Below, piece after piece: positions 1 through 64,000 of a stretch of DNA of 64,000 nucleotides. Positions within the stretch are counted from its first letter, which is position 1, and every line of letters starts with the position of its first letter. Made by a program: the position numbers and the translations under genes. The DNA is from Nanobdellati archaeon. GTDB lineage: Archaea; EX4484-52; GLR71. The DNA is taken from NCBI GenBank assembly GCA_019429005.1, contig JAHYJR010000005.1, forward strand, positions 54,581-118,580, written 5' to 3'. The notes under the pieces are model-generated. The model was given only the letters and a program-made list of their open reading frames with translations. It did no database searches and was not told the origin of the DNA.

Positions 1-1
1 A

Positions 2-529
2 ATGAAATTTTTCGCTAAAAAACGAAAGGGTGTAACACCCATAATTGCGATTGTACTTCTGCTTATGATGACAGTTGCAGCAGGCGGTATGGCTTGGCAG
101 TTCATACAAAGTACAATGGAACAGCAGCAACAATCTGCTGAGAAAGAATTGACTAAAATGAGTCAGTCACAGCTTAGTGTTCTTGAAGGTAACGGTACTG
201 TTGGTACAGGTACAATGATTTCCTTTTTTATAAAGAATCCTGGTGCTGGTTCTAGTTTGACTCTTTCAGATTCTATTGTAAAAATCAATGGTTATCTTGA
301 TAAGAGTTTAACTTCAACAGAAGGTATATTTTCAGGTAGTTGTACTGCAGGTATAATCGCTTCAGGTTCTACATGTTATTTAAATATGGATTTAACTAAT
401 GCTGAAAATACAGTAAAGTTTCCAAATGTTGGTAATACTTTGAATGTTGAAATTATTTCAAATACTGGACAGACTATAATATATTCCTGTACGCCTTCAA
501 GAGTTGTTGGTGGTATTGGTTACTGTTAA
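2..529 (+). CDS. Archaeal type IV pilin/archaellin-like protein with class III signal peptide
   Basis: N-terminus KKRKGVTPIIAIVLLLMMTVAAGGMAW: basic residues + G followed by a hydrophobic helix; Cys-containing C-terminal region. Confidence 0.8.
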   Translation: MKFFAKKRKGVTPIIAIVLLLMMTVAAGGMAWQFIQSTMEQQQQSAEKELTKMSQSQLSVLEGNGTVGTGTMISFFIKNPGAGSSLTLSDSIVKINGYLDKSLTSTEGIFSGSCTAGIIASGSTCYLNMDLTNAENTVKFPNVGNTLNVEIISNTGQTIIYSCTPSRVVGGIGYC

Positions 530-625
530 ATTTAATTTAAGTTAATGTTTAAACACATTAACTTTTTTATTTTTTATTTTTTTTCTAACAACTATCTATA
601 TATACAATAAAAATCAATTATTTTT

Positions 626-877
626 ATGTCAAAAGATAATAGCCCAATTGTTTCTATATCAATACTATTATTGTTATCAATGACGATATTCGCATTAAGT
701 GCATCTTTATTATGGGTTGAAACTATTGGTACTAATCAATCCGATTCTCTCTCAGATCTTATTATTATACAAAAAGAAAAAATAAGTAGTTTAGATCAAT
801 CACAAGATTTATCTAATATTGGTATCACAGATAATAATTTACAAGATTCATTTATATCTGATTATAGTTATAAATAA
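626..877 (+). CDS. Small pilin-like membrane/secreted protein (83 aa)
   Basis: N-terminal hydrophobic helix (SPIVSISILLLLSMTIFALSASLLW) like the neighbouring pilin; same strand and operon context. Confidence 0.5.
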   Translation: MSKDNSPIVSISILLLLSMTIFALSASLLWVETIGTNQSDSLSDLIIIQKEKISSLDQSQDLSNIGITDNNLQDSFISDYSYK

Positions 878-926
878 TCCCCTTTTTTTATCAAAAATAT
901 ATATGCTAATGTGTATAATATAATGT

Positions 927-1853
927 ATGAGATCTTGTATTAGTCGTAATTCTAGATATCGAAAAGCACAGACTGAAGTTATCACTATAATGATACTTAC
1001 AACTATTGCTATAGCGATGGTTAGTGTAAGTTATATCTGGGGAAAACCTCTTATACAGAAAAGCCAGACAAAGACAGATATTGAGCAAGCAAAAAATTTT
1101 ATGTTTACTTTAGAGGATGCTATTCGTGATGTATCTATTTATGGAGGGCAAAAAGTTCTTAATATTGATTTAAAAGGTACTCTTAAAGTGGATGGTGCGA
1201 CACAAATAGCTGATGGTTCTTATAATAATCTCAATAAGGATAATTGGATAACCTATACCATTAAAACAAAAACAGTGGGTACTAGTATTTCTGATTGGGT
1301 TCCTTTAGATGGATTGAGTCCAATACGTTCAGAACAGTTTTCTGGTACTGCTACGGATTCCGTGGTAATTAATGATACAACTTGTACTGGTGTATCAATT
1401 GATTGTATATCAAAAACCGCAAGTGTATCTGGTTGTGGTATTTATGGTAGTGCAAATGGTCTTGAGGGAACATCTTTTACTTCAAAACCCGAATATAAAC
1501 TAAGTTATGTGCATTGTGCATCAACACCTTATTTTATAACTATATCTGGACCCGAAATACCAGTTCCAGGTATTATCGGTACAAATAAAGCTGGCGTTGT
1601 TATGACTAAAGCAAAAGGTATTGGTAGTGAATATGAAGTTAATTATAAACTCGCATATAGAGAACTTGACGATTTAACTAGTGGAAATGGTTATCTTATT
1701 CAACTTGTTAAAGGTGGGAATACCTTTGTTGGTGAAGGGCAACATAAAATATTTATAAAATCTGATAGGGATAAGGTTTTTGATGATATTAATATAGTTT
1801 CACAAGTAGGTGGACCTGTTACAATAATGCCCGTTGTTATATATATAGAATAA
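927..1853 (+). CDS. Prepilin-like protein (308 aa)
   Basis: RYRKAQTEVITIMILTTIAIAMVSVSYIWG class III signal-like N-terminus, large ectodomain; operon context. Confidence 0.65.
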   Translation: MRSCISRNSRYRKAQTEVITIMILTTIAIAMVSVSYIWGKPLIQKSQTKTDIEQAKNFMFTLEDAIRDVSIYGGQKVLNIDLKGTLKVDGATQIADGSYNNLNKDNWITYTIKTKTVGTSISDWVPLDGLSPIRSEQFSGTATDSVVINDTTCTGVSIDCISKTASVSGCGIYGSANGLEGTSFTSKPEYKLSYVHCASTPYFITISGPEIPVPGIIGTNKAGVVMTKAKGIGSEYEVNYKLAYRELDDLTSGNGYLIQLVKGGNTFVGEGQHKIFIKSDRDKVFDDINIVSQVGGPVTIMPVVIYIE

Positions 1854-1889
1854 TTGTTAAAATAGTATTATAGGTGTAAAATAATTAAT

Positions 1890-2327
1890 TTGAGACCGCT
1901 ATTATCTTATCGAAGAAAAGGTCAGAATATGACCTTGGAAGAGGTAATGCTTATTGCAGTTGGTGTTATGATCCTTATGGGTACCTATTCATCATTTGTG
2001 TTTATGAAAACACAAGTATCTTATAAAATACAAGAAAGTTATGGTGAAGAAGTATTGAACTATGTGATTTCAAACATATATAAGTTGATAGATCTTAACT
2101 TGACTGACGGCTATATCATGATTGAACTTCCTGATGTCATAGGTGAAGATTATTATATTATTTCAAAAGGTGTCAAAAAAAATGATATTATGTTAAAATT
2201 TAATAATGGTCGTATATTGTCTAAGAATGCAGGTATTAGTGTCTTTGGACAATCAGCAAGTACGGATAAATGGATTATGCTTAATTATTATAATAATTCA
2301 ATACAATTAAAAGGGGTTAATGAGTAA
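1890..2327 (+). CDS. Prepilin-like protein (145 aa)
   Basis: YRRKGQNMTLEEVMLIAVGVMILMGTY class III signal motif; overlaps start of the ATPase gene. Confidence 0.65.
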   Translation: MRPLLSYRRKGQNMTLEEVMLIAVGVMILMGTYSSFVFMKTQVSYKIQESYGEEVLNYVISNIYKLIDLNLTDGYIMIELPDVIGEDYYIISKGVKKNDIMLKFNNGRILSKNAGISVFGQSASTDKWIMLNYYNNSIQLKGVNE

Positions 2328-4155
2328 TATGAAAGTTTCAGTTAAAAAATCATTTTCAAAACTTGCAAAGTCTTATAATACGTATAGATTAGCCTCTAAT
2401 AAAAAAGCACTTTTTATGGAACAAAATGATGGTAATTCATCTACAAATAATATTAATAATAATACTAATACTAGTTCTATTACGCACGTAAAAGAAATTG
2501 TTAAATATGTTGATTCTAAAGATAGTTCAAATAGTGATAATAAACAGTATAATGATGGTTCTAGTGAGGATGTTGATTATACTCCGGTAGACATAGGTAA
2601 TTTGTTTGTCACTAAGAAAAATATACTTAAACAACATGAACATGAGTTGGAGGAGGTTGACGTAAAATATCCTGTAACTCCTGTTGCACCAAAAAATGGT
2701 GAGAAAATATATGCTTGGGTAAATATTAAATGGGACAAAACGGATAATTCTTTAGTATATTACATAATTGAACCTTATGTGACTGCAGAAGATCTAAAAC
2801 GTATAGATCAGATAAAAAAAGTTATTGAAGAAGAAATAGATATAGATTTTCAATCTTTCAATAAGGAAAGTGCAAAAGATTATCTTACAGATAATTTGAA
2901 GGTCATTATTGACCGTTTTGGTGTTACAATTGGTGCCGAGAAAATGGATGTTTATAAGTATTATGTTTTACGTGATTTTATAGGTTTTGGGGCATTACAA
3001 CCAATATTAGATGATGAGAATATTGAAGATATTAGTTGTGATGGTTCTGATATACCTATATTTGTATACCATAGAGATCCTCGTTTTGGTTCAATTAAAA
3101 CATCCGTTCTGCTTGATGATGCTTATCTTGATGATCTTGTTATGAAAATGGCTCAAAGGTCAGGTAGGAGTATATCTATGGCAGAACCTATTTTACAAGG
3201 TGCTCTTCCAGATGGGTCTAGGGTACAAGCTACTCTTGCAACAGATGTTGCAACACGTGGTTCTAATTTTACAATACGTAAATTTTCAAAAGAACCACAT
3301 ACACCCGTAAATATGCTTAAATATAAGACAATGGATTCTAAACTGTTATCATATCTTTGGTTTGCTATAGAAAATAGTAAATCTGTATTTGTTGTTGGTG
3401 CAACTGCTGCAGGTAAAACATCTCTTCTTAATGCATTATCTCTTTTCATAAAACCAGATTTTAAAATTGTAAGTATTGAAGATACTCCCGAAATACAGTT
3501 ACCTCATGAGCATTGGGTTGCAGAAGTTGCTCGAACTGAGACTGAAGAAGGTCCCAAAAAGAAAGGTAGTGTTGATATGTTTGAGCTTCTTAAGGGTTCT
3601 TTAAGGCAAAGACCCGATTTTATCATAGTGGGTGAAATTAGGGGTATTGAAGCTAGTGTACTTTTCCAGCAAATGGCAACAGGGCATCCTGGTATATCAA
3701 CATTCCATGCAGATTCAATAGAAAAAGTTATTGATAGGCTTACTACAAGACCAATTAATTTATCTCCAACACTTCTTGAAAATCTTGATATTGTATTATT
3801 TGCAAAACGTCTTAGGTATAAAAATGGTTATATAAGGCGAGTTGTTGAAGTTCGTGAGATCATAAAATATGATACTGAAAAGAAAAAATTGATAACAAAT
3901 AAAGTATTCTCATGGGATCCTTTAACAGATACGTTTAAAGTTGCTGCAACTAGTTATCTTCTTGGAAAAATTTCAAAACAAACAGGTATTAGTCAAAATG
4001 AAATTAAAGAAGAGATTAAAAATAGAATGAAAGTTCTTGAATGGATGGGTGATAAGTATATAACTCATTATAAACGGGTTGGTGAAGTGATAAAATCCTA
4101 TTATAATAATCCCTCGGATATATTGGAAATTATAGATGGTGAGAGTAAAAATTGA
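2320..4155 (+). CDS. Type II/IV secretion system ATPase (GspE/VirB11/FlaI superfamily)
   Basis: Walker A VVGATAAGKTSLLNAL, IEDTPEIQLPHEHW, LRQRPDFIIVGEIRG, TGHPGISTFHAD; long Asn/Ser-rich N-terminal extension. Confidence 0.93.
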   Translation: MSNMKVSVKKSFSKLAKSYNTYRLASNKKALFMEQNDGNSSTNNINNNTNTSSITHVKEIVKYVDSKDSSNSDNKQYNDGSSEDVDYTPVDIGNLFVTKKNILKQHEHELEEVDVKYPVTPVAPKNGEKIYAWVNIKWDKTDNSLVYYIIEPYVTAEDLKRIDQIKKVIEEEIDIDFQSFNKESAKDYLTDNLKVIIDRFGVTIGAEKMDVYKYYVLRDFIGFGALQPILDDENIEDISCDGSDIPIFVYHRDPRFGSIKTSVLLDDAYLDDLVMKMAQRSGRSISMAEPILQGALPDGSRVQATLATDVATRGSNFTIRKFSKEPHTPVNMLKYKTMDSKLLSYLWFAIENSKSVFVVGATAAGKTSLLNALSLFIKPDFKIVSIEDTPEIQLPHEHWVAEVARTETEEGPKKKGSVDMFELLKGSLRQRPDFIIVGEIRGIEASVLFQQMATGHPGISTFHADSIEKVIDRLTTRPINLSPTLLENLDIVLFAKRLRYKNGYIRRVVEVREIIKYDTEKKKLITNKVFSWDPLTDTFKVAATSYLLGKISKQTGISQNEIKEEIKNRMKVLEWMGDKYITHYKRVGEVIKSYYNNPSDILEIIDGESKN

Positions 4156-4232
4156 TATAGTTTATCCCTATATCTATTTCATATATTAGATTGATACAAG
4201 TATATTTTGATATTGTTTATTAGGTTGGTTAT

Positions 4233-5141
4233 ATGTCTTCTTCATCTTCAAATAATTCTTTAACAAATGCATTTAAAGCAATATCTGTAAAATTATTTGG
4301 AGGTCTTGTACAAAATTATCTTGCAGACCATTTAGTATTTTTAAGAAAACAAATGAAAAAAGCCGGTTTAAGTACGTCTCTTATTGATTATGTGTCAATG
4401 TCAATATTGACAAGTATCATAGTTTTTGTTTTAGTGACCTTATCAATAACTGTCGTTGCAACATTAATAGTTTCGAATATTATAATTGGTGCATTTCTTG
4501 GATTTTTTTCAGGATTTATATCAGGGGTGGGGATTTTATTTTTATTTTATACATATCCAGATATTTACATAGGTGAGCGTAAGAAAAAAATAGAATCTGA
4601 TATGCCTTTTGTTATGCTTTATCTTGCAGCTATGGCAGGTGGCGGTACACCTCCTGTTGCTATGTTTAGAACTTTAGCAAAATTTAAAGAGTATGGTGAA
4701 GTTGCAAAAGAAGCTGAGAAAATTGTTGAAGAAACAGATGTTCTTGGTATTGATGTATTGACTGCATTTAAAAACGCTGCTGAGCGAACACCCTCTGATC
4801 AATTAATTGATCTTTTGTGGGGTATGCGAACTGTTATAAAATCAGGTGGTGACCTTAAAGTATATCTTAGAGAACGAGCAAAAATAACTATGTCTGAATA
4901 TCGTCGTCGTCTTAAGCAATTTACCGAACAGCTCGCTATGATGACTGAGATGTATATTACTTTAGTTATTGTCGGTTCTGTTTTATTTGTAATAATAACT
5001 GCAATTATGGGTGCAATGGGTGGTTCTGGTTTTGGTCCAATTATAGTTGGTTCACAATTAGGTCTTGTATTCCTTTTACTTCCTGTAGCTTGTATAGGAT
5101 TTATTGTATTTGCAAAGAGTATATCACCAAAAGCTGATTAA
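4233..5141 (+). CDS. TadC/FlaJ-like type IV pilus assembly membrane protein
   Basis: Multi-TM protein directly after the ATPase; DMPFVMLYLAAMAGGGTPPVAMFRTLA and AAERTPSDQLIDLLWGMRTVIKSGGDLKVYL typical of T2SF family. Confidence 0.85.
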   Translation: MSSSSSNNSLTNAFKAISVKLFGGLVQNYLADHLVFLRKQMKKAGLSTSLIDYVSMSILTSIIVFVLVTLSITVVATLIVSNIIIGAFLGFFSGFISGVGILFLFYTYPDIYIGERKKKIESDMPFVMLYLAAMAGGGTPPVAMFRTLAKFKEYGEVAKEAEKIVEETDVLGIDVLTAFKNAAERTPSDQLIDLLWGMRTVIKSGGDLKVYLRERAKITMSEYRRRLKQFTEQLAMMTEMYITLVIVGSVLFVIITAIMGAMGGSGFGPIIVGSQLGLVFLLLPVACIGFIVFAKSISPKAD

Positions 5142-6116
5142 GTGAAATATATGGCTAATAATGAGATTAAATCAAAAACAAAGATAAATACAAGTTCTAT
5201 TTTAAAGTATGGTTCAATATTTTTAGGTTTTGTTATAATCTTCGTTGGTGCTACTTTTTTAATGTCTGGTGCATCAAAACAGGTTGGTATGGTACTTTTT
5301 ATGGTTGGAGCTCTTGTTTCAATTGTACCTTCATCAATTTTATCTTATCTTCATTTTTCAAAATATCGTAATATGGAACTTGAATTTCCTAGATTTTTAA
5401 GAGATTTAGGTGAAGCAAAAAAGAGTGGTATGACATTTCCACAAGCGTTTGTATCTAGACGAGATACTAAATATGGTCAATTATCAGAGGAAATCAGAAA
5501 AGCTAGTAATCAATTATCATGGGGTATACCGTTTTCAAAAGTATTGACTATGATAGTAGAACGTTTAAAAGAAAGTGCACTTTTAAGACGAACCTTTACT
5601 ATAATTATAGAAGCATTTAATGCGGGTGGTGATGTTAGTGAAGTTCTTGATGATCTTTCTAATGATGTTCAAACACTTAAGGAAATTGATGCTGAACGTA
5701 CAAGTGCACTATCTCAACAAGTTATAATGATGTATTTTATATCTTTTTTATTTTTAGGGATAATATTGATGCTTTTCAATCTTTTGATACCTATGCTTAG
5801 TGCAGATGGTCTTGGTAGTATTTCAGGTGCTGAGGGTGGTGCTCTTGTATATTGTGAATATGCAGAATTTTTATGTAGTTTATGTGATGGTTTTAATTGG
5901 GAAGGTACTGTTGCTGCTAAACAAGCTTCATATAATGATCGAGTAACTGCAAGACAACTTTGTTATTTTAAGAGTCTATTTTTTATGATGGCCTTAATTC
6001 AAGCGATTGGTAGTGGTCTTATCTCTGGTGAAATGAGTGAGGGTTCTGTTAAGGCGGGTGTTAAACATTGTCTTATATTAGGTATTGTGACTGTAAGTAT
6101 CTTTATGATTGCTTAA
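5142..6116 (+). CDS. Second TadC/FlaJ-like type IV pilus assembly membrane protein
   Basis: Multi-TM; ELEFPRFLRDLGEAKKSGMTFPQAFVSR ... AFNAGGDVSEVLDDLSNDVQTLKEIDAERTSALSQQVIMMYFISF. Confidence 0.82.
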   Translation: MKYMANNEIKSKTKINTSSILKYGSIFLGFVIIFVGATFLMSGASKQVGMVLFMVGALVSIVPSSILSYLHFSKYRNMELEFPRFLRDLGEAKKSGMTFPQAFVSRRDTKYGQLSEEIRKASNQLSWGIPFSKVLTMIVERLKESALLRRTFTIIIEAFNAGGDVSEVLDDLSNDVQTLKEIDAERTSALSQQVIMMYFISFLFLGIILMLFNLLIPMLSADGLGSISGAEGGALVYCEYAEFLCSLCDGFNWEGTVAAKQASYNDRVTARQLCYFKSLFFMMALIQAIGSGLISGEMSEGSVKAGVKHCLILGIVTVSIFMIA

Positions 6117-6128
6117 TGGTGTTTTTTA

Positions 6129-6779
6129 ATGAAATTATATAATCGTTGTGTGTATAAAAAACGTCAAGGTCAAGTCAATATTGATTTTATAGGTGGTTTT
6201 CTTCTTTTTATGGTTTCAGTCATTTATATCTCAACATCAGCTATAAAGATAATACCTTTATATCAAGAAAAGGTTGAATCTGATAATAATAGGCTAGAGC
6301 TTTGGACACTTTCTGAGCGTTTTATAAATTATGTTGAAAGTGAACGTTTTGTATTAGATCCTGAAAAAATGGATGACCTAACAACTATGAATTATGATGC
6401 AATCAAAAGATTATTGGGTGTTGATGAAACGAATAATTTTGTTTTAAGAGTGTATCAATACCCCATAATTACTACTGAAAAAGATATTAATGGTGATTAT
6501 ATTGGTATTGGATCATTTAGTGGTACAGATGTTATGTTCAATGTAACAGATACAGAGGTTTTAATAAATGGCAAATCTTTTGATTTAGGTGATGCTAAAA
6601 TATTATCAGAGCGTGTATATACTATTGATGAGATTGATCCTTATCAAAAATATGTCATTTTAAAAACAGTACTTATTGAAAAAGATGATATTTACGAGAT
6701 TAAGAAAAGTACAAGCCAATTAGTACGTTATAGTACCTATGATAATTTTATAACAAGTATAATAATAACGTATTTTTAG
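6129..6779 (+). CDS. Prepilin-like protein (216 aa)
   Basis: YKKRQGQVNIDFIGGFLLFMVSVIYISTSA class III signal motif. Confidence 0.65.
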   Translation: MKLYNRCVYKKRQGQVNIDFIGGFLLFMVSVIYISTSAIKIIPLYQEKVESDNNRLELWTLSERFINYVESERFVLDPEKMDDLTTMNYDAIKRLLGVDETNNFVLRVYQYPIITTEKDINGDYIGIGSFSGTDVMFNVTDTEVLINGKSFDLGDAKILSERVYTIDEIDPYQKYVILKTVLIEKDDIYEIKKSTSQLVRYSTYDNFITSIIITYF

Positions 6780-6790
6780 TTGTATCTAAT

Positions 6791-8815
6791 ATGTTAAATA
6801 ATACGGTATGTATGTTAAATAATAATGGTGACCTGATGTTTCATAAAAAAAAATCACATTTTAAAAGACGAAAAGGTTATTTTCATTCAATTGAAGGTAT
6901 TCTTGCAGTGCTTCTTTTAATTGGGTATATAGGTGGTGTTTTTTATAGACCTTCAACATTAACAGATTGGGATTCCGCAAATTTACGTCAAGAACTTTCA
7001 GATTATTTAGGATCTCTTGAAAAGACTAATTTGATTGATCTTATACTTGAAAACAAACCTGATGATTTTAAGAGGATAACTGCTAGTTTTTTTGATCCAG
7101 AAAAAGATTTTTCGCTTTCAACAGAGAATCTTTTGAAGCCAAAGCTTATTGTAGGTGTTCTTACAGGAGATACTACTTTGTTTAATATGTATAAACGAAA
7201 CATTACAGATAATATTTATGGTACTGATTATAGGGCAACTGTTAATAATAGACGTGTTGAAATTGTTGTGTTACAGACAAATTTTACTGAAGCACCGTGG
7301 GGTGGTTATAATGTTCTTGTAATCCCTGTGTCTGGAACAGAATCACAGATATCAGCAACACTTGGAACTCAAGGGTATAGTTCGGTTATAAATATGACCT
7401 ATTTTAAGACCTTTAGTAATAATGCTGGTGGTATTGTATTGGTCTCAGATATACCTAATTCAAATATTCTAGATTATACATTCATAAAAACGTTTTTAAA
7501 TCTGGCATGGTCTCAAAATATAACAGATCCTACTGGTTCTTTTTCATATCTTAATGATATTAATCCAAAAGAGATAAGTTATGAAGCACTTAAATATTTT
7601 TCATATATCCCTCTTGAGATAAATACAGAAACTAGTGGTGAAAGGAATACGTCTATAGAATTTTTTGAAACTAATGTTACAGATGGACCTGGTTTTGTTG
7701 ATGTGCATCTTGCCGAAACAGATTATCGTCTGGGAAAAGCATTTTGTACTGTAAACCTTGTTGAACCTTGTGGTGGTGATACAAGAGCGACTCTTGATTA
7801 TACATATACGCTTTGGTCTACAAATAGTATTTATCATTATACTACATTAAATCTTAAGCGAGAAAATTATGGGTTTGTAACGACCCAATCTGGTTCAAAT
7901 ACTATATATGATCGTGTTTTTATAGATTATGATAATAATGATGATTTGACAACATATTATTTTACAAATGATACAGTACAATATTCATTAGATGAGCTCA
8001 CAGGCCCTTCAAATGCAACACTTTCATTTGATTTTCAACCAACAACTGATGGCCTTGCACAGATTTTAATAACTGTTGAGGCTGTAGGTGAAGAACCTAG
8101 TGAAACTGCAATCTATTTTAATGGTGTCTTTTTTGGAAATACTAGTGTTATCTCTTCAGATTATAATATTACACAATGTGATAATTCCATATCTTTATGT
8201 AATTATACAGTATTAATTAATGTTACGGATTTATTAGTAACGGGTTTGAATCATATTGAGTTTTTCAATTATTTGGGCGGTATTCCTTTAGATGAAGTAT
8301 TATATCATAATATCTCAGCAACACTTACAACTGTAAGGGGTTTTTCAGATGGAACTACATTTACTGTTGATAATAATAATTACACAATAATAGAAATTGA
8401 ACCGAAAGGTTTATATGTTAAATTATCAATTGATACGCCTCATGAATTTATAACACTTAATACAAACAGTTTTGTATATCCTGCTAATAACTTTTCAAAT
8501 TCAGCTGAAAATGATTCATATTTTGTTATTATGTATGATAATGCCTTAAATGTATTGGGTGGAAATATTCCCGTATCTATTGTAAATTATCTTTTAACTG
8601 GAAGCCGTAATGCTTGGGTTGTCAATAATTTAAAATCTCAAGATGAATGGCATATCTTAAGATCTCTAATATTTTTTGTTTCAGATCATCACGATGATTT
8701 TATCTTTACACCGCAAGCATTAGGTGATGTTGTGACAACAAGAAATACTATGCTTTCAATTGGCAATATTTATCAACCTTATTGGATTGATTTTAGGGGG
8801 TGGTATCGTGTTTAA
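6791..8815 (+). CDS. Large prepilin-like surface protein (674 aa, possible pilus tip/adhesin)
   Basis: KRRKGYFHSIEGILAVLLLIGYIGGVFYRPS class III signal-like motif followed by ~600 aa ectodomain; start may be an internal ATG (MFHKKKSHFKRRKG). Confidence 0.6.
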   Translation: MLNNTVCMLNNNGDLMFHKKKSHFKRRKGYFHSIEGILAVLLLIGYIGGVFYRPSTLTDWDSANLRQELSDYLGSLEKTNLIDLILENKPDDFKRITASFFDPEKDFSLSTENLLKPKLIVGVLTGDTTLFNMYKRNITDNIYGTDYRATVNNRRVEIVVLQTNFTEAPWGGYNVLVIPVSGTESQISATLGTQGYSSVINMTYFKTFSNNAGGIVLVSDIPNSNILDYTFIKTFLNLAWSQNITDPTGSFSYLNDINPKEISYEALKYFSYIPLEINTETSGERNTSIEFFETNVTDGPGFVDVHLAETDYRLGKAFCTVNLVEPCGGDTRATLDYTYTLWSTNSIYHYTTLNLKRENYGFVTTQSGSNTIYDRVFIDYDNNDDLTTYYFTNDTVQYSLDELTGPSNATLSFDFQPTTDGLAQILITVEAVGEEPSETAIYFNGVFFGNTSVISSDYNITQCDNSISLCNYTVLINVTDLLVTGLNHIEFFNYLGGIPLDEVLYHNISATLTTVRGFSDGTTFTVDNNNYTIIEIEPKGLYVKLSIDTPHEFITLNTNSFVYPANNFSNSAENDSYFVIMYDNALNVLGGNIPVSIVNYLLTGSRNAWVVNNLKSQDEWHILRSLIFFVSDHHDDFIFTPQALGDVVTTRNTMLSIGNIYQPYWIDFRGWYRV

Positions 8816-9350
8816 TTTTATTTTAAGTAATTTCAATAAAAAACGAAGAAAAGGTCAGTTTATGATTATCGGTGCGGTAATCGTTGCTGTTATGCTTTAT
8901 AAGGTTGCAGCTATACTTAATGAGAATCAACATTTTGATCCATCCTTTGCTCAAAAAGATATTTCAACAAATATCTTTAAAGATATAGAATTAGGTCTTT
9001 ATAAGACTGCGACAAATAATCATATTTTTGATAATGATGTACTTGAACTTGTAAATTTTTATAAACGGTTATATCTGCGTGAAGGTTATTATATAGATAT
9101 TTATGTAAATGAATCTTATAATTATTCTAAGCCAACTTCTATAACATTTAGTTCAAAAATGTTAAATTATCATAAAGATTTAGTGCTTTACGTTGTTGAT
9201 TCTAAGGATTGCACTCTTTTTGAAACTGAAGATCGTTGTGATTTTATAGATCCTGTTTTATGCTCTTCAATACAAGGTCAAGGTCTTAGTTGTCCAGAAC
9301 CTGGTTATTTTATAGATAATTGTTGTAAAAGTTATAAAAAATGCTGTTGA
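8808..9350 (+). CDS. Prepilin-like protein; probable GTG start at 8808
   Basis: Within the ORF 8760..9350; VFNFILSNFNKKRRKGQFMIIGAVIVAVMLYKVA; GTG start overlaps the upstream stop codon. Confidence 0.6.
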   Translation: MFNFILSNFNKKRRKGQFMIIGAVIVAVMLYKVAAILNENQHFDPSFAQKDISTNIFKDIELGLYKTATNNHIFDNDVLELVNFYKRLYLREGYYIDIYVNESYNYSKPTSITFSSKMLNYHKDLVLYVVDSKDCTLFETEDRCDFIDPVLCSSIQGQGLSCPEPGYFIDNCCKSYKKCC

Positions 9351-9362
9351 TTATATTCTTAT

Positions 9363-10181
9363 ATGGAAACTGTATATTTGAAATTTGCATATCTTGGGGA
9401 TAACTTTAGTGGTTTGCAAATGCAACCTCATTTTTTAAAATTGAGGACTGTTGAGGGTGATATTGTAACAGCCTTAATTGATTTGGGTATAATCATAAGT
9501 AAAACTGAAAATTCTGTAAGAGTTTTGAGTCGAACTGATAAAGGTGTCTCTGCAATATTTAATATAATTAGTTTTAAATCAGATAAAACCTTTAAAATAG
9601 GTATGTTAAATAGTATTTTGAAGAATGATTTATGGGTTCTTGCAAAATCAATTCCCAAAGAATCGTTTGATTCTATTAAAACAACTTCAGCATTTGGTAA
9701 TCGTTTCAAAAAAAGATACAGATATCTGCTTTTTGGTAATTATAATATAATTAAGATCAAAGAAGCACTTTTTTTATTTTCAGGAACTCATGATTTTTCA
9801 AATTTTTCAAAACGAGATCTAACAAAGAACAAATCACCTATAAGAACAATTGAAGTTAAAGTTACAAGAAAAAAGTATTTGCCTGATGTATTAATAATAG
9901 ATATAAGGGGTAAAGGTTTTTTATGGCAGATGGTACGTCGTATTATTCAGTGTGCTGTTGATTATGCTAATGATAAAATTTCACTTGATAAGATCTCAAG
10001 ACTTCTTGATGGTGCTGACACAAAAAGTATCAAACCTATAGCTGCAAAAAATCTTATGCTTTTTAATGTTGATTCTGAAATAATTTTCGAAAAAGATGAT
10101 TATCATGCAATTAAATTTTTAAAGACCTTGCGGGATGATGCTGTTCGGAAAGCTGTATTTTTTGATAATTTAATACGTTAA
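9363..10181 (+). CDS. truA: tRNA pseudouridine synthase A
   Basis: LKFAYLGDNFSGLQMQP, SRTDKGVSA, IRGKGFLWQMVRRI motifs of TruA. Confidence 0.9.
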   Translation: METVYLKFAYLGDNFSGLQMQPHFLKLRTVEGDIVTALIDLGIIISKTENSVRVLSRTDKGVSAIFNIISFKSDKTFKIGMLNSILKNDLWVLAKSIPKESFDSIKTTSAFGNRFKKRYRYLLFGNYNIIKIKEALFLFSGTHDFSNFSKRDLTKNKSPIRTIEVKVTRKKYLPDVLIIDIRGKGFLWQMVRRIIQCAVDYANDKISLDKISRLLDGADTKSIKPIAAKNLMLFNVDSEIIFEKDDYHAIKFLKTLRDDAVRKAVFFDNLIR

Positions 10182-10368
10182 TTTATATTATATCGTTTGA
10201 GTGTATTTTTTTATATATTATAATATGACTATAATACGTTATGTTTATATTATACAAATATTATAATTATATTATAATTATATGTCTTAATAATATCATG
10301 TATTTATATTATTATATATTAATAAACTTACATTGTCATATGAATATAATATTATATTCTTATCCGTT

Positions 10369-10480
10369 TATAATCTTATTTATCTATAATCTTATTTATC
10401 TATAATCTTATTTATCTATAATCTTATTTATCTATAATCTTATTTATCTATAATCTTATTTATCTATAATCTTATTTATC
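10369..10480. repeat. Seven perfect tandem copies of 16-bp TATAATCTTATTTATC
   Basis: Direct reading; partial 8th copy follows (TATAAACTTA). Confidence 0.97.
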
Positions 10481-10827
10481 TATAAACTTATATTACTATT
10501 TAATTATAGTAATATTGTATCATATATGTATATTTATATTAAATTATATTTTTATCTTAATATATTTTTAGTAATGTATAAACATATATATTTATGTTAT
10601 TATATTTAGATATGTTTATATTGAACTAAATATATATTGTTATTATAATTATATTGATATATCACCATATTAATTATATATATATATATATATATGTATA
10701 GTATACTAATATCTGTATATATTTATATTATATCAATCTAATTAGAACACGGTTTTAAAAATATTTTATTTTTAAAAAATAGTTTATAACCGGAATTTAT
10801 ATAAATAATAAAATATATTTATATACT

Positions 10828-11241
10828 ATGTATTTAGAAGATATGTCTATTATTACGGCTCAAGATATAGAAGAATTATGTTCATATATAAAAAAATATT
10901 CAGAGGATGTATCTAGTTTAGTCGGAGTTATAGAAACAAATAACAAGTTAAAATCTGAACTAAAGACTCCTGAACTGAAGAATTGTAGATATGTTGATTT
11001 TGGTGAAGGTAAAAAGTATGCTATTGTACAGAATGGTTCATCTCTAAGAATTCTTTATAACTCGGAGGGTCATATAAATATACAAGATATGAATCCTTTT
11101 TCAGCTAAGATGTATGAAGGTGATATTGATATGTTTAAAGCTGCTTTAAATGATAAGTATAAACACAAACCTGAAGTTCTTACTGGTCTTATGTCTACTT
11201 TCAAGAAAATTGATGATTTGAAACCTAAACAGAATTCTTAA
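10828..11241 (+). CDS. Hypothetical protein (137 aa)
   Basis: Complete ORF with TATA-like AATTTATATAAATA about 25 nt upstream of the ATG. Confidence 0.6.
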   Translation: MYLEDMSIITAQDIEELCSYIKKYSEDVSSLVGVIETNNKLKSELKTPELKNCRYVDFGEGKKYAIVQNGSSLRILYNSEGHINIQDMNPFSAKMYEGDIDMFKAALNDKYKHKPEVLTGLMSTFKKIDDLKPKQNS

Positions 11242-11327
11242 ATTAAGTTAGCATTATATTTTTTTTAAATTACTTTTTTATTCAGTTACTTTTTCACTTA
11301 GGTCTATTATTATATTTCAAATAATAT

Positions 11328-14300
11328 CTATATTTGATCTAACCTACGAGGTATAATTTGTTCTGTATCTTCTGATACTACATCACGTATTTGGTTAATA
11401 TCACTCATAACCTGTTTGTTTATGTTATTCAAATCATTTGATACTGTATTCTCAAATGTTCTTGTTTGTTCAGCGACAAGTCGTGGTATACTTTCAATAT
11501 TATTTTCAATTGTTCTTTCAAAACTCCTTATTTCATTTACCGATTCTGACATAAATGGTGGGGATGGTGGTGGTAATATTGGTGAAAGCTCAGGTTTTTC
11601 GTTAACAATCGAATCGTATTTAGATTCATAGTTCATGAGTTTTCTATTTTTAAGATATTTATATATTATAATTGTTGAAACACCAAGTAATGCAAGTATA
11701 GCTAGGTATTTTGCCCATATAAATCCATCTTCGGTTGTATCTACAAGACATAATGGTGATGCTGCACAATCTCCACACGAACAATCTTCATCTATGTCAC
11801 AGATACCATTTCCACACACAGAATCTGAAATTATTATAGGTGGTATGTAGAACCCTGTTGCAAAAATAAGTGGTTTTGAAAACTCGAGGAAACCATTACT
11901 TTTGAATGTATAATCATTTATTTTATATCTAATTGTTATTATATCTTCATCAGAGCTTACATTTTCAAACATGATATTGATTGAATTAAGTAATGTATTG
12001 ACTGTAATCTTACCATTATTTGCAAGTACTGTAACTTTATCAAGTTTTAAGGAATCTGGTAACTGTTCACTTATGATAAGCTGATCTATTATTTTTTTCC
12101 CTGTATAATTTATTTCAAGTGTGACGATATATTTACCGTTTTCAAGAGTTTGATATCTTTTAGCTGAAATATCGTTATATACCTCATTTGTGATTTCAGA
12201 TATCGTATTCATATCATCTTCAGTTACAATTTGACCTGTAAGTGATTTAATCATAGTCCTTACTTCATAGAGTAATGTCTTTCTAATTTGGTCAGGTGTC
12301 TTTTTGAATGTGTATGACATGAAATCTGCTTCTGTGCCTTTAGAATCTTTACTGCCTGCATATGGTAATGGTATTGAAAATCCTGAAGAGGATGAGCTTC
12401 CGCATCCAACACATCCTGTTGTTTGTGTTGTTGCAGGTATGTCTTGTATTATCGTAACTGTAATCTGTTTCAATTCACTTTCAGATATGTTAAAAATACT
12501 ACTTTGTGTTATGTATGTTTTATCTGAAATAGTATATTCTGCTTGTATGAGTAATGCTTCTGTATATTTTGTTGTATTAACACCAATCATACCAAGTCCA
12601 GCGATATTAGTTGAAGTTGTTATGTTTGTTGTCATATTTGTACTGACGTTCAAGATTACAGTATTATACATAAGTGTTAGTTTTGCGTTATTTAGCAGTG
12701 TACCCTGTTGGTTTTTGACAGTTATGTTTAAGTATGCATACTTACTTCTATTCATATACACATCCGTTGTCACAAAATTGGTTGTTTTTGTTTCAAATAT
12801 GTGTTTATTTTGGAATATATTATATGTTCCATTAACACTTGTTCCAATAGCGCTATAATTATTTTTGTAAAGATATTTGAAATCTAGTTCACCTATAGCT
12901 GTTGATTTTATGAGTGTTTGGCCTTGTGCATCAACAGTAAGGCCTGTATCATTCCAAACATAAATGAATATAGTATCATCTTTGATTGTTTCTCTTGAGA
13001 TATTATACATATCTTTTACATCATATAGATTCATATACACTGTTACTGGTGTTATATTGAGCTTATTTATTATATTAAGTCCATTTTCAGGTATGTTTTC
13101 TTGTATGTTTATATTGCTTTCATAATATCCAAATCCAAGATTATCTGCATCAATTACATATTTGTAGTTTGGTGTTATACTGTTTAGATTCCAATATTTA
13201 TCTGTAATCACATTATTGAATGTTAAAATTCCATTATTATCTGTAAGTCCTGTAAGTGTTTTATTGAATCCGTTTAATGCGATATCTGTATTTTTATATA
13301 TTGTAACATTTACATCTTCAAATGCACCAGTTTCGTTTGTTATATTGAATTTGATTCTGGTATCATTAAGTGTCATAGTTTGATTATTTCCATTTATTTC
13401 ATCTTCACCAAATATGGCTTCAAGCAAATAACTTTTATTAACAAAACCTAAACTTAGTATCTGCATTGCATTTGGTACAACTGTATATTGTCCATATGGT
13501 ATATTTGACACTGTAATACCTGTTCCGGATGTTCCTGAATATACTAGACCTGTAGGCCCTGATAAAGATAAGCTGATGTTCTCAACCGTACTTCCTGTAT
13601 CATTTACAAATTTTATGAGTATTTCTGTATTGTTCAATAAATACGTAATCTCATTATTTTTACCGCTCATCTGATCTGTTACTGTGAGATTGAATGTATT
13701 GTTTCCATCATATGCGAATATATTGCTTGCAAAGGATATGCTATATGTGCCTGTCGGCACAAGACTGAACATTACGGAACCATTATCATTTGTAATATTA
13801 TTGAAGTAACATAATCCTTTTTGATTTTGAACATTTGTACAATTATAAAGCGACATAGCTATACCAAGATTTTCAACAGAACCTAAACTTTCATCTTTGA
13901 ATATAAGGTTTACTTTTGTTGTGTTAAGTGTGACATTTATTTCATTTTCTTGATTTGTAATACTTGTATACATTATATTCGCAACACTATATCCTAAATA
14001 GCCACCATCAACTTTTGCATTTTGTGTACTTGCCTCCATATGTCTTTGAACTGTTCCATTCTCATTTGTTGTTAATATACAACTTGTAGTTTCATCAATA
14101 CAGCTATAATATGGATTAAATGTTATTGAAATGTTTGCAAGTGTTAAGTTGGTATCACTTTGCACATTAAATCTATTAATTGCAGCTCCTCCTTGATACA
14201 TATATAGTTCCATATCTGTTTCTGTTCCGTTGAATAAATCAGTGATTGTAGTTTCAAAATTTGTAACATATAAGGTTAAGTCCCATGGACTGAATAATGG

Positions 14301-17300
14301 ATTTATAGATATAATAAAATGACCAACTATGTCTGTTATACTTTCGTAATACTTAGATATCCCTTTTTTAAATTTAATTCCAACATTTACAATTGGTGTT
14401 TGTATATTTTTCTCATCAAATAATTGTTTATTATAAATTGTACCGCTTACAGTTCCTTGTCCTATAAGGCTGAAATTATATTCTGATGTTGAACTGTTAT
14501 ATAACACATTGTTTTTTAAAACATCTTTTAAATATCGACCATCAGCTTCAATAAGGATATCATAATTTTGTTTTAAATCATTATACAAAGTCGCACCAGG
14601 TATATATGGACTTGCTGCTATTGAATAATAACCATTTGAATCTGTTTTTGTGGTATACCTTACATTTTGAAGTTCGCCACTGCTATATTGTCCAAATGAA
14701 ACAACAGCATCTTCTACAAATTGACAGTCGTTATGTGTACAATATTTATCCGTAATAAAACCTTCAACTGTTGCAAGACCTGTAAGATTGATTTTTTCTT
14801 TTCCATTTAATTCAGTTAAATTAGTATATGTACCGTTGTATAGACCACCCTCAACACCATATGTATCTAATGAATCATATTGACTGTATCCTTTAGCATC
14901 AACTCTAACATAATATTTACTATCTGCTTTTATTTGGATCTCACCAAATTCATTTGTATTAGCTTCAGAAAATACAAGTTTTCCTACAGGCAATTTTTCA
15001 ATCAAATCAATTCCATAACCTGCAAATTGACCATCTATCCTAATATCATAAAAACCATCTGGTAGTGTGAATGTAATATTTCCACCACTATTTGTAAGGT
15101 TACTTGCTATAAGATATTCGTCTAAAAAGTTTGAATCTCCTTTATATATAGACACATTAGCTAGTGGAATTCCACTTCCGCCTGCAGTTGCCTGTATTGT
15201 TATGTTCCAGTTATCACCGATTATTGATTTGTAAATATTTGATCTGTTTATGCCTTTATGATAATCATAGAACATCACAGATTCATCAAGACCCATAAGT
15301 GATGGATTATTTGTATTTAAAGGGTCATCATTTAATGGTGGATCTATCCATATGCTGAGGTTATCTCCTGCAAATATGCTGAACCTTGTTGAATTTTGAC
15401 CATCTGTTTTATTGCTGACAATTACACTTATGTTACAGTCCATACATGGTAAGACTCTCTCAAATACTCGAGTACCATCAGCAAATGTTAATCCGCTTAA
15501 TGTGTTGTTCATAGCATCAACTGCTGCTGTCACATTATCACTCATGTATACAGTAACATTTGCATCTCCTATAGGGTAATATGTTGCGTTTGTAACATTG
15601 ACTTCAAGTACAGTCATGTTAATGTTTATGGTATATGATGTTGTTGTTTTGTTAATCTCAATAAGTTGTGGATGTGTATAATTTTCATAACCTTGCATAG
15701 TTCCGTCTATATTAAGCGTATAATTATTGTATGGTATTTTTTTGAATGTTGCATTAAATGGATCTGATTCAAGTGCCATGCCATTAAATGTTATTGTAGT
15801 ACCATTTCCATACATATCGAATTCAATATTTGAACCATTTGATGTTATGTTTAAGTGTAATTTATTCTCTTCAATAACAATTGTTTGGTTGTTTCGTCCC
15901 CATGTAAGTTGTGTTTGGTAATTTTGTATTATGGTGCTATTATAACCAATCTGTGTTCCATCTATAACAAGGTTGTACACTTCACCCGGATCACCAACAA
16001 CAACACGCCTTAATGTTGCAGTACTATTTGTAGTCTGATTTGTAATGTCTGAGGTGTATGGTAATATATCATTTTCAAGAAGGCTGACAATCACATTATC
16101 ATCAACCTGTGCTGTGCCGTTTGTAACATTTATAACAAGATAATTTTCTGTAAGTGTTGCATTTTTAGTTGTTACAGTACCTATCGTGATACTAAACAAT
16201 TCTGTTTCATTAAGATTATATCCATTATGACGTCCATCTGCAGATATCTTATGGTTTCCTGGAATTAGTGTTGTGCTTACAAATTGTACATAACCATCTT
16301 TATCTGAATCTGTTGTTGACATAACAATATCATCTGTAGAGTTCAAAAGATTTATTATTGTACCTTCAGTGGTTGCAGTTATGATTTTGTTTATTTCGTC
16401 ATATATATACACATTTATTATGGTAGTACCTCCAAGGTTTACTGGTGTAGGGTATGTATTATTACCATAATCAATCACAATTGTTGTGTCGTTCCATTGT
16501 GTATAACCTGACATATTGATACTTAATAAAGCCCATGCTTCAGACAACAATTTATTGAATGTTACGATACCATTTATGTCTGTAAGTGCTGTAAGTGCAA
16601 TTCCTTGTGCGTTATTGATGATGCTTGTCATTGAACTATCTGTCCAGATAGATACATTTGCACCTTGTAATGGATTAATTCCATCACTTGTGACTAATAT
16701 TTCAAATAAATTTTCATCAATATATACTGTCTGTATATTTTGACTTCCAAGTGTTAGGTTAACTTGGTATTGTGTTAAACTGTAACCTTCCTTTGTACCA
16801 TTTATAGTTATATTGTATGTTCCGGAAAGTAATGTTCCGTCTCCAAGAAGTACTTCACCTCCACTTGTTATGTTTGTATAATTTTCAGCAGGGTTGTTTT
16901 CTTTTACCATTGAAACATTTATATTATTTAAATCGCTTTGTGTTGATGAATCTCTGACTATTATTCTTGTAAATGTCTGTTGTAGGTCGAGTTCAACATA
17001 TCTGAAACCATCTGAGAAGTTTGTTGATTGGTCTAATGTAATCTCTCCGGTATAATTATTATGTCCATCAAGTGATATAGAGATATTATAAGTACCCCAC
17101 AATAAACCACGGAATGTAACATTTTCACCATCTCCACCAACATCTGTAATACCTATTACTTGTAAATTAGAACCTGTTGAATTCTGTGCGATTGTGCTGC
17201 CGACAGGTCCGGACCATAAGGTTACATTAGCACCTTGTACAGAACTACCTTCAATAAATAATACTAGTTCATTGTTTTTCAGTGTAAGATCAACATGTTT

Positions 17301-20300
17301 TGATTGATCTGGTAATACATATATATACGCTTCAGTTATATTGTATCCTTTAGCTGTTCCATTCACAGTTATGTTTTGGTATGATTGCAAATTGCTAAAT
17401 GATACTAATCCATTTATTGTTGTATTTTTAATGTAGAAATCTGAACCTATATCTATTAATGTTTCTGCATCAGTTGGATTTGATTGGTTTATGAACACAT
17501 CTTCAATTATAATATAATCTGTACCACTTATAATTAATGGAAGTGTACTGAAGTCATATGTGTTAGGTGTTCCATCATAATTTATTGTTACATCGTTGAT
17601 TGTAAATGACACCATTGTAATATTGTGTATGTTACTTAGATTATCTTTTATATTTAAAACTGTACCAATTTCAAGTATTGCTTTACCCTTTGTTTTGATT
17701 TCGACATCGTCTATTACAGGGAATCCTGTTTCATCAGTTATATTTAATATTAGATTTCCTGCATGTGGTGGTAATATTATAGGTGTTGATGTCATGTTTA
17801 TTATTGTTCCTGCTTGTGCTTCCGTAATCAGTATATCTGTGGTGTTTGTATAATAATTGGATGGTATGTCTAGTGCCGTCAATGTATTTATGCCTGAAGG
17901 CACATATTCAAATGTGTGTGTGTTGTTTACTGTATAATTGAGTAGATATGGTCCTGTTAAACCTATGATTTGTGTGTTATTTATTATGATTCCTCGCGGA
18001 TCTGATGCTGTAAGAATCAATACTGTTTTATTTATGTTGAATGTTTGATTATAGGTGATACCCGCTGTAGTTATATTTATATTACCAGCTGTATTTCCAC
18101 AACCTAGGCTTGATGCATTTACATTTATATCAAAATATCCTGTTGGGACTTCACTAAACATTGTTAAATTATTGAACGTTGTATTTGTATCATTGTTTTT
18201 GATACCTATTATGTTTGGATTTCGCTCTATATAGACTGTGGCGTTTGTTGTATTAGATAAATTATCACACGTTACATATACTTCAAGTTCTGTGCTAGTA
18301 AGTGATTTTATAAATGTCAAATTATTGAAGTAATGGTATAAACTGACTTTTGCATTTTCTATTGGTGATATTGCCATATCATAGTTTTGGCTGTCTTTAA
18401 CTTCAATTTCAAATACGGGTTCAATTACAAAATTATATGGGCTTGTACCATATCCTGTGCAACCTTGTTCACATTTTGTTATGTCTGTGTATTGGCTTGA
18501 ATGTGTGGTTATCTTATATGTGAGTGTGCTTGGTATTTTTGCACTGAAGTTTCCATATATGTCTGTGCTTTTATAATATGAGAATCCCTTAATTGTATCA
18601 TATATTATTATGTCTGCATTTTGTACGGGTTCATCGAAAAGTGTTTTAACTGAACCTGTTATTGTAATTGAACCATCAAGTCTTGGATTTATAACTATTG
18701 ATTGATTTGCAGGATATCCTATCCCTAGAAGACTACTATTCCATGCAAGGTATCCACTTTTATCTACAAGTATCTTATAATTTCCCGAAAGTCCTATCTG
18801 GTAATCAAAGTTACCATTTGAATCTGATTGTAGTCTGTATATTGTCGTATCATTTGAATTATATTGTATTGTCATGTTTGCATATGGTATTTTTACAATG
18901 TTATTGTTGTATATTTCAGAATCTGTAACAATACCTGATAATCTGATGTTTCCTGTCATTTGTATTACAAAATCACGAGGGTTTGTCGGACTTGCAATTT
19001 GTTGTTCAGTATTATTGAACAAGTAAAAGCCATCAGCTATATAATAAACGTTATAATTGAGTGTCCCTGGAACATTTATACCAAATTCACCATTTGTATT
19101 TGTTGTTGTCTTATATAATTTTGTGCTGTTTATGTCATCTACATATACGAACGCATTAACTAGTTCTTGTTTGACTTTACCTGTATTTTGATCAAGTACA
19201 GTTCCATTTATCCATGAGTTTCCTTTTATCGTAATGTCAACTATATTTGATACTTGTGTTGTAGTTTCGATTGTTGTAATTGTATTATAACCATTTTTTT
19301 CTGCAGTTAGATAATATTCGCTGTTACCTTTCATCCTTGTATTGTATTCACCTGTATTGTTTGTTATGAGTGCATATGTGAAATATCCGGATGGTGTTGT
19401 TACATACGCTGTTATATTTACAAGATTTGCAGGTATTTCTGCAGGGTTATATTCATCTGCATAATTAAGGTTGATATCTATAACTTTTCCAGAGAGTGTT
19501 GCAGTACCATTTAATCTGATATCACCAGAATAGTTTCCAGTTAATGCAAGTGGTGCAGTTGCAGTATATCCATCGGAAAGTATGGATAACGCGTAACCCG
19601 TATTATCTCTAATCTTAAACGAGAATTCGCCAGTATTATTTGTAAATGTTGTGTATTTTATATTCTGATCAAAATCTTCAACAACTGTTATTGTTGCGTT
19701 ATATATAGGTTGCGTATTCCAATAATCTGTTATTTTTGCATATACTGTTGTAGGACCTTCAAGTGTTGTGCTTATTTCTTCAAAATCACCATAAACTAAG
19801 TTATTGGTGCTACTTTCTCCAACTATTTTGGTATTATATTTATTATGTGTGATTTTGATTCTATATCCATTTGTATTATTAAGCAGAGTTTTTGGTACAT
19901 ATAATTCATAATATCCATTTACATCTGTCAATATTGTGTAGAAATATTTGTTGTCGTATCCAAAAGGGTTTCCATTGGAATCAACAATTGTAACATTTGC
20001 ATTTTGTACTTTTATCGTAGTATTGTATGTATCTCTAAGAGTTCCATAAATTTTTGCAGTACCTTTTATAGCAATATTAAGTATTTCATCTTGTCTTGAT
20101 GTATATGGTATATTATAAGAATATGTTGAACTTTTGTATGTATCATAACTTGTATGATTTATTGTCACATAATAACTAGTATTTGTAGCAGTGACACTTC
20201 CAAACATAAGTATATTTCCATCTGAATCTGTTTTACAGATATTATCAATGCATCTGTAATTACCATAATTATTAATTGTTTCATCTATTCCAACTTTATA

Positions 20301-20732
20301 GACTTTTACTTGAGCATCTTTTATCGGCATACTATTTGCAAAATCTTTTACCGTTATGTTAAAGCTTGAGTGTGTGTTTGGTATAACTTCTAGAGATATT
20401 GGGTTGTTCGTATAATAACAATTTGAACCATTTAGGACTGTTTGATTAACATATCCTACTGCGGCAATTTTTAATGCGTAACCATCTGCTGTTGTTATAT
20501 TTTCTGAAAAGATACCATTAGGACTTATAGTTGTTGTACTGATAACACCAAAAACACCGCTTGAGTTACATTCAAGTATGTCTATAGTTCCGGCTGTTGG
20601 GTATGAGAATCCATCTATTATGTCTTTAAGACTTCCCTGAACATTATAATCTACAGCGTATGTTGTATTTATTCCATATATTGCAAATAAGGCTAGCAAT
20701 ATTGTGATAATAAGAAGTATTTTAGATTTCAT
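11328..20732 (-). CDS. Giant secreted surface protein (3134 aa) with repeated carboxypeptidase-regulatory/Ig-like domains, C-terminal TM anchor and cytoplasmic tail
   Basis: Signal peptide MKSKILLIITILLALFAIYGINTTYA; many xSGxVxDxxxxxPIxxAxVxxxDxxG.G.Y-type repeats; CGNGICDIDEDCSCGDC Cys cluster; TM WAKYLAILALLGVSTIIIYKYLKNRK; heptad-like tail. Confidence 0.88.
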   Translation of the reverse strand: MKSKILLIITILLALFAIYGINTTYAVDYNVQGSLKDIIDGFSYPTAGTIDILECNSSGVFGVISTTTISPNGIFSENITTADGYALKIAAVGYVNQTVLNGSNCYYTNNPISLEVIPNTHSSFNITVKDFANSMPIKDAQVKVYKVGIDETINNYGNYRCIDNICKTDSDGNILMFGSVTATNTSYYVTINHTSYDTYKSSTYSYNIPYTSRQDEILNIAIKGTAKIYGTLRDTYNTTIKVQNANVTIVDSNGNPFGYDNKYFYTILTDVNGYYELYVPKTLLNNTNGYRIKITHNKYNTKIVGESSTNNLVYGDFEEISTTLEGPTTVYAKITDYWNTQPIYNATITVVEDFDQNIKYTTFTNNTGEFSFKIRDNTGYALSILSDGYTATAPLALTGNYSGDIRLNGTATLSGKVIDINLNYADEYNPAEIPANLVNITAYVTTPSGYFTYALITNNTGEYNTRMKGNSEYYLTAEKNGYNTITTIETTTQVSNIVDITIKGNSWINGTVLDQNTGKVKQELVNAFVYVDDINSTKLYKTTTNTNGEFGINVPGTLNYNVYYIADGFYLFNNTEQQIASPTNPRDFVIQMTGNIRLSGIVTDSEIYNNNIVKIPYANMTIQYNSNDTTIYRLQSDSNGNFDYQIGLSGNYKILVDKSGYLAWNSSLLGIGYPANQSIVINPRLDGSITITGSVKTLFDEPVQNADIIIYDTIKGFSYYKSTDIYGNFSAKIPSTLTYKITTHSSQYTDITKCEQGCTGYGTSPYNFVIEPVFEIEVKDSQNYDMAISPIENAKVSLYHYFNNLTFIKSLTSTELEVYVTCDNLSNTTNATVYIERNPNIIGIKNNDTNTTFNNLTMFSEVPTGYFDINVNASSLGCGNTAGNINITTAGITYNQTFNINKTVLILTASDPRGIIINNTQIIGLTGPYLLNYTVNNTHTFEYVPSGINTLTALDIPSNYYTNTTDILITEAQAGTIINMTSTPIILPPHAGNLILNITDETGFPVIDDVEIKTKGKAILEIGTVLNIKDNLSNIHNITMVSFTINDVTINYDGTPNTYDFSTLPLIISGTDYIIIEDVFINQSNPTDAETLIDIGSDFYIKNTTINGLVSFSNLQSYQNITVNGTAKGYNITEAYIYVLPDQSKHVDLTLKNNELVLFIEGSSVQGANVTLWSGPVGSTIAQNSTGSNLQVIGITDVGGDGENVTFRGLLWGTYNISISLDGHNNYTGEITLDQSTNFSDGFRYVELDLQQTFTRIIVRDSSTQSDLNNINVSMVKENNPAENYTNITSGGEVLLGDGTLLSGTYNITINGTKEGYSLTQYQVNLTLGSQNIQTVYIDENLFEILVTSDGINPLQGANVSIWTDSSMTSIINNAQGIALTALTDINGIVTFNKLLSEAWALLSINMSGYTQWNDTTIVIDYGNNTYPTPVNLGGTTIINVYIYDEINKIITATTEGTIINLLNSTDDIVMSTTDSDKDGYVQFVSTTLIPGNHKISADGRHNGYNLNETELFSITIGTVTTKNATLTENYLVINVTNGTAQVDDNVIVSLLENDILPYTSDITNQTTNSTATLRRVVVGDPGEVYNLVIDGTQIGYNSTIIQNYQTQLTWGRNNQTIVIEENKLHLNITSNGSNIEFDMYGNGTTITFNGMALESDPFNATFKKIPYNNYTLNIDGTMQGYENYTHPQLIEINKTTTSYTININMTVLEVNVTNATYYPIGDANVTVYMSDNVTAAVDAMNNTLSGLTFADGTRVFERVLPCMDCNISVIVSNKTDGQNSTRFSIFAGDNLSIWIDPPLNDDPLNTNNPSLMGLDESVMFYDYHKGINRSNIYKSIIGDNWNITIQATAGGSGIPLANVSIYKGDSNFLDEYLIASNLTNSGGNITFTLPDGFYDIRIDGQFAGYGIDLIEKLPVGKLVFSEANTNEFGEIQIKADSKYYVRVDAKGYSQYDSLDTYGVEGGLYNGTYTNLTELNGKEKINLTGLATVEGFITDKYCTHNDCQFVEDAVVSFGQYSSGELQNVRYTTKTDSNGYYSIAASPYIPGATLYNDLKQNYDILIEADGRYLKDVLKNNVLYNSSTSEYNFSLIGQGTVSGTIYNKQLFDEKNIQTPIVNVGIKFKKGISKYYESITDIVGHFIISINPLFSPWDLTLYVTNFETTITDLFNGTETDMELYMYQGGAAINRFNVQSDTNLTLANISITFNPYYSCIDETTSCILTTNENGTVQRHMEASTQNAKVDGGYLGYSVANIMYTSITNQENEINVTLNTTKVNLIFKDESLGSVENLGIAMSLYNCTNVQNQKGLCYFNNITNDNGSVMFSLVPTGTYSISFASNIFAYDGNNTFNLTVTDQMSGKNNEITYLLNNTEILIKFVNDTGSTVENISLSLSGPTGLVYSGTSGTGITVSNIPYGQYTVVPNAMQILSLGFVNKSYLLEAIFGEDEINGNNQTMTLNDTRIKFNITNETGAFEDVNVTIYKNTDIALNGFNKTLTGLTDNNGILTFNNVITDKYWNLNSITPNYKYVIDADNLGFGYYESNINIQENIPENGLNIINKLNITPVTVYMNLYDVKDMYNISRETIKDDTIFIYVWNDTGLTVDAQGQTLIKSTAIGELDFKYLYKNNYSAIGTSVNGTYNIFQNKHIFETKTTNFVTTDVYMNRSKYAYLNITVKNQQGTLLNNAKLTLMYNTVILNVSTNMTTNITTSTNIAGLGMIGVNTTKYTEALLIQAEYTISDKTYITQSSIFNISESELKQITVTIIQDIPATTQTTGCVGCGSSSSSGFSIPLPYAGSKDSKGTEADFMSYTFKKTPDQIRKTLLYEVRTMIKSLTGQIVTEDDMNTISEITNEVYNDISAKRYQTLENGKYIVTLEINYTGKKIIDQLIISEQLPDSLKLDKVTVLANNGKITVNTLLNSINIMFENVSSDEDIITIRYKINDYTFKSNGFLEFSKPLIFATGFYIPPIIISDSVCGNGICDIDEDCSCGDCAASPLCLVDTTEDGFIWAKYLAILALLGVSTIIIYKYLKNRKLMNYESKYDSIVNEKPELSPILPPPSPPFMSESVNEIRSFERTIENNIESIPRLVAEQTRTFENTVSNDLNNINKQVMSDINQIRDVVSEDTEQIIPRRLDQI

Positions 20733-20935
20733 ACACTAACCTCCCTTTTAGGCTGGTATACTTTTGCTTTTCCAACTACAATAAGTTCAAGTTTGCCTGA
20801 CATTTTTAATGCTTCAAGATATCCTGATAGAAAATCACGTCTAAGGCCCAGTTCCTCTGCAAGGTGAGAAACAGAATATGGTTTACTCTCTAGTTTTTTT
20901 AATATTCTTGTCTCTAGGTTAGGGCTTGTCGACAT
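20729..20935 (-). CDS. Small winged-helix DNA-binding protein (68 aa)
   Basis: ETRILKKLESKPYSVSHLAEELGLRRDFLSGYLEALKMSGKLELIVVGKAKVYQP wHTH; 4-nt stop/start overlap with the giant gene. Confidence 0.8.
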   Translation of the reverse strand: MSTSPNLETRILKKLESKPYSVSHLAEELGLRRDFLSGYLEALKMSGKLELIVVGKAKVYQPKREVSV

Positions 20936-21148
20936 AGTAAATTATTGTATTATGTTCTATATAAAGGTTCATATTGTATTTTATATTATTTACTATTTTG
21001 TATACTTTATTACGTATTATATTAAATACTATATATACTACTATATATACTACAATATAACATATTAATTGGTATGCTATATTGTTTTCTATAATAAATA
21101 CTATATTGTATACAATAGAAACAATATACTCTGTATTATTTTACTAAA

Positions 21149-22333
21149 CTATATGTTCACACCAATCTCTTCAGAAAGTCTTCTATATTGTTCTGGATTT
21201 TTCTCTTTCATAAGTTTAATTAATGGAAAATATTCTCTTGCAACATGTGTAGATGTGTGTATATGAGGACTTAAAGCCTTTGCATTTGTCTTGTTTTTTG
21301 CTCGCTCAAACATAGTTCGTGCCATAACAGCAATCTTAGTAGGGAAATGATAGCTTTTAAGATTTCGCGGTTTCTCACTCTTTGATGCTGCAACACCTGC
21401 GGTCATAAGTTGTATCTCATACACCATAAATCTGTAATATTGCATCCGTGTTATTCTCCCTTTAAAGATATCAGCTCTTGATATAAATTCGTATGCTTTT
21501 GCTATATCTTTCTTATCTGTGTATTCTCTTGGCATATTTTCTCGAACCCACTCTAGCATCTCTCCCGGGTCAACACCAAGATTATCCATAGATTCTATTG
21601 CAATGTTTGCATCATTTGTAATAAATAGAATCTTCAATATGTTTTCAATAGATCTTTTTGAATCACGGAATCCTATACCTTTAACAGAATCTAAGTTAAT
21701 ATCTGTTCCTTTTATAGCAAGTGTTTCAAGATCATTTATAGCTGCTCGTATGTCACCATCTGCATGTCTTGAGATTGCACGTATTATTTTATCTTCAATA
21801 TAAACCTTTTCTAAATCACAGATATTTTTTAGAAGATTTTGTATTATATCAGTATCAACTTTTTCAAATTTAATGATTTTACAGATCTTTTTAATTGCTT
21901 TAACTGCACTTGATCCTGAATCAGTTCCTGTAAGGATAATTGGGTGTGAGCTTGTCTCAATTATTTTTTTGATAACACCAGGTGCACCTCTATCATTTTG
22001 TCCAGATATTCCATCAATCTCATCAAAAAGGACAATTTTGCCTTTATAAAATAAGGATTGTTGGTTTAGAGATTGCCCAAAAAAAGTTTCAAGTGCTTTT
22101 TTACTTCTGACATCTGATGCATTTGTTTCAACAATATTATAGTTCAATTTTTTTGCGATTAATTTGGTAATTGTCGTTTTTCCTGAACCTGTGGGACCCA
22201 TTATAAGTACAGCTTTCATTTTCTCATTTTTCCAGTTATCTGCCCAATTAATAAGTGATTTGACTGCTGATTCATTTCCGATGAATTCTTCAAGAGTTTT
22301 TAGTTTATATTTATGGATCCACATAAGTATCAT
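21149..22333 (-). CDS. rfcL: Replication factor C large subunit
   Basis: MGPTGSGKTTITKLIAKKLN, ETNASDVRSK, LFDEIDGISGQNDRGA; downstream of and overlapping rfcS. Confidence 0.93.
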   Translation of the reverse strand: MILMWIHKYKLKTLEEFIGNESAVKSLINWADNWKNEKMKAVLIMGPTGSGKTTITKLIAKKLNYNIVETNASDVRSKKALETFFGQSLNQQSLFYKGKIVLFDEIDGISGQNDRGAPGVIKKIIETSSHPIILTGTDSGSSAVKAIKKICKIIKFEKVDTDIIQNLLKNICDLEKVYIEDKIIRAISRHADGDIRAAINDLETLAIKGTDINLDSVKGIGFRDSKRSIENILKILFITNDANIAIESMDNLGVDPGEMLEWVRENMPREYTDKKDIAKAYEFISRADIFKGRITRMQYYRFMVYEIQLMTAGVAASKSEKPRNLKSYHFPTKIAVMARTMFERAKNKTNAKALSPHIHTSTHVAREYFPLIKLMKEKNPEQYRRLSEEIGVNI

Positions 22334-23283
22334 TTTTTGATATTTGTCAAAGCAAGGTTTGCAAGAAATGCTTCTATCTGTATATCTTCAGAACCGCCTT
22401 CAACGATTCTAAATTCATATTCACCAAGAAGATCAATTAGTCTTGCTTTTTCCATTGCATCCACATCAAGAATTAATATTTCTCTATGTATTGCTTTTAT
22501 AACATCAATACCTGAAAGACCTCGCGAAATCATAACATCCATAAGCTGTTTTCGTGCACCAAGAAAATCATTTTCAAGTGCTTTTTTAACAATCTCTTTG
22601 ACTTCTTCAGGTTTTAGCATTGCAGCCATTGCATATATTGTATCTTTATCTATTATTTTTGTGGTTATTGATGCCGATTGCAGTATATTTACAGCTTTTC
22701 TTAAATCCCCTTCAGAAATATCAAGAAGTGCATCCATACCATCATCGGTTACCTTTACGCCTTCTTCATCACAAATGTATTTGAGTCTGTCTGATATGTC
22801 TTTATTATTGATTTTACCAAAACGAAATACTGCACATCTTGATTGAATTGGTGGTATGATTTTTGATGAATAGTTACAGCTTAAGATAAATCTAGTTGAA
22901 TTTGTATATTTTTCCATTGTCCTTCTCAATGCCTGTTGAGCTTGTGGTGTTAAAGCATCGCTTTCATCTAAAAATATTATTTTGAAGTCCGCACCAAGAG
23001 GTTTTGTTTTTGCGAAATCCTTGATTTTATTCCTAACAACATCAATACCACGTTCATCAGATGCATTTGTTTCCATTAAGTTGCTTTTCCATCTGTCTCC
23101 ATACAAATCTTTTGCAAGTGCAATAGCTGATGTTGTTTTACCGATACCTGCAGTTCCTGCAAAAAGGCAGTGTGGTAAGGTCTTGTTTTTAGCAAATGCT
23201 TTGAGTTTATCTGTTATGTTTTTTTGTCCGACTACGTCATCAAGTTTATCCGGTCTGTATTTCTCAGTCCATATATCTATCAT
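22330..23283 (-). CDS. rfcS: Replication factor C small subunit
   Basis: WTEKYRPDKLDDVVGQ, FAGTAGIGKTTSAIALAKDLYG, ETNASDERGIDVVRNKIKDFA, LDESDALTPQAQQALRRTMEKY, CNYSSKIIPPIQSRCAVFRF. Confidence 0.96.
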   Translation of the reverse strand: MIDIWTEKYRPDKLDDVVGQKNITDKLKAFAKNKTLPHCLFAGTAGIGKTTSAIALAKDLYGDRWKSNLMETNASDERGIDVVRNKIKDFAKTKPLGADFKIIFLDESDALTPQAQQALRRTMEKYTNSTRFILSCNYSSKIIPPIQSRCAVFRFGKINNKDISDRLKYICDEEGVKVTDDGMDALLDISEGDLRKAVNILQSASITTKIIDKDTIYAMAAMLKPEEVKEIVKKALENDFLGARKQLMDVMISRGLSGIDVIKAIHREILILDVDAMEKARLIDLLGEYEFRIVEGGSEDIQIEAFLANLALTNIKK

Positions 23284-23335
23284 AAAAATTTCACCTGTTG
23301 ATTTATGTTAGGGTAAGAAATCTTAAATATGTGTT

Positions 23336-23935
23336 TTATTTTTTTAGAAAACGTTCACTATCTCTCCAACCTATATCTGTTCTATAATGCAGATTATTTC
23401 CTTCGACATGTATTTTTGAAATTGCACAATAAGCGTTTTTTTGTTTCTTCATTTATTATAAAATGTATATTTAAAATTTTGTCATCAAATTCCGTATTTT
23501 CAATTTTATGTTCAATCAGTCCAAAAAGATTTTCCAAATCTGTATCTGTATATTCATGAACACCAATTTGAATATAATCTAAATTTGTATAAAGTTCATC
23601 AAAAATCTCAAAATTTGATTTAAGTGTACGTCCATTTGTATAAACGCCTGTTCTGAGACCTAATTCTTTAAACATTTTTGCAGATTCTAGAACTAATTGT
23701 GTTGTTTCTTTATCAATCAGGGGTTCTCCACCAGTAAAATCAACAGTGTGTAAGGGTTTTTATGTTTCATTATCTGCTGTAAATTCAATTATATCTGTTA
23801 TTATCTCTTTAATCTTATCTGCATCCATTGTAGTCGGTTCATAGACACCATAATGTCTTTTAGACCCTCTTTACGTTTGCAATAAATGCAATCTAAATCG
23901 CATCTGTTTGTGATATCTAAAAGTATATTTGTCAT
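23336..23935 (-). pseudogene. Decayed radical SAM enzyme
   Basis: Reverse-strand translation TNRCDLDCIYCKRKEG (CxxxCxxC) ... HTVDFTGGEPLIDKE ... KIHVEGNNLHYRTDIGWRDSERFLKK*, interrupted by two frameshifts and an in-frame TAA. Confidence 0.8.
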
Positions 23936-24161
23936 AAGGACATCTTTATTATTATATTATTATTTTGCTTATTATTTTTTTCAGTAATATGTTCAATTCA
24001 AAATGTTTCAAACGTTTGAACTTGAGTATTATACATTTATTTAACTTTTTAAACGTTAAGCTGTTACAAACAAGTAATTAGGAGTTAATTGTATCGTTTA
24101 ATGTAAAACAATATCTCAAAATATCCAAAAAAGAGTTTATTTATTTAATCCTAATTAAAAC

Positions 24162-24636
24162 TTAATCAAACAGCCTATAACATCCTGAAAAAAGACTTCT
24201 TTACCTTTATGTGATATAGATTCTCTTGCTGTAAAATATGTGTAATCACCATTAATTACAAATTGATATTTATAATCACCATCTTTAAATTCTGGAGGGC
24301 CTCTGAATGGCAGATTTTAATCAATGTTACGATGTGCTTTTTTTAAAAAGTCGAATGCGTCGTCTATAAATTTATCAGAAAGTCCAGAAATCGTCTGACC
24401 TTGATATGACATAGACCATATGTTAATACCTTTAAAGAAAACCACTTCACGTCCAGATGCCCACGAATGATTAGTATAAGAATCATGGTATTTCCAATCA
24501 CTTCTGTGTATTCATAATCCTTATGTTGATCAAGAATTGGTGTTTCACAACGATATTGATTCTTTATTTCTTTTGATGCTGCGTATGTGTTTTTATGTGC
24601 TTTTGCGATGAATTTAAGTAATGTCTTAATATCCAT
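24162..24636 (-). pseudogene. Decayed DUF5680-like protein
   Basis: Frame-corrected translation MDIKTLLKFIAKAHKNTYAASKEI..KDYEYTE/GDWKYHDSYTNHSWASGREVVFFKGINIWSMSYQG..NLPFRGPPEFKDGDYKYQFVINGDYTYFTARESISHKGKEVF; one frameshift and one in-frame TAA. Confidence 0.7.
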
Positions 24637-24791
24637 AAATTAATTTGGTATGGTATAGATATAAATTTAATTTAAAATATAGATTATTTGATTGGTCTGT
24701 ATTGGTTTAAAATATATTCTACTATTAGAACTCTTAAGAAAATATAATTAAATCTTCATTTTAAAAAGACAATTATGCTGATTATATGATT

Positions 24792-25034
24792 TTATTTTTC
24801 ATGTGCTTTTGTAGTTTTTCGCTTCTTGTTCAACGTCTCTAAATCATCTTTAAGTTCTTTTATCTCATCATTCAAATCCTTTTCTTCATTATTCATTTTT
24901 AATGATATGAGGGATAATTGTTTAAATTCAAATTTAATTGTGATTAGGTATAATAAAACAACAATGCATGTAATTACAATTGCTTCTTCAACAGGAAAAA
25001 ATATTCCTAAAAATGGTATATTCATATAAATCAA
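24792..25034 (-). CDS. Small membrane protein with TM helix plus coiled coil (80 aa)
   Basis: ITCIVVLLYLITIKFEFKQ + EEKDLNDEIKELKDDLETLNKK; similar to adjacent 66-aa ORF. Confidence 0.6.
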   Translation of the reverse strand: MIYMNIPFLGIFFPVEEAIVITCIVVLLYLITIKFEFKQLSLISLKMNNEEKDLNDEIKELKDDLETLNKKRKTTKAHEK

Positions 25035-25039
25035 TCCAT

Positions 25040-25240
25040 CTATTTTTTCTTGAATGTATCAAGTTCTTCTCTTAATTCTGTAATATTTTGTTTAAGTGCT
25101 GTTTCTTGATTATCATAATTTTTAACAATTTTGATAATCTCTTTGAATTCATATTCAAGTATGACTATATATAGGACTAATACGACAAAAAACATCGTAA
25201 TTAAATCCAATAAGTCAACACTGAAACCAAATATATACAT
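25040..25240 (-). CDS. Small membrane protein with TM helix plus coiled coil (66 aa), paralog of neighbour
   Basis: ITMFFVVLVLYIVILEYEFKE + QETALKQNITELREELDTFKKK. Confidence 0.6.
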   Translation of the reverse strand: MYIFGFSVDLLDLITMFFVVLVLYIVILEYEFKEIIKIVKNYDNQETALKQNITELREELDTFKKK

Positions 25241-25267
25241 ATTACATCAACATATCTTTTTTTAGGA

Positions 25268-28200
25268 TTATTGTTTAAAAGAATAATCCGTAGCTTGATT
25301 ACTTTTTGTTTTGATTATTCTTTTGTTTAGGTACACTGCTAAGAATCCACCTGCTAACAATAAGATTAATGTGTATAATGCATTTAATCCTGTTGATGCT
25401 TTAGCACCTGTAACATAAAACTGTCCGGTAGTTTCAGCGAGTGTTGTAAAATCTTCTTTGAATTTTATGTTTGCTATATACATTCCACTTGGTGCTGACA
25501 ATGGTATAATAAATTTCTCTGAAAATTCTGTTTTCTCAAGTGGTTCAAGATCTTCGAGTTGTTGTATGTTCAAGTGTATAAGTTCAAGGTCTTGTGTATA
25601 TATTTCACTTTCAATATATGGTTTTTCAATATTATCACCACCATTTATTATCAGTATTTCAAGATATCCTGGTGTTCCTGAATCATATTTACTATTTTTT
25701 GTATTTACAATGATTGTTGGATATGATTGTTTGTATATTATACTTATAGTTCTTAATCCTTCAGCTTCAATTGCTGGTATAATTATAGTTGAACTACTTT
25801 CACCACCAGTATATTCTAATTCGTTTCCAAATGCGTCTTTAACTTCAATTATTTTGTCGGCAGCTATGATTGTATTTAATTTAACATTTGTATATTCTTC
25901 TTTAGCTAAATTCTTCAAGAATATATCTGTTTTGATTTTAACTTGTTTATCTTCAAGTTTATCTATAACTTCAGTATTTCTATCAATAGTGATTACAGGT
26001 GGTGTTGTTACACCAATTGTATATAATCTAGATTCCATAGCGTATATAGTTGATTCCCATATAGCTTTTGTTCCATCTGTTGTTGTATCTACATCAAGAG
26101 ATTCTTCAAGTTTTTCTCCTTTTACATTATAATAACTTGCATATACATTAAGTGTATCTTCAAATATTGATGTTGTAAATGTTGCTACTGTTGATCTTTG
26201 ATTAGGGTTGTATACTTCAAAGTCTTTAATCCATAAAGCAGGAGTGCCTACAATTACAGATTTTGCAAGTTTAAAGTTCTCATTATCTATTATGTTTAAT
26301 GGTTCTAGACTTTTTGGGGTGTATACATTTACTACACCCATGTCCATAGTCTGTATGCTTTTACCTACAATTGGATCGAAAGCCGCAATCTCTACTGGGA
26401 GTGTATATATACCACCTTCTGAAATATTCATTTTATATCCTACTTGTATATAATCATCAGTTATATCCCATCCAGACGTCACATTTTTCCGATATTCCCA
26501 TACACTAACATTTAACCCATCACTAAGTGTTGTGTATCCCATAAATGCTAAGTAATAATCCGTACCATTAACAAGTACTTGTGAACCATTTTGTACATTT
26601 ACTTCATTGTTAATTATACTGAATGTGATATCTGCAGGGATGTAATCCATAAATCTGATATCATTAACTGTACCTGTGACACTTACATTGATTGTTGCAT
26701 TCACTATTGTTGGTGTACTTGAATCTGAAATCCATAATTCTTTATAACCACTTAAGGAATTCTGGCTTGCTGTCATTTGTAATGTTTGCTGGTATTCAGT
26801 TAAAGGTGTACCTGATTGTGATACAAGTGTGTTGTTTCCTACAAATGTAAATACTTCACCTTCTTGAGGTAATGGTTCTTGTGTTAATATGGCATATACT
26901 ACTTGTATGTCTTCACCTGTTGTTAAATCATGTTCGACAATACCGCCTGCAACATAACTTACATTACTCATGTTTGTTATCTGTACTGTTATTGTACCAT
27001 TGTTCCCATCACTAGATTGAACAACAGTTACTTCTAAACTGCCAGTTTCTTGTTTTAGTTCATAAGTTGTATTTAGGTATATTTGTATTGAACTTGAATT
27101 TATCGTTAAATTCCTATAATCTGATGCACCATCATAAGTCCAAGGTATTTGTGATATTATTGTTATGTTATCTGCATTAACTTGACTATCTGCATTACCT
27201 GTGTGTAATAATGTATCTGTAATAGATACAATCGTATCATTTATACCGGGTGGTAATATGTTTGTTGTTGCTTTTGTATTTACCATATCAATTTCATAAA
27301 GAGTTGGAAGTTGCATAGATGTATTTATCGTAGCAAGGTAGGTATATGTGTTTGTATCGTTCCATACGACAAACCAATCAAAAGATCCTGCCATATATGG
27401 TTTTGAATCATCTGTTGGTCCGTCTACATAACTTGTATAACTTTGGTCGCCTGACGCAAATAATGAATTCCAGGTTTCACTTAAGTTATAAGGTGTTACG
27501 GGTTGACCTGTTGTTGGATTAACAGAATATATCTGTGCTGTTGTAACATTGTATGTTAAATTTGAGCCAGTTGAAGATTCTGCAGTGTTTTTGAAAAATG
27601 ATCGAATTTTCCATGGTGTGGAACTAATAAGGTCAACACCTTCACGTACAGGACCTCTTGAAAATGTACCAGACACTTTAATCTGCGTCATAAGTTCTGT
27701 GTTATTGCTGTAAGTTGCACGTGCACCTATATCTGTAGCTTCACCATTTAGGTTTATTGCGTTATCACCACCTGGATAGTTTATACCACTTATAATTGTT
27801 GCATTGAATGATATTGTTATTGTTGTGTCTGCATCAATATCACCGTTCCATACTATACGGTCAATATGTGTATCTGTACCATCACTGTTTGATGGTGTTG
27901 AGACACCAGATGTTTCTGAAATTGTGCTTTCTGTAATATTTAATGAATCATTTAAATTTAATGTATTTTTATTGAATTCCATTGTAAGTGTAACATCTGT
28001 AAGATTTGCACCAGTTACAGCTGCATCATTTCGTATTGTGTATACGAAATACATTATGTTTGAACTAGAATCAATATTGCCTTCTGAATAAAGATCATCA
28101 CCACCTGCTGTATTTACTACAGTCATAGTAAGGTTTAGAGAGGGAGCCCAATCATAATCTGGAGTGTAGCTTAAATCATCATCTGTGTCATCACCATCTG

Positions 28201-28597
28201 TGGATGTGTTTAAGAACATTGTTGTTTTATCGGTTAATGCTGGATAAGAAAGAGCGTAATTTTTGTATGCTGTATATGAGCCACTGTATGAATCACTATT
28301 AAGAGTCCAAAGTTCAACATCAGCACGAGTGTTTGCTTCACTTGATAAGTTTACTCTAACGTATTGTAATACATCTTCTGTATTTGGAACATAAACATAA
28401 ACAGTACCTGTACGTGTTGTTGCACTTAAAGACCCATAACCTCCAGCACCACCTGCGCCAGCATCACCTGCAGTATATATAGGATCAGTTCCAGAAACAC
28501 TTTCAGTGATATACACTCGTGGCCCGTCTATACCTGAAACTGAGCCTATAATGAAATATAGACTAAGGAGAATAACTAATAATATTTTTTTATTCAT
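25268..28597 (-). CDS. Large secreted surface protein with C-terminal TM anchor (1109 aa)
   Basis: Signal peptide MNKKILLVILLSLYFIIGSVSG; many N-x-S/T sequons; C-terminal LYTLILLLAGGFLAVYLNKRI; paralog of 28769..31945. Confidence 0.85.
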   Translation of the reverse strand: MNKKILLVILLSLYFIIGSVSGIDGPRVYITESVSGTDPIYTAGDAGAGGAGGYGSLSATTRTGTVYVYVPNTEDVLQYVRVNLSSEANTRADVELWTLNSDSYSGSYTAYKNYALSYPALTDKTTMFLNTSTDGDDTDDDLSYTPDYDWAPSLNLTMTVVNTAGGDDLYSEGNIDSSSNIMYFVYTIRNDAAVTGANLTDVTLTMEFNKNTLNLNDSLNITESTISETSGVSTPSNSDGTDTHIDRIVWNGDIDADTTITISFNATIISGINYPGGDNAINLNGEATDIGARATYSNNTELMTQIKVSGTFSRGPVREGVDLISSTPWKIRSFFKNTAESSTGSNLTYNVTTAQIYSVNPTTGQPVTPYNLSETWNSLFASGDQSYTSYVDGPTDDSKPYMAGSFDWFVVWNDTNTYTYLATINTSMQLPTLYEIDMVNTKATTNILPPGINDTIVSITDTLLHTGNADSQVNADNITIISQIPWTYDGASDYRNLTINSSSIQIYLNTTYELKQETGSLEVTVVQSSDGNNGTITVQITNMSNVSYVAGGIVEHDLTTGEDIQVVYAILTQEPLPQEGEVFTFVGNNTLVSQSGTPLTEYQQTLQMTASQNSLSGYKELWISDSSTPTIVNATINVSVTGTVNDIRFMDYIPADITFSIINNEVNVQNGSQVLVNGTDYYLAFMGYTTLSDGLNVSVWEYRKNVTSGWDITDDYIQVGYKMNISEGGIYTLPVEIAAFDPIVGKSIQTMDMGVVNVYTPKSLEPLNIIDNENFKLAKSVIVGTPALWIKDFEVYNPNQRSTVATFTTSIFEDTLNVYASYYNVKGEKLEESLDVDTTTDGTKAIWESTIYAMESRLYTIGVTTPPVITIDRNTEVIDKLEDKQVKIKTDIFLKNLAKEEYTNVKLNTIIAADKIIEVKDAFGNELEYTGGESSSTIIIPAIEAEGLRTISIIYKQSYPTIIVNTKNSKYDSGTPGYLEILIINGGDNIEKPYIESEIYTQDLELIHLNIQQLEDLEPLEKTEFSEKFIIPLSAPSGMYIANIKFKEDFTTLAETTGQFYVTGAKASTGLNALYTLILLLAGGFLAVYLNKRIIKTKSNQATDYSFKQ

Positions 28598-28768
28598 ATT
28601 TAAGACCTGTATCGTTCAATAATTATTTGTTTTTCGTTATTTATAAGTTTTGAATAATGACATTAAAGGGTACTTTTATTTGTATTTGATTTATGTTATT
28701 TTTATAAGGTATAAATTATTTATTTCATTTAGTTTATAATCATTTCGGTTATTTATATTTTAAACATT

Positions 28769-31700
28769 TTAATTATTTTTGAGATTATATGTCTTGATTA
28801 TTATTCTTAATGTCACGAGCCCTGTAAGAATTATTAATATTCCAAATCCCATTTTATATGTATCTGCAATTGTTTTTTTTTCAACCGTAAATGTTTCATA
28901 ATCAGAGCCTATAAGTTTTGTTTTAGAATATACTTTTGCAAATATTGTGTATGTTCCAGATAATATAGGTTTAAATAAAAGATTATCATATATGTTTATT
29001 TCCTTTTGACTTGTTATATTTTCAATTTTAATTATATCAGCATAAACTGTATTTAGTTTTTCACCATCTTTAAAACTCAATACTTCTACACTGATTGTAA
29101 TAGTTTTTTCATCATCTTGAGGCACATATAATATCTTATAATCTAAATCAGTTTCGTAAGTGAGATTTTCTAAATTAATTTGAAATATTCCTGGAACATC
29201 ATTATAGATAATATTTATTTGTTCTATCGAATTATTTTTTATATTAGGTATTGTTATAGTCATATCTTTATTGTTAGTTATGTATTCAAGTTGATTTCCA
29301 TTTGAATCAACTATATTTATAATGTTTAGAATTTGTGGATATACAAATTTAACATTATTATAATCAATAAGACTTGGATTCTTTAGGGATATTTCTGTAA
29401 GTAATTTCAGACTATTATCTACGTTTTCAAGAACTGTTGTATTTTCTTTTATACGTATTACGGGTGCGGTTGTTATTGTTATTGTATATTTTTGTGTCTC
29501 AAATTCTTTTATGACTAATTTCCATTCAGCAGTTATTTCATCATATTTTTTGATTGAATATAATACTTCTTTACCCTCTTCAGTTATGTCTATATTTAAG
29601 AAATCCTGCAAAAGTTGAGTTTCAATCAAATCACTTATTGTGAATTTATTAGGGTTGTATATCTCAAGAGTTTTTGTCCATATAAGGGGTATTCCAACAA
29701 TAATATTATCTACTTTAAATTCACTCTCATTTATTTCAAGTGGTTTTAATTCGTCAATTTCTTCAATGATTCGTACAGGTATATTTATGTTTGTATGTTG
29801 TGTCTCATTTGTATAAGGATTTTGCATAATTGCACGTATCATCAAATCATATGAACCAAATGGTAATGTTAAACCATAATCAACTTTTAGAAGATCATTA
29901 TCTTTCAATATTGGTTCTGTTACATAATTAGGGTTAAGATTAATGTAATATAATGTTTTATTTAATGAGTTATCTTCAATTTTTTTAATTGTTGTCTTAT
30001 CTATAGGTATCCATATACCTTGAGTTGAATCATATCTTGTGATTCGTATATCTGATTCATCAAACAGGATAACTTTTTGAGGGATGTCAAGAAGAACATT
30101 TATTTTATTTAAGCCTTTGTTCATAGCATTCAGATCTATAAGCCTATAGGTTCCAGTGATGTCAATTGTATTTGTATCTATAAATGAGACACCAACATCT
30201 TCTTTAACTAGTTCTATTATAGTATCAAAATCTATTGCAGGACTTCCCGCAGCTGCACCACCGCCACCGCCGGCAGAACCACCTTCAACAGGGGCTGTTA
30301 TTATAGCACCATACAATATTACAGTTTCATTATCATAAAGAGTTAGGGGTGTGCCCGAAATAGTTTTTGTTGTTATATTACTATTAAATAAAAAGGTATT
30401 CTGACCTGAATTTGGGTTTGTTGAGATATTATATGTAAGCATTATATCTTCATTTAATTTAAGATTGGTTATTGAAAAATTGGATAGATTATCTATATTT
30501 AGATACACATAACCATTACTTGATGCTGTCGGCATTACAATTGTTATTATGTCTGTGGTAATATTAAGCAATGTCTTGTTTCCTGTTGAATTAATATGGT
30601 ATACATAGATATCATTTTTATCAAGTGACGTCCAGCTATGTACAAAACCCTCAACAGATTTATGCGGTATTGTCGAATTGATATAAATTGATGCAATCTC
30701 AAGATTTTCATGACCCATATATGTAGTCGTTTTAATGACCGAAACAATATTTTCTGTAAGTTTATGTGTGGATGATTTTGAAAGGCTTATGTCTGCTTCA
30801 TAAAGTACTGGCATATCGATAAAACTTCTTGTAATTCCATAATAATTTGGACTACCCCATAATATTTCCCAATCAAATGCAGCACTGAAATATTTTTCAG
30901 TACTTTTATTTGTCTGATACCATCCTGTTTGAGTTAATTCTCCGGGGTTAAGAATGACTGCATCAGAACTTTCTAATAGTGGTGTTTCAATATCGGTTAC
31001 ATTATACAATCTCCAGCCATTTACAATATAATCCAATCCATTCGCAATATTTTTTATAAATCCTCTAACAAGTGTATTTTCTATAAATATAATATCAATA
31101 CCACTTTGTATTGGTCCTCTAGAAAAATGTTTTTGAACAGTTATATTTGTAAATGTAGGACCATAACTTATAGTCTCAACACAGGATGCACATACTAAAT
31201 CAAGAACATATAAATTTTCATCAAAATTGATGTTTGGTGTTATATTTGTATAGAATATGATACTTATTGGAACGTCTTCTTTCAGAGTACCCGTCCAATT
31301 TAATGTGTCATAAAAACTATCATTATCATAATCGTATAAATTGAGATTACCTGTTATTGTGCTTTGATTATATATGTTTAAACTATCATTTGTACCATAA
31401 TAATCAATCGGTATTTTTAATGTTAAAGAGACATTTTCAAGAGTTTTTGTGGAGTTTAAAGATAGGTTGAATATGAAAATATTCGTATCATCAGGATATA
31501 AATCAGACCCTCCTTTCGTGTTAAAATAATTAATTTTTAATTGTATAATTGGTATAATACTAGAATTTGTTATTTTATATGTAATGTCTAGAGGATTATT
31601 ATCTGTATTAAAAAATAATCTAGTCAAATCCCCTGTAGTTGGAGATGCTGCAACAGGTGCATATACAGTTTTTGAAAGTACGTTAGTATTACTAATCTCA

Positions 31701-31945
31701 TTATCTGAAATATTTAGTAATATGTATTGAAGGACATCTATAGTATTTGAGACTTCAACATCAATATAACCCTCGGCTGAAACATTATAAGCTACAGTTC
31801 CATTTGTATTATAATAATAAGTGACTTCTTCTTTAAGGTATGTTGCCGGATTATCTATTGCAGAAGCAGGGTATACACAAATAATTAGATAAATACATAT
31901 TATAAGAAGTATATTGAATTTGTTTTTATTTCGCAAATATTCCAC
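28769..31945 (-). CDS. Large secreted surface protein with C-terminal TM anchor (1058 aa), paralog of the previous one
   Basis: N-terminal hydrophobic segment, C-terminal TM (MGFGILIILTGLVTLRIIIK); shared blocks FSRGP, VGxPxxWxKxxEVYNPN, TTxPVIxIxxNTxVxxxxxxxxK. Confidence 0.85.
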   Translation of the reverse strand: MEYLRNKNKFNILLIICIYLIICVYPASAIDNPATYLKEEVTYYYNTNGTVAYNVSAEGYIDVEVSNTIDVLQYILLNISDNEISNTNVLSKTVYAPVAASPTTGDLTRLFFNTDNNPLDITYKITNSSIIPIIQLKINYFNTKGGSDLYPDDTNIFIFNLSLNSTKTLENVSLTLKIPIDYYGTNDSLNIYNQSTITGNLNLYDYDNDSFYDTLNWTGTLKEDVPISIIFYTNITPNINFDENLYVLDLVCASCVETISYGPTFTNITVQKHFSRGPIQSGIDIIFIENTLVRGFIKNIANGLDYIVNGWRLYNVTDIETPLLESSDAVILNPGELTQTGWYQTNKSTEKYFSAAFDWEILWGSPNYYGITRSFIDMPVLYEADISLSKSSTHKLTENIVSVIKTTTYMGHENLEIASIYINSTIPHKSVEGFVHSWTSLDKNDIYVYHINSTGNKTLLNITTDIITIVMPTASSNGYVYLNIDNLSNFSITNLKLNEDIMLTYNISTNPNSGQNTFLFNSNITTKTISGTPLTLYDNETVILYGAIITAPVEGGSAGGGGGAAAGSPAIDFDTIIELVKEDVGVSFIDTNTIDITGTYRLIDLNAMNKGLNKINVLLDIPQKVILFDESDIRITRYDSTQGIWIPIDKTTIKKIEDNSLNKTLYYINLNPNYVTEPILKDNDLLKVDYGLTLPFGSYDLMIRAIMQNPYTNETQHTNINIPVRIIEEIDELKPLEINESEFKVDNIIVGIPLIWTKTLEIYNPNKFTISDLIETQLLQDFLNIDITEEGKEVLYSIKKYDEITAEWKLVIKEFETQKYTITITTAPVIRIKENTTVLENVDNSLKLLTEISLKNPSLIDYNNVKFVYPQILNIINIVDSNGNQLEYITNNKDMTITIPNIKNNSIEQINIIYNDVPGIFQINLENLTYETDLDYKILYVPQDDEKTITISVEVLSFKDGEKLNTVYADIIKIENITSQKEINIYDNLLFKPILSGTYTIFAKVYSKTKLIGSDYETFTVEKKTIADTYKMGFGILIILTGLVTLRIIIKTYNLKNN

Positions 31946-32068
31946 CTTATTATTATGTTTTTTAAATTATATGAATTCTCCTGTTTGTATATAAATTATA
32001 TTTTCAATTTTATTTTATGTTTTTTTTATTTAGGTTTTTATTGGACTATTGTTTGTATTATTTATCGT

Positions 32069-35000
32069 CTAATTTATTTTATTATTATTATTTGGATTAT
32101 TTGTTTTTTCATCATCTTTTTTGGATTTATAGCTTTGTTTCCATATTAAATAGATTATTGTGAGGAGGATAATAATATCTAAAATAAGAGATCTATCTAT
32201 ATCAAAAGAACCCGATTTATCTTTAACTTCTTTAGCATCTTTAACCTCGAAAGTTCGCGTTGATATGGCTTCTCGTCCGGTATAAGTTACAAATGCTTCA
32301 AATGTATACATACCTTTTTCTGTGCTTTCTGGAAGGTAAAGGCTTAATGTTCTTTCTTTTTTATCTACAACAGCAATGGTGTCTGTTGATTCTGTAATCA
32401 GTTTACCACTCATAGTTTTTATTGCATAATTTATAACAACATCAACTTTTGCTTTAGGACCACCCATATTTTCCATTGTTAATAGTGCCATAACAGGATT
32501 TCCAACTGTTACAGTTCTTGTGATAATGTCCACAATTATATCAAATAATGGTATATTAACATCTGTATACATCTCGGTTCTAATGTGTTGCTGATAACTT
32601 GGATCATAACCACCAATTATTGTTGGAAGTAACCATGAACCACCACCCAATATTGTTGCATTATAAATGATAGTAATTGTATCATTATTATATAATAATC
32701 CATCCCAATTTGTATAATTATATGTGAAATTATAATGGTAAATGTCAACAAGAACACCATCTGGTAATGTATCACTTCCAGGTGCACCTAGGTAATAATC
32801 CGAATCATTTAAGAATTGATACGTCTGATCTGTTGACGCATTATAATATGTGATATTCTTATTATTTATTGTTGCACTATTCGGCAAGAAATCTGCTATC
32901 AATATTTCACCCATTGGATTTAATCCGATTTCTTGTATTATTATTGTGACTGTTATATTCTGTGGATTTACAGGATTAATCCATATATATTTAGTACCTC
33001 GAAGCACAGCTTCAGACGCCATAATTGTTTTAGTTATATAACTTTCATTAATATTTTCATTTATATCAATAACAGACGCATTTGTATACATTGTCCTGTT
33101 TTCACCAGGTGTTAGTTTAGCTGAAACCATCAAATATTTAAATTCAATAGAATCATTTTCATCTAAACCAGAACCGATATTTGTCAGAGACATATTTGTT
33201 ATATTGACCTGTATCTGTGTATTGTTTGTTCCAATAAGATCAATAATTTCAATGTTTAATCCTGTTGTGATTTCTGTAATTTCAGCTGTTGTGTAGTTCT
33301 TGAAATTAACAGTTATACTTGTTGAGTTATAGAAATCATAAGGTATTTCATCAGTGATGTTTATTGAATATACTTCATTTTGTGTACTGTTTATTTTGAT
33401 TGTGGTTGTCACATTTATTGTCTCATTCTCGTCTGAGACGATGATGTCAGGTGATAATATTTTGGTTATCTGTGTTGAAATACTATTTTGAGTTTCATAT
33501 GTAAAATATAATATTTCAGTTGAATTCATATTTCCAGAAGTGTCGTTCGCATATACCTGCCACCTTATTGTCGCACCTACTGTTGAATTGACCCACTTAC
33601 TCACATTAGACCAGTTACCTGTTCCTGTCATGTTGACATAACTATCATTCACAAATGTTCCAGTTCCATTATCAAATGAAAATATGTATCCTGAAAGTGC
33701 ACTATCTGACCAGTAAAGGCTGAACAGGACATCAATCCCTGCACTTGTTGAGTCTGTCTGGTTAAGTGAATATAATGGTGCGGTTACATCTTTGATTGTA
33801 ATATTAACAGTTTCTGTAACATTATCTGTAATATAAGCACGGTATGTTGTCGCATTATAATCGACAAAAAATTCCCAAGTTGTATCTCCTAGACCTGTAG
33901 CATTCACAGTCCAATTATTGGTACATTCATCACCTGCACGCATATCAGATAAACAATTAGAATATAGTCCATCTTGTGGATTATCGGATGTTGTATAAAA
34001 TGGTCTTGCACCAACAGTCATAGAAATAACTTTTGTAGTTACATCAAAGGTCCATGAACTAAATGTGGTATTACCATCACCATCTCCTGCAAGGATACTG
34101 ACATTCCATGTACCAATCATATCTATTACATAATACGATGAATTCCAATATGTAGTCCAGAGTGAACTGTTATAATACATTGTTCCATTTTCATTATTTA
34201 TTACTTTTGTGCCTAAGGGATTTATCAATGTGAAATTAACCCATTCAATACCGGGTCTATTATAATCACTGACAATTGTATTTATCGTGATATTATTCCC
34301 ACCTATTGGCTGGTATGGATATGTCTGATTAGTTTCTATTACCGGTGGTGCATAAGCAAGGTCTGTAACTGTTCCATACCACCCCCATTGACTATTAATA
34401 TATGTTGAATCTGGTAGTGTTATGACCTTAAAATAATTACTATCATTAGTTTTCCAACAAGAGACCCATTCAGTTTCTGCAAAATAATCTATATTACCAT
34501 AAGTCCGTCCATCTGTTTTATTGCAGATGATTGAATCATAATCTACAATACCAAGATTTACGGCTGTAGAGCCACCTGTTATATGATTTCGGATATTAGT
34601 TGCTGTACCACTTCCCCAACCACCATAAGGTGCTGAACTATCTCCAAAGGTCATATCACCCAATAGTGAATCATGGTTTGCTGTTATTTTATTGTCAAGA
34701 TCATAGAATGCTCCATTTACAAATAATTCTGCATGCATTGTATCTCCAATCCTAATTGGATCTTCCCATAGAATTTTAATTTCATTATAATATCCTAATG
34801 AATTAAACGCAGTTATTGTTGCATTATATTCTATAGTTAATGCATCATGAACAATCCATGTCCCAATCCATTGTCCTTCATAAATAGTACCGTCTGTTAA
34901 ATTTAATGTGATTGTTTCAATCCCACCCATATCAATAGTCATTAATACAATTCCTTGTGAGTCTTTAGCACGAATATCAAAATGCATTGTATCATTATTG

Positions 35001-38000
35001 ATTACACTTTTAGGCCATAATTTAGTATCAATAAATACAGGTCCAATTGATTCTGTTTTATCTTCTTTTTGTTCAGGATCTAAAGTCGCATTAAATTGTC
35101 CGCATTCACCATCAAGACAAGTTATTTTACTTTCAAATGTAAAAAACTCATTTTGAGATACATTTGTCGGTATTGTAGGGGTTACTAATTCTACATTTAT
35201 ATGTCCCCATGGCACAAACCACGAGGTTTGGTTAGACTTAGAAACTGTGTCATCATTTATACACGTTCCAGTTATATTCCATTGACCTGAATCCGTTATA
35301 TTAATCCCAGAAGGTAATGTATATATCCACCAATCTCCATCTGTAGATGTTGCATTATTTGCGTTTAAAAATGTGGTATCATCAATTATATTTTTTACAA
35401 GGTATGTTGCATTTGTGATATATTGTCCACCGTCAGCAGTACAGTTCACTCTAATTTGAGTTATATTTTCATAATATGAATAATTACAAATACCCCATTC
35501 AGAACTGCTATTATAACATTCAACAGCCCCTATTATTGGTTCTGAACTGACAGATATTATTGTGCTATTTTCTCCAGTAATACTATCTTCATCTGTAATA
35601 TTTGTTTTAATTATGTATGCCCCATTTGAAGTTGGTGCATTAAAGGTTATGTTGTAATATCCAATATAATTTGTTCTGGGACCATATTCAATTGCAAATG
35701 TAATATTATTTATTTCAGCAGTCTGCCATATATTATCTGTCGTAAAATTAATACGATATTGTAGGGTATTATCAATACCAAGACCACATCCCGACTCAAG
35801 AAGTGTATCATTATAAACTTCACACCAGCTAACATTATTTTCTGTTGATACAAAAACAGTAAAATTTGTTCCTGTTGGTATTGTTGCATACCACACAGGT
35901 TTCACAGTCAAAAGTGTTCCGGGTATATATACTAAATCCGAATCATAAGTACCATTTTCATTATATTGGATTGTATATTTTACAGTTATATTGGTTGGAT
36001 AATAATCATCATTCAGTGCATATGCACTATGTGTTATACGTGTCACTTTACTATTTTTTTCAGGATTTCCAGCATTATCTATAGTCTCTTCAAGAACATC
36101 ATTCACATATATTGTCCACGTTGTACCATCAAATAATACATTGACTTTATATTCTGTATTATCACTGATAACAACGCCAGTATCAATAGAATATGCTGTA
36201 TTTCTAACATCACTAAATGAGGGATTACAGATCCCATCATAAACATATAAATGATTATTGCCTTCATAACGATATATTGTAAATATACCCAGATTACAAC
36301 CTTCAGTACCTACAAATGTTACAATTCTTGAATGTCTGTCCAAGAATGATGATTTTGTCTGAAATAAGGAATAATTGAAATAAAAGGTATAATTTATAGT
36401 ATCTGGAGGTGTTTCAAAATCATGATAAAAACCATTATTTGGAACATTATATGTTGAGATACCCCAATCACTTTTTGCATATGCGGTAAAAATATTCTTA
36501 TCTACATCCGGGCCGAATTCACCGCTAACTAAGGTCTCTATGTATGGATACATCATATGACTGGTAGCTAATTGATCTGCCGTATTATTCATTGTCTGGT
36601 TTTGAACATATGTGCCAGATACCCAATACGTACTGTTTTTCCAATCATAAGATGCGGTGTTATTCATCAGACTATCATTCAAATATACATTAACTCTTTG
36701 ATCTATAACAGCATTTGTTGAACCTTCATATAGTGCAAACCCTGAAACAAATACATCTTCATTAGCTGCATAAATGAGTTTATTCGGATTTAAACTGATT
36801 GTGATATTATCTGAATTGAAAAAGTGATGGTGTGTCGCTTCTGTATTGATGTTTCCAATTGTATCGTTACATTTATACCAAAAGTTATAAGCTATCTTAT
36901 TTGAGATACTAGTATAATTATATGCGTGTGTTATTGTTTCCTGTCCAATTTCAAAATCAGTTCCTGTACCATATTCAAAGTCACTTATTGTATCGTTCCA
37001 TTGACAATTTGCATTTGTATCTGTTGTGATGTTTAACCAGATCCATGTATTTTCAGTGTATATGTTTGAATCATTATTTGGGTATACGATAGTTATTATT
37101 GGTGGAAATATGTCTGTCATTATATTTGGTTGTGGGAATATTCCAGAATGTATTGTAGGCATCCATAAATTAAGCGTACTATAATCGCCTTTTGTAAAAA
37201 CAAGAAGATAATTTATTTCATCTGTTGAACTTGCAGATGTTGGATTATATTCAAGGCGTAAGCCTTCATTATCATTTGTTGAATCGTTCCAAAATCCAAC
37301 AGTACTTATCGTTATATTTTCGGATTCATTAAATCTGACTAAAGATATAAAGCTTGTATTTGTTGAATCTTCTGTTATTGAATTGTCAAATATCAATGAA
37401 TAATTGCTGATAAGCATACTATAATCAGTCCATTGGTCTGTTGGTAAATCGGTTATAAGTCCCGTAGAACCATTTTCAAGTGCATAATTATCATCAATAG
37501 CAGAAGAACCCAAAGTTCCAGTAATGATTGGGAATAGTGAATTTATATTTGTTATATTTTCATCAAAGTTATGTATCCTATAGTTAAGATAATCAGATGT
37601 ACTATTAATAATTTTTACAGTGATATTAAATGTGGTTGTATAAACTGTAGTGATTTTTGAACGTATCATAAACTCATTACCCCCTGATTGAACTTCCCAA
37701 CCTGAACCAAAATCAAAATAACTGTTAGTAGGTGGTGAAGCAGCACCATCATCAAGGAAAAAGGGTCCACCTGTAACGGAATCTCCTGTATTTTCTGTAA
37801 GTTCAACACCTATCCAGAAATTACCTGATGTTATTTCAATATTATATGAAGATAGGTCAATTGTCGCCCAATTAGAATAAAAAGAAGTAATTGTTGTATT
37901 GAATGGCTGTATCAAATTATTTCCTGGCACGCCTTCATTATCTTCATAGATATGTATAATATATACTGTTGATCCAACTGTATTTATATCATAAAGTTGA

Positions 38001-41000
38001 ATATTTGTACTCATAATTTTATAAGGGTAATTCGTTGTGGATGCTGTGAACTTACATGCAATTGTATCTCCAATAAATCTATTTGTATAAAATGATGACG
38101 CTGCACCATCATCATTTTGTAATGTCTCTTCTGTTGGACTATCTGGTACAAAACGATATTCTATTTGCATATCTAGTTCAATTTCAGCTAAATTTTCACC
38201 TTCTTGTGAAAATGTCTTAGATGTATATTTAGAAGTGACCATATTGTTTATTACAATATCACCTAATCCAAATAATGTATTATCTGAAAGTGTTTCAATA
38301 TTATATGATTCATTTAATTCTTTATTTTCCAAAAAGATGATAGCTTGTGTTGTATTTATAGTTCCATTATATACAATTATTAGATTTTCGCCTTCAATAA
38401 TATAATCCTCCGTATTATCAGCATCATAATCTAATTTATATGCTGAAACATTTGATCCTGAATAAATGTGTATTGTGGTGTTCTCAATTAAAGAACCATA
38501 AGGATTTGTTGCGTTAATTTTTATAGTATAAATTCCAGGTGCGTCTGTTATTTGAGATGTCCAATTACCATAATATCTACTTGAACCACTACCACTATAA
38601 GTGAGATTTATCGTATTAACAATGTCATCTGTATTATTAATTATACTTAAAATAACATCTCCGTCTGTAACATTTCCTGCTTGATTTGTAACTTTTGTAT
38701 CTATGAAAATTGTATCATTTATTGTAAAAAGTTTATCTAAATATAGGTAGTTTGAATCTCTATAAGTTTCAATAATTATATTTGTTGGTAGTGGAGATAC
38801 AACGTCAATTTCTATGTTTGGGTATGGGTCATCATAATCAATATAACCTTGTGTGTCATTAACCCAAGAAGTATTTACTGATAAGGTCCCACCTGTTGAT
38901 CCTACATTGAGTACAACACCATAAATACTTCCACCCGAACCACAAACTCCTGTTGAATTTGATGTAGATATATTTGATGATGTTCCATTTGGATATTTTA
39001 TTTCAATCCATGTGCTGCTTATTGGATATGATTCAATCGTTATGGTGTGGTTTATACAAATTTCAGTATTTATACTTACTGTTGTTGCATTAACTGTAGT
39101 TTGATTTGTTTTTGGTTTTATATTGACTGTTATTGGACTATTAACTGTATTTCCTGTAGTAGTACATTTTTTTGTAACTGAATCATCGCATGCAAATGCA
39201 TACCAATTTTGTGCACCTGAACCTGTACTTACCCAAGTACAAGTATTTTCAGAACCATCTGCAACTGTGGATGACGACACACAATATGCACCACCATCAC
39301 AAGTTGGGGGTAATCCACCAGTAACTGCATCGGTTTTACATATGGCTAAGTACCAAGTATCACCATTTATATCTGTTGCTGTTGCGTTAAATGTAACTGT
39401 ATTTCCAAGTAGTACAGGATCTGGATTGTCTTTGGGAGTTACAGTAAAAACTGGCGGTGCTGGTGCTGCATCAATCCACCAAATGTTTGTTGTAATTTTA
39501 TTTTGTTTATTTAAAATCCCAGTTTGTAATGTTAATATCACTGGTGCATTATACCATTCAGATGTATGGGTCACATTTAACGTATAATTCATCTGATACT
39601 GTTGTCCATCTAAAAAATAACTTTCATTCCATCTTGTCCTTGCAAACAGTTCATCTGGTCTATCCCATAATTCAAAAGATCGTGTTGTTAGGTTATCTTG
39701 ATTAATAAGTAAAGAAAGTGCTGGGTCTGAAATATTATACGATTCTAATCCTGATGTTAATGATAATTCTAAAGTATCATTTTCATAAGTTGTATTTATG
39801 CGTATATTGTAATTTATGACTGTTATTTCAGATTCACTATATTCATTGTTACCTACATTTGTAATTGTTGGTGTTACAAGAATCTCTCTCCAATCTGTTT
39901 CAAGGTAATATTCTAATGCAATCTCAATTCTATTGTTTTTATCTTTGAATGTTGTAAATCCTGTCAAGTTTGTATATGTTATATTATCTGTTGTTGCAAT
40001 CCATTCCCATGTGCCATCATCAATACAATATTGATACCATACTGTTGATTTTAATCTTGCACAATAACTTGTGTATCCCCAATATGCATATTGATCGTTT
40101 GTTATCTGAAAACCATTTGTTAGGTTGACATAATAACTATCGTATGTATTCCAAAGATGATATATACTCTCTACATATTCATATCCTATATCTGTTGTCG
40201 GATCAATATTTACAGGGTATGCTCTTAATGGGTCATTCAACCACATATAAGGTGTTTTTATGGTTATAAATATAGAATTACCTTGTTTTTTAAGTTGATA
40301 TTTTAACTCTGTGTAATCATATTCATTGTCGTAAGCATACGGTTTTTGCATGTAGAATAATGTATTTTCTGTGTTTTGTTCTTTGAACAAAATCTTTTTT
40401 GTAGTTTCAATTGTGCTTTTTTTATCCCATAATGCGTCGTTGATATAAATATCTAAATTTGCAGTATAATCAATAAGAAAATCCATATCAAGTGTAATGT
40501 TATTTCCTGCCAGAACATCTGGATGCGGTTGCGTTGGTTTTTGGTCTAGTATCAAATTCTTTTCTAACTTATCTGTTTTTACTGTATATGTAAGATTGTA
40601 ATTGTTTCCAAAAATGTTAGGATATACAAATGTATCACCTTGTTCAACACCTATAATTGGTTGTGTCTTATTTATCTCTTGAGTGTATCCATCTGAATTT
40701 CTATAGTTTAATGATATCGGCTGGTATGTAACATAACCTTCAGCAGGATTGGTTTTATTTATTGTTTCTTGACTAAATTTAAATTTAATTGCATCTAAAT
40801 TTAGAGGGTCTTGTTTAAAATATGTCTTATGTGTATTGTTTTCAACACCATAATCATATTCTAGTTCATCTTGTGGTTCTGAAGTTATCATCGTATTTGC
40901 TGTAATATATTCAGTTCTATTATAATAATTTTTTAGTTTGCCTATGTATGTTGTGTATGTCCCATCTCGGTTTTCAAATTTATCAAAGTTTTGACCACGT

Positions 41001-42493
41001 TGAGATACGGTTTCTTTAGTTTTTTTTTCAGTTTGAACTTCGGTTTTAGTTTGATTTTCGGAGTCGTTCAAATTAATCATATTCAAAATGATACTTGAAC
41101 TATTAATCATAGTTCTATCAAAACTATAGACTTTGATTGTAACTTCATTTTCTCCAGAAGTATAATTTATAGGTACAGTCCATTTGTATTCCCATAAATC
41201 CTCAGAGCTCATTTCTAATTCTATATCTTTTCCGTCTATGGAAAGTATTGTTTTTTTAATAATTTGGCTATTTCCTAATGCATAAAATGAAATCGTTTCA
41301 CCTTGATTTATTTCCGTTTTATTTGTGTATAGGTTTATGTTTGCAGGTTTATTTTCATATTGTATTTCTAAGAAAATGCTGTTTATGTTAATGCCTTTTT
41401 GTTTTAGATTATTATCTGAATCTTGTGTTTGATTTATCGTTTCATTGTTTGGTTGAACTTGTGTTGTTTTTGTAGATTCTTTATTATTTATAACATTATT
41501 TTCTTCAGTTGTATTCATCTCATCTGAAGTTATATTTTGTTCTGTGCTTGTGTTTACTTCAGAATTATTAACTGTATTATTTTCCATATCGATTTGTTCA
41601 TCTGTACTATTATTTTGAGCTACATTAGCGTTTGTTATGTTTTCAATATTTGTAATGTTATCTATAATTTCTAGATTTTTCGTGTTGGTTATATTTTTGT
41701 TAGTTTCATTTGAAGAGTCCGTCGTTGTATTTGTTTTGTTATTTATTGTATTTTCAATATTCAGATTGTCATTTGTATCATTTTCGTTTTCAAGATTATT
41801 ATGTATTGTAATATTTTCATTTGATTCATTCAAGGGTTCAATTCCAATTATGTTTTCATCAATACTATCGTTTAAGCTACTGTTTTGTTTATCTTTATTT
41901 GTTATTCCATTTAACGTTTCATTTGTTTGTTCTGTGTCATCTGTTCTTAGCACATTACCTGTTATCAAATTAGCACTTTCTTTTTTTTGCACGAATTCAA
42001 TACGTATTGTTGCATCGTCAATGTTTTGTATTGCTTGTATATGTGTAGATAAATCACATATAGATTGTTGTGGTTTTGTTGGTACTTCAAAATTACAAAT
42101 ATGTATATATGTTCCATTTATTTGATAATATATATTGCCATCTTGCTTAATGTCAGAATACCAATCTAGCACCAGGTTTAATCCTATTATATTAACAAGA
42201 TTTTGATTTTTATCTGAGAACGAGAATTCAATATATGAAACAGAATCATTTAGGCAGTCGTTTTGTGTTAGGAGTATGTCTTTTATTAATAATTGACGGT
42301 TTGGATTATTGTCATTGTTACATATCATAATATTTTGTGGACTTAATTGGTATTCTTGTCCTGTATTTGATGCTAATAAATAACCTGTAAGATTCGTAAT
42401 TGGACCCATTAAAACTAATAATAATAAGAATATTAGGAGAATGCTGATGCTGGCATAAATTCTATATTTCGTGTCGATATCTAGATTATACAC
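32069..42493 (-). CDS. Giant membrane-anchored surface glycoprotein (3474 aa), GTG start
   Basis: N-terminal TM/signal anchor, sequon-dense linker, many Ig/FN3-like segments, C-terminal TM SLILDIIILLTIIYLIWKQSYKSKK. Confidence 0.87.
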   Translation of the reverse strand: MYNLDIDTKYRIYASISILLIFLLLLVLMGPITNLTGYLLASNTGQEYQLSPQNIMICNNDNNPNRQLLIKDILLTQNDCLNDSVSYIEFSFSDKNQNLVNIIGLNLVLDWYSDIKQDGNIYYQINGTYIHICNFEVPTKPQQSICDLSTHIQAIQNIDDATIRIEFVQKKESANLITGNVLRTDDTEQTNETLNGITNKDKQNSSLNDSIDENIIGIEPLNESNENITIHNNLENENDTNDNLNIENTINNKTNTTTDSSNETNKNITNTKNLEIIDNITNIENITNANVAQNNSTDEQIDMENNTVNNSEVNTSTEQNITSDEMNTTEENNVINNKESTKTTQVQPNNETINQTQDSDNNLKQKGININSIFLEIQYENKPANINLYTNKTEINQGETISFYALGNSQIIKKTILSIDGKDIELEMSSEDLWEYKWTVPINYTSGENEVTIKVYSFDRTMINSSSIILNMINLNDSENQTKTEVQTEKKTKETVSQRGQNFDKFENRDGTYTTYIGKLKNYYNRTEYITANTMITSEPQDELEYDYGVENNTHKTYFKQDPLNLDAIKFKFSQETINKTNPAEGYVTYQPISLNYRNSDGYTQEINKTQPIIGVEQGDTFVYPNIFGNNYNLTYTVKTDKLEKNLILDQKPTQPHPDVLAGNNITLDMDFLIDYTANLDIYINDALWDKKSTIETTKKILFKEQNTENTLFYMQKPYAYDNEYDYTELKYQLKKQGNSIFITIKTPYMWLNDPLRAYPVNIDPTTDIGYEYVESIYHLWNTYDSYYVNLTNGFQITNDQYAYWGYTSYCARLKSTVWYQYCIDDGTWEWIATTDNITYTNLTGFTTFKDKNNRIEIALEYYLETDWREILVTPTITNVGNNEYSESEITVINYNIRINTTYENDTLELSLTSGLESYNISDPALSLLINQDNLTTRSFELWDRPDELFARTRWNESYFLDGQQYQMNYTLNVTHTSEWYNAPVILTLQTGILNKQNKITTNIWWIDAAPAPPVFTVTPKDNPDPVLLGNTVTFNATATDINGDTWYLAICKTDAVTGGLPPTCDGGAYCVSSSTVADGSENTCTWVSTGSGAQNWYAFACDDSVTKKCTTTGNTVNSPITVNIKPKTNQTTVNATTVSINTEICINHTITIESYPISSTWIEIKYPNGTSSNISTSNSTGVCGSGGSIYGVVLNVGSTGGTLSVNTSWVNDTQGYIDYDDPYPNIEIDVVSPLPTNIIIETYRDSNYLYLDKLFTINDTIFIDTKVTNQAGNVTDGDVILSIINNTDDIVNTINLTYSGSGSSRYYGNWTSQITDAPGIYTIKINATNPYGSLIENTTIHIYSGSNVSAYKLDYDADNTEDYIIEGENLIIVYNGTINTTQAIIFLENKELNESYNIETLSDNTLFGLGDIVINNMVTSKYTSKTFSQEGENLAEIELDMQIEYRFVPDSPTEETLQNDDGAASSFYTNRFIGDTIACKFTASTTNYPYKIMSTNIQLYDINTVGSTVYIIHIYEDNEGVPGNNLIQPFNTTITSFYSNWATIDLSSYNIEITSGNFWIGVELTENTGDSVTGGPFFLDDGAASPPTNSYFDFGSGWEVQSGGNEFMIRSKITTVYTTTFNITVKIINSTSDYLNYRIHNFDENITNINSLFPIITGTLGSSAIDDNYALENGSTGLITDLPTDQWTDYSMLISNYSLIFDNSITEDSTNTSFISLVRFNESENITISTVGFWNDSTNDNEGLRLEYNPTSASSTDEINYLLVFTKGDYSTLNLWMPTIHSGIFPQPNIMTDIFPPIITIVYPNNDSNIYTENTWIWLNITTDTNANCQWNDTISDFEYGTGTDFEIGQETITHAYNYTSISNKIAYNFWYKCNDTIGNINTEATHHHFFNSDNITISLNPNKLIYAANEDVFVSGFALYEGSTNAVIDQRVNVYLNDSLMNNTASYDWKNSTYWVSGTYVQNQTMNNTADQLATSHMMYPYIETLVSGEFGPDVDKNIFTAYAKSDWGISTYNVPNNGFYHDFETPPDTINYTFYFNYSLFQTKSSFLDRHSRIVTFVGTEGCNLGIFTIYRYEGNNHLYVYDGICNPSFSDVRNTAYSIDTGVVISDNTEYKVNVLFDGTTWTIYVNDVLEETIDNAGNPEKNSKVTRITHSAYALNDDYYPTNITVKYTIQYNENGTYDSDLVYIPGTLLTVKPVWYATIPTGTNFTVFVSTENNVSWCEVYNDTLLESGCGLGIDNTLQYRINFTTDNIWQTAEINNITFAIEYGPRTNYIGYYNITFNAPTSNGAYIIKTNITDEDSITGENSTIISVSSEPIIGAVECYNSSSEWGICNYSYYENITQIRVNCTADGGQYITNATYLVKNIIDDTTFLNANNATSTDGDWWIYTLPSGINITDSGQWNITGTCINDDTVSKSNQTSWFVPWGHINVELVTPTIPTNVSQNEFFTFESKITCLDGECGQFNATLDPEQKEDKTESIGPVFIDTKLWPKSVINNDTMHFDIRAKDSQGIVLMTIDMGGIETITLNLTDGTIYEGQWIGTWIVHDALTIEYNATITAFNSLGYYNEIKILWEDPIRIGDTMHAELFVNGAFYDLDNKITANHDSLLGDMTFGDSSAPYGGWGSGTATNIRNHITGGSTAVNLGIVDYDSIICNKTDGRTYGNIDYFAETEWVSCWKTNDSNYFKVITLPDSTYINSQWGWYGTVTDLAYAPPVIETNQTYPYQPIGGNNITINTIVSDYNRPGIEWVNFTLINPLGTKVINNENGTMYYNSSLWTTYWNSSYYVIDMIGTWNVSILAGDGDGNTTFSSWTFDVTTKVISMTVGARPFYTTSDNPQDGLYSNCLSDMRAGDECTNNWTVNATGLGDTTWEFFVDYNATTYRAYITDNVTETVNITIKDVTAPLYSLNQTDSTSAGIDVLFSLYWSDSALSGYIFSFDNGTGTFVNDSYVNMTGTGNWSNVSKWVNSTVGATIRWQVYANDTSGNMNSTEILYFTYETQNSISTQITKILSPDIIVSDENETINVTTTIKINSTQNEVYSINITDEIPYDFYNSTSITVNFKNYTTAEITEITTGLNIEIIDLIGTNNTQIQVNITNMSLTNIGSGLDENDSIEFKYLMVSAKLTPGENRTMYTNASVIDINENINESYITKTIMASEAVLRGTKYIWINPVNPQNITVTIIIQEIGLNPMGEILIADFLPNSATINNKNITYYNASTDQTYQFLNDSDYYLGAPGSDTLPDGVLVDIYHYNFTYNYTNWDGLLYNNDTITIIYNATILGGGSWLLPTIIGGYDPSYQQHIRTEMYTDVNIPLFDIIVDIITRTVTVGNPVMALLTMENMGGPKAKVDVVINYAIKTMSGKLITESTDTIAVVDKKERTLSLYLPESTEKGMYTFEAFVTYTGREAISTRTFEVKDAKEVKDKSGSFDIDRSLILDIIILLTIIYLIWKQSYKSKKDDEKTNNPNNNNKIN

Positions 42494-43406
42494 TATTACA
42501 CCAAATTATTGAACGATTTTGTTTTATTTTTGGAAACTAAAACCTTGTTGTTATTTAAATTGTGTTTAGTATGCCGTTTTATAAACAAAATGTATATTAC
42601 ACTATAATATATAGGATGTGTTTTTATTTAAATGGTTATCTTGTGTACGGAATAAGTACTATTAAGTACTATCTTGTGTTAGTTTGAGTTTTTCTAACAA
42701 ATAATTAAATTTTAAACTTAATTTAATCTTAAATTATCTAAAATTTGATAGTTTTAATTTTATGAAACTCCAAGAATATAATTAAAAACTTAAACTTTGT
42801 ATCTAAATTAAGATACTTATTTATATAGTGTTAAATTATTTTAAAATCAATAACTTAAAGGTTCTTAATTTATTTTGTACCTAAATATAATCTAAAATTA
42901 TTCTGATTTTAAGTGGATTTATTTTAAGTCTGTTTAGTTATAATTTTTTAAAAGTATTTATTTAAATTTATTTTATTGTCTTTTTTATAATCCAAACTAT
43001 GTATTTTTAGAGCTCATAAAATCTGAACAATAGTTTGATTTATGTTGATCTGTACGCTTTGTAGAATCTAACAAAATTGAAATTCTCAATTTTAACAAAA
43101 TTAAAATGCTTTATTTTTATAAAAAAAGTATATATCTTAATAAAAAATTAGTTATTTTAATTTAAAAATACGAGTTTTAACAAAATACACTATAATATAT
43201 TACATATTAATATATTATATTACATATATTAATAAATTATATTACATATTAATATATTATATAAGGTGTGATTTTATTTTAATCTGTTATAATTTATGGT
43301 ATTTAATTAAAACCTATAATTATTATGTTAATCTGTTTCAATCTATTTTGATTTAAGATATGTCTATAAAAATAAACTATTAATATTTAGGAAAGTAAAA
43401 AATTGT

Positions 43407-45506
43407 ATGGATCTAAAAAAATCAATTTTATTTATTTTAATAATTCTCTTATTTAGCTTATCTCCAACTATGGCCTCTGTAGAAATCACAGATGCAAGAA
43501 TGGTTTCAGAAGTATCTGTACAAATTACAGAAAGTGGTACAATCTCAATAACATCTGGAAGTCTTGATTGGCTTAAGATAAATCAGACAATCCCACAAAA
43601 CCATCCTCCTTTGCAACAAGTATCAACAGATACTGAAATTGTCACAGATAGTCTTGGTAATGAGCTTAGTCATATCTATTTGGATAAACCTAATTTATTA
43701 TCAAATTATAATATTAAAACAGATGTCATTTCAAAATCAATTCATACTGGTTCAATTTCGAATCAATATATTATACCCGATTCGATTAAAATATATCTTG
43801 AATCAAGCGAAAATATACAGAGTAATAATCCAAATATAATCGCAATTGCAAAAGAGATAACAAAAGATTCAATTGATGATTTTGAGAAAGTTGTAAAATT
43901 AGCACTATGGGTAAATAATAATCTAGAGTATGATATGAAATATGGTGACGTCACAAAAGATGCTTTATGGGTCTTGAATAATAAAGTAGGTGTCTGTGCT
44001 GAATATACAACCCTATTTACTGCATTTGCACGCGCATCTGGCATACCTGCAAGATATGTGTCTGCACAAGCTTACGGTGAACATGGTTGGGAACCTCATG
44101 CATATTCTGAAGTTTATTTAGGTAAGTGGATACCTGTTGACCCCTTGTGGCTTGAAGTAGGGTATCTTGATGCGACGCATATCAAATATACCATTCAACA
44201 AGATAATATTGTTATGAATGATGTCAAGGCATATGGTTCAGATATTGGTAAAATCTTATGGACTGATTTAAGTACGGTTATTGATGTGAAGTCAGTTAAG
44301 ACTGCAGATCGTTTTGTTTATGATTCTTTGTATTACAGCGAAACACTTGAATCTGGTGATGATGTTTTTGTTATTGCTGGAGTGACAGGTCCTGATTATC
44401 GGCTTGAACAATTTAATCTTGAGCCTTGTAAAGGTACTACTATAAATCCAATAATTATTGAGAATAAAAAGACTGATATAATCTTTAAAGCCAATCAAAA
44501 AAAATATGTTATTTGGACTGGAAAAGTTTCAGATGCTCTTAATTCCCGGATGATTTATACTTGTCCTTTAGTAATCTATTCAGCATTTTTCAAATTAGAA
44601 AATATGCCTATAACTATAAGTAGTCAGCAAAAAAATTCAGTTGAACTTGAAGTAACTTTGAGTAATATTAATATGAATTTAGGTGGTACACAAACTGTTT
44701 ATGCAACAATACGACGTGTTTCGGGTACTGGACCTCTTGACGTTATTGTTGTGACAGACGATTTATTATCTAAACAAGTGATAAATATTAATCCTGGAGA
44801 ATCATTTAATCTTGAAGAATCTTTTCCAATATTGAAAAAAGGTAACCAAGATGTGTATGTGTTTGTATCTAGTGGCGACCTTTTGAAATTATCATATTAT
44901 TCTGGAGATTCTGGACTTTTACTATTTGATGATTTCACATTACCTTCTGCAATAAAAATAAATACACCACTTTCAGCAGAGATAAAAGTTATAAATGATA
45001 AAACAGTTCCACAATCAATAAAGTTGCATATGGATGATGATATTGAAAGTGTTGTGGTGGATAAGTCAATTGAACGTTCTTTTGATATTGATACAACTGT
45101 TCTTGGTCTAAAAAAGGTCAATGTCAAGATTGTTGATGGTACAAATGTTCTTGATGAAATAAATAAGCAAGTGATTGTGTACGATATTCCCATTGTTGAA
45201 GTATCTGATGTTGCTGTAAATATCGATGGTTTAACAACAGTTTCAATAGAAAATTCTGTTGACGCTGCAAAAAATATTGAATTAACTATTGGCGATTCTT
45301 TTAAAAAATTAGATAGTCTTTTAGGCAAAAAATCCCTTTTATTTGATGGGTTAAGTCCAGGTGAATATAGTGCAAAACTAATATATGAAGACGCATCTGG
45401 CGAATCTTATAGTAAAAATATAACCGTTACAGTTCGTAATGAAAATATCCTAGAGAAAATAATAAGGTTTTTAAGTACTTTAATCAAATCGTTTTATTTA
45501 GGTTAA
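43407..45506 (+). CDS. Secreted transglutaminase-like (papain-fold) protein (699 aa)
   Basis: Signal peptide; VGVCAEYTTLFTAFARASGIPARYVSAQAYG...EPHAYSEVYLGKWIPVDPLW (Cys/His/Asp of transglutaminase core). Confidence 0.88.
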   Translation: MDLKKSILFILIILLFSLSPTMASVEITDARMVSEVSVQITESGTISITSGSLDWLKINQTIPQNHPPLQQVSTDTEIVTDSLGNELSHIYLDKPNLLSNYNIKTDVISKSIHTGSISNQYIIPDSIKIYLESSENIQSNNPNIIAIAKEITKDSIDDFEKVVKLALWVNNNLEYDMKYGDVTKDALWVLNNKVGVCAEYTTLFTAFARASGIPARYVSAQAYGEHGWEPHAYSEVYLGKWIPVDPLWLEVGYLDATHIKYTIQQDNIVMNDVKAYGSDIGKILWTDLSTVIDVKSVKTADRFVYDSLYYSETLESGDDVFVIAGVTGPDYRLEQFNLEPCKGTTINPIIIENKKTDIIFKANQKKYVIWTGKVSDALNSRMIYTCPLVIYSAFFKLENMPITISSQQKNSVELEVTLSNINMNLGGTQTVYATIRRVSGTGPLDVIVVTDDLLSKQVININPGESFNLEESFPILKKGNQDVYVFVSSGDLLKLSYYSGDSGLLLFDDFTLPSAIKINTPLSAEIKVINDKTVPQSIKLHMDDDIESVVVDKSIERSFDIDTTVLGLKKVNVKIVDGTNVLDEINKQVIVYDIPIVEVSDVAVNIDGLTTVSIENSVDAAKNIELTIGDSFKKLDSLLGKKSLLFDGLSPGEYSAKLIYEDASGESYSKNITVTVRNENILEKIIRFLSTLIKSFYLG

Positions 45507-45514
45507 GGGGTATT

Positions 45515-46060
45515 TTGAAGTTTGATATATCTTTATTGAAAGCACTTGCATCTGTTACTAGATTAAATCTGTTGAAAACTTTAGCTTTACGACGAATGAC
45601 TTTATCTGAACTGTCAAAATCACAAGATATGCATGTATCAACAATAAAAGATCATCTTGAAATTCTTAAAAGTGTGGATCTTGTAAGTATCTGCGATGAT
45701 GGTCATAAGTGGAAATATTATGATCTTACCACGTCCGGAAAATATGTTGTTTTGCCGTCAAAAAAAGAGATTGAGATACTTCTTCCTATAAGTCTTGTAT
45801 TTATTTTGGTTGGTCTTAAAAATCAATTATTTAATGCTTTATCTTTTGCAAGGGGTGGTGGACTTCAAAGCGAAATGATGGCTTCTGTAGAGAAAAGTGC
45901 TGACCTTGTAATTTCTGCGTCATCTGAAGCTTTAGATGTTTCTGATTCCGCAATTAAGTCTGTAAGTGTATTGCCTGATATTTATACAATTTTATTAACA
46001 TTTGGTGTAGTTATTTTTGTATATGTTTGTATTAGGCTTCTTTTAAGAGTAAAAACGTGA
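45515..46060 (+). CDS. ArsR-type winged-helix protein with C-terminal TM segment (181 aa)
   Basis: LLKALASVTRLNLLKTLALRRMTLSELSKSQDMHVSTIKDHLEILKSVDLVS wHTH; C-terminal hydrophobic IYTILLTFGVVIFVYVCIRLLL. Confidence 0.8.
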   Translation: MKFDISLLKALASVTRLNLLKTLALRRMTLSELSKSQDMHVSTIKDHLEILKSVDLVSICDDGHKWKYYDLTTSGKYVVLPSKKEIEILLPISLVFILVGLKNQLFNALSFARGGGLQSEMMASVEKSADLVISASSEALDVSDSAIKSVSVLPDIYTILLTFGVVIFVYVCIRLLLRVKT

Positions 46061-46189
46061 TTAATATTTTTTTATATTATATCTGTGTGTATGTTTTTGT
46101 GTATTCTTTTGTGTCTTTATTTGTGTTTCTATTTGCGTATCTGTCTAAAACCCTATATATTTATTAGTTTAATTTTGTAATCTATCTTT

Positions 46190-46702
46190 ATGAAAATTGC
46201 AATTACGGGTACACCTGGAACTGGAAAGACTGAGGTATCTAAAATTGTTGCAAAATCTTTAGATTATAAATTATTTGCTGTAAATGATTTTGCAAAAGAT
46301 AAGGGTTTGGTAGAAGATCTTGATGTTGCACGCGATTCTTACATAATTGACGAATCTAAACTTAAAGGCGAATTTAAGAAAATTAAAGGTAATTGTGTGC
46401 TTGAAGGACACATTTCACAGTTCTGTGATATGGATTTTATTATTGTATTACGTACAAATCCAAAAGAACTAAAACGTCGTCTTTTGAAACGTGATTGGTC
46501 TGCTGAAAAGATCGCTGAGAATATCGATGCTGAGATAGCAGGCGTTTGTCTTGAAGAATCATTAAATTGTAATGTTGTGGTTGAAATTGACACATCTCAA
46601 AGAACTTCTCAAGCGACAAGTACCCTTATTTTGGATATTATTAGGGATAAATTATTTGATAAATATAGTCCTGGAAAAATTGATTGGGTTGAATATTTGT
46701 AA
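46190..46702 (+). CDS. Adenylate kinase 6 / Fap7-like NTPase
   Basis: MKIAITGTPGTGKTEVSKIVAKSL P-loop; size and C-terminus fit archaeal AK6. Confidence 0.85.
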   Translation: MKIAITGTPGTGKTEVSKIVAKSLDYKLFAVNDFAKDKGLVEDLDVARDSYIIDESKLKGEFKKIKGNCVLEGHISQFCDMDFIIVLRTNPKELKRRLLKRDWSAEKIAENIDAEIAGVCLEESLNCNVVVEIDTSQRTSQATSTLILDIIRDKLFDKYSPGKIDWVEYL

Positions 46703-46881
46703 TTTTATTAAATTTAAACGCAAGTTTTATATTTGATACGAGTATAAGAAGATTGTACGGAAAATAAAAGTATCTATAAGAATAATATAATAATTTAAAG
46801 TAATGTTTAAAAAGTTTATTTACAAATAGCAATTCTAGATATTTATTTTAGAAAATTTAATTAATATATAATGGTGAGAAT

Positions 46882-47046
46882 ATGGCAAAAGCAGTAACAG
46901 GACCAACATTTGATAGATTATACAAAAATATGTATGTTTGTATGCGATGTAATGCTACAAACCGCTCTGGAACAAAAGCAACAATTATGTGCCGGAAATG
47001 TGGATCTAAAGCTTTAAGACTTAAGAACAAAGAACGTAAAGGTTAA
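46882..47046 (+). CDS. rpl40e: Ribosomal protein eL40
   Basis: MAKAVTGPTFDRLYKNMYVCMRCNATNRSGTKATIMCRKCGSKALRLKNKERKG (CxxC...CxxC); read manually, absent from ORF track. Confidence 0.9.
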   Translation: MAKAVTGPTFDRLYKNMYVCMRCNATNRSGTKATIMCRKCGSKALRLKNKERKG

Positions 47047-47050
47047 ACTA

Positions 47051-47869
47051 ATGAATGCGTATCTTGAGATACTAAGACCTGTAAATGGTTTGCTTGCTGG
47101 TTTTGGTGTAATCATTTCTATGTTTATAGGTCTCAACGGTATAATATATAGTCCTTTACTTTTTTTTGCATTTATTGCAATTTTTTTTATAACTTCAGCT
47201 GGAAATGTCGCAAATGATTATTTTGATTGTGAAGTTGATAGGGTAAATAAGAAATATCGTCCGATTCCTTCAGGTCGTATAACTCTTAAAAATGCGCTTA
47301 TCTATATGTATGCACTTTTTGCAATTGGTATTATAGCATCTGCTTTTATAAATATGTATACTTTGATTTTCGCAATATTTAGCAGTTTGGTACTTTATGA
47401 GTATAATACTATAAAACGAAATTCTCCATATGGGGGTATTGTTATTGGTATTTTGGTGGCATCTCTTTTCATTTTTGGTGGTCTTGCTGTTGGTAATGTG
47501 ATAAGTCTTGTGTTTATGGGATTTCTTGCAGGTTTATGTAACATAGCTCGTGAGATCACAAAAGATATTGAGGATATTGAAGGTGATCGTGGGCGAAAAC
47601 AGACATTACCATTAATTTATGGTGCTAAAGCAACTAGTTATTTAGCGTCATTTTTGCTTTTTGTGTGTATTGGATTAAGTCTCCATCCTTTGATAACATC
47701 AATGTTTGGACAATATTATTTTATCACGATTTATATTGCAGATACTATTCTTCTTTATTCTGCGGCACGATTGATATATAATCCTACAAAATATGCATCT
47801 GATGTTCATCAGTTAGAGAAAATTGGTATGTCTATGGCTTTGCTTGCATTTTTTGTAGGTATCATTTAA
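47051..47869 (+). CDS. UbiA-family prenyltransferase, probable digeranylgeranylglyceryl phosphate synthase
   Basis: NDYFDCEVDRVNKKYRPIPSGRI and DIEDIEGDRGRKQTLPLIYG motifs, multi-TM. Confidence 0.88.
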   Translation: MNAYLEILRPVNGLLAGFGVIISMFIGLNGIIYSPLLFFAFIAIFFITSAGNVANDYFDCEVDRVNKKYRPIPSGRITLKNALIYMYALFAIGIIASAFINMYTLIFAIFSSLVLYEYNTIKRNSPYGGIVIGILVASLFIFGGLAVGNVISLVFMGFLAGLCNIAREITKDIEDIEGDRGRKQTLPLIYGAKATSYLASFLLFVCIGLSLHPLITSMFGQYYFITIYIADTILLYSAARLIYNPTKYASDVHQLEKIGMSMALLAFFVGII

Positions 47870-47905
47870 ACCTTTTTATTGTTTACTTTAGAAATAATGG
47901 TTATT

Positions 47906-48073
47906 GCCCTGATGGCTCAGTTGGTTAGAGTACTGCCTTGGTACGTCCGTGAAATCCGGCGTCGCTTTGAGTGATAGTTAAAATTTCGTTTTGAAGTCAC
48001 TCTGTAATTATTTATGCGTCGGGTTTGTGGCACAAAAAGGCAGAGATCGCGTGTTCGAATCTCGCTCAGGGCT
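47906..48073 (+). tRNA. tRNA-Thr(GGT) with ~94-nt intron at 37/38 (intron ~47944-48037)
   Basis: Acceptor GCCCTGA/TCAGGGC, anticodon stem CTGCC/GGCAG, loop TTGGTA|A, T-arm GCGTGTTCGAATCTCGC, discriminator T. Confidence 0.88.
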
Positions 48074-48081
48074 TATTTTTT

Positions 48082-48690
48082 TTAAAACTTAGTCTTATCA
48101 AGAAGTTGTATGTCCTCAGAACTCAGATTCCAACCAAACGCATCTTGATTTTCTTTAAGATGCTCAATATTTGTAGATTTTGGGGTTTTAAATATGTTCT
48201 TTTTGGATGTTAACCAGTTAATCGCGATTTGAGCTTTAGTTTTATTGTATTTTTCTGCAAGCCTGTCCATAAAAGGGTGTGGTTTTTATAGAAATCCTCT
48301 TTCAATAAGTCTTTCAGCTATTATTATGATGTTATTTTCTTGGCAATATGGGATTTTATAGGATTCCATGCTATGGTTATTGCCATATCGCCCCTTTTCT
48401 CGTGTCAACAAATTATATTCTATTTCATTTGCAACAATCTTGTTGACTGAATGTTTTTGAGCTTCTTTGAGTTTTTCGAGCGTGAAATTACTGACACCAA
48501 TATATTTCACAATTTATTGTTCTACCAAATAATCCATCGCTTTCATTGTTTCTTTTAAGTAATTTGTGTTATATCTAAACGTTTTATTTAACATCTCTCT
48601 ATTCGTATGTTGTAGTGCTTCTGTTATCAACTCCCATTTTTAAATTTACCGTGAATAACAATCTATTCGTATGTTGTAGTGCTTCTGTTA
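48082..48690 (-). pseudogene. Decayed aldo/keto reductase
   Basis: Reverse frame: ..TMKAMDYLVEQ*IVKYIGVSNFTLEKLKEAQKHSVNKIVANEIEYNLL..AERLIERGFL*KPHPFMDRLAEKYNKTKAQIAINWL..; two in-frame TAA codons and 5' rearrangement. Confidence 0.8.
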
Positions 48691-48739
48691 TTGAATGGGT
48701 ATATAAGAATGAAACAAAAGGTAGTTTTTCACCTATCAT

Positions 48740-49090
48740 CTAGTTGCAAAGAAATTGATACATACCATATTCATTTTCTATAGCAATTTTATGGACTTCG
48801 TGACCAAATGTGTCGTATGCTCTTTCTTTTATCAATGCAATCATTGCATTTTTTGAATTTCCATATCGTTTTATCCATTCAATCATTTCAATTTTTTCGT
48901 GTAATAAGACACCTTCTGAATCGATTGTTTGGATTTTATTATTTTTTATATATTCAAACAAATGTCTGACTAAGACACTTTGAGGGTCTGAACAATATTG
49001 GTTATCATCAAATTTTTGGAGAAAAAATGCATTAAACAGTTCATTTGCTTCTTGGATATTATATTCATTATTATTTTCTATAGATTGCAA
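48740..49090 (-). CDS. Hypothetical protein, possibly 5'-truncated
   Basis: Open frame continues upstream to ~49219 without a clear start codon; next to a pseudogene. Confidence 0.35.
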   Translation of the reverse strand: MQSIENNNEYNIQEANELFNAFFLQKFDDNQYCSDPQSVLVRHLFEYIKNNKIQTIDSEGVLLHEKIEMIEWIKRYGNSKNAMIALIKERAYDTFGHEVHKIAIENEYGMYQFLCN

Positions 49091-49436
49091 TGGTTTATAT
49101 TTTTGAATATATTTTAAAATTGGTGCATTCTTATGGTTGTTTATATACTGTTTTAGATTTGGAAATATTTTTTGTGCTTTTTCTATATTTTCATATTTTT
49201 TCCAATTTTGCGGTAATGTACAGTAATGTAATTAGTTTTATATTATAATAATATTATTTGTATTATTTATAGATTTATCAAACCTTTGATAATTTAGGTT
49301 TTATTTAATTCTAAAAACTATTTAACATAAATATGTTTTGAGCAATTTTTGTTCAACCTTAGAATATTCCATATTTTCAATTTAAAAGGGTGTAGCTTCA
49401 AATAATTTTATATACCTAAGATAACAATAAATATAC

Positions 49437-50867
49437 ATGGTGGTTAAGAAAATATTAATAGTGTTAGTTCTATTCCTACTATTTTTATCAGTACCTGTGT
49501 CTGCTGCAGATAGTAATCCCTTTGAACTGTCTTTTGAAAATATTAAGACTACAAACATAATCTATGTTGGCAATGCATTACAATATACAATTAATATCAA
49601 AAGCAATCTTAACGAATCTGTAAATGCTGAAATTGTTTTGTCTATGAATCATAAGGATTGGGCAACAGCGGGTAAAAAAACAGATTTTAATATTGATTCT
49701 TTTGGAAATACTTCATATTCTATCGAATTAACACCTCCTTTAGGCACATCAACAGATAATTATAATCCAATTATTTATGTGTGTGTAAAAAATGTTGGTC
49801 AATGTTCTAGTATAATTTTAAGGCTGCATGTTGTAGATAGGTTACAGCTTAAACTTGATGCTTTTGAAAGTGTTCTTGATACTTATGAGGCTGATGAGAA
49901 TATCAGTATAATGTTTACTCTAAATAATCAAGGTAAATCAAATATAATTAATTATAAATTCAAAGTAAATTTTGTAAAAGATGATGTTGTTTTAGTTTCT
50001 GAATTATTTGATTTAGATCCAATAGATCGTGGCGATATTTTACGTCGTATTGAAGAACTTGATTTGATACAATCTATTACCGAACCAGGATTGTATGTTC
50101 TTGAAGGTATTTTAATTGGTGATGCAGGTGATACTTTAATTAAAAAGTCTGTGAATATCACAATAAAGCCTCCACGAGATTCAAGTTTTGAAAAAAGTGT
50201 ATCTACACAACCTGGAATTTTTAAGAAATCTGTTACTACAACACTTAAAAATGAAGAACGTTTGATAAATAATATTACTTTGACTGGGCCAATTTATGGT
50301 TTTGAACAGCTTTATTCTTTTGATAGTCCTGTTGAGATATTAATTGAAGCTAATAACAAATATTTCACTTATTCTTGTGAGCTTAATCCTCGGGATACAC
50401 CTGGTGATAGTTGTACACTTTCTTATACTGTCAATTATTGGAAGTTGTATTTATTATTAGTATTACTCACTTCCGTTTTGTTTTTATTATATGTTTATTT
50501 AGAATTACCTAATATAACAAAAAAGCATACTAAACATGATGATGTGCATTCAATACAAGTACACTTTAAGAATAATAGTATGAAGTCGTTAACTAGTGTA
50601 AAAATCAAAGAGTTTATTCCCTCTTCTGTGATGCTAATCGGAACTTTTAGTATAAAACCCTCATCTCATAAGAAAAAAGAAAATGGTACTGAAATAATCT
50701 GGAATATTGGGAATTTAGACTCTAAAGATGAACGTGTAATTACCTATTCTGTTAAACCTCGGCTTGAAGTTGACGAAGGTATTGTTTTACCTCCTGCAGA
50801 GATTTCAGGAATAAATTATCGTAAAAAGAAAGATTTAGTTAAATCTGGTACTTTACATTTGAAATAA
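49437..50867 (+). CDS. Secreted/membrane protein with central TM and C-terminal DUF11-like domain (476 aa)
   Basis: Signal peptide MVVKKILIVLVLFLLFLSVPVSA; TM WKLYLLLVLLTSVLFLLYVYLELP; tail VHFKNNSMKSLTSVKIKEFIPSSVML...IIWNIGNLDSKDERVITYSVKPRL. Confidence 0.75.
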   Translation: MVVKKILIVLVLFLLFLSVPVSAADSNPFELSFENIKTTNIIYVGNALQYTINIKSNLNESVNAEIVLSMNHKDWATAGKKTDFNIDSFGNTSYSIELTPPLGTSTDNYNPIIYVCVKNVGQCSSIILRLHVVDRLQLKLDAFESVLDTYEADENISIMFTLNNQGKSNIINYKFKVNFVKDDVVLVSELFDLDPIDRGDILRRIEELDLIQSITEPGLYVLEGILIGDAGDTLIKKSVNITIKPPRDSSFEKSVSTQPGIFKKSVTTTLKNEERLINNITLTGPIYGFEQLYSFDSPVEILIEANNKYFTYSCELNPRDTPGDSCTLSYTVNYWKLYLLLVLLTSVLFLLYVYLELPNITKKHTKHDDVHSIQVHFKNNSMKSLTSVKIKEFIPSSVMLIGTFSIKPSSHKKKENGTEIIWNIGNLDSKDERVITYSVKPRLEVDEGIVLPPAEISGINYRKKKDLVKSGTLHLK

Positions 50868-50937
50868 TGCGTTTATGTCAAAACATATAAAAAGCTTTTT
50901 ATTAAAGTTTAATTACACATACCAGTTTGATAATTAA

Positions 50938-51059
50938 CCCGCTGTAGCTCAACCTGGTAGAGCACTCGGCTGTAGATTAGCACGTTTTTAAGTGTTTTTC
51001 ATTTAGTCTCTGCTCAGATAGTAACCGAGGTGTTGCCTGTTCAAATCAGGCCAGCGGGA
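50938..51059 (+). tRNA. tRNA-Tyr(GTA) with 48-nt intron at 37/38 (50976-51023)
   Basis: Acceptor CCCGCTG/CAGCGGG, anticodon stem CTCGG/CCGAG, loop CTGTAG|A, T-arm GCCTGTTCAAATCAGGC; BHB central helix CTGT/ATAG. Confidence 0.92.
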
Positions 51060-51445
51060 CTCTTTATTTTTTAATTAGGTATACAGCTATATTTAGGCAT
51101 TTCTTGTTTTTAATGTCTATGTCGTGTATATATGCATTAACTCTATAATATTATTTACAATTTGGGTCTATTTTGTATTATGTTGTAAATTTACACAGTC
51201 TATAGTGTGTCTGCGTGCTTGTTGTGTTGTTAGGTTGTATTTAAATAGTTGATACTTTGTGTAGCACATATGTTGTTTAATCATATAGGCTGTCTACATT
51301 TATGGATAAAATGTTATGATGTTATTTCAATTTGGTATTAATCTTAGTATAATGTGATCTGTTATAGTATACAGGTTTATTGGTAAACTACAGGGTTATA
51401 GTCTTAATATATTATAATATTAGTATATAATAATATAATTATATT

Positions 51446-51525
51446 AATATTTAATTATATTAATATTTAATTATATTAATATTTAATTATATTAATATTT
51501 AATTATATTAATATTTAATTATATT
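51446..51525. repeat. Five tandem copies of 16-bp AATATTTAATTATATT
   Basis: Direct reading. Confidence 0.95.
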
Positions 51526-51775
51526 TTTATGTTCATATATTACTAACATATTATAATACTATATTTATACAATTTTAGTATGTTATAAACTTATAAAATT
51601 ATAATTAAATAGAGCTATATTGATATATCAATATATAATTATAATTAAGTCTGATTATAATCTTATATCTTTTTATATGTAATTTTATGTATTTTTAATT
51701 GATTCGCACCTAATTCTTTCAATTTTACAGAAATTGTAGGAAACGTTTATAAAGTTTTATGGTTTAAGATATCTT

Positions 51776-51889
51776 GTTGACGGTCACAGCGAGAATGGTA
51801 CACCCGAACCCATCCCGAACTCGGAAGTTAAGATTCTCAGCGACCTGTGTTGTACTGCTTTTTTGTGGGAAGCTCATGACGCTGTCAAC
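51776..51889 (+). rRNA. 5S ribosomal RNA
   Basis: CCCGAACCCATCCCGAACTCGGAAGTTAAG core; terminal stem GTTGAC.../...GTCAAC; TATA-like TTTATAAAG ~25 nt upstream. Confidence 0.93.
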
Positions 51890-51913
51890 ATATTTATAAT
51901 TATATAAAAATGT

Positions 51914-52049
51914 GTCCTGGTAGTGTAGTTGGCCTATCATTCAAGACTGTCACTCTTGTAACCCGGGTTCAAATTGTATGAAATAATCTATTTTTAATAA
52001 ATTTAACACTTATTGATTGGTTTCAGACATGAAAATCCCGGCCAGGACG
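51914..52049 (+). tRNA. tRNA-Asp(GTC) with 62-nt T-loop intron at 59/60 (51974-52035)
   Basis: Acceptor GTCCTGG/CCAGGAC, anticodon arm CAAGA CTGTCAC TCTTG, split T-arm CCGGG TTCAAA|...|T CCCGG; discriminator G. Confidence 0.92.
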
Positions 52050-52174
52050 CCAATATTACGAATATTATAATCCGGATAAATAATAGTGTTTCATAATGTT
52101 TTAATGATTGTTATGTAAAAGTTTTTAAAGTTTAATACTATAATCATAAGACTTATGAATCTTGTATACGTACT

Positions 52175-52323
52175 GGGCCTGTAGCTCAGTCTGGCAGAGC
52201 ACTGGACTCTTAATCCAGGTGTCGAGGGTTCAAAAAGGTAAATGTTATCATACAATGTTGTTTTAATTATTATGTAATTATAACTTTGTTATGCATTTGC
52301 TCTTGGAAATCCCTTCAGGCTCA
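52175..52323 (+). tRNA. tRNA-Lys(CTT) with 75-nt T-loop intron at 59/60 (52235-52309)
   Basis: Acceptor GGGCCTG/CAGGCTC, anticodon arm CTGGA CTCTTAA TCCAG, split T-arm GAGGG TTCAAA|...|T CCCTT. Confidence 0.92.
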
Positions 52324-52349
52324 TTATATAATTATAAAAGGTAGATTAT

Positions 52350-52745
52350 TTGAAAGAAAATGCAATCGATAAAACGACTTCAAAAAAGACCCCTGAAAAG
52401 GCTTCTGTGAAAGCATCTCCTAAAAAGGCTGCAGTAAAAGCATCTCCTAAAAAGGCTGTTGATAAAGCATCTTCTAAAACAGTTGTTGAAAAACCAACTG
52501 AACTTATGGCACATAATTTAATACCTAAACATGAGATTCTGATTGATGCTCAAGTAAAAACACTTCTTGAAAAATATCATATTGAAAAAAGTAATTTACC
52601 ACATATTTTTGATACAGATGTTATAGCTAAACAGCTTGGTGCTAAACCCGGCGATGTTATCTGTATAGAACGAGCATCAAAGACTGCAGGAATCTCTTTA
52701 TATTATCGTCTTGTTGTTTCTGAAGAAGGTGAAGATTATGATTAA
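52350..52745 (+). CDS. rpoH: RNA polymerase subunit H with Lys/Ala/Ser-rich N-terminal extension
   Basis: C-terminal domain HNLIPKHEILI...LPHIFDTDVIAKQLGAKPGDVICIERASKTAGISLYYRLVV; TTG start. Confidence 0.9.
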   Translation: MKENAIDKTTSKKTPEKASVKASPKKAAVKASPKKAVDKASSKTVVEKPTELMAHNLIPKHEILIDAQVKTLLEKYHIEKSNLPHIFDTDVIAKQLGAKPGDVICIERASKTAGISLYYRLVVSEEGEDYD

Positions 52746-54222
52746 AAGCTTTTTGAACGAACAGAAAGATAAGTCTCGATATGTATCACACCATATTGAT
52801 TCTTTCAATGATTTTGTAGCAAGACGTATTCAAAGTATTATTGATGAACTTGGAGAAATCAAAATAGACCTTCCAACTCAAGAAAGTCTTACTATTAAAC
52901 TGGGTAAAGTTTTAATTGAAGCTCCACAGATTAGAGAAAGTGATGGCGCAACAAAAAGTATATTACCAATGGAAGCACGACTTAGAAATCTAACTTATTC
53001 CTCGCCACTTTATGTAGAAATGACACCTGTTTTTGAAGATGTTGAACATGAAACAACTTTTGTAAACATTGGTGAATTTCCAATAATGGTTAAATCAGAT
53101 CTTTGTCCATTATCTAGCATGTCAAGAACTGAATTAATTGCAGCTGGTGAAGATTCACACGATATGGGCGGTTATTTCATAATAAATGGTATTGAGCGAG
53201 TTCTTATTTTATCTGAAGAGATTGCAACAAACAAACTTATTATACAGAAAAAAGTCGAAGAAATTACAGCAAGATTAGATTCCAAAAATAGAGGTTATAC
53301 ACAAAGACATGCTTTTGAAAGAAAAGAGGATGGTAGCGTTGTTGTAAAATTTGCTAATTTAACAAGTACTCCAATAAATCTTATTATTTTAATGAAAGCT
53401 CTTGGTCTTGGTACTGATAAAGATGTTATGACTGCAATATCAAGAGATGGTAACATTAATGAAGCAACTTATTTACATCTTTTAATTGTTGATGTTACAA
53501 GTAGTGATGATGCAATTAATCATATTGGTCATCTTATGAAAATTTCTCAAAAAGAACAAATAGAATCAAGAGTTATGAATATACTTGATAATTATCTTTT
53601 ACCACATATTGGTCAAACTGCTGCAAGTAGAATTGATAAAGCATTATTCCTTGGTAAAGTTATAAATAAATTAGAGCTTTTAAAATCTGGAAAACTTAAT
53701 GATGATGATATAGATCATTATTCAAACAAACGATTACGTCTTTCAGGAGATTTACTTGAGTCTATATTAAGAGCAATTCTTCTTGGACGATGGGGCCTTA
53801 TTGCAAGATTACAGTATAATTATCAAAAAATGATTAAAAGAGGACGAAAATTACCAAATTTACAAAGTATCGTGATAACAGGTGTTCTTACAAAACAGAT
53901 TTTGAGGGCTATGGCCGTTGGTAATTTTGCAAATCAGACTGGTGTAAGTCAAAGGCTTGAGCGAAGTAATTTTGTTAGAGCTCAAGAGCATTTAAGAGCT
54001 GTTGTATCTCCTTTATCTTCAACTCAAGAACATTATGAAGCACGATCTCTACATTCAACACATTGGGGTAGGCTTGATGCTGTAAGAACTCCGGAAGGTC
54101 AAAACATTGGTCTTAGGAAATTTCTTGCCTTGGGTGCGCAAGTAACAACAACACCTAAAGCTGATGATGATCTTAAGATTGAATCTGCTTTAAAAAGTTT
54201 AGGTGTTTTAAAAGAATTATAA
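52738..54222 (+). CDS. rpoB2: RNA polymerase subunit B'' (N-terminal half of split RpoB); likely ATG at 52738
   Basis: Within ORF 52711..54222; HHIDSFNDFVARRIQSIIDELG, GGYFIINGIERVLI, SRPL-region SSTQEHYEARSLHSTHWGRLDAVRTPEGQNIGL. Confidence 0.95.
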   Translation: MIKSFLNEQKDKSRYVSHHIDSFNDFVARRIQSIIDELGEIKIDLPTQESLTIKLGKVLIEAPQIRESDGATKSILPMEARLRNLTYSSPLYVEMTPVFEDVEHETTFVNIGEFPIMVKSDLCPLSSMSRTELIAAGEDSHDMGGYFIINGIERVLILSEEIATNKLIIQKKVEEITARLDSKNRGYTQRHAFERKEDGSVVVKFANLTSTPINLIILMKALGLGTDKDVMTAISRDGNINEATYLHLLIVDVTSSDDAINHIGHLMKISQKEQIESRVMNILDNYLLPHIGQTAASRIDKALFLGKVINKLELLKSGKLNDDDIDHYSNKRLRLSGDLLESILRAILLGRWGLIARLQYNYQKMIKRGRKLPNLQSIVITGVLTKQILRAMAVGNFANQTGVSQRLERSNFVRAQEHLRAVVSPLSSTQEHYEARSLHSTHWGRLDAVRTPEGQNIGLRKFLALGAQVTTTPKADDDLKIESALKSLGVLKEL

Positions 54223-54282
54223 TCAAAGAATTATAATTCTAAGTAAAAGTATAGTCAATTATTAATTATCAATATATAAAGG

Positions 54283-56094
54283 GTGTCATATATCGCAGAA
54301 GTTTATTTTAATGGTAAATATGTAGGAGAGCATGAATCTCCACAAACGCTTGTAAAGTCATTGATTGAAAAGAGGCGAAAAAATATACTATCACACGACA
54401 TGAATGTTGGATATGTTGAGGATCGTAATGAGGTTCAAATCAATACTGATAGTGGTAGAGTTCGAAGACTTCTTATAGTTGTTAATGATGGTGTTCCTCT
54501 TTTGACTGAAGAACTTATCGCTAAATTAAAAAAGAAAGAAGTTTCCTGGGATGATATGACTGCACAGAATATTGTAGAATTTATTGATGCTGAAGAGGAA
54601 GAAAATACTTATATTGCATTAAAACGTGAAGATGTTACAAAAGATCATACACATCTTGAATTAGATCCAGTTCTTATGTTTGGTATATCTACATCAATAC
54701 TTCCATTCCCTGAAAAGAATCGTGGTGATCGTCTTAACTATGGTGCACGTATGGCAATTCAGGCAATTGGTTCTCCTGCACAAAATTATCTGATGCGTGA
54801 TGATACAACAATGAATGTTCTTGTATATCCTCAAGTACCTATTGTTGATACTGAAACAATAGATTCAATAGGTCTTACTTCACATCCATCTGGACAGAAT
54901 CTTGTTATTGCAATAATGCCTTTTTATGGTTACAATATAGAGGATGCTATAATTATAAATAAAGCTTCAATAGATCGTGGTTTTGGTAGATCTTTAAGTT
55001 ATAAAACACATGTCAGTGAATTTAGAAGATATTGGGGTGGTCAGGAAGATGAGATCCGTGTACCCGACCCAAGTGTTCATGGTTATAAATCAGAAGAAGC
55101 ATATAGGGATCTTGATGAGTATGGTATAATCAACCCCGAAATAAAAGTTTCAGAAGGTTCAACTCTTGTAGGTAAAGTATCTCCTTTAAGATTTCTTGGT
55201 ATAACAAAAGAAGTACGTATGGGTATACAGAATTTTAGAGAGAATTCACTTACAGTTGAAAAAAATGCATCAGGTTATGTTGAGAAAGTAATTCTTACAA
55301 CAGATCAGCAAGGAAATAAGATTGTTAAAGTAAGTGTACGTGATACTAAGATACCTGAAGTTGGCGATAAATTTGCAACAAGACATGGTCAAAAAGGTGT
55401 TATAGGTATTGTTGTTCCTGAAGAAGATATGCCTTTTACTGAAGATGGTACAAGACCTGATGTAATTATAACAACACATGCTATTCCTTCTAGAATGACT
55501 GTTGGTCAGCTTCTTGAGATAATTGCTGGTAAAGCTGGTGCTCTTGCAGGAAAACGTGTGAATGGTACTGCTTTTAAAGGTGATGAAGCTCATATTCGTG
55601 AAGCTCTTAAAGTCTTAGGTTTCCGTGATGATGGTCGTGAGACTATGTATAATGGTATCACGGGCGAAAAAATGGAAAGTACTGTGCTTATCGGTATTGG
55701 TTATTATCAAAAGCTTTATCATTTAGTTTCAAAGAAGATGCATGCAAGATCTCGTGGTCCTGTTGCACTTATGACAAAACAACCTACAGAAGGTAGATCT
55801 AAGGATGGTGGACTTAGAATAGGTGAGATGGAAAAAGATTGTTTCATCGCACATGGTGCACCTATTGTACTTAGGGAAAGATTCAGTTCCGATATGGTTA
55901 TAGTTCCAGTGTGTAGGGAATGTGGTGTTGTTGCAGTAGATGATAAACTTAAAAACAAAATAACTTGTCCTGTTTGTAAGACCTCATCAAAGAACAATAT
56001 TGTGATGACTGAGATGTCATACGCATTTAAGCTTATGCTTGATGAGTTAAAAAGTATGACACTATATCCAAAAATCATACCTGTTGAGAAATAA
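54283..56094 (+). CDS. rpoB1: RNA polymerase subunit B' (C-terminal half of split RpoB); GTG start
   Basis: MAIQAIGSPAQNYLMR, GYNIEDAIIINKASIDRG, GDKFATRHGQKGV, CRECGVVAVDDKLKNKITCPVC zinc motif. Confidence 0.95.
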   Translation: MSYIAEVYFNGKYVGEHESPQTLVKSLIEKRRKNILSHDMNVGYVEDRNEVQINTDSGRVRRLLIVVNDGVPLLTEELIAKLKKKEVSWDDMTAQNIVEFIDAEEEENTYIALKREDVTKDHTHLELDPVLMFGISTSILPFPEKNRGDRLNYGARMAIQAIGSPAQNYLMRDDTTMNVLVYPQVPIVDTETIDSIGLTSHPSGQNLVIAIMPFYGYNIEDAIIINKASIDRGFGRSLSYKTHVSEFRRYWGGQEDEIRVPDPSVHGYKSEEAYRDLDEYGIINPEIKVSEGSTLVGKVSPLRFLGITKEVRMGIQNFRENSLTVEKNASGYVEKVILTTDQQGNKIVKVSVRDTKIPEVGDKFATRHGQKGVIGIVVPEEDMPFTEDGTRPDVIITTHAIPSRMTVGQLLEIIAGKAGALAGKRVNGTAFKGDEAHIREALKVLGFRDDGRETMYNGITGEKMESTVLIGIGYYQKLYHLVSKKMHARSRGPVALMTKQPTEGRSKDGGLRIGEMEKDCFIAHGAPIVLRERFSSDMVIVPVCRECGVVAVDDKLKNKITCPVCKTSSKNNIVMTEMSYAFKLMLDELKSMTLYPKIIPVEK

Positions 56095-56136
56095 TTAGGT
56101 AATTTAAATAAATATAATTAAGATTAGGTTATTAAG

Positions 56137-58638
56137 ATGGTTTCAGTTATCGAAAAAATTAATTTCAAAATGATGTCACCCCAGATGATACAAAAATTGG
56201 GGGCAATAAATGTGACAAATTCCGAAGTGTATGATGCCGACGCATATCCTGTTGAAGGTGGAGTTATGGATCCTCATATGGGTGTCATAGACCCAGGTAT
56301 GCGTTGTAAAACTTGTGGTGGCAGAAGTGGTGAGTGTCAAGGCCATTTTGGTTATATTAATCTTGCTAAACCTGTTCTTAATATATTATTTATTAAGCAA
56401 ATAAAAACAGTTCTTACATATACTTGTGAGCATTGTGGTGAACTTCTTTTTTCAAAAGATTTACTTAAAACTTCTAAATTATCTAAAATTAAACCTTCAA
56501 AAGATTGTCCTGTATGTACTAAAGCAAACAGAAAATTAGTTTTTGAGAGACCTCAGACATTTAAAAGGGATAAACAGATTATTACTCCTGAAGAAATTAG
56601 AGAACACTTTGAAAAGATAAAAGATTCTGATGTAAAATATGTAGGTCTCGCGGGTGGAAGACCTGAATGGATGATACTTACAGTTATGCCTGTACCTTCA
56701 ATAACAACAAGGCCTTCAATTACACTTACAACTGGTGAGCGAAGTGAAGATGATCTTACACACAAACTTGTTGATGTAATTAGAACAAATCAGAGACTTG
56801 CAAGCAATCTAGAGATTGGTGCACCTGAATTTATTCTTGATGATCTTTGGGAACTTCTTCAATATCATGTTACTACATTTTTTAATAACGAAGTAAGTGG
56901 TTTACCACCTGCAAGACATCGTTCAGGAAGACAACTTAAAACGCTCTCACAAAGATTAAAATCTAAAGATGGACGTTTTAGAAATAATCTTACTGGTAAA
57001 AGAGTTAACTTTTCAGCAAGAACTGTTGTATCTCCAGATCCAAATATTGGTGTTAATGAAGTTGGTGTGCCTGCAGCTATAACAAGAGAATTAACTGTAC
57101 CTGCTCGAGCTACTAAAGATAACCTTAAAGAACTTAAGGAAATGCTTAATCGTGGACCAAATCAAATTGGTGGGGCTAATTATGTTATTAGACCAGATGG
57201 TTTAAGGAAAAAGATAACAGATATGAACAAAGATTTAATCCTTGAAGAATTTGATGTTGATTTTATACTTGAACGACATATAAACAATGGTGATATTGTT
57301 CTTTTCAATAGACAACCATCATTACATCGTATGTCTATTATGGCACATAAGGTTGTAGTTACACAGGATAAAACATTTAAATTAAATCTTGTTGTATGTA
57401 AACCTTATAATGCCGATTTTGATGGTGATGAAATGAATCTTCATGTACCACAATCTGCTGAAGCACGTGCTGAAGCTAAACAGCTTATGCTTGTTGAAGA
57501 AAATCTAAGATCTCCACGATTTGGTGGTCCAATAATAGGTTGTGATCAGGATTATATTTCTGGAAGTTATATCCTAACAAAAAAGGGTGTAATTATCAAT
57601 AAGAAAGATGTAGCACAATTAATGTATGCTGTTGGTATTTCAGAAGATCTTAATAAAGAAGAATACACAGGTAAGGAAGTTATGAGTATGGTTCTTCCTA
57701 AAGGTCTTAACATTGAATATAAGACTGGATTTTGTTTAAAATGTTCAGAATGTAAAAAAGGTAAATGTGTATCTGATGCATATCTTGTTATTGAAGATGG
57801 TAATTTAATTTGTGGTGTATTTGATAGTAAAGCTATTGCATCATTTAAAGGTGCTATTCTTGACAGGATTGATCTTGAATTTGGTCATAAGGTTGCTATA
57901 AAATTCCTTGAACAGTTGACAAGATTAACTTTAGAATTTATTATGCGAGATGGATTCAGTATCTCTGTTTCAGATATGGATATATCTAATAATACTCAAA
58001 AACAGATTGATGGTGTTATAGATAAAAGTCTTATTGGTGTCAATAAACTTATAGATAAATATGATGCTGGTGAGATTGTACCAAACCCTGGACGAAGTAT
58101 GGAAGAAACTCTTGAAACTCTAGTTATGTCTGAATTACAAAGTATCCTTACACGTGCACAGGTTATAATTTCTGATAACGCAGTTGAAAATTCTGCGGTA
58201 ATTATGGCAAAAACAGGTGCAAGGGGTAGTATGCAAAATCTTACATTTATGGCAGGTTTGATTGGTCAAGAAGCTATAAGTGGTGGACGAATATTTAGAG
58301 GTTATAGGACACGTACTCTTACACATTTTAAACAGAATGATTTTTCAGCAGAATCTCATGGTTTTGTAAGATCTTCATTTAAAAAAGGTTTGAATCCTAT
58401 CGAGTTTTTCTTTGAAGCTATGAAAGGTCGTGAAGGTATTATGGATTCATCTCTTAAGACTAGGATTAGTGGATATATGCAACGAAGACTTGTTAATGCA
58501 CTTCAGGATAATATTGTTCAGAAAGATATATCTGTTAGAGATGGTGCTGGAACAATAATACAATTCCTTGCTGGTGAAGATGGAATTGATCCTGCAAAGA
58601 GTGATAATGGTGTATTAATCAATTTAAAAAGGATTTAA
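56137..58638 (+). CDS. rpoA1: RNA polymerase subunit A'
   Basis: CKTCGGRSGECQGHFG zinc motif, NLTGKRVNFSARTVVSPDPN, YNADFDGDEMNLHVPQS catalytic motif. Confidence 0.97.
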   Translation: MVSVIEKINFKMMSPQMIQKLGAINVTNSEVYDADAYPVEGGVMDPHMGVIDPGMRCKTCGGRSGECQGHFGYINLAKPVLNILFIKQIKTVLTYTCEHCGELLFSKDLLKTSKLSKIKPSKDCPVCTKANRKLVFERPQTFKRDKQIITPEEIREHFEKIKDSDVKYVGLAGGRPEWMILTVMPVPSITTRPSITLTTGERSEDDLTHKLVDVIRTNQRLASNLEIGAPEFILDDLWELLQYHVTTFFNNEVSGLPPARHRSGRQLKTLSQRLKSKDGRFRNNLTGKRVNFSARTVVSPDPNIGVNEVGVPAAITRELTVPARATKDNLKELKEMLNRGPNQIGGANYVIRPDGLRKKITDMNKDLILEEFDVDFILERHINNGDIVLFNRQPSLHRMSIMAHKVVVTQDKTFKLNLVVCKPYNADFDGDEMNLHVPQSAEARAEAKQLMLVEENLRSPRFGGPIIGCDQDYISGSYILTKKGVIINKKDVAQLMYAVGISEDLNKEEYTGKEVMSMVLPKGLNIEYKTGFCLKCSECKKGKCVSDAYLVIEDGNLICGVFDSKAIASFKGAILDRIDLEFGHKVAIKFLEQLTRLTLEFIMRDGFSISVSDMDISNNTQKQIDGVIDKSLIGVNKLIDKYDAGEIVPNPGRSMEETLETLVMSELQSILTRAQVIISDNAVENSAVIMAKTGARGSMQNLTFMAGLIGQEAISGGRIFRGYRTRTLTHFKQNDFSAESHGFVRSSFKKGLNPIEFFFEAMKGREGIMDSSLKTRISGYMQRRLVNALQDNIVQKDISVRDGAGTIIQFLAGEDGIDPAKSDNGVLINLKRI

Positions 58639-58668
58639 TTAAGGATTTATTCAATAGGTGATAATTTC

Positions 58669-59775
58669 ATGTCAAACGAAATCATAGAATATTACGAAAA
58701 AAAAATAGATAATTTAGATATAGATGCAAAATTAAAGACTGCTCTTAAAAAGAAAGTTTCTATTATGTATCCTAAAATGAGTTATGATCATGGTGAAGCT
58801 GTTGGTGTTGTAGCAGCACAGTCAATAAGTGAACCTGCTACACAAACAACTTTAAAATCATATCATAGGGATGCTACGGCTGGTCTTGAAATAACTCAAG
58901 GTCTACCAAGAATTCTTGAAATCTTTGATGGTCGACGTGAACCAAAAACACCTTCTATGAAAATATTATTATTGGATGATTATAATAATGTTGATGGTGC
59001 GAAATTAGTTGCAGCAAATATAAGAGAAACCGTCCTTAAACAAGTTGTTTATGAAGATGCAATCAATCTTGTAAACATGAATATTGAATTTACATTTGAT
59101 AAAGCACAACTTAAGATATTAAATTTGAGTCTTGATGAAATCTCAAAAGGTGTTAAGAAAGCAATCAAAAACATTGAAGTAAAGATCGAAGGCGATAAAG
59201 TTATTGTTGAACCTAAAAAAGCAAATATTACTGTAAAAGATTTACAAAGTATAAGGGTGAAAGCACGATTATCGTATGTGAAAGGTATAAAAGGTATAAC
59301 GCATACTGTTATTGAAAATGATAGTAATACATGGATAATACATACCCTTGGCTCCAACCTTAAGAAAGTTTTAAAAATTGCAGGTGTAGATACTTATAAT
59401 ACTAAAACAAATAATATTTTTGAAATACAAGAAGTTATGGGTATTGAAGCTTCACGAAATGCTATTATAAATGAATTATTAGAAACAATGCGATCTCAAG
59501 GTGTAGATACTGATATTAGACATATTATGCTTGTAGCAGATGCTATGACAAGTCATGGTAAAGTTTATGCTATTGGACGATATGGTCTTTCTGGTATAAA
59601 ATCATCAGTCCTTGCAAGAGCAAATTTTGAGGAAACTGTAAAACATCTTATAAATGCATCAGCAGAGGATGTTGTGGATGTAATTGATGGTGTTGTTGAA
59701 AACGTTATAATTGGCAAGACTGCGAAAGTAGGAACTGGTCTTGTGAATTTAGTGATTAAAAAAACAGACAAATAA
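58669..59775 (+). CDS. rpoA2: RNA polymerase subunit A''
   Basis: [54 protein letters not shown]. Confidence 0.96.
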
Positions 59776-59819
59776 GTTTAAAAAGAATTAGATAAGATAA
59801 TTTTTCAAGGTGGATATAT

Positions 59820-60092
59820 ATGACAGAAAAAAATGTGGATGCTGTAATAAAAACAGCTTTGACTACTGATAAATTGCTTATCGGTACAAATAAAGTACTT
59901 AAAGCGGTTAAATTAGGAAAAGCAGAAATAGTAGTACTTGCATCAAATTGTTCAGATTTAATAAGGAATGATATAATGAGTAGTGCAAAATTATCTGGTG
60001 TTGAAATAATTAATTATGAAAAAAACGCTAGAAATTTAGGAGCTATATGTAAAAAAGAATTTACAGTAGTCAGTGTGTGTACATTGAAATAG
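59820..60092 (+). CDS. rpl30e: Ribosomal protein eL30
   Basis: LIGTNKVLKAVKLGKAEIVVLASNCSDLIRNDI; canonical position after rpoA2. Confidence 0.92.
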   Translation: MTEKNVDAVIKTALTTDKLLIGTNKVLKAVKLGKAEIVVLASNCSDLIRNDIMSSAKLSGVEIINYEKNARNLGAICKKEFTVVSVCTLK

Positions 60093-60190
60093 ATAAGTAT
60101 ATAATACTTTCAGTTGATATAAATAATGTGTTTTTATTATATCTGAAGAATATTATTAAAATATTAAATAAAAAATATTAGTGATTTACA

Positions 60191-60610
60191 ATGCCAGGAC
60201 TTTTCGCAGGAAGGAATATCAAAAAGAAAAGACAAGAATCCAGATGGAAAGACATCTATTATAAACAGAGGGTTCTTGGTCTAAAAGTTGCACAGGATCC
60301 TCTTAAAGGTAGTCCTCAAGCTAAAGCTATCGTTCTAGAAAAAAGGAATATTGAAGCAAAACAACCGAATTCAGCAATGCGAAAATGTGTTAGAATACAA
60401 CTTACAAAAAATGGTAAGCAAATAACAGCTTTTGTTCCTGGTAATGGTGCTATAAGCCATATACAGGAGCATGATGAAGTTCTTGTAGAAGGTATTGGTG
60501 GAACAAAAGGACGAGCTAAAGGAGATATTCCAACAGTAAGATGGCAAGTTATTAAAGTAAACAATCTATCTCTTAATGCTTTATTAAAAGGAAAAGTTAA
60601 GAGAGGTTAA
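60191..60610 (+). CDS. rps12: Ribosomal protein uS12
   Basis: [49 protein letters not shown]. Confidence 0.97.
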
Positions 60611-60612
60611 TC

Positions 60613-61590
60613 GTGATTTTTATGATGGATTCAAAACAAGATAAAATCGAAACTCCGGTAACAAATGCTCCGGTAACAAAAACAAAAGTAGCTAGTACAA
60701 AAGTAGCTAGTACAAAAGTAGCTAGTACAAAAGTAGCTGATACAAAAGTAGCTGATACAAAAGTAGCTAGTACAAAAGTAGCTGATACAAAAGTAGCTAG
60801 TACAAAAGTAGCTAGTACAAAAGTAGCTGATACAAAAGTAGCTGATACAAAAGTAGCTGATACAAAAGTAGCTAGTACAAAAGTAGCTAGTACAAAAGTA
60901 GCTAGTACAAAAGTAGCTAGTACAAAAGTAGCTAGTACAAAAGTAGCTGATACAAAAGTTGTTAAAACAAAGGCAATAGCTGTAGATATAACTCCAGAAT
61001 TATTATTATTTAATAGATGGTCTACTAGTGCAATTGTTGTAGAAGATCCGGGTCTTAAAGGTTATATTAATTTAAAACCTATGATTGTTCCAAAATCAGG
61101 TGGAAAATTACAGAAAAAACAATTTTATAAATCTAATATGCATATTGTTGAAAGGCTTTTAAACAAGCTTTTTGTTTCAGGTCATAAAGGTAAGAAACAT
61201 AAACTTTCATCTGGACAGAATGTTGGTAAGACTATGGTAGTTTGGAATATTATTGAAAACGCATTTGATATTATAGAGAAAAAGACTACTAAGAATCCTG
61301 TTGAAGTTCTTGTTCGTGCAATTGAGAACAGTGCTCCTATTGAAGAAGTATTATCTTTCCAGAAAGGTGGTAGTTTTACAAGAGAACCTGTTTTAACATC
61401 ACCACAAAGACGTGTTGATCTTGCATTAAGATTTATTGTACAGACTGTGTATTCAAAAAGTAAGATGAAAAAGAAAAAAGCTTATGATGCTCTTGCTGAT
61501 GAGCTTATCGCTGCATACAAAAATGAAACAGCATCTGCTGCAGTATCTGAAAAGATTAGACGTGAGAAAGAAGCACACGGTGCAAGATAA
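60613..61590 (+). CDS. rps7: Ribosomal protein uS7 with long repetitive N-terminal extension
   Basis: C-terminal part LFNRWSTSAIVVEDPGLKGYINLKPMIVPKSGGK...MHIVERLLNKLF...EVLVRAIENSAPIEE...RRVDLALRFI is uS7. Confidence 0.95.
   Translation: MIFMMDSKQDKIETPVTNAPVTKTKVASTKVASTKVASTKVADTKVADTKVASTKVADTKVASTKVASTKVADTKVADTKVADTKVASTKVASTKVASTKVASTKVASTKVADTKVVKTKAIAVDITPELLLFNRWSTSAIVVEDPGLKGYINLKPMIVPKSGGKLQKKQFYKSNMHIVERLLNKLFVSGHKGKKHKLSSGQNVGKTMVVWNIIENAFDIIEKKTTKNPVEVLVRAIENSAPIEEVLSFQKGGSFTREPVLTSPQRRVDLALRFIVQTVYSKSKMKKKKAYDALADELIAAYKNETASAAVSEKIRREKEAHGAR
60688..60957 (+). repeat. 18 tandem 15-bp coding repeats, gtagct(agt/gat)acaaaa, encoding VA(S/D)TK
   Basis: Direct reading; unit order S S S D D S D S S D D D S S S S S D. 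Confidence 0.97.
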
Positions 61591-61738
61591 TATTATCTTG
61601 TATTTCACTTTTTTTTATTTTTTATTTTTTTTAAAGTAATTATACAGTCTCGAGTTTAATTTTTTTATTAAAAATGTATTGTCTATTTCTATCTAACTAT
61701 ATCAAAAAGACATTTAAGGAAATACACCTTATTATTTA

Positions 61739-63127
61739 ATGTGTTTAATGATGTATTATCGAAAACAGATTTTATTTATACTTTTAATTCTATTTGTAAT
61801 AGTAAGCAGTGGGTGTACAACAATAAATGACAATACTGATTTAATAGATACTTTCTTTTTAGAAAACACTTATATAACTGGACTAATCCCTCAATGTGAA
61901 TCTGGTCTTGTTGACAAAGATTTATGTTATCTTGATATCGCAATTCAGACAAAAAATGTATCTTATTGTTTTAATGTAGGTAGTGTCAATTTAATTCTAG
62001 AATGTATAACACGTTATGCGATTAAGACAAAAAATCCTAATATTTGTACAACGTCATATAGGGTTACAGATTCTTCTCGTGTGAACAAATTTACAAATGA
62101 TTACAGGTATAAATGCTATTATCATTACGCTCTTGAAACTGATGACAAATCAATTTGTGAATTTATTGAACCTCAGAATGAAGAAGCTAAACTGCTTAAA
62201 AAGTACTGTCTTGCAATCTTTGATAAAAACATAGATGCTTGCAGTTCTCTTGAGGTTGATTATTATATTAGCAATAAATATGATAAAATCCAAGGAGATT
62301 GCTTGATTGAGGTTGCAATACGCACAAAAGATGCGAAATTATGTGAATATGCTCTTTTACTTGAAAATGGTCCTTACGGTGTCTATCTTGATCGTCGTAT
62401 GGATGGTGTTTTTATATCTGATTGTTATTCAAAAGTTGCTGAAGCTGTAGGTGATAAAGGTCTATGTGAAAATGCAATAACATATCCTTACAAATATATA
62501 CCTTGTGTTGGCACATTCATACAGCCTGAAGAAGTCACAGATTTTTGCAACACATATACACCAGATTATATTTTAAGTTATAATATGGATACACAATGTG
62601 TAAAAGATCTTGTTCTTGGAAAAGACAACCATTTTTGTGATAATATAATTGATAAATCTGATAAAATACAATGTTTTGATACTGTATGTTCTGAACCTTA
62701 TACTGATTGTAAATCTAAGTACAAACTTTTGCTTGATGAAACCCTTTGTGTTCAGACAACGAAATATGATTTAAACACAAAATCTGAAGATTATGGACAT
62801 ATCTGGAGCGGTTATGCGGGTGGTGCTTGTATAGCAGATATTGCTCAGAAAACAAATAATCCAGTTCTTTGCGAAACAATAACAAACGAGGCATACAGAA
62901 ACAAATGTTATGTCGATTATGCGTACATGACAAAAGATTCAAAATATTGCATAAGTTTGACAATAACAGATGCAAAATCTGACTGCTATACCCCATTTGC
63001 AATATATGATATGGATGAGACTTATTGTCAAAAGATAGGTGTAGATACAAGTTTGATTCAACCTTGTCTTGACAGAATCGCATCAATTCGTGGTTCTGAA
63101 ATCAATTCCAAAACAGAATCTGTGTAA
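61739..63127 (+). CDS. Cys-rich lipoprotein with degenerate helical repeats (462 aa)
   Basis: Lipobox-like FVIVSSGC; recurrent C..(I/V/Y)A..TK(D/N)...C units. Confidence 0.7.
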   Translation: MCLMMYYRKQILFILLILFVIVSSGCTTINDNTDLIDTFFLENTYITGLIPQCESGLVDKDLCYLDIAIQTKNVSYCFNVGSVNLILECITRYAIKTKNPNICTTSYRVTDSSRVNKFTNDYRYKCYYHYALETDDKSICEFIEPQNEEAKLLKKYCLAIFDKNIDACSSLEVDYYISNKYDKIQGDCLIEVAIRTKDAKLCEYALLLENGPYGVYLDRRMDGVFISDCYSKVAEAVGDKGLCENAITYPYKYIPCVGTFIQPEEVTDFCNTYTPDYILSYNMDTQCVKDLVLGKDNHFCDNIIDKSDKIQCFDTVCSEPYTDCKSKYKLLLDETLCVQTTKYDLNTKSEDYGHIWSGYAGGACIADIAQKTNNPVLCETITNEAYRNKCYVDYAYMTKDSKYCISLTITDAKSDCYTPFAIYDMDETYCQKIGVDTSLIQPCLDRIASIRGSEINSKTESV

Positions 63128-63194
63128 TGTCATTATAAATTATACTTGTTGAATCTAACAAACATTTATAAATTTCACATATATAATTTATATC

Positions 63195-63275
63195 ATGGAT
63201 ATTAATACGGCTAATAATACAAATGCAATAAGTATAAAAATTATTAACCTTAGCTCTATTATTATACAGATATAA
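63195..63275 (+). promoter_or_regulatory. Candidate Ile-rich leader ORF (MDINTANNTNAISIKIINLSSIIIQI*) upstream of ileS
   Basis: ATG about 25 nt after TATA-like TTTATAAAT; 9 of 26 codons are Ile; followed by 9-bp inverted repeat AGTTTAAAT/ATTTAAACT (63299-63337). Confidence 0.4.
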
Positions 63276-63372
63276 TTACAATATTTGATCTGTGTTTCAG
63301 TTTAAATGTTGTGTAGTTCTTTTCTGATATTTAAACTTTAATACATCTAATATTTATTATGAGGTAATCCGT

Positions 63373-64000
63373 ATGAGCCATAATGATGTTGAAAAGGAAT
63401 TATTAGGATTCTGGAAAAAGAAAGATATATTTATGAAATCGGTAGATCAGAGACCGAAAGATAAGCAGTTTATATTTTATGATGGCCCGCCTTTTGCAAC
63501 AGGATTACCTCATTATGGTCACATTTTAGGTCTTACTATTAAAGACCTTTATCCACGATTTTGGACAATGAAAGGTTATCGTGTAGAACGACGTTGGGGT
63601 TGGGATTGTCATGGTCTTCCAATTGAAAACATCGCAGAAAAAGAGCTTGGTATTAAAAACAAGAAAGGTATTGAAGAATTAGGCGTTACAAAATTCAATA
63701 ATTTTTGCAGATCAAAAGTATTCTTTTTTGAGAAAGAATGGAAAACGACAGTAGATCGTATGGGTAAATGGATTGAGTTTGATAATTCTTACAAGACTCT
63801 TGATAATAGTTACATGGAGACAATCTGGTGGATATTTAAAAAATTGTATGATACTGATTATATCTACAAAGGTAAAAAAGTTCTTATGTATTGTCCGCGT
63901 TGTGAAACACCAATTGCTAATGCAGAAATTTCTATGGATAACAGTTATAAGGATGTTACTGAAAAAAGTGTAATTGCAAAATTCGCTCTTAAAGGTGAGA
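63373..64000 (+). CDS. ileS: Isoleucyl-tRNA synthetase, 5' part (runs off window)
   Basis: FYDGPPFATGLPHYGHILGLTIKDLYPRFWTMKGYRVERRWGWDCHGLPIE; GAGGT Shine-Dalgarno upstream of ATG. Confidence 0.95.
   Translation, partial: MSHNDVEKELLGFWKKKDIFMKSVDQRPKDKQFIFYDGPPFATGLPHYGHILGLTIKDLYPRFWTMKGYRVERRWGWDCHGLPIENIAEKELGIKNKKGIEELGVTKFNNFCRSKVFFFEKEWKTTVDRMGKWIEFDNSYKTLDNSYMETIWWIFKKLYDTDYIYKGKKVLMYCPRCETPIANAEISMDNSYKDVTEKSVIAKFALKGE

Follow-up and report, generated by a model that had tools for sequence, protein, structure and literature searches.

A probable T-loop BHB intron in tRNA-Asp of a DPANN archaeon, and a sole detected splicing endonuclease without the triad lysine

Non-canonical BHB introns interrupt tRNA genes in Crenarchaeota (especially Thermoproteales), Nanoarchaeota, Thaumarchaeota and the Asgard Atabeyarchaeia and Freyarchaeia. 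Position 59/60, in the T-loop, is among the non-canonical positions listed for archaeal tRNA introns (PMC4090602). Such introns have been tied to splicing endonucleases (EndA) that possess either an additional subunit or a specialised loop (PMC4090602, PMC6379350, PMC12397907) and associated with enzymes of the (alpha-beta)2 or epsilon2 type (PMC4090602, PMC6379350), and the alpha4 EndA has been described as restricted to canonical introns (PMC4033280). The four EndA types are said to share a conserved Tyr-His-Lys triad (PMC6379350) and, in the ARMAN-2 enzyme, alanine at any triad residue abolished cleavage (PMC12397907). As for intron origins, transposition was proposed for Thermoproteales (Fujishima 2010, in the form cited in PMC4033280). 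A search of mainly open-access literature found nothing on point about tRNA introns of DPANN archaea or Nanohaloarchaeota.

Here we analyse a 64,000-nt stretch of archaeal DNA (the window) from a MAG of 1.08 Mb, 15 contigs and 93.6% completeness. The closest relatives of its RNA polymerase B' (68% identity) belong to MAGs named Nanohaloarchaea, Aenigmatarchaeota or DPANN, which places the host as a DPANN archaeon near Nanohaloarchaeota. At 51914-52049, on the + strand, lies a tRNA-Asp(GUC) gene whose T-loop is interrupted at 59/60 by a 62-nt intron, so that the T-arm reads CCGGG-TTCAAA^(62 nt)^T-CCCGG. A preliminary description had proposed a T-loop intron with a clean BHB at this place, and its account is correct to the base and in every pairing detail. 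In fact, the motif is a strict 3-4-3 BHB, in which the central helix TTCA/TGAA forms all four of its pairs between two 3-nt AA^T bulges and the inner helix TGTATG/CAGACA carries a single A.G mismatch. With the BHB pairs enforced, T-arm and intron fold at -16.1 kcal/mol, within 0.1 of the MFE (-16.2). Excision restores a complete standard tRNA, with the predicted junction ...GGGTTCAAA-TCCCGG..., and ARAGORN calls the spliced 74-nt product tRNA-Asp(gtc); the standard T-loop and G73 that the description had read hold as well. The description had also warned that plain searches could miss the gene, and they do: ARAGORN reports 0 tRNAs in the window, and Rfam at gathering threshold omits the locus, whose unspliced sequence reaches 17.1 bits where 29 are required. 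Very likely, then, the locus is a real and functional tRNA gene carrying a BHB intron in its T-loop. We put at a little under nine in ten the probability of a working tRNA-Asp(GUC) gene, present in single copy, with a BHB intron between nucleotides 59 and 60, whose splicing we infer from the sequence.

Table 1. Features of the tRNA-Asp locus, its neighbours and the splicing endonuclease gene (window positions unless another locus is named).
Feature	Position	Strand	Support or detail
5S rRNA, directly upstream of tRNA-Asp	51776..51890	+	Rfam RF00001, 75.8 bits
tRNA-Asp(GUC) exon 1, positions 1-59, 3' end TTCAAA	51914..51973	+	sequence, chance test
tRNA-Asp T-loop (59/60) intron, 62 nt	51974..52035	+	ARAGORN recognises tRNA-Asp after excision; single copy in genome
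BHB 5' splice site: TTCA helix, bulge AA^T, inner helix TGTATG	51968..51980	+	
BHB 3' splice site: inner helix CAGACA, TGAA helix, bulge AA^T	52024..52036	+	offset test
tRNA-Asp exon 2, T60 to G73	52036..52049	+	
tRNA-Lys(CUU) exon 1, starts 126 nt downstream of tRNA-Asp	52175..52234	+	
tRNA-Lys intron, 75 nt, T-loop 59/60	52235..52309	+	central helix TTCA/TGGA, 4 pairs, one G.U
tRNA-Lys exon 2	52310..52323	+	
tRNA-Tyr(GUA), canonical anticodon-loop intron	50938..51059	+	RF00005, 51.9 bits; anticodon by eye
tRNA-Thr(GGU), canonical 37/38 intron	47906..48073	+	RF00005, 46.8 bits; anticodon by eye
Sole EndA gene, 187 aa	L119 1474-2037 (G000:C11)	-	PF01974 and PF02778 searches

How easily could such an arrangement arise by chance? 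When the real 5' half of tRNA-Asp was kept fixed and the 250 nt downstream were shuffled (n = 200,000), a matching 3' half appeared in 2/200,000 cases and a 3' half together with the BHB helix in 0/200,000. A scan of 20 shuffled windows likewise found 0 interrupted tRNAs, against two (Asp and Lys) in the real window. A pseudogene broken by an insertion would be scored as defective by tools built for uninterrupted tRNAs, as this locus is; but neither exon shows damage, the 7 bp of the acceptor stem and the 5 bp of the T-stem all match, and the interruption is kept in independent MAGs, where the interiors have diverged and the splice-site helix stays constant. Moreover, neither the Rfam tRNA model nor an interrupted-tRNA covariance model found another tRNA-Asp in the whole 93.6%-complete genome, the missing part of which could hold an intact copy; a second intact tRNA-Asp(GTC), together with a lack of spliced reads, is what the preliminary description had named as evidence against a working gene. 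We regard a pseudogene as highly improbable. Still less credible is an assembly chimera or contamination of the MAG at this locus: the genome is a draft in 15 contigs, but 5S rRNA, tRNA-Asp and tRNA-Lys are followed by the genes for RNA polymerase H, B'' and B' (names assigned by inspection), all on the + strand, and the 5S-Asp-Lys group beside RNA polymerase genes, T-loop introns included, recurs in independently assembled relatives. In addition, five genes on three contigs share the T-loop-intron architecture. Thus, the relatives' orthologues, the genome search, the fold and spliced product and the shuffles led us to reject pseudogene, assembly error and chance, and to retain the reading of a working interrupted gene.

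The T-loop intron of tRNA-Lys(CUU), 126 nt further on, had been overlooked. The genome holds five T-loop introns, in Asp, Lys(CUU), Gly(UCC), Glu(UUC) and Ala(UGC) tRNAs; they are mutually unrelated and single-copy, and a search of the genome gave no repeat copies of any of them beyond weak AT-rich matches. tRNA-Glu(UUC), at L116 (-) 33-307, is interrupted twice, in the anticodon loop and, by a 161-nt intron, in the T-loop. tRNA-Ala(UGC) adjoins the 16S rRNA gene and was retained as a T-loop intron gene with an irregular splice helix (1/4 pairs at the standard register). The anticodon-loop intron of tRNA-Tyr belongs to the same processing pathway as the T-loop introns. Two tRNA-Leu-like genes, on L114 (-) and L118 (-), show an apparent D-loop interruption.

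T-loop introns are widespread in the order. A first scan, which made no assumption about intron sequence, found them in Asp tRNAs of L033, L035 and L042 and Lys tRNAs of L032 and L035, finds that did not depend on a TGAA ending; the three orthologous Asp introns have diverged in their interior and kept the TTGAAAA^T end. A search with model R1, whose hits were parsed, yielded 80 T-loop introns in 24/34 genomes of the order, a survey biased towards introns ending in TGAA, on which R1 was trained. They fall in eleven isotypes (Asp, Lys, Glu, Gly, Arg, Ser, His, Pro, Thr, Ala and Tyr) and, within the same bias, 59/60 dominates the non-canonical introns seen in the order. At the BHB register 66/80 introns form all four pairs of the central helix, compared with 0-3/80 at other offsets, and six contiguous inner-helix pairs stand directly behind the bulge in 25/80 (0.4 expected). 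Changes at position 57 are partly matched by changes in its partner (A-T in 61, G-C in 3, G-T in 2); of the seven introns with G at position 57, five have C or T opposite it. Intronless orthologues occur at the same locus, for Lys at L042 3452-3525 and for Asp at L039 507-578 and L074 653-724; thus, introns are gained and lost at precisely 59/60. Genomes outside the order have T-loop introns too, for example G039, G037, G044 and G059, and in G039 they coexist with an open reading frame of 387 aa that contains two EndA domains.

A sister genus, g3, is represented by seven MAGs. Its Lys, Glu, Gly, Ser, Arg and His tRNAs contain 24 T-loop introns that are alike in sequence and make up a single family, about 102 nt long, with some members truncated (loci include L209, L206, L200 and L205). 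The structure of this repeat covaries, 10/22 pairs showing double changes, and it has no Rfam match. A model built from it finds 48 copies, all within g3, several of which lie outside tRNA genes, intergenic or in low-complexity stretches (L310-L314, L317, L318, L320); the same model finds none in the window's own genome. The g3 element looks like a dispersed repeat turned T-loop intron many times, a proposal that can be tested and that resembles the transposition put forward for Thermoproteales introns (Fujishima 2010, as cited in PMC4033280). Three intron copies (L203, L214, L210) have the 5' hairpin duplicated in tandem, which suggests growth by inserting one hairpin into another.

That some g3 introns are structured and covarying could be taken to mean that the tRNA-Asp intron, too, is kept for an RNA function of its own, as a guide RNA or regulatory element. 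Yet this intron has no Rfam match and no repeat copy, and its interior is unlike between genomes, and we find such a function improbable. A separate observation concerns the anticodon-loop introns of tRNA-Lys(CUU) in the relatives L037, L038, L040, L041, L095 and L036, which are strongly conserved (GAGGGTGAAGCTTTTAACCAGACGG). Unlike ordinary drifting introns, these are perhaps guide RNAs.

Which enzyme would cut the tRNA-Asp intron? The preliminary description held that an endonuclease tolerant of non-canonical sites is needed. The junctions form a strict BHB, so an enzyme of strict specificity might in principle be enough and relaxed specificity need not be required. It had also advised identifying the enzyme type, and one EndA was indeed found, composed of a single N and a single C domain (both Pfam domains present); it is of neither the (alpha-beta)2 nor the epsilon2 type, being of alpha4 size without the triad lysine. 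Searches of the genome with PF01974 and PF02778 gave no second EndA gene. A second subunit could sit in the part missing from the 93.6%-complete assembly, which is unlikely since every order genome with a PF01974 hit shows a single match, and each of the 27 read has one EndA of alpha4 size. The best solved relatives are the M. jannaschii alpha4 enzyme (1a79, E 1e-24, the closest) and that of ARMAN-2 (4fz2). In size (about 170-190 aa for alpha4) and in its Tyr and His the protein agrees with alpha4 enzymes, the triad Lys being absent, and the 187-aa gene encodes neither a separate structural subunit nor a fused multi-unit protein.

In fact, Ala164 aligns with the triad lysine, K287 in A. fulgidus and K282 in ARMAN-2, and this site is Ala or Ser in 27/27 EndA sequences of the order. 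All 27 also have an insertion, G[VI]NPYKxGxK, between Tyr116 and His133 (GVNPYKGGSK in the window's genome). Outside the order, G050 likewise has Ala at the site and a loop keeping K128 and not K124; others in the alignment retain the triad Lys. We had considered the insertion as a CSL or ASL and dropped this identification: its position matches the ARMAN-2 I243-E248 loop. The alignment shows no CSL-like insertion; at the ASL site the difference amounts to a few residues, too small for a reading from sequence alone. The 0.6-Mb archaeal genome G059 has two adjacent EndA-like genes (L336 155-667 and 664-1215). Each has Ala where the triad lysine would be, and the first apparently also lacks the catalytic His.

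Splicing of tRNA-Asp by this EndA is likely. Tyr116, His133 and the sequence around them are strictly kept in the aligned proteins, which argues for catalysis. A lysine of the loop may, we infer, stand in for the missing one of the triad. The ARMAN-2 result, that alanine at the triad lysine abolishes activity (PMC12397907), means that the enzyme here might be weak or need another factor. The intron could then be real and cut by something else, be it a subunit that escaped detection, an enzyme supplied by the host or a different nuclease, with the K-less EndA inactive or structural. Every EndA read in the order is without the triad lysine, and DPANN cells are generally host-dependent, both of which fit such an outside activity; against it stand the strict conservation of Tyr116/His133 and their surroundings, the single gene returned by the PF01974 and PF02778 searches, and the presence of RtcB (584 bits). 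On balance we hold another cutting enzyme to be unlikely and favour EndA.

We envision the following sequence of events. The pre-tRNA-Asp would form a strict BHB at its exon-intron junctions, the one EndA of the genome would cut both bulges, and RtcB would join the exons, releasing the intron. The T-loop cannot close before splicing, so the steps that read the T-arm should follow it: T-loop modification, elbow formation and probably tRNase Z cleavage and CCA addition. Much less certainly than it would cut, EndA may act as an alpha4-type homotetramer, in which loop lysine K124, or the better-conserved K128, near Tyr116 and His133, could take over the role lost at Ala164. Wider still, and more doubtful than not, is the combined idea that this lineage swapped the triad lysine of EndA for a loop lysine and that its tRNA genes accept mobile structured RNAs, such as the g3 repeat, as T-loop introns.

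An order rich in T-loop introns with an alpha4-size EndA devoid of the triad lysine offers a direct test case for EndA catalysis, and also for the co-evolution of intron position and enzyme type. The g3 repeat family lends itself well to studying how transposition may add introns to tRNA genes. There is a practical side as well: essential tRNAs of such genomes escape standard searches, and their MAGs may score as incomplete.

How, then, does this system compare with those already described? Position 59/60 being among the listed non-canonical positions (PMC4090602), the tRNA-Asp intron is of a known kind and adds one more example; what is new is the set of T-loop introns combined with a single-gene EndA that lacks the triad lysine. 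As in other non-canonical systems, a BHB forms at the junctions and one gene can hold several introns (Glu here). In Thermoproteales too, similar introns are repeated in different tRNAs of one lineage (Fujishima 2010, cited in PMC4033280 and PMC4090602). The preliminary description's link to Thermoproteales stands as an analogy; as kinship it falls, the organism being DPANN. Unlike the known systems, these introns occur in a Nanohaloarchaeota-like DPANN order and against the background of a single alpha4-size EndA. With the epsilon2 EndA of ARMAN-2 (4fz2, 9w2k), the enzyme shares a DPANN origin, in an archaeon with non-canonical introns, and a Tyr-His loop longer than in M. jannaschii (the I243-E248 region of ARMAN-2). 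The ARMAN-2 protein, however, is a fusion of three units that keeps the triad lysine K282 and has Y160/K161 in another loop, whereas here a single 187-aa unit has Ala in place of K282 and no recognisable CSL. With the alpha4 EndA of M. jannaschii (1a79) it has in common one short type of subunit, from which it differs by a 7-residue insertion between Tyr and His and by the replacement of the triad lysine.
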